Assembly: GCA_900169235.1 (NCBI GenBank)
Contig: FWCC01000123.1
Location: 172,704-236,703, forward strand
Direction of reading: 5' to 3'
Length of the DNA: 64,000 nucleotides
Origin: Zarea fungicola
Lineage: Eukaryota > Ascomycota > Sordariomycetes > Hypocreales > Cordycipitaceae
Each line of letters opens with the position of its first letter. The first letter of the stretch is position 1. Both the position numbers and the translations under genes were made by a program. This document shows positions 1 to 64,000 of the stretch, in pieces. Below the pieces are notes generated by a model that saw only the letters and a program-made list of their open reading frames with translations, was not told the DNA's origin and did no database searches.

Positions 1-280
1 CCTGCAGTTGCAGCTCAAAGTGGTGGCAGCGCACGCTGGTGTGCTTTTTCGTAAACGCCGGGCAGGGTGTCTCTGCGTCGGTGCTTAGGCCGCCGTTGAG
101 AGCGCACATGAAGTTGAGCCTCTGGCATGTAAATGGGTCGTTGGCAGCAGCGAGTTTCTTGGCAATGGCGCGGACTTCGTGGCGTCGTGTGTCCCACGGG
201 CTAGGGGAAGTTTTGGCAAGGTTGCTACGGCTGTGTGGCAGATGTCGCTGCTCGGTGGCGGTAGAGGGTAAATAATCCAT
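1..280 (-). CDS. Hypothetical protein, 5' part only (runs off left edge)
   Basis: An open frame of 93 codons starts at an ATG at 280 and reads without a stop to the window edge. The N-terminus begins MDYLPSTATEQ. It is followed by a basic stretch (HEVRAIAKKLAAAND) and several cysteines and histidines (FTCQRLNFMCAL, VRCHHFEL). I do not recognise a family. GC content is higher than in the flanking DNA at 281-1500, which supports coding. The frame could continue or meet an intron outside the window, so length and function cannot be judged. Confidence 0.5.
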   Translation of the reverse strand, partial: MDYLPSTATEQRHLPHSRSNLAKTSPSPWDTRRHEVRAIAKKLAAANDPFTCQRLNFMCALNGGLSTDAETPCPAFTKKHTSVRCHHFELQLQ

Positions 281-1511
281 TTTCTTCTGACAGTACTTGT
301 ATTATTTTCTGTTACTTGTTGGACTCTTGCATCGACAGGGCACTGGACAGTTTGTGTCTGGAGGAGCCTTTTTGGTGATGGCAAGGAAAGACGGAAGAAC
401 GTGTATCTGTAGCTGAGAGAATTTTAAGAAATCAAGAAACACGAAGAACATGGTCTTCTTATACGAATTATTGATTCAACATATCGCAGCCTTGAATTTG
501 CCACCGCCTGTATAAGCATGCATTGCTCAGCAACAAGACAATCTGGGTTTGAGTTGGCGCAGCCACGCCAGTGAGTCACCCGCCATTGAGCTTTGTGAGT
601 CAAGTCGAGCCGTGCGCCATTACCCTTTTTGGCCATGAGATAGCAAACAACGTGCTACGAATTATTACATAAACCATGAAGCTGAAAAGGTTGAACTCAA
701 TTAAAATGAAACGGGAAAATTTAAAATTTCGGGATCCAATTTTTGTTACGTGCCGTTCCTCAAACTAGCTCGCATGACTACCAAGCTGCCATGCACCAAC
801 AGTCACAACTCAAAATTATTACTAGTACCTTATACAGGGCGATCTGAGGAAATACGATGTCGAATGGGGAAGAACTGGTCATTAGAAAGTTGACTGGCAG
901 GGGCTGAATTTGGCGAAGCAGCAAGCAGCAAAATATTACGAACCATTGTAGTCCGTACCAAGTCAGCATATGTTGCTGTTCACGCGAGTAGAATTACAAC
1001 GCGAGTACTTTGATTGAAATAAAGAAAATACAGAAAAGAGGTTACAATACTTAATAGTATAGTCACTTTGAAGCGGGGCGCGCTGGGTTTTCCAATTAAA
1101 CCCCGCGTATCTGGTTTGTATTTCGTCCTACATACTGCGCTCTCCCACATCCTGCTGTCGTAGAGCAGTGTACTCTTCCGCCAACGGTTGCCATGAATTC
1201 AGAGTCATGATGAATGAGCGTCTGCTGATAAAGTTCAAACTTTATGGAAATGGATGTGATTATATACAAAACAGGCACAGTTCCACCCAATCGACGACTC
1301 CGCGTAGGGCAAAGTTTGCTCAACCGTTGCATAGAGAATGCTGGTCCCCGGTGGCGGAAGGCTGAACAGAGTACGAAAGCTAAATTCTTTGAAAAATAGC
1401 ACGTTCGCCTTTTCTGGCCACATGTCATATACGTTGAGGGGGGTTTGACATATAGTTCAGGACGGTGATGAAAGCGGAATCAAGTTTCCCGCTATCGCAA
1501 AATCCAGTTGT
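281..1511. other. Intergenic, no gene seen
   Basis: Only short open frames without family motifs or coherent splice structure occur here. The stretch is moderately AT-rich and would hold the upstream region of the left-edge gene and the 3' flank of the racemase gene. Confidence 0.5.
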
Positions 1512-2216
1512 TCATACGTCTTCCGCCACGGCCCTCATGGCTGCGGCCGTTGCATACAGCGTCAGTGTATCAAACATGGGCACCGCGGGCCGATCCTCCT
1601 GCTTCACCAACAGCGGAATCTCCGTGCACCCCAGAATGACGCCCTGCGCGCCCTCCTCGGCACACAAGCGATCGATGATTTCCAGATAACGCGCCTTGGA
1701 CTCGGCCGTAAACTTCCAGTAGCTCAGCTCGCCGAAAATCACGTCGTCAATCGCCGTCTGCTCCGCCTCGGTCGGCACCACCACGGCCACCCCGCGCGCG
1801 CCAAACTCGTCCCGCAGATACGGCGTGGCCATGGTCGCCTTGGTCCCCAGAAGCGCCACCGTCGTTAGGCCCGCGGCCAGCACGGCTTCCGCCGTAGGGT
1901 CCGCAATGTGCAGCAGCGGGATGGTGACGCCCTGCATGAAGATGGGGGCGGCGCGGTGCCAGGTGTTGGAGACGAGGACGAGAAAGTCGGCACCGGCGCG
2001 CTCGAGGCTCTGCGCATTGGTGCGAAGGTAGGCGCCGCCGTCGAGCCACAGCTCGTTGTGGACGTAGTAGGCGCTGCGGGCGAGGTCCATGGAGTTGATG
2101 ATGATTTCGCCCGTGTGCAGGCCGCCCAGCTGCGCGCGGACCGTGGCGTTGATGATTTTGTAGTACTCGACTGTGGCGATGTCCGTGCTGCCACCGATGA
2201 TGCCAATGGTCTTCAT
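1512..2216 (-). CDS. Aspartate/glutamate racemase family protein (YgeA-like amino acid racemase)
   Basis: Single exon of 234 aa with ATG at 2216. The protein starts MKTIGIIGGST, the glycine-rich first strand of PLP-independent Asp/Glu/hydantoin racemases. The second catalytic cysteine is present in GCTEIPLL (C197). The first catalytic position lies in SNTWH (T85), so threonine replaces cysteine. This Thr/Cys pair is the pattern of the broad-specificity YgeA-type enzymes, which interconvert L- and D-amino acids without a cofactor. A strict Cys/Cys aspartate or glutamate racemase is less likely. Length is that of bacterial homologues, there is no intron and no targeting signal, so a cytosolic enzyme is expected. 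Intronless structure and family distribution suggest possible bacterial origin, which is an inference. Confidence 0.85.
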   Translation of the reverse strand: MKTIGIIGGSTDIATVEYYKIINATVRAQLGGLHTGEIIINSMDLARSAYYVHNELWLDGGAYLRTNAQSLERAGADFLVLVSNTWHRAAPIFMQGVTIPLLHIADPTAEAVLAAGLTTVALLGTKATMATPYLRDEFGARGVAVVVPTEAEQTAIDDVIFGELSYWKFTAESKARYLEIIDRLCAEEGAQGVILGCTEIPLLVKQEDRPAVPMFDTLTLYATAAAMRAVAEDV

Positions 2217-4640
2217 AGTGCTGCTGGATTCGTTTTTAAAGTGTATTGTGTTTTTCTTGGTCGATGGTCCTGTCCCACCTGAGCCGTTTTACGTAGATCG
2301 TGGGGTAGCAGATCTGCTCATCTCCACTAGACTAGTCCGTAGAGTTTGCTTAGTTACTCTGCATGACTTATTATCTTGTTTGGAAATGTTACGATGGAAA
2401 GCTGCAAAAGGAGAGAGGAGGCAAATAAGCAACGGCTAGAGGATTGAGTGGCCACTTATTGGCTCCGTATACTCTCGAGGCCCGATGCGTATCAACGCCC
2501 AATTCGCAGGGTCGTGAGAGGAAAATGTCGTCTAATTTGTCGTTGTATCTACAATGACTATCTCTTTCTCCGAAATTAGACATGATGAAATAAATAAATA
2601 AGATGTACTGCAGTTCAAATCGCGTGCTTGCACCAAATACTACCGTTGCCTTAAAGTTCCTCACATGCAATTCGACTGATCTTGGGGGCTGGGGCTTACA
2701 CCAGACAGATGTTTCCCTTGAAGCAAGCGAGTGTCGTAAATCAGAACTCGAGCCGTGTAAACTTTTGCCTAAAAAAGAATTAGATGGCTTGTTCAGCGTA
2801 GCGGCCAAGTAACTGTCGGGACAAGGCTCGGCGCCGCGCAAGAGGCTGTTCTAATGATTAACCGATGCAAGTGCTAATAATAATCTTGATGAGTGACGGT
2901 CTTTTCACAGTGAGATGAAGCGATCCTAGTTCTAGTAGGGGTGTGGCATGGCAACTGACGTTGAGACAGTAAACTCTACAATCGAGAAACAAGAAAAAAA
3001 AAACAAAGGACCTCAAGAACTCAAATTTTAAAAGCATTTTATTTTCTCCCTGCCTCAAAATGTCGGCTTTTCCCCGTTCGAGTTGGATTGTATTGCGGGC
3101 TCCAACTCTCTAGGCGCGCTGAGACCGAGGCCTGCGCGGGTTTAAACGAGCACCCACCATCTCAGTGGCAGAGACTAAATCTGGATATGTGGATGCGGCG
3201 CCGCCACTGGTTCGACTTTGAACCTGGAACCGGAGTTGAATACGTGTGTAAGTTGGTGCCAGAATGGAGGATGGGCAGGCGGAAGAGACCTTGATGACGT
3301 GCACCAAGACACAGAATAAAGACAGGCCGAAATTTTGCGTCATGAGGATACCAGAACATTACAAACGAGAATTGCCAATAATTGGCCTGGCAGAACGAAG
3401 CAACGCAACTTCAGCTGCATGTGCAGGAGGTTGCGTGCAGGGCTCCTCCAATTTGGCTTAAAAAATAGCGTCTGACAGGCTATGCTGGCTTGGGAGAGGA
3501 GCAGACTCGCGTCAAGATTGCTACGGGAATGGCACCTGCACTCTTGCCGTCACATGGCACATTGCTGCAGTTCTGCAGTCTTGCAACGCCAGCTGTGCGG
3601 GGAAACTGTCCATTGTGCGCTGTTCTTGAGGCTGCATCTAGAGGCGTTGGGGCGTGTGACACGGACTTGCTGCAAATGTATATGGACGGAGCTGCTAGCT
3701 CTACGCGCCTTGCCAATATTTCGGCTGCGACGGGTCATTGGGATGGGATGTCGTGGTGGAAACTCGTGCCGCTCATCAGTATACTCTTGTTTGTAAATAG
3801 CGGTCGGGAATTGTTCAATGCACAACCCGGTTATGCTTTGTTGGCTTTTTCGAACTGGGCCAGTCTGCGGAAGCCAGAAATAAGTCCGGCGTGGCAAGAG
3901 CCTCATTGTTGCAAAAAGAAGGTGTGGCTCTGGTATGCGGGTATGTCTGCTAGTGACAGGGGCCGTTGGACGCCAGGTCGGGCAGCCTGTGATCCGTCGG
4001 TCTGGGCCCCTGTGTGACTTGGCTACGGACCAACGGATATCCCTCTGGAGCCAAAACTGAGTCGCGTCTTTTGGCTCCCTGGACAAAGATGGAAACCGTG
4101 TTTTTTTATTCGACGGGCCGAAACCGAGGGCAGAACTGCCCGCTCCGACATGTGGAGGACATTTGTGAGACAATTGTCGACGCTGTCAATACCGGGTCAT
4201 CTCCTGCCAATGATAACTAGGCAAACGGCGACGGTTCGCTGCTCCCTCGGGGTTTGAAATGAACGGCCCAAGCAAATCTGGTGGAGATGCGGGCGATCCT
4301 GATGCTATTCTTGGGGGCTGAAAGCCACAGCGCATCTAGTTTGTCTGGACTGGCCTTGGCTACTTGGTGTGGTTGTATGTGGCTGTAAACGACCGCTGGC
4401 AAGAGGGAAGAGCTGCAGCTAGCTAGCTACGTAGCAAGTGAGGCAATGTGATGATGGATGGGTGGACGACGGACCGACGGGCGTTTCGTTTCCTTGTTTG
4501 GCCATATGCATGTGCAGTTCGGAAATCCTACGATGGCGGGCAGTGAATGTTGCGTCACAGGTCACAGGTGCCTTGGCGGCAGCTACATACAGTGGGTGTA
4601 ACTAGCAGAGTACCTACGCGAGGGGGGGTGTATTTCTAAC
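2217..4640. other. Intergenic, no supportable gene
   Basis: A 2.4-kb stretch with several overlapping open frames on both strands (for example around 3490-4170). They start at non-ATG codons, carry no recognisable motif and show no splice-supported continuation. Nothing here is called as a gene. Confidence 0.4.
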
Positions 4641-4720
4641 ACAGTCAAAAAACGTTACCAGGGGAAAATCGTGTCAAAAAGTCAAAATCACCGTGCAAGG
4701 CCCATTACACATATCAAAAT

Positions 4721-4809
4721 AAAACCATTTTAAGATACTAAAACATTTTAAGATACTAAAACATTTTAATATACTAAAACATTTTAATATAATAGTATTT
4801 TAAGATGAT
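4721..4809. repeat. AT-rich tandem repeat, about 18-bp unit
   Basis: Four to five imperfect copies of a unit reading AAAACATTTTAAGATACT lie side by side, with substitutions accumulating toward the 3' side. Confidence 0.75.
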
Positions 4810-4893
4810 AACCCTTTTTAATATTAAAACTCTTTTTTATTAAACTATATACCTAGCTTTCTAAGTACCTATCTAAGTACCAAATACCTAACC

Positions 4894-5103
4894 AGCCACA
4901 GCCACAGCCAGCCAACCAGCCAGCCAGCCAGCTAACCGGCCAGTCGGCCTATTTAAAGCCATCAAGAGAGCCAGCGAGAGGCCATCAAGAGAGTCACATA
5001 TAGCGAGAGCACTGACTCCTTCACTAGCTCAATCACTAAATGACTCTCTTGATGGCCCTCTCGCTGGCTCTCGATGGCTTCAAACAGGCCGACTGGCCGG
5101 TCA

Positions 5104-5138
<35 letters not shown>

Positions 5139-5140
5139 TC
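4894..5140. repeat. Large near-perfect inverted repeat with (CCAG)n/(CTGG)n arms
   Basis: The left arm (about 4894-4996) and the right arm (5041-about 5140) are reverse complements over roughly 100 bp, with a 44-bp spacer. Within the left arm, the block GCCATCAAGAGAGCCAGCG followed by a second GCCATCAAGAGAGTCA is mirrored by TGACTCTCTTGATGGCC and CTCGCTGGCTCTC on the right. The outer part is CCAGCCAGCCAG on the left and a longer CTGGCTGGCTGG run on the right. The sequence could fold into a long hairpin. Confidence 0.8.
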
Positions 5141-5490
5141 AAACAGGCCAACTGCTCCTCCGCCGAGCCCTCTATTAAGCCCTCTATTGAGCCCTCTTGT
5201 TAGCTTTCTACTACTACAGGTAGCTAGAGGGAGGGCTTGATGGAGGTGTGTTTAATGGAGGTGTGGAGCATCTGAAGAAGGTCAATGGCTAGCTAGCCTG
5301 TGGAAAGGCAGAGAAATATTTCAGGATGCTTTAAAACATATCAAAAGACATAAAATCATTTTAGAATTTAAACTATATTAGAAAAGATACAGGCTACACT
5401 TACAAGGTGTTGGCTCCACTATAGTGTTTTAGTACACTAAAAAACATTACCAGAGCACTAGAAGTATTTTTAAGCCGTGTCAGAAAAGCA

Positions 5491-5856
5491 CCCTCCCCCG
5501 GTAGGTAGTAACAGCAGCCAGGAGTGTTGTTTGCTGGGCAAGCAGCTTGTACATGCCACCGCCATATTCTGGCCGTCAGGCTCCGCCCGCTTGTGGCGGC
5601 CATCTCTCGCCTCATCTGGCCGCCCTGGCCTGATTCCCATTCAACAGGTCTCAGGTCTCAGACAAACTAAAACGCCACCTATTCAGTCGTAGGGGCGCAA
5701 GATAAAAAGACACCGACCCCTTCCTCGTTTTTTCTCGACGAATTTTCGTACTGACTTTGCTCAAAGCTTTTAATACCCCATAGTGAAACACCTTTGTGGT
5801 GCTTACCGCCTCTCTTACAAGTACCAAGTACCAAGGCAACACCAATTGCATACATC
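5491..5856. other. Upstream region of the ankyrin gene
   Basis: This stretch between the repeat segment and the ankyrin ORF has no gene of its own. It presumably contains the promoter and 5' UTR of the downstream gene. Confidence 0.4.
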
Positions 5857-6891
5857 ATGAGTCTCGTCACTCTACCTATAGAGCTTCGGCTCCAGATCAT
5901 TGCCGAGCTGAGCAACGTCTCACACATCAATTCCCTCTGCCAAGTCAACCGAAGCTACTACAATCTCCTCATAAATCATCTCTACACAGTGGACGAGCTC
6001 ACTCTGCAAAAAGATGCCTTGCGGTGGGCTCTCACCCACCAGAGCGCCGGCACCTTGCACCGTTGGCGGGAGGCCGGCTTGGACATTAGCCGCACGCGCC
6101 GCAACAACACCCAGCCACTTCTTGAAGCCATCAAGGCTGGCTCTGACTGGGCTACTTGGCAAATTTTACATCTTGGCGCCAACATTCATCTTGCCGATAG
6201 ACACGGCCAGACGCCTCTGCATCTCGTTTGCGCCGAGGAGTTCCAGAGGCCAGACCTAGTGCGCTACCTGCTGGCCAAGGGTGCCGACCCTTCAGCCAAT
6301 ACCCGGGCTAAGGAGACGCCGCTATTCATGGCAATCCGCTGTGGTAACACTGAGATTGTCGAAGCGCTGCTAGAGAATGGCGCTGACCACGGTACAAAGG
6401 ACGGCATGGGATGTGCGCCCCTGCACGAGGCCGTGCTCCTCGGCCATGTCGACATCGCTCGCCTGCTGCTAAAACACGGTGCCAACCCGTCTCTGCCCCG
6501 GCCCCTGACCGGTGAGACGCCGCTACATACCGCTATTGCCATCAGCTCACTCGAAATGTTCAAGCTGCTGGCAGGCAGTGGAGCCGACATGATGGCTGAG
6601 TACAACGACTTCACCCCTTTGCTGCTCGCCTGCCAAGGGGGCGCTGTCGACATGGTCAACTGGATGCTACAAAACGGCGTCGTCGTCAACAGCAATGTCA
6701 ACAAGTGGGGTCTCACGCCCATGCATGCGGCAGCCATGAGCGGCTCAGATGAGGTCGTCCGCTTGCTGCTCCAGCATGACGCGCCCTACATGCTCACTGT
6801 CCAAGACAGATACGGCGAGACACCCGTTACTATGGCGTCACGCTTCAAACACGAGAGTTTAGCTGAGATGATGGTCCAGCTAGTCAACTAA
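5857..6891 (+). CDS. Ankyrin-repeat protein with F-box-like N-terminus
   Basis: Single exon of 344 aa. An in-frame ATG at 5794 would add 21 unconserved residues. I chose the ATG at 5857 because the protein then begins with an F-box-like helix (MSLVTLPIELRLQIIAEL, then INSLCQVNRSYYNLL), the usual N-terminus of fungal F-box/ankyrin proteins. From about residue 90 to the end there are seven to eight ankyrin units with typical signatures (GQTPLHLVC, LLAKGADP, ETPLFMAIRCGN, LLLKHGANP, GETPLHTAI, LTPMHAAAMSG). The likely role is protein-protein scaffolding, perhaps as a substrate adaptor of an SCF ubiquitin ligase. The specific partner is unknown. The gene follows a repeat-rich segment, a common setting for expanded ankyrin families in fungi. 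Confidence 0.85.
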   Translation: MSLVTLPIELRLQIIAELSNVSHINSLCQVNRSYYNLLINHLYTVDELTLQKDALRWALTHQSAGTLHRWREAGLDISRTRRNNTQPLLEAIKAGSDWATWQILHLGANIHLADRHGQTPLHLVCAEEFQRPDLVRYLLAKGADPSANTRAKETPLFMAIRCGNTEIVEALLENGADHGTKDGMGCAPLHEAVLLGHVDIARLLLKHGANPSLPRPLTGETPLHTAIAISSLEMFKLLAGSGADMMAEYNDFTPLLLACQGGAVDMVNWMLQNGVVVNSNVNKWGLTPMHAAAMSGSDEVVRLLLQHDAPYMLTVQDRYGETPVTMASRFKHESLAEMMVQLVN

Positions 6892-9800
6892 AGCTTCCAG
6901 GCTGTCGAGAGCACAGAAAATTAAGCTCCAAACTACAGAGGCTGTTTGAGCCGAAACAAATCCGTGAGGCGATAATGCAGCTCAAAAATAGCAACCATGT
7001 AATATAGCAGATTTTAGTTTTGTAATAAACTTCCTTAGTTATTGCTGAATTGAGTTGACGCTCAGTACGTGGCAGTATAAGTGTATCTGGCTTTACGCCA
7101 TTCTAAGGAAAAGCAGGGCAGACGTTCCTGAATACATACTTTTGCTTTTCTGACTTTAAGTAAGTAAATGCTTAGTGCCATTACAGCTTACGTCCTGAAT
7201 TGGCACATGATGATGTGACAGCATAAACCATGCGTAAACCAGTCGAGAAAGGATTCAAGGTCCAGAAAGGGTACAAGGGGTCCAGCAGGCAACACTTAGT
7301 GAGGCAGTCACACCGAGTGACGCAAGAAAACATTCAGACACATTCGAATAGGCAGCCATCGCTGCAAATTCTCCAAAACATTATTATCAGATACTGCATA
7401 AACCAGTACAGGATACCAGATTTCATATGAATCTGCAAATACAAACACCATCTCAAGTTCAGCTTTAGAAAGAATTTGAGACTACGCGCGCCGCTTAAAG
7501 TCCTCAGATTTGAAAAGAATTCCAGAAAGGATAGGTTCAAGTTAGCCTATCGATTGCTTTAGTTGCGAGGTGTCTGAAACAGCGAACAAAATAAAATGTA
7601 TTTGTAGATTTTAGCACACGGAGGTAAGAGCGTGCTTGCATTTGTCGCCTGTGTAAGTTAGGTGAACGGTAGCAAGATAAAGCATCTCCGGCTCCTTGAC
7701 GATACGTTCTAGTCATCACGACTCAGTACACATGCGTGCTCGTCACGTTATCTTGTTAGTTGTATTGGTTAGTAGTGCGCAGTCATTTTGTCTACGAGGA
7801 GGCTAATTGCCGTATCTCTTATTACGATAGGTGACTCGGTAGTGTCATGCTTCCTCAAGCTAGTACTCACATGCTAAAGTCGTAATTAAACTTGGAACTT
7901 GACTTTCATTACATGACTCCTCCTGATCGAGTTAGCCTGATAAGCTTGCTGATGTGACAAAATTAGTGAAAGGCTCATTGCCCGAGAGAGGGGCTAAGTA
8001 AGTGCCGTGGCCAAGGTGTCACGGCGAAGTCCGGGCATAATTGGTGATGTCGCCAGATCCCCGAGTCCGCCCCAGGGGCAATGACTGACAGCCATATTGT
8101 GTAGGAGCCGAGTCCTTGGGTGAAAGGCTCTGGAATAGACCCTGCTTGATAGTCGTATGGTCCACATTCTATCTATCCACCCTGCCGGAAGTTATAGGGT
8201 AAAAATCGGACCGACTCCATTCTGATTTGCTGCTGACGAGCACATTGTCTGTTGACAGGTCCATGCGGCAGTGGCTAAAATCCATGGCGGATTCCTCGAC
8301 AGTGGAGGAATCTTGCCCACGGTAACTGTTCCGACCTGTTGACGATTTATTAAACACCGTGTTTACTAGAGGGATACAACACTTAATAATAACAGTTGCT
8401 TGTAACTGATTGTACATGGTGAAAGATGTAGTTTTCGTTGTAAGTGACTGTCTGTCCGTGGACTTCTTCGGTTCTGAACGGGAGATTGTTCGGCGATAGA
8501 AATGGATATCAACTGCCAACCCAGCTCTCCCGATAATCTAAACATAACCATGACAAAATCTGATCCACTTGGTCGAGTTTTATGCTTTAGTTGAGCTCCC
8601 GGTATGTGGGGTGCGCGAAGACATTTGCAGAAATGGACATGAATGCTGGCTGTGGGATGCGAGTCAATAATCGGCATATATCTCACAGTTTCTGGCAAGC
8701 CATACTGACCAACCCACTGGGGGTAATAAAACATGTAGTTTGGTTTAGTAGTGATAGAATTTTGCCATCACCTGGATGTTCATGTCTCCGGTATGCACTA
8801 TAGCTGGCACGATTGCGAACCGAGTTCCAGCAAACAATATCGGTCTTTTTTGGCAGCCGATCTATGGTGGTCCACCAGTCCATATTTTGACTGAGATTGT
8901 GTAAAGGGTCCAAGTCATCACTGGGGCGTGAACCGCTCTGTTTGGGACAGCATGATTGGTGCGCGTAGACGTGCTGACAGATGTAAAGAACCTCTGTTCT
9001 CGCCAGACCCTTGGTTTATCAGGCAAGTTTCTAATTTTGCTGAGTCCCGGTGGTGTGGTTCACTGCGGATACTTGGCAATCACATTCGGTAAACAACGCC
9101 ACGGAAGTGAAAATAACCACCAGTAGAAAGTTTTCTGCCGGAGTGAACCGACAAAGAATCTTGCTTTTGGCGATCTTTTCTCCCACTTTTCCGGCTTGCG
9201 GTTGGCTCCACCTGCTGGCTGCTCTTCATAGAGTTCAGATGGTTTTGAAACTAACTGTGCGGCAGCTCAAAAGCCCGTCAGCTGGATGAATGACTAACTA
9301 TGGCGTATGTCAGCGGCTATTTCGGCATATCATCGCCATAGTTACTTTGTTGGGACCTCCGCGAGGTGGAGATTTGCCTTGTGTCAGTTTCCAGAAATGT
9401 ATGGAGAACAATAGGGATTCGGACCAAGAAGTGGTCCCACGGCAGGCGCCACGGCCGCGGACAGCTAAATTCTCAAGATTAGCCATAAGTTTTAAGATGC
9501 TATTACTCTATTTCTATACGCCATTCTTCATACCGGAAATGGGTGCCATAAAGCTTTAGCTTTCTTGATGCGTGCGTTTAACTCAGGATGCTGGTAATTT
9601 GTTAGTTACCCATACCGACTTTTGAACATAGACGCTCTGTTCTACTGTCGATATAAGTTATGATACATGGAATTGTTGCAATGTAAGTCATCGTAATCCG
9701 TAGATTTTATGCTGCTTAGCTTTGAAAGTCCAGTCCAGCAAACCCTATATGTGAGGTACTTGAAACGCATGTAAGCAGTTCATTCACCCAACCTGCTGCT

Positions 9801-10312
9801 AATACAAGAGACCTAGATGGGGCCCAGCTGAGTATTGGAGCCTAACAGGGCCATAGCTCAGTCGGGGCTGAGTCCCAGCTAGGTAACAAGCTGTATACTA
9901 AAACCCGCCACTTGGTAGTTAGCGCAATCCACTTGCTGGGGAAAACCCATAGCAAATGGTCCACTAACTAGATACACAAGAGGTATATGCATTTTTGGGT
10001 TAATTTTACTCATGACTTACTAACTGGAGGATCGCCGGTAAAGTAGCACGAGTAGTTCCTCTCCTTGTGTTACCAAGGGTATGAGTCGAGTTAATGTTGC
10101 CTAATTATGCTGCTGAACTATACCTTGCTTACATTGTAATGTAGATGCTGACTCCACTGCAATACGGCTGGCTGCCTTGCCTTATGGAGTCCTACTTGAT
10201 CTGCCGCTGTTTAGTTAATTAAATAGACAGTTTTGAATAAGAGCACCGACAGTCCAACAGGCCCATCTAGCGATCATCATTCATTTGCTCTGCAAAACGA
10301 AAATTGATTGAG
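6892..10312. other. Gene-poor stretch, possible degraded coding remnants near 8.2-8.9 kb
   Basis: No intact gene is visible in 3.4 kb. On the minus strand between about 8913 and 8169, frames break and resume (for example DGKILSLLNQTTCF in one frame, then YYPQWVGQYGLPE in the next). This may be a decayed gene I cannot name. The rest shows only short random frames. Confidence 0.35.
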
Positions 10313-12440
10313 ATGCAAAACTTAAGCAATATACGGCAGCGGCCAAAGGTCCCCATTCACCGACGAAAGCGCTCAGTACAGGCTTGTACACCATGTCGAA
10401 TTCGGAAGACAAGATGCAGAATGACATCCAAAAATATTTGTTCGGGTTGTCAAATTAGTAACACTCGATGTATTTTTCAGTCCATGGCTACAAGCGTATA
10501 CGATGATGACAGTCTTATTCCGTTGTATGTCGGGTTTCCCACTTTGGAATATATATATATATCATGAATACAGCTAACAGCTTGACCAGAGACGAAGCCG
10601 AGAAGCGATTTCTTTCAGATATTGCAATGGAATTCAAATCTCAGTTCCCCGATCTGAAATTAAGGAGGCGCCATTTTGCATTTATGCTACGATTTCGAAA
10701 TGTCCACAACCCAAGCGCCTCAACGCCTGTAGGCGTTAACAAGTCATCATTCAACTTACAACAAGACTACATGAATATTTCGCTTCTTTCAGACAAATGC
10801 TTCTTTATGGCTATTAATAAGATCAAAGACTCTTCCGCAACAATAGCGTGGAAGGAAGACGTAAGTGATTAGGAAACCTTCCTGATAACGCCCTACACAT
10901 ATAAGTAGCTAAATGACGAAAGCCGTCAAATATTTTTGGACAGATGCCCTTTTCAACCGATTCTCTGCTATCTTTATCCGCTTTAGAGGTGTTTCCATGT
11001 TTTACCGAGGCCGTCTCGGTTGCCGATCGCTTTGCTCTACGCGGGGATACGAATGTATATTTTCTCGGTAGGGAGGCGTTAATGTCCACAGTCTCCAGCA
11101 TCTACAAAACGGGTGGTCTGGAAGCATGCAGTAAGCCGACTTCACTAGTCCTTGCTCTAATGGTGTTTGCAATCTCCAGCCATGGACTGCTTTTGGCCAC
11201 ATCTGCGAGCGCCCACATAATGCAAGACCATCATCGAAGTAATGCGGATAAAGGTCTAGGATACTTTCGAGCAGCAAATGCCTTGTGCTCTTATGCTCTT
11301 ATTGAAGCTAATATTGATAGCCTGCAATGTTGCTTGCTAATGGCAGCCTATACGAGGGAATTATCGAACCCCTCGGTAGCTTCTTACTATATTGGCCTAG
11401 CTGTTCGAACTATTATAACACTCGGGCTACATCACGGACCACGTAAGGATCATGATGCGCTATCCAATGAGATTGGGACTCGCTTATTCTGGGCGACATA
11501 TCTCTTTGATCGGTACAAACACTCTTAATTCCCATACAATATATTACACTCGCTGACTGATATCAGTCAGCTTTCGAGGATGCTTGGAATTCCAACCATG
11601 TTGCCACAGAGTAGCAGTGGTCGCGGATTGCCACAGCTTAATTCAGAGATTGATAACGCCTCATCGTCCGACCTGAGTGAGCTGGCCTATGCAGTGCAAC
11701 TTCTTCTCCTATCTGAAAACCTTCTCATTCAAAGGTACGGTTGGCCGCTGTAGGTTCAAACACACGCTGTTCTAATAAATCCTCTATGTAGCCAAGAATA
11801 TGGTGACGACTCATCTGAGTTCCGCAGAGCCAGCGCAGACTTGCGTACCTGGGAGAAGGATGTCCTACCTTGCATCAGTACATTAGACGCTCCTTACTCA
11901 CGTGCCAGGCTTCGACTCAACTATTATAGGCAATGGACCTTCATTGGACGGTTTGACTTGATTCAACTGGTCCAACGTCATATTGGGTGCGGACAGCTGA
12001 TTAATGCCGCTAATATAAAGGGACTTAATCAATCTCCGTCAGCACTTCGGTCGCTCTCATGTGTCAACGCTGCATATGACGCTCTGGGAATAATGGAAGA
12101 TCTTTATAAAGAGGGTCAAATGCAGAGACTTTCCTTTATGGAAGTCAACATACTTGTGCTGGCTACTACAATCGTTCAACTGGATAGTATCAAGCATCCG
12201 ACAATAGCCGCTGCTGCATCTATCGGCATTGCAGCGGACATTTTGAGGCACAGCGCTCATCTTGACAAGGCGGCTTTAGATGGCCTAGCCTTCATTGAAG
12301 AGTGCCTCGGCACTACCAATGAAATTTTACAGGCTCTAAATATGAAGGCATGCAATGATTTAACCGATGAATATTCATCCACTGAATCAGGAGCATCGAC
12401 TTGTACGGAATCAGCCATGGCAGTTAGCAGAGGTTTCTGA
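10313..12440 (+). CDS. Zn2Cys6 fungal-type transcription factor
   Basis: Predicted exons: 10313-10524, 10581-10860, 10944-11512, 11567-11734, 11792-12440. All junctions keep frame and give 625 aa. The N-terminal binuclear zinc cluster has the six cysteines C25, C28, C35, C43, C46 and C53, preceded by a basic segment (HRRKR). The middle homology region of fungal-specific transcription factors is recognisable from about residue 200 on (LALMVFAISSHG, then SYYIGLAVRTIITLGLHHG, then RLFWATYLFDR joined across an intron to QLSRMLGIPTML). The first intron contains an (AT)n run before its acceptor. It probably acts as a nuclear regulator. Its target genes are unknown, and the GH5 endoglucanase lies next to it on the opposite strand. 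Confidence 0.85.
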
Positions 12441-13105
12441 CTGACGTATGAGAGTGGGGTTACAAACAGTGTCTTGTGTTGGAGTTTTTTTGCTATTGCT
12501 TAACTGGATCTAAGTCACAGTTATTAGAATTAGTATAGAGCTGGTACTACTGGCGACGTACGCAGCTCTGCTGCGATACGACAATGGTAGCTTAGGGCCA
12601 TATTTCCTTACGAAGCATGAAGATGCTATCAAAGCAATAGCCGAGGAAGTTCAAATTGAGCACAACCTTTCAATCAAAGCAGTTGGAGTAAATCGGGCCA
12701 GGACTCTGTTGTGCTCTCAGCACGCACTACTTCGCGATGAATCAAAAGTCTTTGCGTGTGCACTCTAAAAACATCTAGGCACTGAAAGCTAGTTAACATT
12801 CACAGCAGCCTTGAAGGCTTCAATTTATTAATCGCGATTAGCTGCAAGACATTGAGAGAGTTATCACATCCGCTGAAGATTGGCAACACGAATGCAGTAA
12901 ATGAAATGCGGGTTTCGATTAAACATGTTGTATTGGAGCCTGACAATATTCCTAGAAGCTTTTCTGCTGCCGTTGGTTCTCTGCTCCGTTGAAAACATCT
13001 GATGAGCCTCCATGTAACTGATGTCAACTGCGAGGTCGAAACCTCGGCTGCTACTAGTTCGCGCGGCGCAAATACACCAAGGTCAAGATAAATTGAACTT
13101 GCAGT
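12441..13105. other. Intergenic between convergent genes, no gene seen
   Basis: The 3' flanks of the Zn2Cys6 gene and the GH5 gene meet here. Only short frames without motifs are present. Confidence 0.45.
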
Positions 13106-14530
13106 CTAGTGAAATTTGCCGGCGATGCAGTTAACCACAATACCGGTATCATTCCAACTTCCATTTGAATCCTTAGTCGGAGTCTCTGAAAGAGTATAAG
13201 AAGGGCTAAAAGCCCCCGCTGCCCATCCCACCCAACCCATAATAACATCTGCCGCGTTATTGCTAGATAAAATTAGTTTTTTAGGCTTCAGCAAAGTAAG
13301 TAATCAGTTACACTCACTTTATCCAGTCTAGTTCAGCACAGACGTCGCTGTAGCAAGACGAAGTGCTACCACCGCCAGTTTCCGTCAGGAGTCTAGAACG
13401 AGAGATATTAGCTTTGGTCGCCTAGTTCGGTACAGCGAGATAAACGAATTACGCTTTCCGGTTGTTCTGTCTCAGCCATGCCGTCAATTTCTTCAGGTTG
13501 CCGATTCCATTAGACGCGCACTCGGCACTTTTGCCGGTAGTGTTAGAGTCTAGATACTGATGAACTTCAAAAACCAAATTTGTAGTGCTTTTATCAGGAT
13601 TACGAACAGCACTAAGTGCCGTTGCAGATCCATCGGAAATAAAAGCACCAAGTGAGTCATATAAGGTCCCTGATAGAAGCACAAGTTGTGACGTAGCACC
13701 AGCTGTGCGGATTGCTGTAACAGCAGCCTGAGCGGTTGTAGCCCAAGCATCGATATCAAGATTATGAGGCTTAACACATTTTTTTTTAGAATTTTTCTAT
13801 GCTTTGTATTTATAATAGGTAGTTCTCTTACCTCATTCATAATGCCAAAGATAATCTTTGATGATGTCGCGTATTCTGCCCCGCTAAGATGACAGTTAGG
13901 ATTCATATAAATATATAAATATATAAATATAATACATAGACTCACAGATGAGACCAAATGCTGGCAAAATCTTGATTTGTGACGTTATCAGACTGCCCAA
14001 TAACAGAACCTTCCCAGCGAGCATAGTTATGGATGTCGATAATGCAGTGAGAGCCAGTTTCAAGGCATGCCTGTACCAGCTGATCATATCTGCCAAAATT
14101 AGCTTTATCCAAAGGACCGCCTAGCTTGTTGTCAACAAGATATTGCCAACAAACAGGGAGGCGAAATACATTCATTCCATCATCTGTGACGAAATGCTGC
14201 ATCTGTCCAACTCCATCCGCGTGGCCTGGTTGGGCTGGTGACTGAAGAGGCGGGGTCACTCTAGATTTAGTGTAGAAAGCGTCATGATTATCGCAACCAA
14301 ACTCAAATCCAGCTTTTTTGCGTGTGAAATACAGTTAGATGACCCTCTTCGATCAAAAATATTGCGTACAAGGTTTTGGGAGGGGCCGTACCGATGTTAA
14401 TTCCAGCTATATATAAATCCCTTTGTCAGCTTGTCCATTTCCATCATCATCTATCCTGCAACATACCCAAAGAAACTCTAGCCGTGGCAAAGCTTGCCAA
14501 TGGTGCAATGAGGAATGCTTTCAGTAGCAT
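13106..14530 (-). CDS. Secreted endo-beta-1,4-glucanase, glycoside hydrolase family 5
   Basis: Seven predicted exons, in gene order: 14530-14467, 14406-14392 (15 nt), 14312-13946, 13883-13832, 13769-13453, 13392-13318, 13262-13106. Together they give 348 aa in frame. A signal peptide (MLLKAFLIAPLASFATA) is followed directly by the catalytic domain (AGINIAGFEFGC), so there is no CBM1/linker as in Trichoderma EG2. GH5 motifs are DIHNYARW, IIFGIMNE with the acid/base E166, and LLTETGGG with the nucleophile E276. The C-terminus GWVGWAAGAF also matches the family. It should cleave internal bonds of cellulose or glucomannan outside the cell. The introns are numerous, but all have canonical GT/AG ends and restore the known order of motifs. 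Confidence 0.9.
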
Positions 14531-16034
14531 GATAACAAAGTTGATAAGCTGAGTCTTGTGCAGCAAAGTGATGATTGATTGCCTTCCTAGAGGCGTATAC
14601 GGCCTTTTATGTAGCGAGACGATTGGGTGCAAATCAGTTTATGGCGACCTATGGCCGGTACTAAATTGATGGCTGGTCCTCAGGTGTTTCCGCTTCGATG
14701 CTACACGTGCAAGCCCCGTGGCGTCAATATCGAAATGGATTCAGGTACTAGTTCGTTGTTAGTGAGCCAAACTCGGCATTCTTACAGAAGCACTAGGCCT
14801 TACATTGTGAGAACACTGATTTCATGATGATACATCTTCGGAAGGTTACAAAATCGAAGTGACCATCTTGTATGCCACACTATCGTGCAATCAAAGTATT
14901 CTTGACTTGTTTGAAGAAAGGTATAGACAGCTGTCCATCTACTCTAACCAAAATTATGCAATATGTTTTTAAGAGGTCGCAAGTCTGAGCACCGACACCC
15001 TCCCAGAGCCTGCAGCGTCTGATGAATCATGGGCGCGATAATGTGCTTTTGCGTCGATGGAATCGGGCCTGTCAGATACTGGGGATTAATGTGGAGATGT
15101 ATTCCACTTGTCTGACGGGCGTCGGGGTCGAAGAGGGAAATATTGATCTGAGCAAGTTCGAGTCCTCGACTAGCAACACCTGCACAGATGGGAATTGACC
15201 GTGGGTTACGCCACCTCCTATTCCAGAAACCTCAGACACCAATCAGCCAGCTACCAATCAGCCGCTCTTTACGAAAGAGTTCGCTGGATGACGCTAGTAA
15301 ATAGCTTGAATCACGTTCGTGCATTTCTGACCGGCTTCGGAGATATCGTACCTCTAAAATGACTCGGCGTATTGACCAGATCTAAGTATTAAGGTGAGCG
15401 AATATCCAGCCACAATCCACAGTAAGGATTTCGCTCCGACTATGTTCAAGGTCCGTAAAACTCAATGGTTATCGGTAAATGAGAAAATGGGTTGCCATCG
15501 ACGTCGGTGTCCCATCACGCAGAATTACATATTTAAAGACGGAGTCAGGAGGATCTGGAGTTGTGCATGAACACATTTTTCAATTCTCTGGATCAATATA
15601 GGACCAAAATAAAAAATAAATAGCTACATACAGGGTACCTAGCGACCGGCATCGCAAATTACCCAACAGGGCTACTGACGCACAATGATACATATGTTGT
15701 ATCGCAATTTCTCTTGTTGGTGTAAACAAAGCTATTCTGGCCGCGGATCCAAAACAATCCCACTGTAGTATAGAAGAAAATGTTATGTCAAGGTTCCAGA
15801 TTTCTGATGTTCATTTGTCGGAAGAATGGTCAACAATAGCCTTCCACAGCAGTGCAGTAAGCACGATGTCTATTTATTCTATTGCATATTTATGGCTTTT
15901 AAGATGAGCGACCTGCTAATATTAAATCCATCTAATAGCTAAAACGCGGCTCGAAACGTAAAACACCAGTCTTCACCCATTCGTAAGCCAACATAACAGC
16001 AAATACGTCCGCCGGATTTCAACAATTGGAATAT
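14531..16034. other. Intergenic, no gene seen
   Basis: This stretch holds the promoter side of the GH5 gene and then about 1.2 kb of AT-rich DNA upstream of the tRNA gene, with no coherent coding region. Confidence 0.45.
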
Positions 16035-16181
16035 GGTTTGGTGGTCTGTAAGTAACTCACAATGGCTCCACATCAGCTTTGAAATCAATCCTAACAACTC
16101 CACAGAGCGGTATGATTCTCGCTTAGGGTATACCCTGAGTCAATATGCGAGAGGTCCCGGGTTCAATCCCCGGCCAGACCC
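16035..16181 (+). tRNA. tRNA-Pro (anticodon AGG) with two introns, one spliceosomal-type in the D arm
   Basis: Three exon blocks, 16035-16047, 16106-16128 and 16146-16181, join into a 72-nt tRNA. The acceptor GGTTTGG pairs with CCAGACC, with one G-T wobble. The D arm is TGGTCT plus AGCGGTATGAT. The anticodon stem CTCGC pairs with GCGAG around loop CTTAGGGT (AGG at 16125-16127). The T arm is CCGGG TTCAATC CCCGG, and the discriminator is C16181. A TTTTT Pol III terminator starts at 16185. The 17-nt intron at 16129-16145 sits one base 3' of the anticodon, the canonical position, and its CCT can pair with the anticodon. The 58-nt intron at 16048-16105 is non-canonical: it starts GTAAGT, has CTAAC at 16091 and ends CCACAG. 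It splits the A box, which is perfect (TGGTCTAGCGG) once joined. The gene could be functional by an unusual route or inactivated. Confidence 0.85.
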
Positions 16182-16564
16182 TTCCTTTTTGCACTTTGTT
16201 CGTTTGAAATCAATGCTCATGTTGACTTTCCTTTTTTGCTACTGCAGGAATTGTCTAGAAGAGTTCAGTGGCTGTCCAGGGTCAGAAACAACAGATGCTC
16301 CCAACAATGGCTGAGAAGCTGCCGCCTGTTTCGGAAAGCATAGATGTTGCTCTCCTGCGACCTCCCATTTCCGCTGTATTATTTGATCCGCGCCGTGTAA
16401 AAATAGGAACAGCTACTGGGAGGAGCGAATAAGACACTCTAATCCAATGTCATGATAACTAATGGAGAAAATTTCAAGGAGACATGTAAACGGCGCAAGT
16501 TTAGATTATCTGGATACGGGAAGTCGTCTGTTCTGCTACACTGTTCCATCTTAAAAGAACAAGC
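16182..16564. other. Short intergenic region
   Basis: A Pol III terminator-like T run (16185-16189) follows the tRNA. The rest is the 3' flank of the tautomerase gene with no further feature seen. Confidence 0.4.
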
Positions 16565-17137
16565 TTAGTCTTGAAACTCCTTGCGTGTCTGGATCTCCCC
16601 AATAACCTGGGCCGCATCAGGGTCTCCTCCATCTGCAAGTTCCTGAAATTTGCCCTTGTTATCTTTGACCCATTGCTCAAAGTGTCCGGGCTGCCCAAAA
16701 CACCCGATGTTAGTGGGAATTCAGGTTAGGGTTATTATCAAGCAGGCAAGGAAACGTACCAATGGGAGGTGGAAACCAGCCTCCTTTGCACTGTCAATGG
16801 ACCCCTGAATAAAAACTCCTCTCAGTTTCTTCTCGATAGTTCCTGAACCAACGGTCTCATTCCAGAAACCTTCGAGCTTGTCAGCAATGCTTTCGAGCTG
16901 GGCTGGAGTCCGTCCCGCTCCGCTGCGTAGCGAAACAAAGAGACGGTTAATCTGTCGCGGTGCGCCTCCGACATAGGTGTCGGAGAGCAGCCCGCTCGAG
17001 ATGTTTACGAAGCGCACATTGACAATGAAGCGAGGTGCCTTAAATGTTGTAGCATGCCAGTCGGTGATGGCCTTGACTAGCGCGAGCTTTTGCACCTGTG
17101 AGAGGCTGATTGCATGTTCAAAATGATAGATTGGCAT
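16565..17137 (-). CDS. Tautomerase-superfamily protein, cis-3-chloroacrylic acid dehalogenase-like
   Basis: Two exons, 17137-16760 and 16690-16565, give 167 aa. The protein starts MPIYHFEH, so processing of Met would expose the catalytic N-terminal proline typical of the tautomerase superfamily. Overall length, the helix ALVKAITDWHATTF and the segment FHLPLPGHFEQW near residue 125 match the cis-CaaD branch rather than 62-aa 4-oxalocrotonate tautomerases. The natural substrate of fungal members is mostly unknown, so calling it a dehalogenase would overstate the case. The intron (16691-16759) rebuilds the PGHxxxW motif. The gene is divergent from the aminotransferase gene at 17749 and may share its promoter region. 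The product is predicted to be cytosolic. Confidence 0.8.
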
Positions 17138-17748
17138 ATTGAGAAGAAAGTCCTAGGTTGGGCTCGGATAGAAGGGGTTTTTTTTTACAGTTATTTCTTG
17201 ATTAAACTCGCTGGACGGTACTTGTTATAGTTCCACGGCACAGTTCCTTTCTGCAGCCGAAGGCCGGTCTCGGTGTAAGTCGATATGGACACCCCCGTCA
17301 CACCACGGTAACCAACCACAGGTGGAGAAAACTTGGGATTGATTGGTAATAAACATTGGCATCACCAAGTCTCCGTCGGAGGTTTACTTTCCTGGGCATC
17401 ATTGCGTAAGCTCCATTACTCATGGCATAATATTTAGGGCGCCCCGCTAACGCAATCGACAAGTAAATTCAAGAACAGCAAGCCTCCATTTGCCCGGAAG
17501 TGGAGAGGCGCTGTACTGGTCAAGTTGATCGTACGAAGGGCGCAGATGATTGCATCTCGGCTTAGTGCCATCGGTATATGTGCTCGGGTTCTGTAGGCAA
17601 TTCTGCCGAGTTTCTACAGAGAATTGTGAAATGAAAAGTCCCCGCGCCCGACGCATTGCAGACTGCATTCAATTGCATTAGTCTTGCAGTCCATCTTATT
17701 ACGACCTGTCATTGCATAATACCACATCACCCATTCTGAACCCAAATC
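17138..17748. promoter_or_regulatory. Divergent promoter region between tautomerase and BCAT genes
   Basis: A 611-bp gap lies between two divergently transcribed start codons. It contains a poly-T tract near 17180 but no recognised operator. Shared regulation is possible and is inferred from arrangement only. Confidence 0.4.
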
Positions 17749-18975
17749 ATGACGATCCTGTCCAAAATCCAGCAAGGCAATGCCACCGGAACCGTGCCCA
17801 GTGCCGTCATTCAAGATGACGACGGCAACCAGACCCCTTGCACGGACAGCATGATGCTCTGGCAGTGGGATTCTGAGACTGGTTGGAAAGCGCCCGAGAT
17901 TCGCCCTTACGGGCCACTCGCCATTATGCCGTGTGCAAGTGTCCTGCACTACGCGACAGAATGTTTCGAGGGCATCAAGGTATACCGCGGCCACGATGAC
18001 GCGCTGCGCTTACTCAGAGTGCGTCTCAACTGCGAGAGAATGCTCCAGTCGTCCGTGAGAACGGGCCTGCCCGCATTCGACGCTGGGGAGCTGGAGGATA
18101 TCCTCAAAGAATTCGCCGCGCACGAGGCAGCGACATGGCTGCCCAAAGGCAGCCAGGGCAAGACGCTGTACCTGCGCCCAGCGCACATTGGCACCACTGC
18201 GGCGCTGGGCCTGCAGAAGCCTCGGCACGCTCTCCTCTATGTGGTCGCTACGTTGCTACCTGGCTTCTCCGCCAAGGGGGACGGTATGAAACTGCGCACG
18301 TCGCCTGCCGAGATTGTGCGCGCCTGGCCGGGGGGCTTTGGCAACAGGAAACTGGGCGCAAACTACGGAGCGACCATCCCACCGCACGACGACGCCGTGC
18401 AGGCTGGGTTTGACCAGGTGCTGTGGCTCTTTGGGCGGGAAGGCTATGTGACCGAGGCGGGTGCGAGCAATTTCTTTGTTGTGTGGAAGACAAAAGAAGG
18501 CCAGTATGAGCTCGTCACTGCAGGGTTGGATTCTGGTACTATCTTGGAAGGGATCACGAGACGCAGCATCCTGGATCTTGCGCAAAACTACCAAGAAAAG
18601 CCGGAGGCGTGGAGCATCAGCGGAGAGTCCGTTGCGCCGCTGAAGGTTGTGGAGCGGGACTTTTCTATTGACGAGATTCGCGAGGCCGTGGTGGAAGGTC
18701 GTCTTGTGGAGGCCTTTGCAGCAGGCACCGCCGTAAGTGAAACCAAACTCGGGAAATAAGGTTGGAAAATTCATAAGAAAATGGTCTGCTAACAGTGAAT
18801 TGTGCGTGTTTAGTACTTTGTTAAGCCAGTTGACCTTATTCATCATCGCGGCGAAAACATTGTGATCCCCTTGCCGTCTGCTACTTCGCCTTCCTATGCA
18901 AGACTCATAAAAGGGTGGCTTTCCGACATTGTTTTTGGCGTGAATGACCCTTTTGGATGGACCACAGAGTTATGA
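17749..18975 (+). CDS. Branched-chain amino acid aminotransferase (class IV, PLP-dependent)
   Basis: Two exons, 17749-18732 and 18814-18975, give 381 aa. The PLP lysine is in GNRKLGANYG (K201). Other family landmarks are ATECFEGIKVYR near 70-80, YLRPAHIGT, EAGASNFFVVW and, across the intron, AFAAGTA joined to YFVKPVDLIHHRGENIVIP. It transaminates Leu, Ile and Val with 2-oxoglutarate, or the reverse. There is no clear mitochondrial presequence (MTILSKIQQGNATG), so a cytosolic isoform like yeast Bat2 is plausible. It sits head-to-head with a tautomerase. Fungal secondary-metabolism clusters sometimes carry extra BCATs, but no synthase is present nearby. Confidence 0.92.
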
Positions 18976-19251
18976 TCCCCGAGTATGCCATTGACGCGTA
19001 CTACATTGTACCAGGGGTGAAATAGCTGCTAAAACAGTTCAGAGTCTCGCAATATGAGATCAGGTGGGTTTTTGGCGGATGGCGACAGGGAAATAGTGGT
19101 GAGACAAGAGGGAGAAGTAAGTTCCGGGTTATTATTTTCCTAAAATATAGACAGTCTATCGACAGGTATATAATCCAACTGAAGGATAACAGTGCAAAAT
19201 GTACAGATTGAAGGGTTAAAAAGGAAAAAAAAAAGCAGTAAAGGCTGAGTT

Positions 19252-20269
19252 CTAACCACCAAGCAAGCCTCTCAGCTTGCCGCGCAGCGCATCCAATTCC
19301 GTTTTGGCACTCGCTGTCTCGGCTCGCGCCTCCAGCATCTCCCTGTGATATGCCGCCGCCTTTTCTTTTTCCTCGTCCAGATTGCGCCGGAGGTCCCGCA
19401 CGTCCTGCATCAGCCGCTCATTCTCTAGTACCACGCTCCGCTGGTTCTTTTGCCTCTCCATCTCGGCGCTCCGCTGCGCCAGCTTGAGCGCGTTGTCCTG
19501 GATGCGAATGTCCTGCTGCAGCATGGTGATTGTCGACTCCAGCTGCTTTGTCTTTTCGCGTTCCGCGCCGAGGTACTCGAGATCCCGCAGGATGACGGAC
19601 ACGGCTTGGTCCACGTCCGGGGAGAGTGTAGAAAACCGCGACCTGCTGCCGGGGGCGTGCGTCACTGCCGTCGACGTGCCGCGAGCAGGGATGACCTGCG
19701 TGATGCGGACCAGGGGTGAATGCATCTCCCCTCCAGCAGAGTGGTTGGGGAGGAGCGGGGGCAGTATCGTGGGTTGATCCTGTGAGGACCTCGCCGCTGG
19801 CGATGCCATCGCTGTGGCTTCTGGTGCGGCGTTGAGTATTGAGATTCTCTGCCTCTGGTTGGGCAATGCGGCCCGCTGTGGTTCTGGGCGTTGGTTCTGT
19901 GTCTCCGAGGGTGGCGATTGGGTTGGGCTTAGGGGAGGAGGCTTTTGGTTCCATTCACGCGTGATGCAGACGCTGCAAAAGAACTGCTCACGAAAAAAAA
20001 ATGATGTTGGTTCGCGCTCAAGGCAGGCCTCGTGGTATGCGCGTTTGCACGTGGAACAATATAGTAAATAATTCGGCTTTCCGCATGTAAAGCAGTTTTC
20101 CTCGTGCGGCGCGCCATTTTCTGTAATAGCGCAGTCAGCGGTTGGTTGTGTGCTTTGGACTCTCTTCCATCTCAGGCTGTTTGAATGAGCGGATGAGTGA
20201 GTGAGTGAGTGAGTGAGTGAGTGCTTGGGTGAGTGAATCAGAGATGCTTAATGTGACGTACTTTTCCAT
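19252..20269 (-). CDS. PHD-finger-like zinc protein with C-terminal coiled coil
   Basis: Predicted exons 20269-20262 (8 nt) and 20176-19252 give 310 aa beginning MENLRWKRV. The junction keeps frame and the intron starts GTACGT and ends AACAG. Residues about 30-75 form a C4HC3 PHD-like finger: CFTCGKPNYLLYCSTC, then AYHEACLE, then FFCSVC. A long proline/serine-rich linker follows. From about residue 190 to the end there is a strongly charged coiled coil (heptads around LESTITMLQQDIRIQ and LRRNLDEEKEKAAAYHREM). The fold suggests a chromatin-associated or histone-reading protein that self-associates, but I recognise no named orthologue. The intron contains a GAGT microsatellite. The 8-nt first exon makes the start the least certain part. 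Confidence 0.75.
20193..20222. repeat. (GAGT)n microsatellite
   Basis: About seven tandem GAGT units. On the coding strand of the PHD gene they lie inside its predicted first intron as CACT repeats. Confidence 0.9.
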
Positions 20270-20328
20270 GACTGATATCGCCTGACTTTATTATTGTTAG
20301 TTTATTTTCCTGCTCTCTCAGCATTGAA

Positions 20329-20580
20329 TCATGGCAACATACTCAGAACATCCATTGGTTCTGCGACGGTAATCGTTGAGCTGTCGGCGGCTGGTGCAGG
20401 GGTGGCTGGTGAGTCCTGGCTGACTTCTTCGTCGGCTGGTGCATTCCCGGCAGCGTTTCTACGCCTTTTGCGACCCTGTGAGTAGCCAACCATGGTGAGC
20501 TGTGTTGCCAAGGACTTATCCTCTGGTGATGCAAAAGTTTCGGTGTTTTCCCATGTTGATACCGACGATGCTGACCACAT
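20329..20580 (-). CDS. Possible small hypothetical protein
   Basis: An 83-aa open frame starts at ATG 20580. Its composition is protein-like: a basic cluster GRKRRRN near residue 36, then an acidic/Ala-Pro-rich tail. No family is recognised. It ends only 60 bp upstream of the PHD gene start on the same strand, so it could instead be part of that transcript's 5' leader. Treat it as tentative. Confidence 0.3.
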   Translation of the reverse strand: MWSASSVSTWENTETFASPEDKSLATQLTMVGYSQGRKRRRNAAGNAPADEEVSQDSPATPAPAADSSTITVAEPMDVLSMLP

Positions 20581-20952
20581 CAGTATAATTAATAATCTTA
20601 CGTTTGATCACGTGTCCATTTCGGCTACATAATTGCAAAGTTGACTCGGTGGTTTGTCACATGTGGGCCGGCACATATGCGCCAAGAAATGCCCTGTAAA
20701 ATGTGCCAAGGCTGCTGTATTTTCAGGCCTGTTGGCTCTAGGTAGGTATATTCTGGCGTTCACTCTGCCGCCTTTTCATGGTAACTTTTTGTCAGTCTTG
20801 TTATTAGCCAACTTTTCTCATGCTTGCAGTCTCTTTACTTTATTTGTATCACTCCAAGTATGCTGTTGATAATATCCCCGCACTAACTAGTATATTAATC
20901 TCTTGACCCGTCCAACACCAATTGCCGCTTCCGGGTCAAGTCGCTCCCTATC

Positions 20953-21461
20953 CTAATCCTGCGCAGCGACACACTCAATCTCAACATCTGTTCCCATGGG
21001 AAGCCCCGTGACACTGACACAGGTGCGTGACTTTTCATTTCATTAGTAAATATCATTTTTAAGGCGACCTAAAGTTGCCGGGCAAACACACCGGAAAGGG
21101 ATGAGAAAAGTATTTTGCGTAGCCACTGTTCATCGCCTCAAAGTTTTCCATTGATGTGAGGTACACATTAACTTTAATTACTCTCTTGAGCGAAGATCCA
21201 GCAGCTTCTAAGAGAGCGGCAATGTTTCGAATGGCTTGTTCCTAGGTAGTTTTCTGTGAGTTATCATTTCTAGAGTGGACCTATCTACTTCAACCAACGT
21301 ACAGTGCGGTCTGTGACAGAGCCCTCCACCAACAGACCGGTCTTGGGATCGATTCCAATGTTACCGGAGCAGTAAACAATTCCATTGAATATCTGCGCCT
21401 GGGAGAAGAGGGAAATGGGCGCCGGCGCAGCATCAGTGACGACGGGAGTAAGCGACGACAT
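20953..21461 (-). CDS. RidA/YjgF-family 2-iminobutanoate/2-iminopropanoate deaminase
   Basis: Three exons, 21461-21303, 21241-21092 and 21030-20953, give 128 aa, the normal family length. Motifs: FSQAQIFNGIVYCSGNIGID near the N-terminus; VIKVNVYLTSMENF in exon 2; and, after the second intron, SRTCVSVTGLPMGTDVEIEC with the conserved arginine that binds the substrate carboxylate. RidA proteins hydrolyse reactive enamine/imine intermediates released by PLP enzymes and so protect other PLP enzymes. It is next to a class V aminotransferase-like gene on the opposite strand, a sensible neighbour for this role. There is no mitochondrial leader (MSSLTPVVTDAAP). Confidence 0.92.
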
Positions 21462-22079
21462 TTTGCAAAGGAAAGGGTGTAGCTACTGTATTGGAAAGAT
21501 TGACTACTATAGAGAAGAAAAAGGTTAAAAAAGCGAGATCGTAAACTTTTTTAAGCCAGTGGCTCTCCCCTTCGTCCGAATCACTCAAATACTAATACAG
21601 CCCGATGTCGCGATAGTTGCAACGCTAGTCCATGGATGATGTGTCATCATGCTAACTAAGCCAAGGCTTGAGCCTGGCCCGTGCGTCCGCCGTGGATAGC
21701 CGTCAAGGACTTGACCCTCGGAAATTGTCCGACCGTACTAAGACCGTCGCGACATGAATATGTACTGGACTTTTTACCAATCATATTTCCCAATCACCCG
21801 CCCTTGATGTGTCATCTTCAACTGCCGGTAGACATGCCGTGGACAATCCGATGAGACACCCCGTAGGGTGTATACAAGACTGGGGAACGCCTGATTGAAG
21901 CTTCAAACAGAGTATGCCGATTCTCGGAATGCTAGTGTATACTCGCTTTTCCCTACGGACACAGAGATTTCCATCATGACACAGAATACTTTGGTTTTTA
22001 TATTAAAATAATAGCATAGTCCTCTCTGGCCCTCAACTACCTATACGACCAGATACCCTTCAGCCTCAAAACCCTAACA
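21462..22079. promoter_or_regulatory. Divergent promoter region between RidA and class V aminotransferase
   Basis: The 618-bp gap separates two start codons on opposite strands. An AT-rich patch with TATATTAAAATAAT lies about 80 bp upstream of the aminotransferase ATG. No specific operator was recognised. Confidence 0.4.
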
Positions 22080-23470
22080 ATGAGCACCTCGCTTACTCAC
22101 AGCTCCTTTGGACGCCAGTTTCGTCATGCACATTTTCTTTTTCGACCTGGGTATGCGCCCCTAAACCAAGGATCCTACGGCGCATACCCTCGTCAAGTTC
22201 AAGCCGCTCTCCGGGCCGTCCAAGATGAGGTGCAGCAAGATCCTGATGGATTTGTCCGATACGTCTATCCAGAGCGCTTAAACGCCGTCCGTACCCTCGT
22301 GGCCGATTTTCTACATGCAGATGTGGATGAGATTGTCTTGGTACCGAATGCAACGACTGGCCTCAATGCTGTCCTGCGCAATATGATCTTCCAACAGGGA
22401 GACAAGATTGCGCACGTTCAGGGCATATACGGGGCGATTGAAAAAACGATTGACTACGTGGTGGAAACGACTGCCGTGGAGAGTGTGTGCGTTCCGTTTG
22501 ATCCCACTGTGGACACTGACGACGTGTTGCTGGCCGCATTCCGCTCGGTGTTGGAGGAAAATCATAGGAGCATCAAAGTAGCCGTGTTTGATACGGTCAT
22601 GAGCATGCCGGGGCTGCGTATGCCCTTTGAGCGCCTGGTGAAACTCTGTCGTGAGTTTGGGGTTCTCAGTGTTATTGATGGTGCGCATGCCATTGGGCTG
22701 GTGGAATTGGACCTGAAGACACTGGACGCCGATTTTCTCGTCACCAACTGTCACAAGTATGATTCCATCTACTTTTTGTCTCGTACGGATCTTAATATAC
22801 TGATTAATTTAAAAGATGGCTCTTTGTACCACATACATGCTCGGTCCTGTACGTCGCGTCTCGGAACCAGCACCTGATGAGGTCCTCTCTCCCAACGTCG
22901 CACGGCTTCCAACCTGCACCGCATATTCTTCAGAGCAAAAAGTACATAAGCTCGTACGAGCCCACCACATCTGTTAATCCGTTTGTCTTTCAGTTTGAAT
23001 ACTACGGCACGATTGACAACGCCCCTCCGCTCTGCATCCCGGCAGCGCTCGACTTTCGACAACGCATCTGTGGCGGGGAGAAGATGATCCAAGAGTACTG
23101 CAAACGCCTGGCCAGGGAAGGTGAAATGCGTGCAGCCAGAATATTGGACTCGTCGCCGCTTTATATTCCAGAGAGTAAAAGGACTGCCTTTGCCAATGTC
23201 CAGCTGCCAATACCTTTTCAGTCAGAGGACAGCCCGGCATGTACTGACGCTATTCCGCTGAGTGACCTAGAAGTGGTTCTGAGATTTATTTTACATAGTC
23301 TAAAGACGGATTACAATACGTTTGTGAATGTTGCCTTTTTTTCGGGGCATCTCTGGGCGAGGTTCTCGGCGCAGGTTTACCTGGAGACTGCTGATTTTGA
23401 TCATGGGGCATGGGCGTTGAAGGATCTTTGTCGTCGTGTCATTTCAAGGGAATACATTCATTGCTCATAA
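22080..23470 (+). CDS. Class V aminotransferase-fold PLP enzyme (isopenicillin N epimerase / cysteine desulfhydrase-like)
   Basis: Two exons, 22080-22756 and 22816-23470, give 443 aa. It shows FRPGYAPLNQGSYGAYPR at the N-terminus, VLVPNATTGLNAVLR, VIDGAHAIG with the PLP-binding Asp, and VTNCHKW with the Schiff-base lysine. That last motif is rebuilt exactly across the intron (TGTCACAA plus ATGG). LPTSHGF and FEYYGTIDNAPPLCIPAAL follow. This is the fungal branch related to isopenicillin N epimerase and L-cysteine desulfhydrases such as Egt2-like C-S lyases. The exact substrate cannot be decided from sequence. RidA next door would clear imine intermediates from a lyase reaction, which is an inference. 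No organelle signal is evident. Confidence 0.88.
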
Positions 23471-24339
23471 AATGCAGGGATATTGGTGACCAAGTTACAG
23501 AGCAAAGATCACCAAGGTAGAAATCTAGACAGATTGTGCGGGTACGAATGCAAATGGTTGTCCCACTGTAAATACAGCACAGTGAAGTTGCTACAGGCAG
23601 TTGAGGATGTCACTGAGTGCGTGCCCGGTACCTCTAATAATAGCTAGAGCAACCAGTTGCAGTCAACTACGATAACTCTGGGGCAGATGGGGCATGTACT
23701 TGGCTTCTGTGGGGAATGCAGACTGCTAGACCTACTGTTGCTTGTCTTGCGAGATCAACACTGCGGCCGCCATGGAAGTGACAAGGTCACGGAAGTTTTG
23801 CAAAAAAAATAAATAAATGAGAAAAGAAAAGAAAAAATAAAGCATGCAGATCTTGTGATTTAATCCGCTTCTTTGCAGGCTAATCGACCTACACAGTACT
23901 CTGTGTGGTCCCGTGGCCAACACTACGGCAGTGGCTGGTCCCTTGACCACCATGCGGGGCACTACTGAACCGATGGTGGGACACCGCCCACCCATTACAA
24001 CATGTTGTCCATCTCAAACATAGACTTCATGAACCCTATCTGATTTTAGACACATACCCAGTCCGCCTGCTTACGTCTTACCTCTCTTTTATTGTCCATC
24101 GCCCTACGTTTCAGAGAATAGACGTCACCCAGAAACGAACACGCGTCCTGATTCTCCGACGATTACTGGGACCACCCTGAACAACCACGACCATCGATAG
24201 CGGATTGTCAAACTCTCATTAGCGACAGATCCACGATTGGAACGTCTCCTCTTTCTATTCGGGCTCAAGCCCCGAAACGATACAATACAATACATCAAGC
24301 TGCATCCATTCGCACATTCATCTTATAATTCCATAGAAA
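23471..24339. other. Intergenic, no gene seen
   Basis: No supported coding region. It includes an A-rich patch near 23800 and the upstream region of the Yippee gene. Confidence 0.45.
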
Positions 24340-25110
24340 ATGCTCGCCCGGTCTTCTTCCTCCGACACGAGTCGCGGCAGCCACCTCATCTCGGCCACGC
24401 CACCGATCCTACCGAGCTATCTCCTACCGAGCTTCAAGTTTCCCTTTCTTCGCCGCCGCTCCTCGCCATCACCCTCTTCCTCCCCTCCGCCCTCCGAAAC
24501 AAAGTCCGCCAGCAGACTGGCTCGCCTCGGGCCGGACACGCTCCGCTGCAGCTACTGCTCCACCGACCTCGCCTATTCCTCCCAAATCATCTCCAAGGGC
24601 TTCACCGGCCGCTACGGTCGAGCATTTCTCGTCGCACCGCCCCCTTCTGCTTCCCGATCATCATCACCAGACGGAAACAACGACGACGACGAAGAAGCGG
24701 GCTCGTTGCTCAACATCCGCATCGGTCGGCTCGAGAGCCGGCAGTTGGTTACGGGTTGGCATGTGGTCGCCGATATCTTTTGCAACTCGTGCTCCAAGAA
24801 GCTCGGCTGGAAGTATGTCGACGCCAAAGACGCATCGCAGAAGTACAAGGTTGGCAAGTTTATCCTCGAGACGGAGCGCGTCACGACGTTTCGGAGCTGG
24901 GGGGATGGCGACGGCCTAATCGACGACGGAACTGCCAGCGGCAGCGGCGGCCTGTATGGTGGCGCTAGCCATAACCACGTTCGCTCGAGCAGTGATGGCA
25001 TCTCATTCGACTCGGACGATGAGGATGAGTGCGAGGAGGTGTTTGCGGGGACGTGGGATGCGCGCGAGGTTGCGCAACGCAGGGACGAGATGCGGTCCAG
25101 GGACAACTGA
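24340..25110 (+). CDS. Yippee/Moh1-family zinc-binding protein
   Basis: Single exon of 256 aa. The Yippee domain has two zinc-ligand pairs, CSYC (C70/C73) and CNSC (C148/C151). Between and after them are SQIISKGFTGRYGRAFLV, VTGWHVVADIFC and KKLGWKYV. The spacer between the pairs is enlarged by a Ser/Pro/Asp-rich insert (about residues 101-122). The N-terminal 60 residues are low-complexity Ser/Pro, and the C-terminus is an acidic serine tail (SFDSDDEDECEEVF). Yeast Moh1 is a GID E3 ligase subunit of this fold. A similar role here is possible but unproven. The overlapping +3 frame at 24237-24968 is a shadow created by GC-rich codons. Confidence 0.85.
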   Translation: MLARSSSSDTSRGSHLISATPPILPSYLLPSFKFPFLRRRSSPSPSSSPPPSETKSASRLARLGPDTLRCSYCSTDLAYSSQIISKGFTGRYGRAFLVAPPPSASRSSSPDGNNDDDEEAGSLLNIRIGRLESRQLVTGWHVVADIFCNSCSKKLGWKYVDAKDASQKYKVGKFILETERVTTFRSWGDGDGLIDDGTASGSGGLYGGASHNHVRSSSDGISFDSDDEDECEEVFAGTWDAREVAQRRDEMRSRDN

Positions 25111-25884
25111 ACTAGACACTGAGCAGTAATGGTGGCACTCATATACATTAGCTCATCAAATTGGCCTGCGATATTGGTGTGCAGGCACACCTTGTGTCGG
25201 GGATTAATTACATAGAGACCCCTTCACACACAAACATATTAGACTGGTTTCGTTTGCGGTCTACAATTTTTCAGATTGGATACAGTACCTGGCCGGTGCT
25301 GCGCCGATTGCAGACAACAGACCTGGTTAAGGATTTGGCTAGGATAGCACTAGAATTTCCATTAATCTATACAGAGTTGGCTGCTTTCTACAAGCTGTTC
25401 CAGTAGAATTTTGGTGATGCAGTCACGCATCTCCGCACTGGTGTAGTACGGACTTTCCAATTTGCTTGCGAGCCGCTCAGTGGTATTTTGGAACTTATTT
25501 GTCATGCCAGTTCTCCGCTCACGATGTCATAGTTGAGCAAGTCTCAACCCCGCTAATACCTCCAATACACAAGGGAAAAGCAGGGTTGAAAGTCGGAGGC
25601 GGAGGGCACACTCCATACATAATATTACCAATCCTCTCTCCGCCTGCATCATTAGCGTCGGACTTGTCCGCACCAATTTGCTTACCAAGCCCTCCCGGCC
25701 AGCCCAATACGGTCGTGAGCACTCATTGACACCGACGCAAAAAGTTGGGTGGCTTTACCGGTCAAATATAAAAAGATTTGGCCTTGCCATCGCCCAAAAG
25801 CTCTAATACATCTGACAGTACTTGAATACAGTTGACCGAAATAGCCCGCCAACAAAAAAAACTTGATCATCCAACTTGTACAAC
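25111..25884. other. Intergenic, no gene seen
   Basis: Short frames only. It contains the 5' region of the isochorismatase-family gene. Confidence 0.45.
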
Positions 25885-26716
25885 ATGGCCCAGAAAACTG
25901 CACTCCTGCTCATCGATCCACTCAATGAGTTTCTCCATCCCGAGGGTAAAATATACCCGCGTCTGCAGCCCAGTCTCGAGGCCAGCAACAGCATCGAAAA
26001 CATGCGCCGTCTGATCGCCGAGGCACGCAAGCGGAAAATTCCCATATTTTATTGCCAGCACCAGCTCACTCCCGAGGGCCACTTTGAGTGCTGGAACCAC
26101 AAGTCCAAGAGCCAGCAGGCAATCGAAAAGATGGGCTCCTTCCGGCTGGGCTCTTTCGGTGGGAAAATCTACAAAGGATTGGAGCCAGATCCCAAGAATG
26201 GCGATATCGAGGTATCGCGTCACTGGAACAGCAGGTAGAGTGTAAATAGTATCCCGAGGGAAGTGTTTGTGAAACTAACAATGTACGGGGAACAGCTCTT
26301 TTGCAAACACAGATCTTGACTACCAGCTTCATCAACGTGATATTACCCACATTGTGTGCGCAGGCATGGTGGCAAATACATGCCTGGAATCCACCGCCCG
26401 CTATGGTGTAGAGCTGTGAGTTGCTTTCGTCCCGTGCACAGTATAAAACTAGCAGAAAGACTAATTATTCTCATTGTAGTGGATATCACACTACAATCAT
26501 GTAAGATTCTATTCTTTTTTTTTTCTAAATAATTTTCCGCTGCCGGTTTGTCGTGTCACTAGCAAGACTAATGCCACTCACAGAAGCGATGCCACTGCCG
26601 GCTTCAGCATTCAGCTCAAAGACGTTGCGGAAAAGATTGTCTGGCCAACCATAGTAGATCAGGTCTTCACTGTAGACCAATGGACCAAGTCCTTTGACAG
26701 CACCCATCATCTGTAG
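25885..26716 (+). CDS. Isochorismatase-family cysteine hydrolase
   Basis: Four exons, 25885-26234, 26296-26415, 26480-26500 (21 nt) and 26584-26716, give 207 aa. The fold landmarks are TALLLIDPLNEF with the catalytic Asp, IPIFYCQHQL, and VCAGMVANTCLESTARYG with the catalytic cysteine. GYHTTII joined to SDATAGF completes the last conserved strand. The 21-nt exon and the choice of the CACTCACAG acceptor at 26583 were decided by restoring that motif. Members hydrolyse amides or enol ethers (nicotinamidase, biuret, isochorismate), and the substrate here is unknown. No signal peptide. The FAH-family gene follows 530 bp downstream on the same strand. Confidence 0.88.
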
Positions 26717-27244
26717 ACAGGTATTGTCTCCATCATAGGAGCAGGATATTGGACATTCTTTGGCGTTGTGTTGGGATTATTGCAGGGTTAGGGTTGTACT
26801 TGTTGTGTGTTGGCCTGTATCCTATAGAAGCACAGATTTAATATGAACTCTCCAGTCCTTCATGACAATGGCAAGTCCATCAGCTGTGCGCCGACTAATT
26901 TTACATTGCTGCAAATACAGCTGAAAATGAGTCAGTCACTGCAAACGCCACAAAAGACATGCCGCGCGGAGGTGTTTAGCTATGGCCGACACGCCCTTCA
27001 TCCCCTCCTGTTCTGGTCAGTTCAATGCGACTAGAGAGACCACAACCAAGTGGGCTTCAAAACGCTCAAGTGGGCCAGAGAAATGCAACGGGTTGTCTAA
27101 TCAGTCAGCATAAATGCTGTTCCCCCACGGAAGAGAAGCTAATATCCCATAACCCCGCCCTCTCGCTAATAATCCTCGGACTTACCATTCCCATCCTTAA
27201 ATCAGCAACCCAACAAAACAGGCAAAACTATATACTTGGAAAAT
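26717..27244. other. Intergenic between isochorismatase and FAH genes
   Basis: No gene seen. The stretch serves as 3' flank and promoter between two same-strand genes. Confidence 0.4.
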
Positions 27245-28487
27245 ATGACATTCAACAGTAAGCCTTAAAAGATCTCGTATTAATTATTCCGTGAAGAATA
27301 TTAATTCACTCCTGTGATAGGACTTGTACGCTTTGTGCCACGTGGGGACGAGTCTGCTGTCCTTTTGGGGGAGCCGCTAGATGCCGAGCTCGATGTTGGC
27401 ATCGCTGTCCGAAACGGCGATGAGGTCAAAGTTCGCGTGTTTTCCGGTTCTTCGGTCCTCGGCGCTGGCTCTCCAACGGACCGGGTGGAATCCATTGATC
27501 GCATCCTGTCTCCGTTGACCATGGAGGAAGTTGGCACCATTCGCTGTATCGGCCTGAATGTGAGTTTTCATCTGTATCCCTGTATACCACCATTCAATAT
27601 CGAAATTCCAGAAATTCTAATTCTCACTTCATTAAAAAAAATAGTATGTACAACATGCCGTGGAAACCAACCTTGCTTTGCCAACTGTCCCAATCCTTTT
27701 CATGTACGTTGAAAATAAGACAAAGTTCAACCCATATGCAGCGAGAAAAAGCCTCTCCTTACTTACATGCCATTTTCTTTTGTCTTAAAATACAGGAAGC
27801 CAGCAACCTCTTTGGCCGATCCCTGGCCCGCCCCTACCTTGATTCCCGCCTTTACCGTCGCTGATAACACAGTAGACTACGAGTCGGAGCTCTGTGTGGT
27901 GCTCGGCAAGGAAGCCAAAAACGTCTCTGAGGAGGACGCCCTGTCCTATGTCCTGGGCTACACGGCATCCAACGACGTTTCGTCCCGCAAGAGCCAGTTT
28001 GACCAGTCGCAGTGGTGCTTTAGCAAAGGGTTCGACAAGGCCTGTCCCATTGGCCCGACGCTTGTGTCGCCGTCTGCGATACCGGACCCCAGCAAGCTGC
28101 GGATGCGGGGACTGAAGAATGGTACCGTCATGCAAGATACACCTCTAGAGTGAGTTTTGTTCTCTTTTTTAACCTTTTTCCCTTTTTACTCCCCTCCCAT
28201 CCTCATCCTTGATACGGACTTCTTTTTTCATTGTGTAAGAAGAAGAAAAAAGTAACCACAAAAATCTAACGATAACTAGTGACTTGATCTTTGCTGTCCC
28301 AAAGCTCATCAGCTTCCTATCGCAGGGTACTACATTGCCCGCGGGGACGATTATTCTCACGGGTACGCCCGCTGGAATTGGTATGGCTAGTAAACCAGAT
28401 GGATACTTGAAGGATGGTGACGAATTTTCGGTTGAGATTCTGCCGCATATCGGAACGCTCGTCTCCAAGATTCAATATGAAGTGTAA
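27245..28487 (+). CDS. Fumarylacetoacetate hydrolase (FAH) family protein
   Basis: Five exons, 27245-27257 (13 nt), 27321-27559, 27645-27703, 27796-28149 and 28280-28487, give 290 aa starting MTFNRLVRFVPRGDE. The tiny first exon is inferred because it supplies an ATG and the usual RLVRF start. Metal-ligand motifs of the FAH fold are visible: DYESELCVVLGKEA, then GYTASNDVSSRKSQ, then QWCFSKGFDKACPIGP, and GTIILTGTPAGIG near the C-terminus. Family members hydrolyse C-C bonds in beta-diketo acids, decarboxylate oxaloacetate, or process acylpyruvates. The length fits FAHD1/FAHD2-like proteins. Together with the upstream isochorismatase-type hydrolase it may belong to a catabolic pathway, which is unproven. 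Confidence 0.9.
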
Positions 28488-28877
28488 ACATCGTAATAAA
28501 TTCAGAATTCGGAGGCGATAAAAGAACATTAATTCACGGAATTCATATTTCATCTTGATCCAAAGGCGTGAATTGAACGGCGTTAACGTAATGATAAGTC
28601 AGTCAAGCAAGCAGACGGCACATGCTCAAATACGCCGACACATTCCAGCACAAACCGTATTATTACAAAAAGCAAAGGCGAAAGACGAAGTCTTTAATTA
28701 ATACATAGATAATATTCTGGTCAACTGGGTAAGTCGACATGACAGTATTTTCGAACATTGGTGAACTGCAGATAAAGATCAGGTTGTTCCCTCCAGGAAA
28801 ACTTTTGGAATACAAGGCAAGCGACTTGCGTTCTGAGTGATTGTTACGCTGCTCCACTTCAAAAATGGTAGCGCCGT
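28488..28877. other. Intergenic between convergent genes
   Basis: The 3' flanks of the FAH gene and the FAD oxidase gene. No other feature seen. Confidence 0.4.
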
Positions 28878-30341
28878 CTACTGCAGGGGAATTGACTGAG
28901 GGAATGAAAATACATTGTCTGGATCAGTCTGCTTCTTCACCTGTTTGAGACGAGGCAATTCCTTTCCGTAGTATGCCTCAATAGGCATGTCGCGCTCGAT
29001 ATAGTTCTGATAGGCTTCGAGTTGCTTAGAGCTATACGCAGCACGTATCTCCTTGGCAAAGCTCTGGCTCCAGGCCAAGCAAGTCGGGCAGCTCAGACCG
29101 GGTTTGGAGTCAGGCTCGCCACTCTCCGAGATGAATTCAATGCCGAAAACAACCCCACGGTGCGCATCGAAAGCTGAGGGGTACATTGGTTTCTCAATCT
29201 TGCCACCCCAGAGATCAATAATAATATAACTTGCTGACGCCTCCTTGGCCGGGTTTTTGAGGTACTTGAGGATGATATTCTTTTCCTTGGTGCTGAGGCC
29301 TTTGCTGCGGTAAACCAAGGATCCACCGCGGGCATATCGAGCATCGCCTAGAACGGGATCGGCAAGAGTTCCGTTCAGTATAAAGGCTCCTGCTGTAGCA
29401 GCGTCAAGCCAAGTGCCTTCCGTGACGCTCTGGTCTTGAGGCTTCCCGGCTAATTTCACGATGCCCGCAATAATAGCCTCGGCTCCAGCCTTATCACCAA
29501 GGAAAGTACCCTGAATATCAAGGCCAGTTTTATCAATGTTCATCTCAGCCATGAATTCTTCAGGGGCGGTTGAAGCCAAACTGGTGTAGACATCCAGGAC
29601 AGAAGAGAATTTGGATATGGGATAAAAGAGGTCAAAGGATGTAACCTTGGGTGGTGCCTTGTATGCCTGAATTTGGAACTCAGTCACGAGGCCGAATGAG
29701 CCACCACCGGCACCGCGTAGAGCAAAGAACAAATCCGTGTTTGACGAGGGAGAGACGTCCAAGATCTCGCCTTTGCTGTTGATCATAGTCATGCGGACAA
29801 TGTTATCGGATGCCATTCCATATTTGCGGCCTGACAAACCCAGGCCACCTCCCAAGGCGTGCCCGCCGATGCCGACAGAGGGGCAAGTGCCAGCAGGGAT
29901 AAGGTACTGGCCATTATTCCATAGTTCTGAGTATATCGGGCCAAGTCGGGAGCCAGCTCCAATCGTTGCAATATTGGTGGCAGTATCCATTGAAAAGTGC
30001 TTGAAGTTTCCAAGGTCAATAACCAATGCGCCATCTTTGCCTCCCTCGCAGTATCCTTCGTAGGAGTGGCCACCAGATCTCGGCGCTACGGCAACCTTGT
30101 TTGCAGCAGCGCACTTGATGGCAGCGGCAGCATCAGCATTGGTCGTAGGATGATAGACTGCCCTTGGATTGAAGTTGAAATAGTAGTTGAAGCCCAGTCG
30201 GTCTTGACTATAGTCTGGCGACGACGGCGTGACGAGTTTTGCCTTTGAACTCTGGATTTTAGACAAGCACTCGATAAACGGGTCACCGCGTGCAGAAACC
30301 ACTGCTATGGCAGCGAAAACCGACAACGTGGAAGCTAGCAT
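28878..30341 (-). CDS. Secreted FAD-linked oxidase of the berberine-bridge enzyme type
   Basis: Single exon of 487 aa from the ATG at 30341 (a TTG two codons upstream is ignored). A signal peptide (MLASTLSVFAAIAVVSA) is followed by the FAD-binding domain. The flavin-attachment histidine is in PRSGGHSYEGY (H92) and a cysteine in AGTCPSVGIGGH (C153). This is the His/Cys pair of bicovalently flavinylated oxidases such as glucooligosaccharide oxidase. GGGLGLSGRKYGMASDN and RGAGGGSFGLVTEF are also typical. The BBE domain lies at the C-terminus (EAYQNYIERDMP, EAYYGKELPRLKQVK). It likely oxidises carbohydrates or small alcohols outside the cell and makes H2O2. The exact substrate is unknown. Confidence 0.92.
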   Translation of the reverse strand: MLASTLSVFAAIAVVSARGDPFIECLSKIQSSKAKLVTPSSPDYSQDRLGFNYYFNFNPRAVYHPTTNADAAAAIKCAAANKVAVAPRSGGHSYEGYCEGGKDGALVIDLGNFKHFSMDTATNIATIGAGSRLGPIYSELWNNGQYLIPAGTCPSVGIGGHALGGGLGLSGRKYGMASDNIVRMTMINSKGEILDVSPSSNTDLFFALRGAGGGSFGLVTEFQIQAYKAPPKVTSFDLFYPISKFSSVLDVYTSLASTAPEEFMAEMNIDKTGLDIQGTFLGDKAGAEAIIAGIVKLAGKPQDQSVTEGTWLDAATAGAFILNGTLADPVLGDARYARGGSLVYRSKGLSTKEKNIILKYLKNPAKEASASYIIIDLWGGKIEKPMYPSAFDAHRGVVFGIEFISESGEPDSKPGLSCPTCLAWSQSFAKEIRAAYSSKQLEAYQNYIERDMPIEAYYGKELPRLKQVKKQTDPDNVFSFPQSIPLQ

Positions 30342-32930
30342 GATCAATAGGGCTGAGTTTGTAAAGAACAGGATAAGCTTCAGATGGCCGTTGATGACCT
30401 TTTTAGGATACTAAACGGCAGGTCCATCTTCTTAAAAGGACGACGTAAATCCAGAGGCGGAAATTGCGGCCCGGTGTAAGCCCATCTCTAGCAAGCGAAG
30501 ACATGAATCAAGACTCTAGTTCCACCCACGTTGTTTATCATTTTTACGTCGTTCTCACTGGAACTGGGATTGGCATAAGCGCTTACATTTTGGGCGGCAA
30601 ATTATGAAACTCTTGGCTCATTAAGGATGGATGTTGGTGGTGTTGGACTGCCTTGGCTTGCTGCGGTTTACCTGGTAAGTGCTCGACGCCATTCACCCTC
30701 ATGGGTGGAAAAAAAGGATATCAGGCCTAATACATGCATGAATTGATCCACCTTTAGCTCGCGACGGTATGGCCTCATAATATCAGCAAACCGGAGGGCT
30801 AACCGCAGCTAGACTCTAAGGGGCATTCTATGAAGACGTATCTTGACTCTATGCGGCCTGGTCCAACTCGCTTGTGGCAGCATGACAGAACATCAAGTGG
30901 ATTTTGAAAAGACGTTTACCTCTATACCTAACCTTTACGGCATAGTATGGTGGGCTTTGCCCGATTGTGGCTGATGATGATGACAATACAAGTCAGTTTG
31001 TGGTTGCAGGGACTTTTGCTCGATTTCTTATTCAGGAGTAAATAATTGCGCAGCTGGTCATCCAATTCAGTTCACGGAAGGTTTTCTATTCCATTTTGTT
31101 TAATATCAAGAGTATCATATACCTATATATCTGACTTTTTTTTTTCTCACTTCCAAGCTCGCTAAACAACGACGGTTGCTAAAAAAAAAAAAGAGTAGCT
31201 GACGATCAACTTACCACATCAGGTGTAGCATGAAAAATGATGTGTTGGTCCTAAATTAAATACCCCTGTCGGCCCAGTAGAGACAACCGCCACCCTCGTT
31301 GGCTGAATCAGCGACTTTTTGTCTTCCCGAGCACCACGGCCGTCAGTTCGGGCGCCTAAAGTCCTCACACGCATCTAAATTTGTTATATTTGTTTGTTTA
31401 TAGGTCTTTTGCAACTCTATAGCTTTCCTTTTAGTTTTGTACTTCCCTACTCGTATGGAATCTCGGGAGAATAAGATAGCCAAGAGTTGCTTCGAAAGAC
31501 ACCAGCCCGCGCAAGCGGAAAAGGCAGCGAGTATAAGTGACTCCACAGCATCCCTGTAGGGCAGTTAGGGCCACTTGATCTGCACTTCTCCATAGTTAGA
31601 ATGTAGAACACCTGTAGTTACCGGGTAATACGGGTGACGAGGAGCAACCGAGACAGCCGAATCAACGAGAGCTACTCCGTACATTCAACGGTTCCTGCAA
31701 AGTAGCCCCCACTAGGAACGACGGGACGCCCGGTAACTTGCGCGTTTCGCTGGGTGATTAGCTAAAGTCGAGTCAGTTAGCTGTGACTGGAAACTATCGC
31801 GTTGCATATCATATATGAGGATCCCCACATGCGTTTGCTCGGGGTAAGTTAGGTCTACCTAGGCAGCGACTCAGGGGGATTGACCTGGGTTGGTCATGCC
31901 AAGCTCAATGAGAGTCTCACTTACTACCTAGTAGTGCACAGTATTATTTTGGGGAACAGAGCCGAGGGAGCCAAGTTTTCGTGTTTTCCATCAGCCGCTA
32001 TAAGACTAGGTTGATGGAAAATATTTTCACTGCGCTCCAATTGTGCTTTTATTGCTATGAGAGCGACTTGTTTTCTATTTTAAGGAAAGACTAAAATTTT
32101 TAATTGAGGTTGACAGTGAAGATCCTGTCCGTGCTATTCAGTAGAAAGTTCCAGCCTATGCTACCGTCAATCCGCTTGTGGGTTAACTCAGCTCAGGAAC
32201 AGAAAGTAAATCGTCGATAGGGCTCCTCTTTTCGCCCCCAAGGCGTCCAGTTCGGCCGCGTAGTCCGCAGTACCTAGACAGGTCTATAGACGTGCGTGCC
32301 TGTCCACGGGTTCAGAGACGATGGTTTGACGAAATTTAAGCAAATATTGTTTAGCTGCCCAAAACTAAAGTTTCCTTCAATTGGTAGCGTCAGCTGCTCA
32401 AGATGAAGGCTTAGACCTGAAAGTAGCATGTAAGATGCCGTGCCGAGTGTACAACAGCACGCCACAGGCTGCGCCGATTGCCAGGTATGCGCCAGTTGAG
32501 CCGACAAAAGTAGTGCCTGAGCCGATCAAGGCAAGGAGCGATACAGTTTACATTATATTATGGTAGTATTAAGAAGAGGGTGCGGGCGAAAAGAGGCAAT
32601 GCCACCACCTGCAGATAGTCACTCCTACGTTGAAAAATAGGCTTTTCTTAAGAAAATACAATAAAATCCATGCGAATTGATAAACAGAAAAATATATTTT
32701 AACAATTACCATCCCGTCATAGAATTTCTGGCGCGTGCCAAACCTTGCAGCTTACTGCTTGACGAGTAGCCGCATTAGCTCCAGTTGGTCTGGACGCTTC
32801 AGGCGAACCTACTGTTTCTAAATCTGCGCTTAAATCATGACCATGTAAATGTTATACGATAACTGAAGACAAAAGGCGTATCAATTAGCCTTCTTGGCGA
32901 GAATGCCTAGCTGCTTTCGCATTCAAACAC
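30342..32930. other. Long intergenic stretch, no intact gene
   Basis: About 2.6 kb. On the minus strand at about 32549-32400 a hydrophobic frame (SLLALIGSGTTFVGSTGAYL, then a basic tail and stop) resembles the end of a membrane protein. It is closed upstream by a stop and has no supporting exon. Nothing else coding was seen. Confidence 0.4.
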
Positions 32931-33570
32931 CTAGATGGAGAGAGGCTGGGGCTCTCCAGGTTTGGCGTTGTAGGAAATACGGCCGGCCGGGAGGAAAAAG
33001 AGTGCTACCAGAGCACCGCCGCGAACTTCAGGATAGTGGTGCGTGCCTGGTCCTGGTGCGGTCCAGCCAGCCGCCTGCCAGCCTTGCATCCCCTTTAATT
33101 CCGCTGTTTCGTCAATCTGCACAACGCAGTTGATCTCGCCGTAAGGATGAGCATGATATTGGCCAGCATACTCTTCCTGGCTATCCATGAATACAGTCGT
33201 GATGCTGAAGTACCTGGTTTCGGGAGCTGGCAAAGAAATCTTGCCACGACGATATTTGGGACCGTCGAGCTCTGTCTGTGCCACCCATCCCTCTTTGAGA
33301 CCCTCTCTGATGAAGGAGCATAACGCCTCGTAGTGGGAATTCCCCGGGCCATAGTCCCGGTTTAGTCTTGCTTCCAGGTCCTTTCCAGGTGTCCTGTGAG
33401 GCCCATTAGCGAACAAACGATGACAGGGATGATCGGCAGTCGCCAAACGTGCCAAGGGAATGAATTTACAAGTCTTCTACTTCCTGCAAAAATTCGCTGC
33501 ACCTCGCGACAAAAGCCTGCGCACTGGGCCACAGAGAAAGATCAAGCACAGTAGCGGCGTCCTTACCCAT
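32931..33570 (-). CDS. DUF4863 / 4-hydroxylaminobenzoate lyase-like cupin protein
   Basis: The 3' exon (from about 33393 to 32931) carries the conserved core: YGPGNSHYEAL, LDGPKYRRGKI, ETRYFSITTVFMD, YHAHPYGEINCVV, GWTAPGPGTHHYPEVRGGALVALFFLPAGRISY. The metal-type histidines in HAHPYGE and HHYPEV fit a cupin. The N-terminus comes from an ATG at 33570 (MGKDAATVLDLSLW), which is in another frame, so an intron is needed. Two in-frame solutions exist: intron 33394-33502 (176 aa; good branch site and CACAG acceptor, weak GTGCAG donor) or 33381-33480 (179 aa). Bacterial relatives convert 4-hydroxylaminobenzoate to protocatechuate in nitroaromatic degradation. The fungal substrate is unknown. The gene is divergent from the FMO-like gene. 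Confidence 0.78.
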
Positions 33571-34048
33571 TGTGGCGGAGACGAAGTGGACGGCAAGACA
33601 AATTAATCAATGGCCTCAAAAAGGGTAAGCGAAAATAAGACGAAGTCAGCAACAAGCTTTTTTATCTTTCGGCGAAAGATATAGTTATAGGCTGATTGAT
33701 GGTGATGACAAAAGCAGACCAGTTATCCGACAGGAAATCCGACAAAATATCCGGCCGATGTCCTTGGAACAAAAAGTGGGAACCTGCTGAGTACTTGGAT
33801 CATGAACTCCCTTACATACATGCACCTCCTGTTCTACTCTGGCAAGATTTTCGTGTAACAAATCAAACATAATATCCTAGAGTGATCCCAATTGAAATTG
33901 AGCAAGTGCGACTTGATAGACTTCGACGGCCGCTCCAAACTTGGCATTTAAATTGCAGAACTATCCGCTTCAGCGCCGCCGCCGCCGACATTCGTGCTCT
34001 AATCCATGAAGTGAAGGGGCACCGCTTGTGTCTCGTGCTCTGACGATC
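33571..34048. promoter_or_regulatory. Divergent promoter region between DUF4863 and FMO-like genes
   Basis: A 478-bp gap between start codons on opposite strands. No recognised operator. Co-regulation is possible. Confidence 0.4.
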
Positions 34049-35913
34049 ATGGAATGTTTTGATCTCGTTATTGTTGGTGCTGGTAAGCCTTCACTCTCCT
34101 TGCTAGCACGTACATCTATCCAACACACTACATAGGATGGCACGGTCTGGCAATGGCCAAGACTTTTCTTGAGGTACACAATCTGGCCAAAGTCCTTGTA
34201 TTGGATTACGCCATGTCCGTCGGCGGCACTTGGGCAAGTGAGCGACTTTACCCTGGTTTGAAGACCAACAATGTGGTCGGCACCTACGAATTTAGTGACT
34301 TTCCCCTTATCCCTGAGCAATACGATTTGAAACCTGGACAGCACATTCCAGGTCACGTCGTTCACCGCTATCTTTGTGACTTTTGTAACGCTTTCGGACT
34401 GACCAAGTTGATTCGGCTGCGGACAAAGGTTGATTCGGCCAAGTTGCTACCGAATGGGGACTGGGAACTCTCTATGTCATCGGGTCAAGACCCCAAGGTA
34501 CGTGGCATGAAACCCGAGGATGATCAGCACAAGGTCATTCTTGCTTCAAGACTAGTTTTGGCCACTGGTCTCACGTCACAGCCCTTCATGCCTCCTCTTC
34601 CAGGCAGTGAAGCTTTCAATGGGCATATTTTTCATGCCAAAGACTTCAAATCCCGCGCCCATGACCTTGTCGGTGTTGAGACTGTTGTAGTCATTGGCGG
34701 AAATAAATCAGCTTGGGATGTCTGCTACAGTGCTTCAGCTCGTTTCGGAGCAAAAGCTCACATGGTCATGCGGCGGTCTGGTGGCGGTCCAAGCCCGTGT
34801 TGGCCTGCAAAAATGGAAGGCTACATCAAGTCTATCTCTGCCGCCTCAGCAACGCGTCTCTTTACGTGGCTTGATCCCAATCCTTATGGCTCATCTGCCT
34901 CGGCAATACGAGTCCTCATTAATCGCACATGGCTTGGACGGAAGCTTATCGGGTTCTTCTGGAGCTACTTGGACGACAAACTTGCCAAACAGAATGGTTA
35001 CGAGGACGGGCCTGCCACTGCCTCTCTACGGCCGTGGTGTTCAACGTTTTGGATGGGGAATTCATTAAGCATTCATAACTACGAAACCAATTGGTTTGAA
35101 CTGGCTCAGAGTGGCCAGATTACGCCCCATGCTGCCCAGGTCATCAAGCTGACGGAAGAAGCCGTCCATCTATCCGATGGCTCCGTCATCAAGGCAGGCG
35201 CAGTGATTTGCTGTACGGGGTGGGAAATACAGCCGAGCATTGAATTTTTCCCGGATGGCCTCGTAGAACGCCTTGGATTTCCAGGTACTGGACGTGAAAA
35301 CAAGAGCATGGAGGCCACAGTGAGAGCCGATATCCTCCGTACCACTCCATTGTTAAAGGAACCACCATTACGGGAGGTGTCTAGAGCTTTCGGTCCAGAG
35401 AAACTGAAGCCGGTTGAGTCCAACCCGCCAGGTGCCAACGCAGCAGACTTCCAGACCCCTTATCGCCTGTATAGGTTCATGTTGCCTTGCGATCCTGATA
35501 TTATCCTCAAGAGAAATTTTTGCGTCATCGGTGCCCATATTACTCTTCACACCGTTATCCTTGCTCAGGCGCAAGCGCTCTGGATTACGGCATTTTTCGA
35601 CAACAAGCTCCCAGAACTCGCTACTGACTCTCAGCACTCTCCTGACATGGGGGCAATCCAGCGAAGCGCGTTCCACCACACCGAATATCAGAAAATCAGG
35701 CGGCCCAAGGAGACTGGCGGCATGGGAGGCAGATGCCCGGACCTTGTATTTGACAGCATCCCATACGTCGACCTCCTCCTGTCTGATCTTCATCTGCCAT
35801 ATCATAGGAAAACATCCTGGTATCGAGAAATAACACAGCCTTATCGCTTAAATGACTTTAGAGGCCTCGTCGCGGAATGGCGTTCTAAAAATAGCGGTAC
35901 GCGTGTAGTGTGA
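34049..35913 (+). CDS. FAD-dependent monooxygenase, FMO/dimethylaniline-monooxygenase-like
   Basis: Two exons, 34049-34082 and 34136-35913, give 603 aa. The intron restores the FAD dinucleotide motif: LVIVGAG joined to WHGLAMAK (GxGxxG, residues 10-15). SVGGTWASERLYPGLKTNN is typical for class B flavin monooxygenases. LVLATGLTSQP precedes the NADPH-site strand ETVVVIGGNKSAWDVCY. CCTGWE near residue 375 and long hydrophobic helices near the C-terminus complete the protein. It would use NADPH and O2 to oxygenate a nitrogen, sulfur or carbonyl substrate. Proteins of this size and type often occur in fungal secondary-metabolite loci. The regulator gene 441 bp downstream on the same strand supports a small locus, but no backbone synthase is in the window. 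Confidence 0.88.
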
Positions 35914-36354
35914 CGGGCATTTGCATGTTCATCTATAGCATTTGAATGTAAAATGGCATGTTTTGCTCAGTTTTCATAAGCTACCCCGTAATATTGCCAG
36001 TCATTTGGGTAAATCCGTGGAGCCAGGCCTGCGCGAGATAGGGAGTAGCTGAGATGGACTTGGCTTCGGGTGGGTGGATATTGGCCGAGCTGTAAATCTC
36101 GGGATCATCAAGTTCGCTGCGAGAACCCCTGGTTACTGACTCGTCGGCTAACTCAGAATAGGTAGTATTCTAGTGGAAATTTCGGATTTTCAAATTGCGG
36201 GGCATAGAAGCTAATAATAAACAAGCTAATATCCGAAAGGCTGTCCTGCTGCAACTACCCACCCCGTACAGGTCCTCAAATTCCGAGTGCCGCTGCCGAC
36301 CCTCCCGACGCATTGAGTCCGCCTGCGTGGACAAAGTGATATCTGGGGTCGACA
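35914..36354. other. Short intergenic region before Zn2Cys6 gene
   Basis: Spacer between two same-strand genes. No other feature seen. Confidence 0.4.
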
Positions 36355-38659
36355 ATGCCACCACCGAAGGGCCCTAGAATTCCTTCTTGCGGCCCATGCA
36401 GACAGTCAAAACTATCCTGCGATCACGCGAGACCTGTGTGTGGTCGCTGTCGGGCCAATGATAAGACTGTTAGCTGCGTGTACCGCAGCCTCCCGCTGAC
36501 TCGGAGACGGCGGCAAGTTACCGCGAACGTCTCGACTCAGAACAAAACTTCAACAGAGTAAGCATTTCTGGGAGCGCGTATAGAAGGCTGGACAGGGAAA
36601 AAAAAATTACCATGTGCTGCTGCTGATGCAAGATAGTGTCACTGCTGCGAGCCCGACCGGTGTCACTGCCCTTCCAAAAGTAGATATTCCGGCCAGGACT
36701 AATTATCCCAACCCAGGGTATCTTGGCGCATCCAGCCATGTTACCATCTTCAGCCAGCTGTCTGGAGATGACGCTCCGCTACAATATTCAACAACCTCTA
36801 TTCCTGGACAAGGAGCTCAGCCGCCCGGCTTGGAGTCCACGCTTGGCCTGGATGCTGAAATTCACGTCAGCAAATTGGCAGAATGCCTGAAACGCCTACT
36901 GGCATCATTCTCCGCTGCTGCCTTCAAAAATTTAATCTCATTCTGGCGAGCTACAGGAGCTAATCTCGCACTTGCTGAGCCTCTGGTAGATCTTTGCCTC
37001 GATGCCCTAGATAATCTGCACTCACAGTCTACCCAGCCCGAAGCGGACCAATATGTGTTGTATACTAGATGGCTCCTCCGGAATTCAAGCCGTCCGCTGG
37101 CCATACGTCCGCCTCTTGCCCTGCAAGACTTTTGCTATCAATCTTTAGGCTCAGATACCCGCCTGGAGATGGTAGGCCTCCTTATTTGTGCCGTGATTCG
37201 AGCCGCATCCGAGATCCACACCTTTCCGCCTCTCTACCTGGATGGTAACCGCCGACAAGAACTCATGGCACTGGCCGTCAAAGTAACGGATGCTGCCGTT
37301 GAAGCAATCCTCTCACTTGATATGCTCAACGACCTCCAACTAGTCTTTCAATATGAAAACTTTATTTCCTACACCTACGTCTTTGGAGTTCAATGTATGT
37401 TTTGGTTCCCTTTTCTGTGTTTCATCACTTCTCAATACCTTATCTAGCATACCACTCATATCGTAAGCTGGGCGACGTCATCACATCTATTGTAACGCTT
37501 GGCTATCATGAGAAGCTGGCGGTCATGACGGAGGCGCCCAAGTTTCTCGTTGATATTCGCAGGACCGCCCTTGCACGAACCTACTCGGCTGACAAAAACT
37601 GGTCCATCTTTCTCGGACGCCCTCCACGGCTGGGTAAAAGATTTTGCCACCTGAGTGCCGTCTTGAACCGCGCCGCTGTTGCTGGAATCGAGCCGGCTTC
37701 CCCACTCAGCCACCATGGCGACCTTCTGCGCTGGGACCCCGACCCCGACATGTCCATCTGGGCGGAAACGCGTTGGACTGCGGCATGCGCCTCCCTCAAG
37801 GAGGAGATTCTTGACCTTTTTATCGAAGAGAGGAAAGATAATCTAGAGGAAATAGTCAGGTTCGTATTCATGCGTTGGCCCGAAGGATCCTCATGGCTTG
37901 ATGCTGATTGTAAGATGAAAAGCGATATTTGGCAGCGGGTCGACAAGCAGTGGGCTGCACTTCCGGACAGCTTTCGAATGGAGGGAAGCCTCAGCAGGTA
38001 TAGACGAGGAGCCTGGGAATGGGACTTTCTTGCAAGCACAAGACTTGGTTACCTGCATGTACTATTCTTACTGCGCCTTTTGCGCCTCGGCTCACCAGCA
38101 AACCCTGACGCCTCATTTGTGAGCATTTCAAAGGAGATTCTATCATTAGTGGTTGAAGTTATTGTTCTCCGACACCAGCTGGTCTGTTCCACGGGGACAA
38201 GCTTTGAGTGGAGGGTGAGGCTAAGTACCGAAAATGTTAGACTGGAGTGCTATTACTAACATTATTATGCAGTTAGCGCATTACGGTCTTCCAGCGATAG
38301 GCATCATCATGATTGCCATGCTCAGAAAAAGTACGGAATTCGATGTACTACAGGAAGCTCGGGTTATTCGGGACTTGGGGATTATCGTCACGGAAGTCGA
38401 TCTCGGAACCATCGTGCGACCGATGGAGCCAAACTACGCGCTGCTCTCCAGGGCCGCAGATGCCATCAAGAAGTTCCTTGAACGGTTCCACGCTCCAGGG
38501 AGGCAAATTGTTTCAATGCAGGGCCGCTATAGTCCTCAAAGTAGAACAGCAGAGGGGCTTTGGAGTTCAGAAACCCAATTGGAGCCGTGGGATTTCGAGA
38601 TTAATTTCTGGGACAACTTGGCCGAGCACCCATCCATGTTTCACCCTATTCTGGAATAA
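36355..38659 (+). CDS. Zn2Cys6 fungal-type transcription factor
   Basis: Exons 36355-36557, 36637-37394, 37448-38214 and 38273-38659 give 704 aa. The zinc cluster at the extreme N-terminus has C12, C15, C22, C29, C32 and C41 (SCGPCRQSKLSC, CGRCRANDKTVSC). A basic linker RRRRQ follows. The second intron was set by restoring the frame (GVQ joined to SYHSYRKLGDVITSIVTLGYHEK, the conserved start of the regulatory region). RRTALARTYSADKNWSIFLGRPPRLGKRF is the diagnostic loop of this subgroup. The product likely regulates genes of the adjacent FMO locus. The target is an inference from position. Confidence 0.87.
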
Positions 38660-39969
38660 CAGGTGGTTTCCATCAGATAAAAACCAGAGATATATTGAAA
38701 TAATTAAAGCATGCATCAGACTGCCCCAAACTATATTATCTGCTTTGAAATGCGTTAATATGCATTTAATATCTGTATGTTCCACTTCACATTTTCTTTA
38801 CTTGTAATAGTATGGGGGAAAATGTTACTGTCCTGGGAACATTCCAGTATGTCAGTATGAGTTGCCTTGGGCACAGATATATCCCGTTAGAATATACCGT
38901 CTCAGTACTGGTCATTTTATTGGCGTTGCACTAAACTGTCACCACTGCAATTCTTCTCCCTGCGCGGCCTTCCACATCGACAAAGTATGGCGCAAACTTC
39001 TTTTTGCCACTGAAGGCACACGTCATTTTAATACTTTTAGGCACGCAAACGCGCGGCTATTAAACCATTGATCAAGTGGGAAAGGCGGAAATCATTGAAT
39101 TAATAATACTATTGGTGGTGTTTCCGGGGTTGGGCATGTTGTCTGTGTGGACGGCATTTGCACCGCGCCATTGGCGGTAACTGCGCTATTAGCGGTGTTA
39201 GAATGAGAATGGCGGAGTTATAGAAGAAATTTGGTAGCAAGCCTAGTAAAACCTCGATCAAGGGTACGGAGTCTTGACAATGAATACTGCAAATGACATG
39301 AATCTATTGAGTCTTTCAATAGCTACATAACCAATAATCGATATCACAGAAGTGTGCGCCTTAGCCCTCTATTAGATATGTGGCTCAAAGTCCACGTATC
39401 TGATGGACAATATTTTTAAAGGTCGGCGCCCATCGTGGAGAGTAAAGCAGGCCGATTTCTCAGCTTGCAGGGAACGTCATCATTTGGTTGGTTTGTAATA
39501 ATGATTACTGATCTGACCTGACAGTACATCGAAGCTCATATGCAATGCCTCGAGTAGATTGCAGCTACGCAACAAAATCTCTCGCTATAAAATAGCTGCA
39601 AAGGTTGCTGATTACAAATCTTTCGTCGTGATGCCGAAATTCCGTGTCCAGTTCCGCAGAGTAGCGGGGTCTATTTGATGTCAACTGCAGCGTTAACGCC
39701 ACCAATTGGTCAAATGAAACCGCACAAGTTGCCAGCTAGTTCGATCCTTTAATACCGAGTTACTGACTCCATGTAATTCCCGTCAATAGCAGTGGAGCTG
39801 ACGCCACTATTTCTAGTCCTCGGCCGGGTAATAGTTGCCGTTGTAGATGAGCTTGCAGAGTGTACGGCTGCAGCACATATATTCTAGAGCAAGCCCACTG
39901 CTGGCATTATTCACATTTTTCTAACTACTTTGAACAAAACCTTTCCTCAATCACTAGGCCTCTTTAAAC
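38660..39969. other. Intergenic, no gene seen
   Basis: AT-rich 1.3-kb stretch. Short frames lack motifs and splice-supported extension. Confidence 0.45.
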
Positions 39970-41186
39970 ATGTCTGACCACTTGCTTCTGACGCTGCCCA
40001 TTCCGAGGCCGGAATTTCTACTGAAAAGACTACAGGATGCTCATCCGAATCTAAAGATCACATATCTTCGCCACAATGTCAAACCAGCTGAAGCCTTTTA
40101 CAAGCATGAGATGGAGATTGATCCAGGTAGGCAATTGATGCTGAACTCCAGCCTTTCGTACTGACGCTAGGCCACTGACTGGCATTTGAATAGCTATTCT
40201 CCGCGATGCCACTATTTTAATGACCATGGGCGCGGTGCCGGATCCATCAGATGTCCCAAACCTTCGTTATGTTCATTTCAGCGTCGCTGGTATAGATCAT
40301 GTAGCTCACAAGGAGCTACTCCATCAGGCAAACATGGCCGTTACTACATCGACAGGGGCGCCTGCAATTGCCGTGGCTGAGTGGGTCTTTGGGACAATCC
40401 TGGGTCATTTCCGTCAATTGTTCAAGTTCAAAGAGTGGCAGGCCGCAAAGGTTTGGGGGAGCCTAGGCCCTGATACACCAACGTCAACTCTGGACAACAA
40501 GACCATGGGTATAGTTGGATATGGCTCAATTGGTCGTCAGGGTGGGTTTTGTAGTCTTATTTCTTTCTTTGCCGTTTATGTAGTATGCACACAAACTGAC
40601 CCTTTCCATCACAGTTGCCCGGGTCGGACGAGCCCTAGGTTTGAAGATTGTGGTATACAACTCAACAGCGCGACAGTCCGCCGCAGAGCGAAAGGATCCA
40701 AACTTTTGCCAGCCAGGATCTGGTGACCCTGATGGAGAAATTCCTAGTAAATATTACCACGGCCGCTCTAGAGAAGAATTTCGCGAATTCTTGTCGCAGG
40801 ATTTGGATATTCTCGTCCTTTCTTTGCCCCTTACAGAATCCACCAAGCATTTAGTGAGTTCCGAAGAGCTCCGTGCACTAAATGCAAAGAAATCTGCCTT
40901 CCTGGTCAATGTTGCTCGTGGACCAATAGTAGACCAAGACGCGCTAGTGGCCTCCCTGGTGAAGGGTCCAGCCAACGGTGGCCTCCTTGGAGCTGCTCTG
41001 GACGTCACCGATCCTGAGCCACTACCAAGCGATCATGAGCTATGGGGAATGCCCAACGTTTTCATTTCGCCACATGTCAGCTCAATCACCCCTCAAACGA
41101 TGGGTAGGGCATTTGCCATATTGCAGGAAAATCTGAAGCGACGGGCATCAGGTCAAGAACTGTTAAATAGCACTAAAACGGCTTGA
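39970..41186 (+). CDS. D-isomer-specific 2-hydroxyacid dehydrogenase
   Basis: Three exons, 39970-40126, 40194-40541 and 40615-41186, give 358 aa. The NAD-binding motif is rebuilt across intron 2 (GIVGYGSIGRQ joined to VARVGRALGLK). Catalytic and substrate residues: VARGPIVDQDAL (Arg), DVTDPEPLPSDHELW (Glu), and ISPHVSSIT (His). The N-terminal half has FSVAGIDHV, the substrate-domain loop. It should reduce 2-oxoacids such as glyoxylate or hydroxypyruvate, or phenylpyruvate-type acids, to D-hydroxyacids with NAD(P)H. Specificity is undecided. An insert (residues near GDPDGEIPSKYYHGRS) is longer than in bacterial enzymes but usual for fungal members. Confidence 0.92.
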
Positions 41187-41745
41187 ACCCGGTGAGTGGC
41201 CAAGTTTTAACTGCATGGGAGCTATAAGGGTACTCTTGCGGCCATATAAAGGATACAAAGAGTGAACAAAACAATTTATAAAATACTTTCTAGGAATCTC
41301 TCGAGGTTGGTTTGGGAGAATCCTGAATGTCATGCTAGATTAGCTTAACAAAATACTCTTACTCTTTTTCAAAAATCGTCTAGAGTCTGTTGAGTAAGGA
41401 GAAAAGAAGTCCGATTTAATTCAACTAACCCCTAGTACTATATCTTCAGCCGAGAAAATAGGGCATAGGGTCTAATTTTATCTAAATTGCAGGTTGGCAA
41501 TTGAGGTGAACGTAAAATTTAGAAATTTGTAGGCTCAGCACTGGTTGTCCGACGAGGAGCGTGCTAATCACTCACCGGATAGCTGAGTCCTCAAAAGAAC
41601 AGGCAAACTCCACCGTGGCGGGGCTCTCCTTAGCCTCCAGTACTTACCTATAGACTCTTGACATTTCTATGGAGAGCATACACCCAGAGCACATGTTATC
41701 GCACTACTAAGAGCTGTCCGCTGTCATGGAAGTTGAGGGCAGTAC
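41187..41745. other. Intergenic between convergent genes
   Basis: The 3' flanks of the hydroxyacid dehydrogenase and NPP1-like genes. No other feature seen. Confidence 0.4.
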
Positions 41746-42680
41746 TTAATATCCGCAGACGTTCATATTGCGAGGAGAATCAGCCTCACCCCACGTCCAA
41801 TTGGGATCCAAGACATCAACGTGACGCAAATGGTCTCGGGCCCAGAACTGATAATCGATGTTGCGGAAGTCATCTTGAAAGGCGGGAGTGGGAGGGCAAG
41901 TGTCCTTGAAGCCAGATGTGTACCAGTCATAGTGGACGGAGTGATGCCATTTGCCGAAATAGAACTTAGGGTAGTTTCTATTCCTGTTGGTAAAGCCTCC
42001 CTGATCATTCTCGCTAGGAGCAGGTCAGTGCCGCATTGAGCGCAAGGGAAAGGATTTTGATCGACTTACTTATCAAAGGTATCATTAATTTGGCCCCAAG
42101 CAACATGTTGGTGCTTGCCATCTAAACTTTTAGTTAGTAATTTAATAAATAGGATGTATTGCGGTGGTGTATTCTTACCCTGTTCTAAAATAGCCGACTC
42201 GCGAACCCATCCGTCACCTCCTCGAATGAATCGCAGAACGACTCCCTCCCAATCACTCTTGTGTCCGGTGTCCTTCTTGAAGTACACATAGTAGACAATT
42301 CTCCAGGACTCGTCACCTCCTGATGAGTCTCCATTGCAGTGGACTACATTGAAGTAGGTTGGGATTTGCCAGAAATGCTCGCCGGGAATGTTTGCATAAT
42401 GCGTTCCTGGGCCCCCCCACTGCGGTTCAGGCGGACAACCACTGTTAAGCTTTTGAATATTACAGTGATCGGCGTCAACGCCATTGGTCTGGTGACCACC
42501 CCCGTCTTCAGCAGCTGACGGCATGCAAGTTCCAGACGGCAAGTACCACATAGGAGCGGCCTGCATGGCGGCAGCCATACCATTGCCGGTGGTGAACATG
42601 ATGTTGGGGATGGGACTATTCGCCCAGGCCCTCTGAGCAATGAGCAACAGTGCCGAAAGGACGGGATTCGCGCGTAGCAT
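41746..42680 (-). CDS. Secreted NPP1-domain (necrosis-inducing-protein-like) protein
   Basis: Exons 42680-42179, 42121-42070 and 42013-41746 give 273 aa. A signal peptide (MLRANPVLSALLLIAQRAWA) is followed by a domain resembling the NPP1 superfamily. It shows a Tyr-rich strand (WRIVYYVYFKK), then the family's central heptapeptide position at residues 139-145 reading GHKSDWE, then EGVVLRF. The C-terminal half has KFYFGKWHHSVHYD and DDFRNIDYQFWARDH. The canonical heptapeptide in plant-active members has histidine where serine stands here. That residue is part of the metal-binding site, so classical cytolytic activity is doubtful. Several cysteines (C52, C73, C82, C115) could form disulfides. 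It is probably an extracellular protein of unknown role. Confidence 0.8.
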
Positions 42681-43402
42681 CGTGAAACTTGAAGTTGAGG
42701 AATGTATAGGTCTCTGGTAGAACGTCTGCGTAAGGAGGTTATGAATTGGAACTTGATCGGGTGAGCAGATGCGCTGAAGCTCTCTTTCCGAATATGGGAT
42801 ATCACACATATTTATACTAGAAGTCACGAGCACATTCCGAATAGTCAATCACCTTCGCAAACACACCCGCATATATTCGTATATTCCGTTGAACTCATAG
42901 GGTTCAGATTGAGTGTCAACTTAGTGGCGGTTAAGGTTACTTTTGATTCTCATCCAAGTCTCCGTAAGTAGTCAACCGCAACAGTTCTCCACAAGCACCT
43001 TGCTTCTAGATCCTAGTGTAAGCTGACGTTTTGTAAGTGAGCGGGCCGCCTGTGCCTACACAGCGCCACATTTAGGACAGTTACCACCATACAATGAGCC
43101 ACTTCACTTGAATAAAATCTATATTTTTGCTTCTCTCAATGCAATTAAACTGTAAACCGTGTCCTTACATTCGTATCCAATGCATACTAGTAGTGTTTAG
43201 CGGCTGAGTGGCTGTTACAGTCAGCCAAGTCGGCCAGTGGCGTTGTCGGAGATTTTAAGTTACACCGAGGTCAAGTTCATCGAAGACAATAACCCGAATA
43301 GCCACTCGGGTAAGTTTAATCCCTATATGAAGAAACCGCGTATGTCACGACTCATGCTGCGTCAGATGCTGAATACGTAGGCTTGAGGCCGAGTCCGACC
43401 TG
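42681..43402. other. Intergenic, upstream of NPP1-like gene
   Basis: No gene seen between the NPP1-like start codon and the MITE-like element. Confidence 0.4.
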
Positions 43403-43425
43403 GAGATAGAATTGAAGTTAAGGGG

Positions 43426-44103
43426 GTCGCACATTAGGCACGCTACACAAAAGCCGCAAAAACGTACAAAAAACACCAAGAGCACAACAACTAAAGTATA
43501 AAGTATTTACTAAAAGTATAATTGAAATGTATTATGTACTTCTTATAGATTATAAGATAAAATGATATTTTTTTTTAGATTTATGTAGCATTTATTAAAG
43601 GATTTAATATACTGGTTCAGCACTAGGGTTAGGGTTATTCTTTATTTATGTGACCTTGTATAAGAGGAAGAGAGCGTGTGTTAAGTGAGTGTGTGAGTGT
43701 ACGCTATGTATACACTAGCGCACAGCCCACTATAGGGAAAAAGGGAGGGAAAAAAGATGGGAGGCTTTAAATAGTCAAAGGATCTATTTAAAAGATATTT
43801 TCTATATGTAGAATATCTACTAGCAATAGAAAGTTGACTTCTATGTAAATGTGTATGCGTATATGTGTGTTTGTGTGTGTGCTGCGTACGCTACATATAT
43901 ACACTAGCGCGCAACCCACCATAGAATAAAAAAGGGAAAAAAAAGAGGAAGAAGAGCTCTATACAGTTAGGAGATCAATTTATAGTGTATTTTCTATGTG
44001 CAGGGCATCTGCTGGCGGTAAATCAGGTGTTACTGTCTTTTTCCGAATGAATTGCCACTTTTTTCGGGTGAGTTTTTGCGGCTTTTGCCCACTAATGTGT
44101 GAC
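43426..44103. mobile_element. MITE-like non-autonomous DNA element with terminal inverted repeats
   Basis: The left end (43426-43463) and right end (44072-44103) are inverted copies that share CACATTAG at the tips and the block CAAAAGCCGCAAAAAC inside. The element is about 678 bp and AT-rich, with no coding capacity. Its interior holds two diverged direct copies of a roughly 180-bp unit. Outside the ends, GAGATAGAATTGAAGT (43403-43418) and GAGATAGAATTGAGGT (44108-44123) form a 15/16 direct repeat. At 16 bp this is long for a target-site duplication and may have another origin. Confidence 0.7.
43670..44030. repeat. Two diverged tandem copies of a ~180-bp unit
   Basis: Copy 1 (about 43672-43845) and copy 2 (about 43858-44030) share the order GTGTGTG, TACGCTA, ATATACACTAGCGC-type block, CCCACYATAG, an A/G-rich run, a RGGATCWATTT-like block and TATTTTCTATRTG. 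They lie inside the MITE-like element. Confidence 0.65.
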
Positions 44104-44463
44104 TGTAGAGATAGAATTGAGGTGCACCTCTTCATCTCCGGGCATCAATGAAGCAAATTTTGACAACACCTATCTCTATTGCAACCATATTCTTGCTCTC
44201 TATCCCGTATAGTTCTTCGTGCTAGCCAAACTGTTTTAATGCCGTGCAAGTCCGTGGTTCGCCGACAAGGATTGATCGATGGCATGTCAGTGTGATGTCT
44301 GATTTGGCACACTGTTACCCTGAACTACGTCATTGTGACCAACCAATGTGCTCGATTTCTTACTCTACGGAAACGCAAAAGCCGTAGGTATTATGATTAG
44401 TGAAGGGGTAAAAAGGAATAGATCTCTTCTCCTTCACACTCACTTCGAGTTGTATTTTTCATC
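44104..44463. other. Intergenic/promoter of small mitochondrial-type protein gene
   Basis: No gene seen. Confidence 0.35.
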
Positions 44464-44880
44464 ATGCCACCATTTACACAAGCTATAACTCGCATTCGCC
44501 CAGCGTTCGCCAATTCCTACAACCGTGCACGCATTTTCCACACAACAGCGGCCACCAGAGCTCCTTACAAAGACTCACAGGAAAAAGATTCCCTGTCGCC
44601 TCGATCGTCAGAGCATGTGAAATCCGCCAAAGACGACGACATTGCTCGTCTTGACAAAACGGCCTATGGACCCAGCGATTCGAGCCCTGAAGCCGCCCGG
44701 GGCCGCGCAAATGACGAGTCGGAGGAGAATGACGATCCTCTCGAGTTTAGCGGTGCAAATCAAGAGCTGAGCAAACCGAGAGGCGATGAACGATCAAACT
44801 TGGATAGAGCGCCTGGTAAGGATGCCAGGGGCGCCGGGTTGTCTACCGGTGGGAGGGCTCCCGGAAAGGGAGAGAAGTAA
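44464..44880 (+). CDS. Small conserved-type hypothetical protein with mitochondrial presequence
   Basis: Single exon of 138 aa with ATG at 44464. The N-terminus (ITRIRPAFANSYNRARIFHTT) is rich in Arg and hydroxylated residues with no acid, and has a RxFHTT cleavage-like motif, as in many fungal matrix proteins. The rest is hydrophilic and disordered, with charged blocks (SAKDDDIARLDKTAYG, DESEENDDPLEF) and a Gly/Lys-rich tail. No domain is recognised. The composition resembles small stress-related mitochondrial proteins, but the role is unknown. Confidence 0.6.
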   Translation: MPPFTQAITRIRPAFANSYNRARIFHTTAATRAPYKDSQEKDSLSPRSSEHVKSAKDDDIARLDKTAYGPSDSSPEAARGRANDESEENDDPLEFSGANQELSKPRGDERSNLDRAPGKDARGAGLSTGGRAPGKGEK

Positions 44881-45749
44881 GACGCGCATTGCAGGCAGCA
44901 GATTTTCCTTGGATATGTACGATGGCGGATGGAACGAGTCGCTGCAAGGTCTATCAACAGGTTGATGATGACGCCATGGAGAGTCGGTTCACGGAAGCAA
45001 CAATGCACACCGCCCGCCTAAGAAAATGTGGCTATTTAGCGTTGAAAACAATGTGTTTTTTTTTTTGTGTAAATGACTTGAATTTGGTGAATGCTGCAAC
45101 CAGCGTCTGGTAAACGATTTTTGAAAACACGTTTATTTCGTCTAAGTAGGCCATGGCACAAAATTGCACCTTTTGCCTTTTACTTGGCCCATAGTAATTC
45201 ATAAAAGGAGGCCTTTTTATACTAAACTAAAAGGGACTAGAAGAAGCAAAACACATTCTATTCTCTTTTCTTTTCGTAGCATCTACGCCTATTCTAAAAT
45301 AAGAGATTTCCAGGGTAGTTACACAGCCACAAGCCTCATGAGCGACAGGTTCGTTTCCAGTTATTGTACCTTTATAGCCTATTTTTCTTAGTCAATCAAT
45401 AATGTCAAATCTATGCGATAGTTCTGCTCCGCGTGACATTAAATGAAAAATATAAGCATATTTCCAAAAGCTCATTATTGGGGCCATGATGGTCACTGTT
45501 AGTATTTTGTTACTATGAAATAGAAGATGTGCCGTCGGAAAGGTTTTCTAGTGCCTTGAGATCCCCAATGATCAAGAAAAGTCAAGGTTTCAATTTGGGT
45601 CCAAGAATCAATTTGTTGTATTTGAATTTAAAAGGAGAATGCCATAAATAGCGGCGCCGGGTAACTTTCGCAAAAAGGTGTATAACTATTAAACAGATTC
45701 GACCATTAATTAAGCTAGCCATTATCATATCGTTGCGTCCACCCGATTT
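44881..45749. other. Intergenic, no gene seen
   Basis: AT-rich 3' flanks of two convergent genes. Only short frames. Confidence 0.4.
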
Positions 45750-46553
45750 CTAATAAGTCCTGTATTGCCCTGCTTCAACAACATCCTTGCTGCGCACAGT
45801 CGGGTCCAATTTGTTCATCATGTCGGAGCGATGCGGACCTGCCGTGTTCGGCGCTGGACCCGGATGAATCAGGTCTGCTGGTCCAGAGTGATGCATTCGG
45901 CCATGCGCGCCCATCTGGCCATGCGCACCCATCTGGCCATGCGCACCCATCTGGTCATGCGCACCCATCTGGCCATGCGCACCCATCCGAGCTCGCCCAT
46001 CTAAATCGGAATCGATGCGAGGATCCATTGTATTCGCGGTACGGGATGAGTGTGGTCCATACGCGCCTTGCGGGGCCGCTCCAGCATGCGCCGAAGTCAT
46101 CATAGCTGGTCCCTCTGACTGTGCTGGAAATTCATGGCCTTGCCTGTAATTTGTCGTATCTACTCTTGGGTCAAGAGCATTCGCAACGCGAGAGTTATGG
46201 AGTGGTTGTCCATAGCCATTACCCACGCCCGCCTGTGACGAGTGCTGCGCACCATTATGATGTGTGGAGTGAGCGGCAGGTGCAGGCTGACCATGGGTAT
46301 ATCCTTGCGCTGATGATTGAACGGAAGAGCGTACTCCTGGGCCAATTATTTGAACTCCGCCAGATTGGCTGTCAACCGTTGGATCAAGCTTGTTTAAGAT
46401 GTCGTGGCGATGAGGGCCAGCAGTATTTGGTGCAGGTCCAGGTAAGTGTGAATGTTGGGACAGGGCAGATGGAGCAGCAACCCCTGCGCCAGGTTTCGTT
46501 GGAGCGTACTCTGGAGCATACTCCCGATGGTTCTTTCGGCTTGTGAGACCCAT
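45750..46553 (-). CDS. Repeat-containing hydrophilic protein of unknown function
   Basis: Single exon of 267 aa with ATG at 46553. It has three repeat classes. A long motif, PGPAPNTAGPHR followed by D and NKLDPTV, occurs near both ends (about residues 38-60 and 232-255). A middle motif, SRxANxxDPRxD, occurs twice (about 119-131 and 170-182). A hexapeptide GQMGAH run of five near-identical 18-bp DNA units lies at about 190-220. No signal peptide, membrane segment or cysteine was seen. The ANxxDPR and NKLDP motifs seem shared with other fungal hydrophilic proteins, but I cannot name the family. The copy number of the hexapeptide is likely variable among strains. Confidence 0.7.
   Translation of the reverse strand: MGLTSRKNHREYAPEYAPTKPGAGVAAPSALSQHSHLPGPAPNTAGPHRHDILNKLDPTVDSQSGGVQIIGPGVRSSVQSSAQGYTHGQPAPAAHSTHHNGAQHSSQAGVGNGYGQPLHNSRVANALDPRVDTTNYRQGHEFPAQSEGPAMMTSAHAGAAPQGAYGPHSSRTANTMDPRIDSDLDGRARMGAHGQMGAHDQMGAHGQMGAHGQMGAHGRMHHSGPADLIHPGPAPNTAGPHRSDMMNKLDPTVRSKDVVEAGQYRTY
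45899..45989. repeat. 18-bp coding minisatellite (five copies)
   Basis: Units reading GCGCACCCATCTGGCCAT with single-base changes. They encode repeated MGAHGQ/MGAHDQ on the minus strand inside the hydrophilic repeat protein. Confidence 0.92.
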
Positions 46554-47237
46554 ATTGGTTGTTGATAGGCTGTCAAAATAGCGTCTGTTGGTAAAGAGTT
46601 TTGGTGCCAGTTTTCAGAATGACAAGGCTTTTTGCAAAAAATATATATTGAAGGTGGACTGCCTACAGACGTACGGTATATATATACATACAACGATGCC
46701 TCTCGAAACCGGTTTTCAGAGTGGCACGGGACAATGTTTAGACAGGCGATCAACGTTTCCCAAAGCAAAACATGACGACAGTTGCTTGGATATCTTGGAC
46801 TTGGACATCCAAAAATAAGAGAAAATAAATATAAAAAGAAAAGCATGCAGCTTTAATCCCCGCTTGTAGCCGTCAAGCAAGTAGATGGCCCGTCATTGTG
46901 ACGATCATATGTCGCCACTTAGTCGTAGCCAACGCCACACCATGACGAGTTGGCGCTGGCGCAGCATAATTGTAGAATGTGGCTACACCTAGCTATGTTA
47001 TGCCGATTATCCGAACCTATTTCTTCTTTTTTCTCAAATTAAAGTAAAGCCCCCGGAGTGTAATGGGAACTTGGATGCAACGTCATTGGGCCGTCATGGA
47101 AATTGCCATGTCTGCACTGTTTCTAGCGACCAAATTTACACTGTTGAATTGATGTCGCATTGAGTTCTTTCTCTGTCAAGAAAAGAACCAAGAGGTGCTA
47201 GAAATAATTTTATTGCCGTAAAAACTTTTTTGAAAGA
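46554..47237. promoter_or_regulatory. Divergent upstream region of repeat protein and phosphoketolase genes
   Basis: A 684-bp gap between divergent start codons with no gene seen. It includes an AT-rich patch around 46675-46690 and no recognised operator. Confidence 0.35.
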
Positions 47238-50011
47238 ATGCCTGGCAAGAGCATTACAGAGGCGAATCCGCCACCACTGTCTAGCCAGCTCCCAGATTCG
47301 ATACTGGAGCTCGCGGCCAAAATCCCAGAGTCGGCACTCGACGCGAATACGCTACAGGGCCTAAAGGACTTTCAGCAAGCGGCATGTTACATTGCGGGGG
47401 GTATGTGAGGCATGTGCCTTTTTAATCACTTTGCAGTTTCCATGGTATACTATATGGCCACTGACTAATTGAAAGCCATGATCTTCCTTCGGGACAACGT
47501 GCAGCTTGAGCGTGAGCTTGCATTTAACGATATCAAACCCAGACTACTTGGTACATGACCACAATAGCTTAGCCTAGTGAATCAAAGTAAAAGTCCTGTG
47601 GCTAACGGTCCTCAAGGGCATTGGGGTACTTGTCCTGGCCTGGTACTTGTATGGTCGCACATCAACCTGCTCATTCAACGACACGATATCGACACCATAG
47701 TCGTTGTCGGCCCGGGCCATGGAGCTCCTGCAGTACTGGCCTCTCTCTGGATCGAAGGATCGCTTGAGAAATTTTACCCCGACACGTATAGCGTCGACAA
47801 GACAGGCCTGCGAAATTTGATTGCCAGATTTTCAGTCCCGGGAGGCTTCCCCAGGTATGATTGGTGACCTGCAGTGGATGAGAATTCTGGAAAAATGGAC
47901 TAAATGAACCTATGAATATCTCTAGTCATGTCAATGCCGAGACTCCAGGTGCCATTCATGAAGGTGGCGAGCTCGGCTACGCTCTCGCCGTCTCGTTTGG
48001 CGCGGTGATGGACCGACCAGATTTGTTAGTTCCTTGCATAGTGGGCGATGGCGAAGCCGAATCCGGTCCAACAGCAGCGTAAGAATGACAACCCAAGCAA
48101 TGTTATGTGCGCAAGTTTCTGATGGCAGTAGCGCTTGGCATGCGATCAAGTACATCGACCCCGCTGAATCTGGTGCCGTTCTACCGATTCTGCACGTTAA
48201 TGGTTTTAAAATCAGCGAAAGAACCATCTTTGGCTGCATGGACAACAAAGAGCTCATTTCTCTATTTTCTGGCTACGGGTACCAGGTTTGTATCGTTGAG
48301 ACGCTGGAAGAGATCGATCAAGAGCTGTTCAACGCCATGGAGTGGGCTCTCGGCGAGATTCGCAGCATTCAGAGCAAGGCGCGCTCCGGCTCGCCGATTG
48401 CGAAACCAAGATGGCCGATGATAGTTCTCCGAACGCCCAAAGGGTGGACAGGCCCAAAAAAAGTGGACGGGGAGCTTATTGAGGGCTCTTTCCGATCCCA
48501 TCAGGTTCCTGTACCCAACGCCGGAAATAACAAGGAGCATTTATCCATTGTTGAAGCCTGGCTGAGAAGTTACGGCACCGAAAATCTTCTCAAGGACGGA
48601 AAGCCGTCATCGAGCGTCGTTTCAATCCTACCAAGTGAAGTCTCCAAGAGACTAGGGCGAAACAAGTTGACGTATAATCCATACAGCCCACTCAAAATGC
48701 CACAGTGGCAAGACTTTGGCATAGGCCAGGGAGAGTCTGCTAGCTGCATGAAGGTAACTGGTGACTTTCTTAAACAGATCGCAGAGAAGAACCCAAAGTC
48801 TTTTCGGCTATTTTCTCCAGATGAGCTGGAGAGTAATAAACTCAATGCTGTTCTGGACAACAGTGGTCGCAATTTCCAATGGGACCAGTATTCGCGCGCG
48901 CAAGGTGGCCGTGTCATTGAGATCTTGTCAGAGCACTGTTGCCAGGGTTTCATGCAGGGTTACACTCTCACTGGCCGTACAGCTTTGTTCCCAAGTTACG
49001 AATCATTCTTGGGCATTATCCACACCATGATGGCACAATACTCCAAGTTCAATAAGGTAGCGAGGGATGTGAGCTGGAGAGGAAATCTCGCCTCCATCAA
49101 CTACATTGAGACGAGCACATGGGCTAGGCAGGAACACAATGGATTCTCGCACCAGCAGCCATCGTTCATTGGCGCTGTCTTGAATTTGAAAGCAGAAATG
49201 GCGCGAGTGTACCTCCCGCCTGACGCAAACTGCTTCCTTTCCACGGTAGACCACTGCCTCCGGTCCCAGGACAAGGTGAACCTCATAATTGGCTCGAAAC
49301 AGCCGACTACCGTGTATCTTACGCCCGAGGAAGCTGCGATACACTGCCAGCGCGGAGCCTCTATTTGGCAGTTTGCATCGACAGGCAACATTACCAGTGA
49401 GCCAGATGTCGTGCTTGCTGGTATCGGCGTTGAAGTTACTTTCGAGGTGATCAAAGCCGCTGAGTTACTGCATAAACTTGCTCCTGACTTGCGCGTACGG
49501 GTTATAAACGTCATCGACCTGTTTGTCCTTGCCCCCAAGTCACGCCATCCACATGCTTTAAGCACCAATGAATTTGCTGCCATGTTCACTCTGAACAAAC
49601 CTGTGTATTTCAACTACCATGGTTACGCTACGGAGCTGCAAGGTTTACTCTTCGGGCAGTGCAACACGCAGCGCATGACGGTAGAGGGGTATAAGGAAGA
49701 AGGTACGACGACGACACCGTTTGACATGATGCTTTTGAACGAGTTGAGTCGATTCCATATTGCAAAATGGGCATTGGAGCGCGCAGCCGAGTCAACAGCT
49801 TTGAACGGTGTTAAGGGGCAGATCCAAGAACTGATTAAGCAGGTTGTTATGCAAAGAGACAGTGTAAAAGATTACATAATTGAAAATGGAACTGGCAAGT
49901 ATTTTCTGGTGGTCTCATGGTCGGAAAGTCGGACTACAAGTACAAGGCTAATAAAGCTGGGTGCAAGATCCCGAAGACATATACAGAAGAGCGCAACTCG
50001 ACCGAGACTAG
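47238..50011 (+). CDS. Xylulose-5-phosphate/fructose-6-phosphate phosphoketolase
   Basis: Exons 47238-47400, 47476-47550, 47617-47854, 47926-48078, 48132-49894 and 49968-50011 give 811 aa, the normal Xfp length. Motifs: GHWGTCPG rebuilt across intron 2; [21 protein letters not shown] joined to [11 protein letters not shown], the thiamine-diphosphate site. [18 protein letters not shown] follows. In exon 5 are [28 protein letters not shown] and [12 protein letters not shown]. The last intron appears to be GC-AG (donor GCAAGT, acceptor GTGCAAG). Splicing it gives a short C-terminus ending QLDRD, while reading through adds about 50 unrelated residues. The enzyme splits xylulose-5-P or fructose-6-P with phosphate to acetyl-P. 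Acetate kinase lies tail to tail 418 bp away. Confidence 0.93.
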
Positions 50012-50429
50012 TTGTCCATCCAAAATTGACGACATTATACACCACAACTATCATCATCTAACTAAATAGACTACTCTCATCTGGATTACGGAGAGAAAAA
50101 TCTTGTAGTTATAGATAGCAGACTGGCATAATGCATATTGGTGGTGCGTCCTCGCAGGAAAATAAATGGCAGCAACAACTGTAAGAAAGAGTACAAGGCA
50201 TTATGTCACAAATAAAATGTGAAATCTTTTGCGTTCCATGACACTTTGCACTGTGATGAATGCAACAGGAACCTTGTTGGGGCTGTATATTTGTGTCCGT
50301 GACGGTGTAAAATTGTAAATACCCATCCCGTTCTGTGATTCACTCGCACGAATCCATGACAGCATGTAAAGCATCGCAACATTCAACCAAGCCATTTAAC
50401 TGATTTTCCTTGCGAATGGAAGAAAGCAA
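50012..50429. other. Shared 3' flank of phosphoketolase and acetate kinase genes
   Basis: 418 bp between two convergent stop codons. No gene seen. Confidence 0.5.
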
Positions 50430-51737
50430 TTATTCGATTGCCAAGTTACCACACAGTCTCACCATCTCGAATTGCTCGTCAACCTGACACACTAAAACTT
50501 TGCGTTCAGCAGCCGCATGGCTTATCTCCTCCACAGTCTGCAACATTTCTCGATTGTTGGCGTTTGAATCCACCGAAAATCCCAAACATCCCACACCATG
50601 AATAACTGCATCACGGAGGCGTGAGCTCTTCTCACCAATACCGCCTGCAAATACAAGAGCATCCACTTGGCCACGCAGTGACACAAAGTAGCTCCCAACA
50701 AACGAACAGATTCGGTCTACAAAAAGATTAAAAGCTAACCTGTGGCTTTCGTCGCTCATCTTAGCAATTTCTTCAAAGTTTTTGGTTCCTGTTAGCGCTG
50801 CCCAGCCACTCTCCTTGTTGAGAATCTCCTCTGCACGGGAGATGGGCAGGTCTTCTGGTGAGAAGGAAGAAGAATTTCCGACAGAACTGGTGTAATGAAA
50901 AATCAGACTATACAGGTTTCGGCTATTGTCAGCGGATTGATAAAATATCCTTGGTTCTTGTCTGTGGCCGCAATACCTAGGGTCTACGCTTCCACTACGC
51001 GTTGCGCCTGGAAGCCCAGAAAGAGGCGTCAAACCCATGCTTGTGTCCAAGCTGCGACCTTTCTCGATTGCGCAGGCACTGGCGCCACTACCCAGATGCA
51101 AAGCAATAATGTTCAGTTCCCCAATATCCTTCTTGAGGTACTGGGCAGTCTGTCTCACAATGAACCCGTAGCTAAGCCCGTGAAAGCCATACTTCCGCAA
51201 ACCGTGGCGGGATGCCACTTCTTGATCAATTGGGTATGTCGCAATGTGCTTTGGAATGGTCTTATGAAACTGTGTATCGAAACAGGCAACATTTTTTGAA
51301 TCCGGAATGAGCTTGAAACAGCATCGTACGATTTGCATGGCGCTGGCATTGTGCAATGGAGCCAGGTCAACAAGCGACTCAAGCCTCTGATAGGCCTGCT
51401 CTGTGATAATTTGAAGGCCCTCATAGTCACCACCATGGACAATTCTATGACAGATCAATCCAATGTCTTTCTTGTCCTGAATTTGATGCAGCTTGGGGTC
51501 TTTGACAAAGCGACCAACTATGGCCACGAACGCTGCCTCGTGAGATTTGCCGGACTCCTTGGCACTCTCCTTCTTGGCGGATTCGCCTTGCCGAGAGTAC
51601 TCCATTGAGGCTTTATCCTCACCGATACTGGCCACCTCACCATGTGCAATTTGTGTTGGTGGTGCGTTGCCATTGTGGGTGTAAGCTGATAGCTTTACCG
51701 AGCTAGAGCCTGTATTTACTGCGATTATGATTCCCAT
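50430..51737 (-). CDS. Acetate kinase
   Basis: Exons 51737-50977 and 50907-50430 give 412 aa. The 69-nt intron (50908-50976) is a multiple of three and free of stops, so an unspliced reading gives 435 aa with an unnatural insert. Splicing restores SGSVDPSLIFHYTSSVG. Family motifs: NTGSSSVKL at the start, CHRIVHGGDYEG, FDTQFHKTIP, YGFHGLSY, LHLGSGASACAI, and FAGGIGEKSSRLRD with the catalytic-site Glu. It interconverts acetyl-phosphate plus ADP with acetate plus ATP. With the convergent phosphoketolase it forms the fungal Xfp-Ack route, which recovers ATP and acetate from pentose phosphates. No targeting signal, so a cytosolic enzyme is expected. Confidence 0.94.
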   Translation of the reverse strand: MGIIIAVNTGSSSVKLSAYTHNGNAPPTQIAHGEVASIGEDKASMEYSRQGESAKKESAKESGKSHEAAFVAIVGRFVKDPKLHQIQDKKDIGLICHRIVHGGDYEGLQIITEQAYQRLESLVDLAPLHNASAMQIVRCCFKLIPDSKNVACFDTQFHKTIPKHIATYPIDQEVASRHGLRKYGFHGLSYGFIVRQTAQYLKKDIGELNIIALHLGSGASACAIEKGRSLDTSMGLTPLSGLPGATRSGSVDPRYCGHRQEPRIFYQSADNSRNLYSLIFHYTSSVGNSSSFSPEDLPISRAEEILNKESGWAALTGTKNFEEIAKMSDESHRLAFNLFVDRICSFVGSYFVSLRGQVDALVFAGGIGEKSSRLRDAVIHGVGCLGFSVDSNANNREMLQTVEEISHAAAERKVLVCQVDEQFEMVRLCGNLAIE

Positions 51738-51954
51738 TAGAAGTGGATTAGTTCAAAACAGTTTATTCAACAACATTCTGGCAATCCTAGAGTTGCACAT
51801 TGTTTACACATATAGGCTCTATATGCGCAACCCTCGTATCGATTTCGGGGCGACATCCTGACGTTGGCATGTCGTCATCACACAGCGTCTTAAAAACAGC
51901 CGTCTGGAATAAACAGGGAAATAAGCATCGGTAGTCCTCTGATTATACCCTAGG

Positions 51955-52134
51955 ATGGAAACTCGTCTTTTCCAGAATCTCATTCTTCTAGCTCTTATTA
52001 GCTCAGCCCGCTGGCCCCCCTACTGGTTCCCCACCCGTTCAGCAGATGAAGCAATGGAACGACGGCTTGGTTCTCACATCCCAGCTTCGTCCAGGCGCCG
52101 ATGCGGCAAGGGTTGCAAGAAGACCTGACCCAGT
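51955..52134 (+). CDS. Possible very small secreted protein
   Basis: A 59-aa frame starts METRLFQNLILLALISSA, signal-peptide-like, and ends in a basic Cys-containing tail RRRCGKGCKKT. No family is recognised. A second frame downstream (to 52291) also ends in a basic KGC segment, so an unseen splice is possible. Confidence 0.25.
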
Positions 52135-52379
52135 GACCGCAATGCCTCAAATACATCGGGAGTGGAACTCACCACCCACAAATCATACAAGACCGAATGT
52201 ACTGAATAAAATCCCTAAGAAAGGTTGCATCAAGTACAAAAGAAATCTTACAGAACAGTGGGTTCCGATTAAAGGATGTACGTTGTTGTAAAGGTTAATC
52301 TGGTTTTTTCGCATCACTATTATGTATACATTAATCCGTGAAATGTAAAGAGATGGCAAGGAATTCAATAAAGGTGAGA

Positions 52380-52830
52380 CTAGGAAGACCAATAATTTGC
52401 GGCCATTCGGGAGTGCCGACCCCGGTTTTCCGCCACTCGATATATTGGACCACCAAGTCGAGAAAAGCTTCCGCATTGGCTTAGAGCAACCAAATTCGGC
52501 ATGAATTCCGACAACGGCCCGTTGTAATTCAAGTCCTGGATCATGACTTCGAGCTCTGGTATTACAAAATTTGAAGAGCCGTCAAACACCATCTCCTTTT
52601 CTATCGAGGTGAGGACGTTTTGGTGAAATCTGTCTATTGAATATGATTACAGCAAGAGTTAATCACCTTTATGGCACAAAGTGCATTTAGAGGGTCACTC
52701 TCTTAGATCCTGGTCTGCACCGTATCAAGAATAGTAAAGAAACGCGTTGGAATGATTCCGTCTTGCAGAATGGGACACTTGAACGCCCCTGCATATCACC
52801 CCATGGTCAATACTTGAGTTTTGCGGCAAC
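52380..52830 (-). pseudogene. Possible broken gene fragment, family unknown
   Basis: Two open blocks in register are interrupted by stops at about 52700-52640. The upstream block includes FKCPILQDGIIPTRFFTIL. The downstream block is VLTSIEKEMVFDGSSNFVIP, continuing to a stop at 52380. No convincing donor site joins them and no start codon precedes the first. It may be the remnant of a larger gene. I cannot assign a family. Confidence 0.25.
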
Positions 52831-53829
52831 TGACGGCAACTGACGGTGACTGATGATGTTAACTGCCTGAATGGCTTACCAGATCTGTGCCAATGACTGG
52901 AGATTATATTAGGGGCAAGGCAAGTAAGCTTCTGCGATACGTGAACAATAGGGAAATTGTGAAACTATAAAACAACTAGGTCTATTTAATTACAACATGT
53001 CTGTGTAGACTGAGGCATTATATCTAATTGAGCTGTTAGGACGCGTTATAGGGACCAAGGGGAATTCCCACCTTGGGACGTATCTCTTCCAGGTTATGTG
53101 TTCAATGAAGACCCATTTTTGTATTATGAGCAGGCGCCATGACTTGTAAGCAAGAATTAATTGGCTCCTCTAAATAAACTTTGGCATTTGCCACTTGAAA
53201 GCCTGTATACTATAGCGACTGTTCCACAATGGCGGCCTTCACCGAAACAAGATATTCTTCTGAGATGAGCCATATACCTTGTCGAAATCTATAAGCTGGA
53301 TTTCTGTACTCTGCCATAGAAAATCAAGTAACTAAGTACTAGTTCAGGTGGGTTCGCTGATGAGCCACAGCTTGATAATGGAAATTGCATCGACCTTTCA
53401 CTGGCATCACCTCGCATCCAATCTGTGGTGCTGACCGCGCCTCACTTACTTTTGTGGACAGGGGCTGCACGCTGTACTCTGAGCCGCACTGTAAGCGAAA
53501 CTCTCAAGATTTCACTATTCCAGGGGGAAACTACTGCAAGGCGGTAGACTCTACGATCGGAGATGTTAAATCTGCAAACTGTCGCATGACCTATTCCGGC
53601 CAGACAAGATACAGAGACGGGTTGATTTGAGCGCGTCCATGTGCCACGGCATGATGGCGGTAGACATTTAGAAATGACATTTAATAGTGTATTCTATACT
53701 TTTTTTGCTATTGCTCTCGACCCGTTGCCCTTGTTAACCTGTTGAGAAGTAAAATCAAAGACAAGTAAATACCGAATTGCAGCTATGGGACAGAATTATT
53801 CTTTAATAAATATTGCGTTGGTTGCAAAT

Positions 53830-56362
53830 CTAGGCTCCAAACAGCCCAATGTGGTCCCATATTAGGCCAGCTGCGGTCGCGTTCATCATTTTCGCATCGT
53901 ACGATGGCTCCAGCTCCTCATGAACGACATCTTCGACCGTGAATGGTTCGTCCATAGTACCAGCGAACTGGTGAGCTCCTGCAATGCCATTGACAAACTG
54001 TTCTGGCCAGAAGTTGCCTCGATATATTGGTTTCTCAGTCGTCATCGTCACGGCTTGCCCCATCTCATAGTCGGATCTGGAGTAAGGCGACACTTTTGGA
54101 GCGGGCGAAGTGGCAGAGCTTGGCAAAAATGGCTGATAAGGGTTAATGGTGGTGACAGCTGCTGGGTGCAGATCGGCCACGAATTCGAGGCGCCGGGAGA
54201 TCCCCATTGGGTACGTCATCAGCAACGGGTTCGTTTCCAAATCAGACTTCCCGCTAGCCAGCGATGTGTCAATAATATTTGCCAGTTGGTAATACAGCTT
54301 AGGATGAGAATACAGTAAATGTGGATGGTCGAGACTCTGAGATGATGGCGTCGCTGAGAACCAGGCTTCCCTGTCGGGCCGAGTGGGCGAGGAAGCGGGT
54401 GACGCTGACAGCAGCTGGAAACTTTTGGCAGCCCAGATGGAGATGTGTGAAATACCGAATCGCAGTTTGCATTGGCTGTTGAGCTCTTCGTAAGTCTTTA
54501 GGGTTTTCTCCTCCTCGCTGTGGTCCTCGGCGTCAAGGGCTAGTTGGCGACCAAAATTCACCACCATCTGTGGCAGGGCGGTGTGTGAGAGGACGCTTAA
54601 GGGTAGCTGTTCAACTGTATTATTTTCGGAAAACTTTTGCATCATATCATTAATCGCGGTTATGGTGTCAATCAACTCGCTCTGACTCTGCTGGGCCGGA
54701 CTGTGGTGAAACCAGGGAGGTGTGTGATGGTATAATGCTAGACGTGCGGTCCTACATTTAGGCAAACTGGTTAGATGTTGAGCATATCTTTCTTCCGCGG
54801 CACAAAACCTTACTCGTAGTATAGATAGACCAATCGATCATAGAATGGTATGGACTTGTGTGTTTCAAGGTCTCGAGGGCTAAGCTGTATCGCTCGGGCC
54901 TTCCAGAAGTTCAAGTCATTTCGTACCTCCGCCATCGCAGAGAGATGCGACACAATTTCTTTCTGGTGCTGTACAGCTGCATCTGCAGGATACACCATTT
55001 GTACCAAGTTTGTCACGGCAACAACAAGTAGGCACAAGTTGGTCAACATTTTGAAAAGAATTGTTTTAGTCGCAGGTCCGTAGACACTGGATGTAGTCGT
55101 TTCGCCGGAAAGATCCTGGTATACCAGTGGCTGCCGTGCTGCAAAGTCGAAAACGGCTGGAGGTATTTGTAGAGGCCGTCGCATGCCCACGGCCAGCGTC
55201 CTATCCCGTATAGCAAGGCTCCACCACAGTCGCTTGAGGTCTGATCGCTTGTACGGCGTCTCGGTAAGTTCGCTGTCATAAAGGTGCGATCTCGCAGTCC
55301 GAGCATGTTGGATTGCAACGGCGAGCCAGGTTGAGTTGCTCGAGTAATCTGTTTCTGTGCTCTGGTGTGTAAGCAATGCAGCTGCCTGGGCTAGAACCAA
55401 CGGGTCGTCCTCGACTCCAAAGTCAAATAGCAACTTGTGATGAGTCAGTCCTGGCATAGCAAATGAAGCTTGATGGCCTTGCCCATATTTGTTTAGAAAC
55501 TGATTCACGGCAAGGAGGGTCATACCTTGGCTCGTCGATAGAATGAATTGCGTAAGTCAAGTATTGATCTGCCACCGTATTTTTTGGCCTCGGCTGATGG
55601 AATATACTACATCTTATTAATTTCTCGTCTGTGCCAAGAGACCTTTTCGGTGCCAGTCGATGGGAAACTCACGCTGCAGGCGACAAACATCATAGCGTGG
55701 AAGACAAGAAGCGAAATATAACCATCGCTACCACGTTTCCTTCTATAGATAGACCAGAACTCCTCCTCATCAAGGATAGGAAATAGAGGATGAACATAGA
55801 GGAAGTAGTGACTGACGAGAATGTTGAGGAAGGGTTTCATGGGAATCATGAGAGAGTTTTGGGATTGAAGGAATGCTACATCAGCCTGGTCTAGTCGATG
55901 TAGGCAAGTTGCCCTGAGGTAGGGATAAACACAGAATGGAACCAGCACGTTTTGTACACTGCCATCTTCCAAGCCATCCACATTTTTAATTGAATCTGCC
56001 TTGGCCGGCGATCCCACGAAATTTGTCAGGGCCGACTCGGGATCCCAGTTATCCATAGGGATGTCGGCGTGGCACTGTATCTCAGTGCTTGGAGGACTAT
56101 GACTTGCGTGTGCGTCTTCTTTGCATTGCAACTGTATTTTCGCACGGCGAGACACGTGAATGTAAGGCTGCTCGTTCAAATATCGAGTGGCGCGGACAGC
56201 GCTCTCTGGACGCACAGCGCAGTCATGGCCATCCAGGCGACAGTTGGTACAGGGTGGCCCCGATGCAGCAACATTGCACCGTACTTTTCGGCGATGGCAG
56301 CGTGCGCAGGCAAACGTAGCCCGTCGCCAGTGATTAATAGAAGAGTCTTCTGTGGCCTCCAT
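53830..56362 (-). CDS. Zn2Cys6 fungal-type transcription factor
   Basis: Exons 56362-55673, 55606-55526, 55433-54814 and 54751-53830 give 770 aa starting MEATEDSS. An upstream TTG-initiated extension was rejected. The zinc cluster has C19, C22, C29, C38, C41 and C48 (ACARCHRRKVRC, CTNCRLDGHDC). The middle homology region starts about residue 170 (FLNILVSHYFLYVHPLFPILDEEEFW) and continues across two introns (MMFVACS, YIPSAEAKKYGG, RAKLLFDFGVEDDPLVLAQAAALLTHQS). It ends with RLWWSLAIRDRTLAVGMRRP, typical of cutinase/lipid-type regulators (CTF1-like style), an impression rather than proof. The gene is head-to-head with the peroxisomal hydrolase gene, so it is the likely regulator of the following cluster. 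Confidence 0.9.
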
Positions 56363-56961
56363 AGCAGGAAGACAGACAATCTTTGCGGCTGGTGAAGGAC
56401 TTGGTTTCAAAACTGCAATTCAGTCACGAACCAACGAGACGTAGTTTTATGATTACAATCAGCGAAAAATTTTAAAGTGACTGTAAGTAAAGAACAATTC
56501 AAGACCCCCAAGATGGAGCAATAAAGATTCGGGATTGGCCCCGGCTCCGCAGTCTGCGTATGGGGTTATCTCGATCCTGCAACAGCCAATAGCAATAATT
56601 TCTGGGTGATTTGGCTTGGGTCAAGTCTGATGGCATGATGTTAGTCCTAGAATTTAAGTAGAGGGCCAGGGGTGACAACTATATAACCTCGGGCGGGCAG
56701 CCAGTTAGTATGCAGCACAGACAAAACGGCGATCCCCCACACCCATCTGCCGTGTTTCTCTGCCGCTTCGGTCGGTAGCTAGACCCGGCAACGGCTCCGA
56801 CGTGAAAGCCCCACGATTTCCACACTGTACACAGTGCATCATAAGTAGATGGGGCTTCCTGAGTATTCAATATTGCATACTACGTCAATACTTAAAGCGT
56901 ATGCTAGACGCAGTATTCAATTGGCCGGTCTTCGCTTGTCGTTGTATGTTACCTCGCCGTA
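56363..56961. promoter_or_regulatory. Divergent promoter between Zn2Cys6 regulator and hydrolase genes
   Basis: A 599-bp intergenic region. No palindromic CGG-type operator was identified by eye with confidence. Confidence 0.35.
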
Positions 56962-58347
56962 ATGTCGACCTTTGACGTCTTTGAACACATAATACCCGCC
57001 AGTCACGTCCGAGAGTACGCACGAGCCACATCCGAAAGCCAGGAAGAAGTCCTGAAGCTTCATGTAAAGCAATATGTACCAAAAGACTACAGTACTCCTC
57101 AGGATGGAGATTTGACCATTATTGGTGCGCATGCCAATGGATTTCCAAAGGTAAATTGAATTTGCAGTGAAGAACTCGCACAGTCTTCATATTTTTGGCA
57201 TCTTTTAGCATGACTCGCCGTGTGTGCTAATTGTTACGGGTGACAGGAGCTTTATGAACCACTCTGGGACAGTCTCAACCATGAGCTCCGTCGACGAAAT
57301 GTTCGTTTACGAGGTATCTGGATCATGGATGCAGCGTGGCAAGGCCAGAGTGCTGCGCTCAACGAGGGCAAACTTGGTAGCGAGCGTGAGTGTTTAACAA
57401 ATATTCCACAATCCCTTTTAACCTCGGGCTAAAAGAGTATAGCAAGCTGGTTGGATCTTGCCAGGGACATGTCTCATATGATCAACACATTTCGCATGCC
57501 TAGACCGCTGGCAGCCATGGGTCACTCCTTTGGCGCCTGCGCGCTGACCAATGTCGCCCTGTTTCATCCGCGCTTGTTCAGCACCCTCATTCTCCTCGAC
57601 CCAGTCATCGCCCAGACAGCCCCGGAGCATGTTAAATTCTACGTTGGGCCGGCGACTCTGAGCGCGAAGCGACGAGAAGTTTGGCCCTCTCGAGAAGCGG
57701 CCGCCGAGAGCTGCAAGAGGAGCGACTTTTACAAGACCTGGGATCCGACCGCCGTGGACCTCTGGCTCCAGTACGGCCTGAAACCGCTTGCTGGTACCAG
57801 AGGCACCGAAGTCACGCTCAGCACATCAAAACACCAGGAAGTCTTCACCTTTGTTCGTAGCAGCGTCCCAGCGTATAACGCAAAAGGCAACAAGACGGTT
57901 GACCCCAATGCGATCCCAGACGTTGACACGGTGAATCAGGATGCCGCGGTGTATTTTCCCTTTTATAGACCGGAAAGTGGAAATACCTTTGATCGACTAC
58001 CACATGTTCGCCCAAGTGTCTTGTACATTTTTGGTGGCAAGTCGGAGATGTCGCAGAAGGGCCAGCGCGACGTGAAGCTGCAGATGACTGGATCGGGAGC
58101 TGGGGGCAGTGGAGGCACTGCCGTCGGGCGCGTAAAATCTATTCTCAATGAAGAATTCGGGCATTTAATACCCATGGAAGACCCAAAATTCTGCGCAGCA
58201 CACGCTGCGCAATGGTTGGAATCGACACTGGTTCGCGCTCACAAAGACGAGCGTGAATTCAAGGAGTGGGCAAAGTTGCCACTGGCCGCAAAGGCAACAA
58301 TTGGAAAACAAATGATGGATAACATCAGTCGCAAATCGAAAATATAG
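56962..58347 (+). CDS. Alpha/beta hydrolase with C-terminal peroxisomal signal (SKI)
   Basis: Exons 56962-57150, 57247-57385 and 57443-58347 give 410 aa. The nucleophile elbow is AMGHSFGACAL (S138). LTIIGAHANGFPK (oxyanion-hole HxNG strand) joined to ELYEPLWDSL, and GIWIMDAAWQGQS, are typical of the fungal AKT2/Lpx1-like branch. A later Asp and His (FGHLIPMED) complete a probable triad. The last three residues SKI are a permitted PTS1 variant, used for example by Alternaria AKT1. The enzyme likely hydrolyses an ester or acyl-CoA thioester in the peroxisome. Neighbours are an acyl-CoA ligase and a thiolase, also with peroxisomal signals. The substrate is unknown. Confidence 0.88.
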
Positions 58348-58627
58348 ACACATTCTACTGCATGCTTAAATTATTATAAAATTAATCTCTGGTATTTTAG
58401 AAATAAATAGAGTAGGTATTTATTACGTCGTCGAGGAGACTCACTTGTGGGTTGTTAGAAAACTTGTTCATTACAAAATCCAAAAGCACTTCTCAAGTCA
58501 TTCGCTACATGTCACTTCTCGAATATCAGTTTAGCTAGCAAGCCTTTCAGAGTATAACTTCAGTAAGAATACAACAGCCAGCAAGTGATTTAGATACATT
58601 CCTTCTGTGCATAATTGCTGGGTAACA
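58348..58627. other. Shared 3' flank of hydrolase and ligase genes
   Basis: Short gap between convergent stop codons. No feature seen. Confidence 0.35.
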
Positions 58628-60610
58628 CTATAGCTTCGCTGCATTCTTCTTCCGTCTCTGCGTCTCCTTGTCCTTCAACACGCGTCTCAAAATCTTTCCG
58701 CTCGGGCTTTTGGGTATCTTGTCGATAAACTCCACCCCTCCCCTCAGCCATTTATGCCGAGCTTTGTGATCCTCGACATGCTTACAGACAGCTGAAGCAA
58801 TCACGTCATCGGATTTTCCCTTTGCCTCGGCAGACTTGACAACATATGCCTTTGGTCGCTCGCCACTTCTTGCATCCCAAACAGGTATGACAGCGCAGTC
58901 CTGGACAAATGGTTGCGTGAGGATATGGGCTTCCAGCTCCGCTGGTGCCACTTGATGACCCTGTGTCTCGTCAGCACTGCATCGAGTGCAAGTTGGAAGT
59001 AATGGTAGGAAAGAAATACCTTGACTTTGATCAGCTCTTTGATGCGATCGACAACCACGATATGCTCATTGCCCTGGGCCGACTTTCGAATAACGACTTC
59101 GTCGCCCGTCACCAGCCAGCGTCCCTCGTCGTCCCATATAAACGTCTCCGCGTTGGCTCTTTCGTTGTTAAGATATCCCAGGACGACTGAGGGTGACTGA
59201 AAGAGGACCTGCCCTCTTGTTTCGTACTCTTTTACTTCATTGCCATCCGCATCAATAAGCTTGACCCGACAGCCGGGGAGAATGGCGCCGGAAGACCCAT
59301 CAAGGCGGTCGGTCTCTACAGTGGTGCAGATACAGGGCGACGCTTCCGTCAAACCGTAGCCCTGAGTGACATACCACTTGGGATAATTCTTTTTCAGTTC
59401 GTCAACCGTTTCTTTGCCCAGAGGGGCCGCTCCACTGTAGAGCAGACGGATACTGCTCAGGTCGTACTTGGCGCACAGGAGCGGGTTACTGATCATTTGT
59501 ACCAATATGGGTGGGACAATGTTCAGCTGCTGGATCTTGAAAGTTTGCACTGATTGTAGCAAAGAATTCAACTCGAACTTGGGGAGGACGATGACTTGGT
59601 CGCCCCGGAATACTGCCAAGAGTGATATTATAGTGATGCCGTAGATGTGGCTAAAGGGCAATACACCGAGCGCGACCTGGGTGTCGACTCCGAGTGCCTT
59701 GCGGCCGACAGACTCCAACGCGGTGACTTGGAGAATATTAGCGATGAGGTTGTAGTGTGATACCATGACGGCTTTCTATCGAAAAGTCAGCCTAGTATTC
59801 ATAATTTCGTACATCTTTGAGAGATGGGAACAAACAGGAAGCCCAGAAGTGCCACTTGAATAACACAAATATGCAGTTTGTCGCTTGCCTTGACCACTTT
59901 TCCATGTTTGTTGTTCAAGCAATGGCAGGCGCTGTCCTTCAACGATCAAATCATCAACGGATGTGATGTTCGCCGGGTTCGTTTCACCAGCGACCCGCAA
60001 GACAAAAATGCGATCCTTGGAGATTTTGGCTGCTTTTGCTGCTTTGAGCGCATTACCATAGAGTGAGACGCATGTAAATATGGCGACGGCGCCTGAGGAG
60101 CGCAGTTGATTCTCTAGTTCTGGCACCGAATGTGTTGCGCTCGCCGGGGTGACGATGCCGGACAGGCGGTGAACGGAAGATGTAACAGTCATGTAGTCAA
60201 TCTATGAGTCGCGTTGTCGTGTTAGTTCTGGCTTCTAAGGCTCTGCAAGGGATTCGCAAAAAAAAAAAAAAAAACTGACCGAATTCTGCGAGTAGATACA
60301 AACCACACGATCCCACTCTGTCCCCTCAGATGCCTTGAAGCCTAAACGCTTCCCAATGGCGCGCGCAAGATGATCAACGCGGGATGCAACTTCCACAGTG
60401 GTGTAAGATATTCCCGTAACACCGCATGTAAAAGGATCTCGGGAAGAGCGGACAGAGTGGCGGCCAAACTTTTCCTCGAAAAGGAATCGGTCAAGAGAGA
60501 TTGAATAAGGAATCGCTATGCAACATTAGCAATCGTGCGCATGAAGATGAGAACAAATTGCAACACTCACCTGGAAGCTTGGGCAGCTCCGGTCCAGGAA
60601 GAAACACCAT
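58628..60610 (-). CDS. Acyl-CoA synthetase / 4-coumarate-CoA ligase-like, peroxisomal (AKL)
   Basis: Exons 60610-60571, 60515-60280, 60201-59836, 59775-59020 and 58960-58628 give 576 aa. ANL-superfamily motifs: YSSGTSGLPK (P-loop, rebuilt across intron 3), GYGLTEASPC, GDEVVI, and KVKGHQVAPAELE (hinge/A8, rebuilt across intron 4). PKSPSGKILRR near the C-terminus carries the catalytic lysine. The C-terminal tripeptide AKL is a good PTS1. The product activates a carboxylic acid to its CoA thioester with ATP in the peroxisome. Substrate class (phenylpropanoid, medium-chain or polyketide side chain) cannot be read from sequence. An A17 run sits in intron 2. The thiolase gene is divergent next door. 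Confidence 0.92.
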
Positions 60611-61363
60611 AATGGCTAGGGAGGCGACGGGAAATGTCGAGATTTAGAAAGCGGCGTTGAGCAAAGGTAAAAGCAACAAAACGGCAAGGTTTACCGTATC
60701 TCTTTTTCGGAGCAAAAACTAAAAGGTAATACGTGAAATTTGACAATATCAATCAAGTTTTCTAATGGGGTATTTTATTGTTCTATGTATCTCCATTGCA
60801 TCCAACAAGAGTTAAACTACGCAGTGGCGGACAACTAATCACCATGCGTAGCTGCCCGCCTGCATGCACTAGTACGACGATCCGAGGTCGCTAAAATGTC
60901 TCAAGCCGGGTCGCCCGAGGTGACAACTTGCCAATCAATTTGTCGGGTATTCAAAGACTGGAGCTTAGTGGCTTGCTCGGTCGCCCTCGTTCTGGATATG
61001 TTGCTGCGTCGAATGCAATACCAGCGACGCCACCTTATCAATACTCTTGTCCCCCCATGATCCATCCGAGCTAATTCAGAGTACCAAGGCATAAAGTACG
61101 GCCGGGTAGTCTGTATTTCGGACTTGCAGGCAGTCTTGTCCGGCAGGGGCCGCATTGTCCGCCACTCGGCAGATGAGCCGGCAGTCGTCCACCTCGGTCC
61201 ACACATCGCCGTGTAAGTCAAATATAGTTGCCGTCACCCTACTCTGTCCTGAGACAATATTAGACAAAGAAGTGATAATGAATTGATTACAACGGCTTTT
61301 AGAAACCTTGAAACTACTCTGCGAATTTATTTTTCCACTTACCAGCTAATTATACTATTCAAC
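60611..61363. promoter_or_regulatory. Divergent promoter between acyl-CoA ligase and thiolase genes
   Basis: A 753-bp gap between opposite start codons with no gene seen. A bidirectional promoter for two peroxisomal genes is inferred. Confidence 0.45.
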
Positions 61364-63095
61364 ATGGCTGCATCCGCTGTCGAAAGAATTGGCCTGCTTG
61401 CCGGCCAGCTACCGGGCAAGCAGGCAAATGGCCGAGGAAAATTGCTACAAAAGAATCCAGATGACATTGTGAGCTTGGCCCTCTACAATTCTCAATCGGT
61501 TTAAATTTCCTAGTCGGAACCGACTTTCTGACGTAGCCAATACAGGTCATTACATTGGCCCTACGCACACCGCTCACCAAAGCTCGCAAGGGAGGCTTCA
61601 AAGACACGACTCTCGATGATCTCTTGATTGCGCTACTAAAGGTTTTTATAAAATATTGACTAAAAACAAAGTTATAAACGAGTTACATGGCTAACCGCCA
61701 GGGGACAGAATGTTCGTGAAAAGTCCAGGCTGGACCCGAATCTTGTCGAAGATGTCTGCGTTGGAAATGTCTTGGCTCCAGGCCCTGCCTACATCGCAAG
61801 ATCTGCCGTTCTTGCCGCCGGATTTCCTGTTACGACAGTGGCTTCCGTAACCAATCGATTCTGCTCATCTGGTCTCTTGGCGGTACAGCACATTGCCAAC
61901 CAAATCATCGCAGGCGCCATTGATATCGGACTAGGTAAATCCTTCCCTTCCCCCCAGCCCGGTCTCATTTAGCTTATTGTCGCACATTTATTAACGTTCC
62001 ATTTCCTTATTCATTTGTTCCTCAGCTGTTGGGGCAGAAAGTATGAGTACAAACCCAGACCCGGGCGCGCCCCCGCTGAGCGCCGACGTGACCGGCGACC
62101 CCCTCGCCTCGCAGGTCCAGCAGCCCATGGGCCAGACCTCTGAGAACGTGGCACACGACTTTCGCATCACGAGGGCCGCCATGGACGCCTTTGCCGCGTC
62201 GTCATTCCAAAAGGCCGAGCACGCGCAAAAGTCGGGCTGGTTCGACGACGAGATTGTGCCCATTGCCATCACCACCACCGCCGAGACGGGAGCAGCAAGC
62301 CCAGCATCGACAACAACGCAAAAGAAGGTCATCAGCAGGGACGACGGCATACGGTACGGGACGACGGCCGAGTCGCTTGGCAGGATCCGCGCGGCCTTTC
62401 CGCAGTGGGCGCCGAGCCACACTACGGGCGGCAATGCCTCGCAGATTACAGACGGCGCGGCGGCCATCCTGCTCATGAAGCGCTCGCGGGCCATCGAGCT
62501 CGGCCAGCCAATTGTGGGCAAGTTTGCGGGTGCCACGGCGGTCGGCCTGGAGCCGCGAGTGATGGGCATCGGGCCGGCGCTTGCGATTCCGAAGATGCTG
62601 GGCAGGCTCGATATATCTGTTGGTGATGTGGATGTATTTGAGATTAACGAGGCTTTTGCTTCCATGGTACGTCTCTTATTTCTGTGTCGGCTGTTATTTT
62701 CGCTCTCTGTGCTCTGGTTGTCTTTCTTTTCTGACAACAACTTCTTCCAGGCCGTGTACTGTGTGCAAAAGTTGGGCCTCGATGCTGCCAAAGTAAACCC
62801 TCGAGGTGGTGCAATGTACGTTGAACATATCACTTCGGTCAACATCTGTGAAAATACTTGCCTAATCATTCGCTTTCTCGTTTTATTTTTCAGTGCTCTT
62901 GGTCATCCGTTGGGTTGTACCGGCGCGAGGCAGATTGTTACAGCTTTGTCAGAGTTGAGGAGGTCAGATAAAAGAATAGCGTGTACTTCAATGTGCATCG
63001 GTACGGTAAGTCATGTTTCCAGCCTTTCGGTTGATCTGGATACTTACTTGGCCTAGGGAATGGGTATGGCTGGTGTAATTGTCTCAGAGCACTAG
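61364..63095 (+). CDS. Peroxisomal 3-ketoacyl-CoA thiolase
   Basis: Exons 61364-61468, 61546-61641, 61709-61934, 62026-62666, 62751-62815, 62894-63005 and 63057-63095 give 427 aa. The N-terminus has RIGLLAGQL (residues 8-16), which fits the PTS2 pattern R-[LVI]-x5-[HQ]-L. Catalytic residues: the nucleophilic Cys in NRFCSSGLLAVQ (C119), the His in ALGHPLGCTGARQ, and the Cys in SMCIGTGMGMAGV. EINEAFAS is also present. It cleaves 3-ketoacyl-CoA with CoA in the last step of beta-oxidation. The middle exon contains a Thr/Ala-rich insert (TTTAETGAASPASTTTQKK) longer than in yeast Pot1. With the ligase and hydrolase it forms a peroxisomal gene group. Confidence 0.93.
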
Positions 63096-63476
63096 CAAGC
63101 AGCGAGATCCAAGCAGCAATTCACCCGGAGCTGGTCCACCACACATACGGCAGCAGGTTGAAATTGCTCGGATTTGACTTTGTCAAGGGCTTATTGACGT
63201 CATTGTCGATGTTGTATGATCGGCGCTGCTGGGACTTGCTGTCTGAGACTGAGTCTGAGCATAGTTATAATCAATGAGACATGCGACAAACAGGCGGCTG
63301 TCAAGCGGCCAGCGTCAATGAGTTTGGATGTAAGAATTAAACAAACAAGCGGCCAAAGGGCTAAACAGTATGCATTATTCAGGTTAATGGGTGAGAACAA
63401 AAATACAAAACACCACCTTTATTACGTTATTATTGGCTAGTCTACTTGATGCAAAACCCAACATCCATCCATTCAT
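63096..63476. other. Shared 3' flank of thiolase and trehalase genes
   Basis: Gap between convergent stop codons. No gene seen. Confidence 0.4.
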
Positions 63477-64000
63477 TTATTCAAGATCGGCAAGTGCCTT
63501 TTCATTCATCTGCTCAATGGCCTTGATGAAAGTCGGGTATGGCGTCAGCGTGCCGAGCGCACGGCGCATATGCGCATTGACAATCTGCAGTCCGTACACA
63601 TAACTAGCATTGACCCAGCCAAATCTAGAGCCGCATTAGTATTTTCGAATTCTCACGAGATAGTCGGGAGGACAACGTACCCCTCCTTGGCCACGCCCTT
63701 GAAGTTGAGGCCTTGGTTGCCATACTCGGCATCCACACGGTGCGGATCGACAGGGCGAGTCACGTCATACTTTTCTACCACTACACCGTTAAAGTCGACA
63801 AAAGCCTTGGTAATCATAAACAGCCATTTGTAGGCCAAACGTTCAGCCTCCTCATTGAAGCTGTAACGGAGAAGTCCTGTCCAAGCGAGCATCTGCTGCG
63901 GAGCCCAGCCGTATGGGAAATCCCACTGTCGGTTGGGTCGCTCAAGTCCAATGTTGCCACGCGACTTTTCAGTACCGGCAAGCAGGCCACCGTATTCCTC
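63477..64000 (-). CDS. Neutral trehalase, 3' part only (runs off right edge)
   Basis: Two 3' exons are visible, from the window edge to 63681 and 63624-63477, joined in frame (intron 63625-63680). The trehalase signature [12 protein letters not shown] lies near the edge. It is preceded by [12 protein letters not shown] and followed by [10 protein letters not shown] and NFKGVAKEG joined to [24 protein letters not shown]. The C-terminal segment ending NEKALADLE is the usual end of GH37 fungal neutral trehalases. It hydrolyses cytosolic trehalose to glucose. The regulatory N-terminus and calcium-binding region lie outside the window. Confidence 0.93.

Follow-up and report, generated by a model that had tools for sequence, protein, structure and literature searches.

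A tRNA-Pro(AGG) gene interrupted by a spliceosomal-type intron, and a wider set of split tRNA genes in the same fungal genome

Can a tRNA gene whose D arm is interrupted by what looks like a pre-mRNA intron give rise to a normal tRNA, and by which machinery might this happen? The question is raised by a gene in a stretch of 64,000 nucleotides from Zarea fungicola (the window), which is part of contig C305 of the assembly searched here (43.1 Mb, 456 contigs). Positions 16035–16181 of the window read as a tRNA-Pro(AGG) gene that is interrupted between tRNA positions 13 and 14 and that has an anticodon intron as well. The initial annotation had claimed this combination of a spliceosomal-type and an anticodon intron, and all of its elements were recovered, the signals being read from the sequence:

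15831–16034, plus strand: upstream unit of about 195 bp, common to a second split copy on contig C299 (flank alone, 146 identities in 219 aligned columns)
16035–16047, plus strand: exon 1 (5' acceptor strand, positions 8–9, first D-stem strand; GGTTTGGTGGTCT), 13 nt identical to the start of the intact gene L004
16048–16105, plus strand: GT-AG intron of spliceosomal type, 58 nt, between positions 13 and 14; an exact gap relative to L004, and at the same site in the C299 copy
16048–16053, plus strand: 5' splice site GTAAGT of this intron, kept in the C299 copy
16091–16095, plus strand: branch-site motif CTAAC, 10 nt before the intron 3' end
16104–16105, plus strand: 3' splice site (CAC)AG
16106–16128, plus strand: exon 2a, with the remaining D arm, the 5' anticodon arm to position 37 and the anticodon AGG; 0/23 differences from the C299 copy
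16129–16145, plus strand: canonical anticodon intron, 17 nt, at position 37/38; 1/17 differences from the C299 copy
16146–16181, plus strand: exon 2b, with the 3' anticodon stem, variable loop, T arm with B box, 3' acceptor and discriminator C; 0/36 differences from the C299 copy
16159–16169, plus strand: intact B box GGGTTCAATCC, an internal Pol III promoter element by its match to the consensus
16186–16190, plus strand: T5 run, a Pol III-type terminator; the C299 copy has T6 at this offset

Two protein genes elsewhere in the window place the genome in Hypocreales by the similarity of their products: a branched-chain aminotransferase (17740–18759), with 67% identity to a Trichoderma protein, the best named match, and a phosphoketolase (47962–50061), with 80% identity to a Beauveria protein and 76% to one from Cordyceps.

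When the raw window was analyzed, ARAGORN (bacterial settings) called no tRNA anywhere in it and Rfam at its gathering score matched none, and the gene therefore escapes routine annotation. From 400 bases around the gene ARAGORN returned nothing in the unspliced form and a tRNA-Pro(agg) of 72 nt once the 58 nt were removed, with exon 1 paired to the 3' acceptor and one G-U pair among them, which agrees with the joined product of 72 nt predicted at the outset; the 17-nt anticodon intron that it reported differs from 16129–16145 by a shift of one base. Excision of each of 191 GT..branch..AG candidates across the window produced a tRNA over the junction solely at this site (one 5' site combined with either of two 3' ends that lie 2 nt from each other), and 1061 candidates excised from five first-order Markov shuffles produced 0 tRNAs. 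The window has 9 intron signatures, where 30 Markov shuffles averaged 2.2 and reached at most 6, a weak signal to which no weight was given. In the unspliced gene the 58-nt intron breaks the A box, as had been claimed.

A search of the genome with 261 bases around the split gene led to seven places, and the proline loci beyond the window were as follows:

C299, 273318–273522: second split Pro(AGG) copy, with the same split and intron site as the window gene
C135: L003 and L004, intact Pro(AGG) genes
L005 and L006: intact Pro(UGG) genes
L007: a tRNA-Pro fragment

The joined exons of the window gene are identical to the mature sequence of L004 in 72/72 positions and differ from that of L003 in one. 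In L004 the identical 13 nt are joined directly to the identical 3' half, and the junction is unambiguous, with T before and G first in the intron, and G last in the intron and A after it; it cannot shift, so the paralogue itself dictates the GT and AG ends and leaves no choice of others. Chance similarity of the 13-nt block is ruled out by this paralogue together with the C299 copy. Between the window and C299 copies the mature exons show 0/72 and the GT-AG intron 11/58 differences (Fisher p=8e-5), which is not like a decaying gene; exon identity beside a changed intron and flank suggests that both halves of the tRNA have been held fixed. The proposal that this might be a recently killed gene is contradicted by these figures and by eight further split genes described below. 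The anticodon intron has 16 nt with other letters in L003 and L004 and 17 nt in the split copies. The fragment L007 (C135:60855), a truncated tRNA-Pro, lies about 600 bp from the intact L003 (C135:61441) in opposite orientation.

The upstream unit of about 195 bp was found in a genome search at just two places, the two split proline genes. On C299 (L008, 4900–5700) it occurs as three diverged tandem copies, one of which ends in the first seven letters of the tRNA followed by letters resembling those just past the tRNA, and the array looks as if tRNA copies had been lost from it. A pattern made of the D-arm 3' splice site and the B box gave 4 matches (control, 7), which were the two split proline genes, an intact Arg gene and one place without a tRNA, and a search with the 58-nt intron as query found only itself but missed the known C299 copy, so that it carries no information on the mobile intron proposed at the outset, which, if introner-like, would have many near-identical copies in the genome.

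Split genes were also found in other tRNA families of the same genome:

Thr(CGU), C172: 69-nt intron GTAAGT..CTAAC..CAG at 35/36
Leu(AAG), two loci, C123 and C276: 57-nt D-loop intron GTAAGC..CTAAC..AAG
Leu(UAA), C98: 58-nt intron GTAAGC..CTAAC..CAG between 34 and 35; sole copy found
Trp(CCA), four loci, C318, C341 and two on C357: introns 1 and 2

The joined exons of the split Thr(CGU) gene are identical in 72/72 positions to an intact gene on C170, the flanks being unrelated. The two Leu(AAG) loci show 0/97 differences outside the GT-AG intron, the anticodon intron included, and 11/57 within it (p=9e-6), with unrelated 5' flanks; their introns end in AAG, a less favoured 3' splice site. Four related copies lie on C450 (79–89%), and the one copy read there has an uninterrupted D loop. 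Excision of 58 nt from the gene on C98 restores a class II Leu(UAA), and in its predicted fold the restored anticodon pairs with the gene's own canonical intron on both sides of the junction. The label Thr(tgt) that ARAGORN gave to the unspliced form of this locus was rejected, since it does not suit a class II tRNA and C170 already has a Thr(tgt) gene of class I.

In the tryptophan genes, intron 1 (GTTAGT..TACTAA..CAG, 54–60 nt, at 24/25) is present in three of four loci and exactly absent from the fourth, and intron 2 (GTACGT..CTAAC..CACAG, 53–56 nt, in the variable loop) is present in all four. The stretches of mature exon are identical in 4/4 loci, and the introns are alike in 40–45 of 57–62 columns; with the exon ends chosen, the tRNA has an A31-C39 mismatch. 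The only match to a pattern spanning the intron 1 junction, with at most 2 mismatches, was the fourth locus, where intron 2 is still present, so that in this one assembly and with this one pattern no intron-free Trp gene was found. The single Trp call made by ARAGORN is the same fourth locus, misparsed. All four genes (L136, L137, L141, L142) are followed by a conserved trailer, ATTCCCACC(T/A)TTCGGTG, a possible small hairpin ahead of the T run.

Outside the count of split genes stand two tRNA genes on C226 and one on C391 (L110, L135), which were read as Ala-like, with G3-U70, an anticodon read as CGC, a long canonical anticodon intron and apparently C33 instead of U33; two of the three received ARAGORN calls, one as Ala cgc and one as Tyr gta.

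Altogether, 10 split genes were found among about 95 nuclear tRNA genes read: Pro(AGG) twice, Leu(AAG) twice, Leu(UAA), Thr(CGU) and Trp(CCA) four times. They hold 13 GT-AG introns in five isoacceptor families at six sites (13/14, D loop, 24/25, 34/35, 35/36 and variable loop), none of which is 37/38. All 13 introns start with GTNNGT or GTAAGC, end in AG, are 53–69 nt long and have a branch motif, CTAAC or TACTAA, 10–12 nt before the intron end. Empty-site paralogues that are exact and have identical exons were found for Pro, Thr and Trp intron 1, and a canonical anticodon intron is also present in the split Pro genes, both Leu families and Trp. Common words near the branch site, which may reflect shared origin or chance, were seen in introns of unrelated tRNA genes (L087, L123, L136, L137), with GTGTCTAAC occurring both in Leu(AAG) and in intron 2 of two Trp loci.

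The total of about 95 is the sum of 86 distinct nuclear ARAGORN calls in the sequence read, one of which is the misparsed Trp locus, and the ten split genes; it is approximate, several isotype labels being anticodon-intron misparses and duplicates having been merged by sequence, and it covers part of the genome's set, with 12 listed B-box sites (13 with C415, which the tRNA family search scored as an 86-base tRNA) outside the count. A tRNA family search scored 63 of 1250 candidates, among them an odd 156-base tRNA on C98, and the additional genes came mostly from a pattern of B box plus T run, for which one set of results took in only part of its 166 matches. Four B-box sites without an ARAGORN call were read, and three look like chance while one is a C226 gene. 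Some tRNA labels were assigned presumptively from general features of tRNAs.

U6 RNA is transcribed by Pol III, and the U6 gene of Rhodotorula contains an mRNA-type intron; Tani and Ohshima are said to have found such an intron in U6 of S. pombe, and Canzler et al. (2016) reportedly treated U6 introns in fungi. In the present genome the sole U6 gene found (C377; L069, 1520–1660; 47 scored of 2762 candidates) has a GT-AG intron of 59 nt and reads ...CTAAGGAT|GTAAGT...CACTAAC...CCCAG|GACACGC..., where the letters past the intron are presumably U6 exon by their likeness to known U6 sequences. The Rfam U6 match stops inside the intron, whose signals and length, branch spacing included, fit the pattern of the 13 tRNA introns, and which contains a B-box-like stretch, GAGTTCGAAACC. 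The accessible parts of two papers describe spliceosomal introns in fungal U6 genes (PMC5832005, PMC10484740) and an mRNA-type intron in the maturation of S. pombe U6 (PMC10484740), and the initial premise that spliceosomal introns belong to Pol II transcripts alone does not hold for U6 in these fungi or in the present genome.

From exact insertions, full splice signals, empty sites and the contrast of exon and intron divergence we infer that splicing occurs, and we hold, with a probability of about 0.88, that the 58 nt in the window are an ordinary U2-type spliceosomal intron that was inserted in a proline tRNA gene and is removed to give a normal tRNA. Among the three options first offered for the locus, a tRNA made by the spliceosome fits best with the sequence data, and spliceosomal splicing is probably part of how this fungus produces some of its tRNAs. 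With the arrangement recurring in nine other tRNA genes and in U6, the supply of tRNAs, notably for tryptophan, would depend on the spliceosome. It is likely, from the set of loci read here, that spliceosomal introns have spread across the nuclear set of tRNA genes and that the spliceosome is an obligate enzyme of tRNA processing, the tRNAs for Trp and possibly Leu(UAA) being made only by its splicing, in series with the tRNA endonuclease and probably on Pol III transcripts.

In the pathway that we propose, Pol III would transcribe the split proline gene from the internal B box and the remainder of the A box and stop at the T run; nuclear splicing by the spliceosome would then bring exons 1 and 2 together, after which excision of the canonical anticodon intron would fall to the tRNA splicing endonuclease and ligase, and trimming of the ends to RNases P and Z. 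Spliceosomal removal is expected to come first in Leu(UAA), since the anticodon, which there forms the strand paired with the canonical intron, is itself interrupted by the spliceosomal one. B boxes are kept in the split tRNA genes, and T runs lie 4–23 nt downstream in eight split loci by sequence and are also present at the other two according to the B-box screen, although this is partly a selection effect, as the screen that yielded seven of the ten genes required a T run. Thr, Leu(UAA) and Trp have the A-box letters before the intron; Leu(AAG) has them there up to the last G of the box, whose place is taken by the first G of the intron; and Pro is the only split family in which the A box is broken.

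These promoter features bear on another route, in which Pol II would transcribe the split genes as longer capped RNAs that are spliced co-transcriptionally and from which RNase P and RNase Z cut the tRNA. Spliceosomal splicing is normally coupled to Pol II, and the interrupted A box of Pro, a T5 run in the GT-AG intron of Leu(UAA) that could stop Pol III, and the partly conserved upstream unit before both Pro copies would all suit such a transcript. However, the retained B boxes and downstream T runs, A-box letters that stay 5' of the intron in three families and nearly whole in Leu(AAG), and a like intron in the Pol III gene for U6 argue against it, and we regard transcription by Pol II as unlikely, though worth keeping in mind beside the Pol III pathway.

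Far less probable is a reading of the split copies as dead genes, preserved by chance or gene conversion, with the tRNA supplied from uninterrupted paralogues. Intact Pro(AGG) and Thr(CGU) genes do exist, so those split copies need not be essential, and the broken A box of Pro would agree with loss of function; but exons with 0/72 and 0/97 differences beside intron divergence of about 19%, and the finding of all four Trp loci split, are hard to reconcile with it. Classification as tRNA pseudogenes was rejected on the same grounds, as the mature sequences of Pro, Leu(AAG) and Trp (exons identical in 4/4 loci) show no decay. Gene conversion could account in part for the conservation of exons across copies, yet the anticodon introns of the split Pro genes differ from those of the intact ones, which argues against recent conversion across exon 2.

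An equally remote reading would make these introns non-canonical tRNA introns with a bulge-helix-bulge (BHB) structure, cut by the tRNA endonuclease as in archaea, Cyanidioschyzon merolae and nucleomorphs, for which introns in the D arm and at other positions are described in the accessible parts of PMC4090602 and PMC3978253. With shifts of up to 3 nt a helix of 3–4 pairs could be drawn at each site, a result that is uncalibrated against chance, whereas in strict register the six sites gave 0–2 of 4 pairs on the intron side and 1–3 of 4 in the exon-side alternative, and never 4. BHB introns would also have no reason to show GT, branch motif and AG at near-fixed spacing in 13 cases. Group I or group II introns were rejected, as Rfam recognised no catalytic core and, among 12 loci, matched only tRNA and U6 at E<=0.5.

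In full-text literature searches (open-licence PMC) no described case of spliceosomal introns in tRNA genes was found; the split pattern also gave 0 matches in viral and 0 in prokaryotic contigs, collections that are uninformative on fungi. The tRNA-intron review PMC4090602 has no occurrence of the term spliceosom, and its accessible text names eukaryotic non-canonical tRNA introns only in nucleomorphs and C. merolae. For tRNAscan-SE 2.0 the available part of PMC8450103 describes analysis of noncanonical introns solely under the archaeal search model, a restriction that would account for such genes having gone unseen.

The introns themselves are ordinary, and it is the class of host RNA and the proposed double splicing that are not. 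Fungal U6 introns are the nearest likeness: they too have GT-AG ends and a branch site, and they lie in a Pol III gene whose product is a structured RNA; here the host is a tRNA, in five families and at six sites, and four families have a canonical intron as well. Spliceosomal introns in the rRNA genes of lichen fungi likewise lie in a non-Pol II transcript, but one made by Pol I. According to a title cited in PMC10484740, the B box of Schizosaccharomyces U6 lies in the intron, and U6 of the present genome is alike in this. Fungal U3 snoRNA is likewise a small structured RNA whose genes carry normal spliceosomal introns (PMC5832005, accessible part); it differs in that the host is not a tRNA and insertion is almost only in the first stem-loop. 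Canonical tRNA introns, at 37/38 and removed by the SEN endonuclease and a ligase, are also carried by the split Pro, both Leu and the Trp genes, whereas the GT-AG introns lie elsewhere, are 53–69 nt long and have branch and splice signals. The tRNA introns of archaea, Cyanidioschyzon and nucleomorphs likewise lie outside 37/38, the D arm included, but in the accessible text of PMC4090602 they are BHB-related, or 3–24 nt long in the Guillardia nucleomorph, and spliceosomal signals are not described for them.

Spliceosomal introns and tRNA introns are taught as separate worlds served by separate enzymes, and in the genes described here both would be found in one precursor, with a spliceosomal intron interrupting the anticodon itself in Leu(UAA) and Thr(CGU). 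If this reading is true, U6 is not the only Pol III-type precursor on which the spliceosome acts, the gain of introns is not limited to Pol II genes, the reading of codons would depend on splicing, and tRNA genes have probably been missed in annotated fungal genomes.
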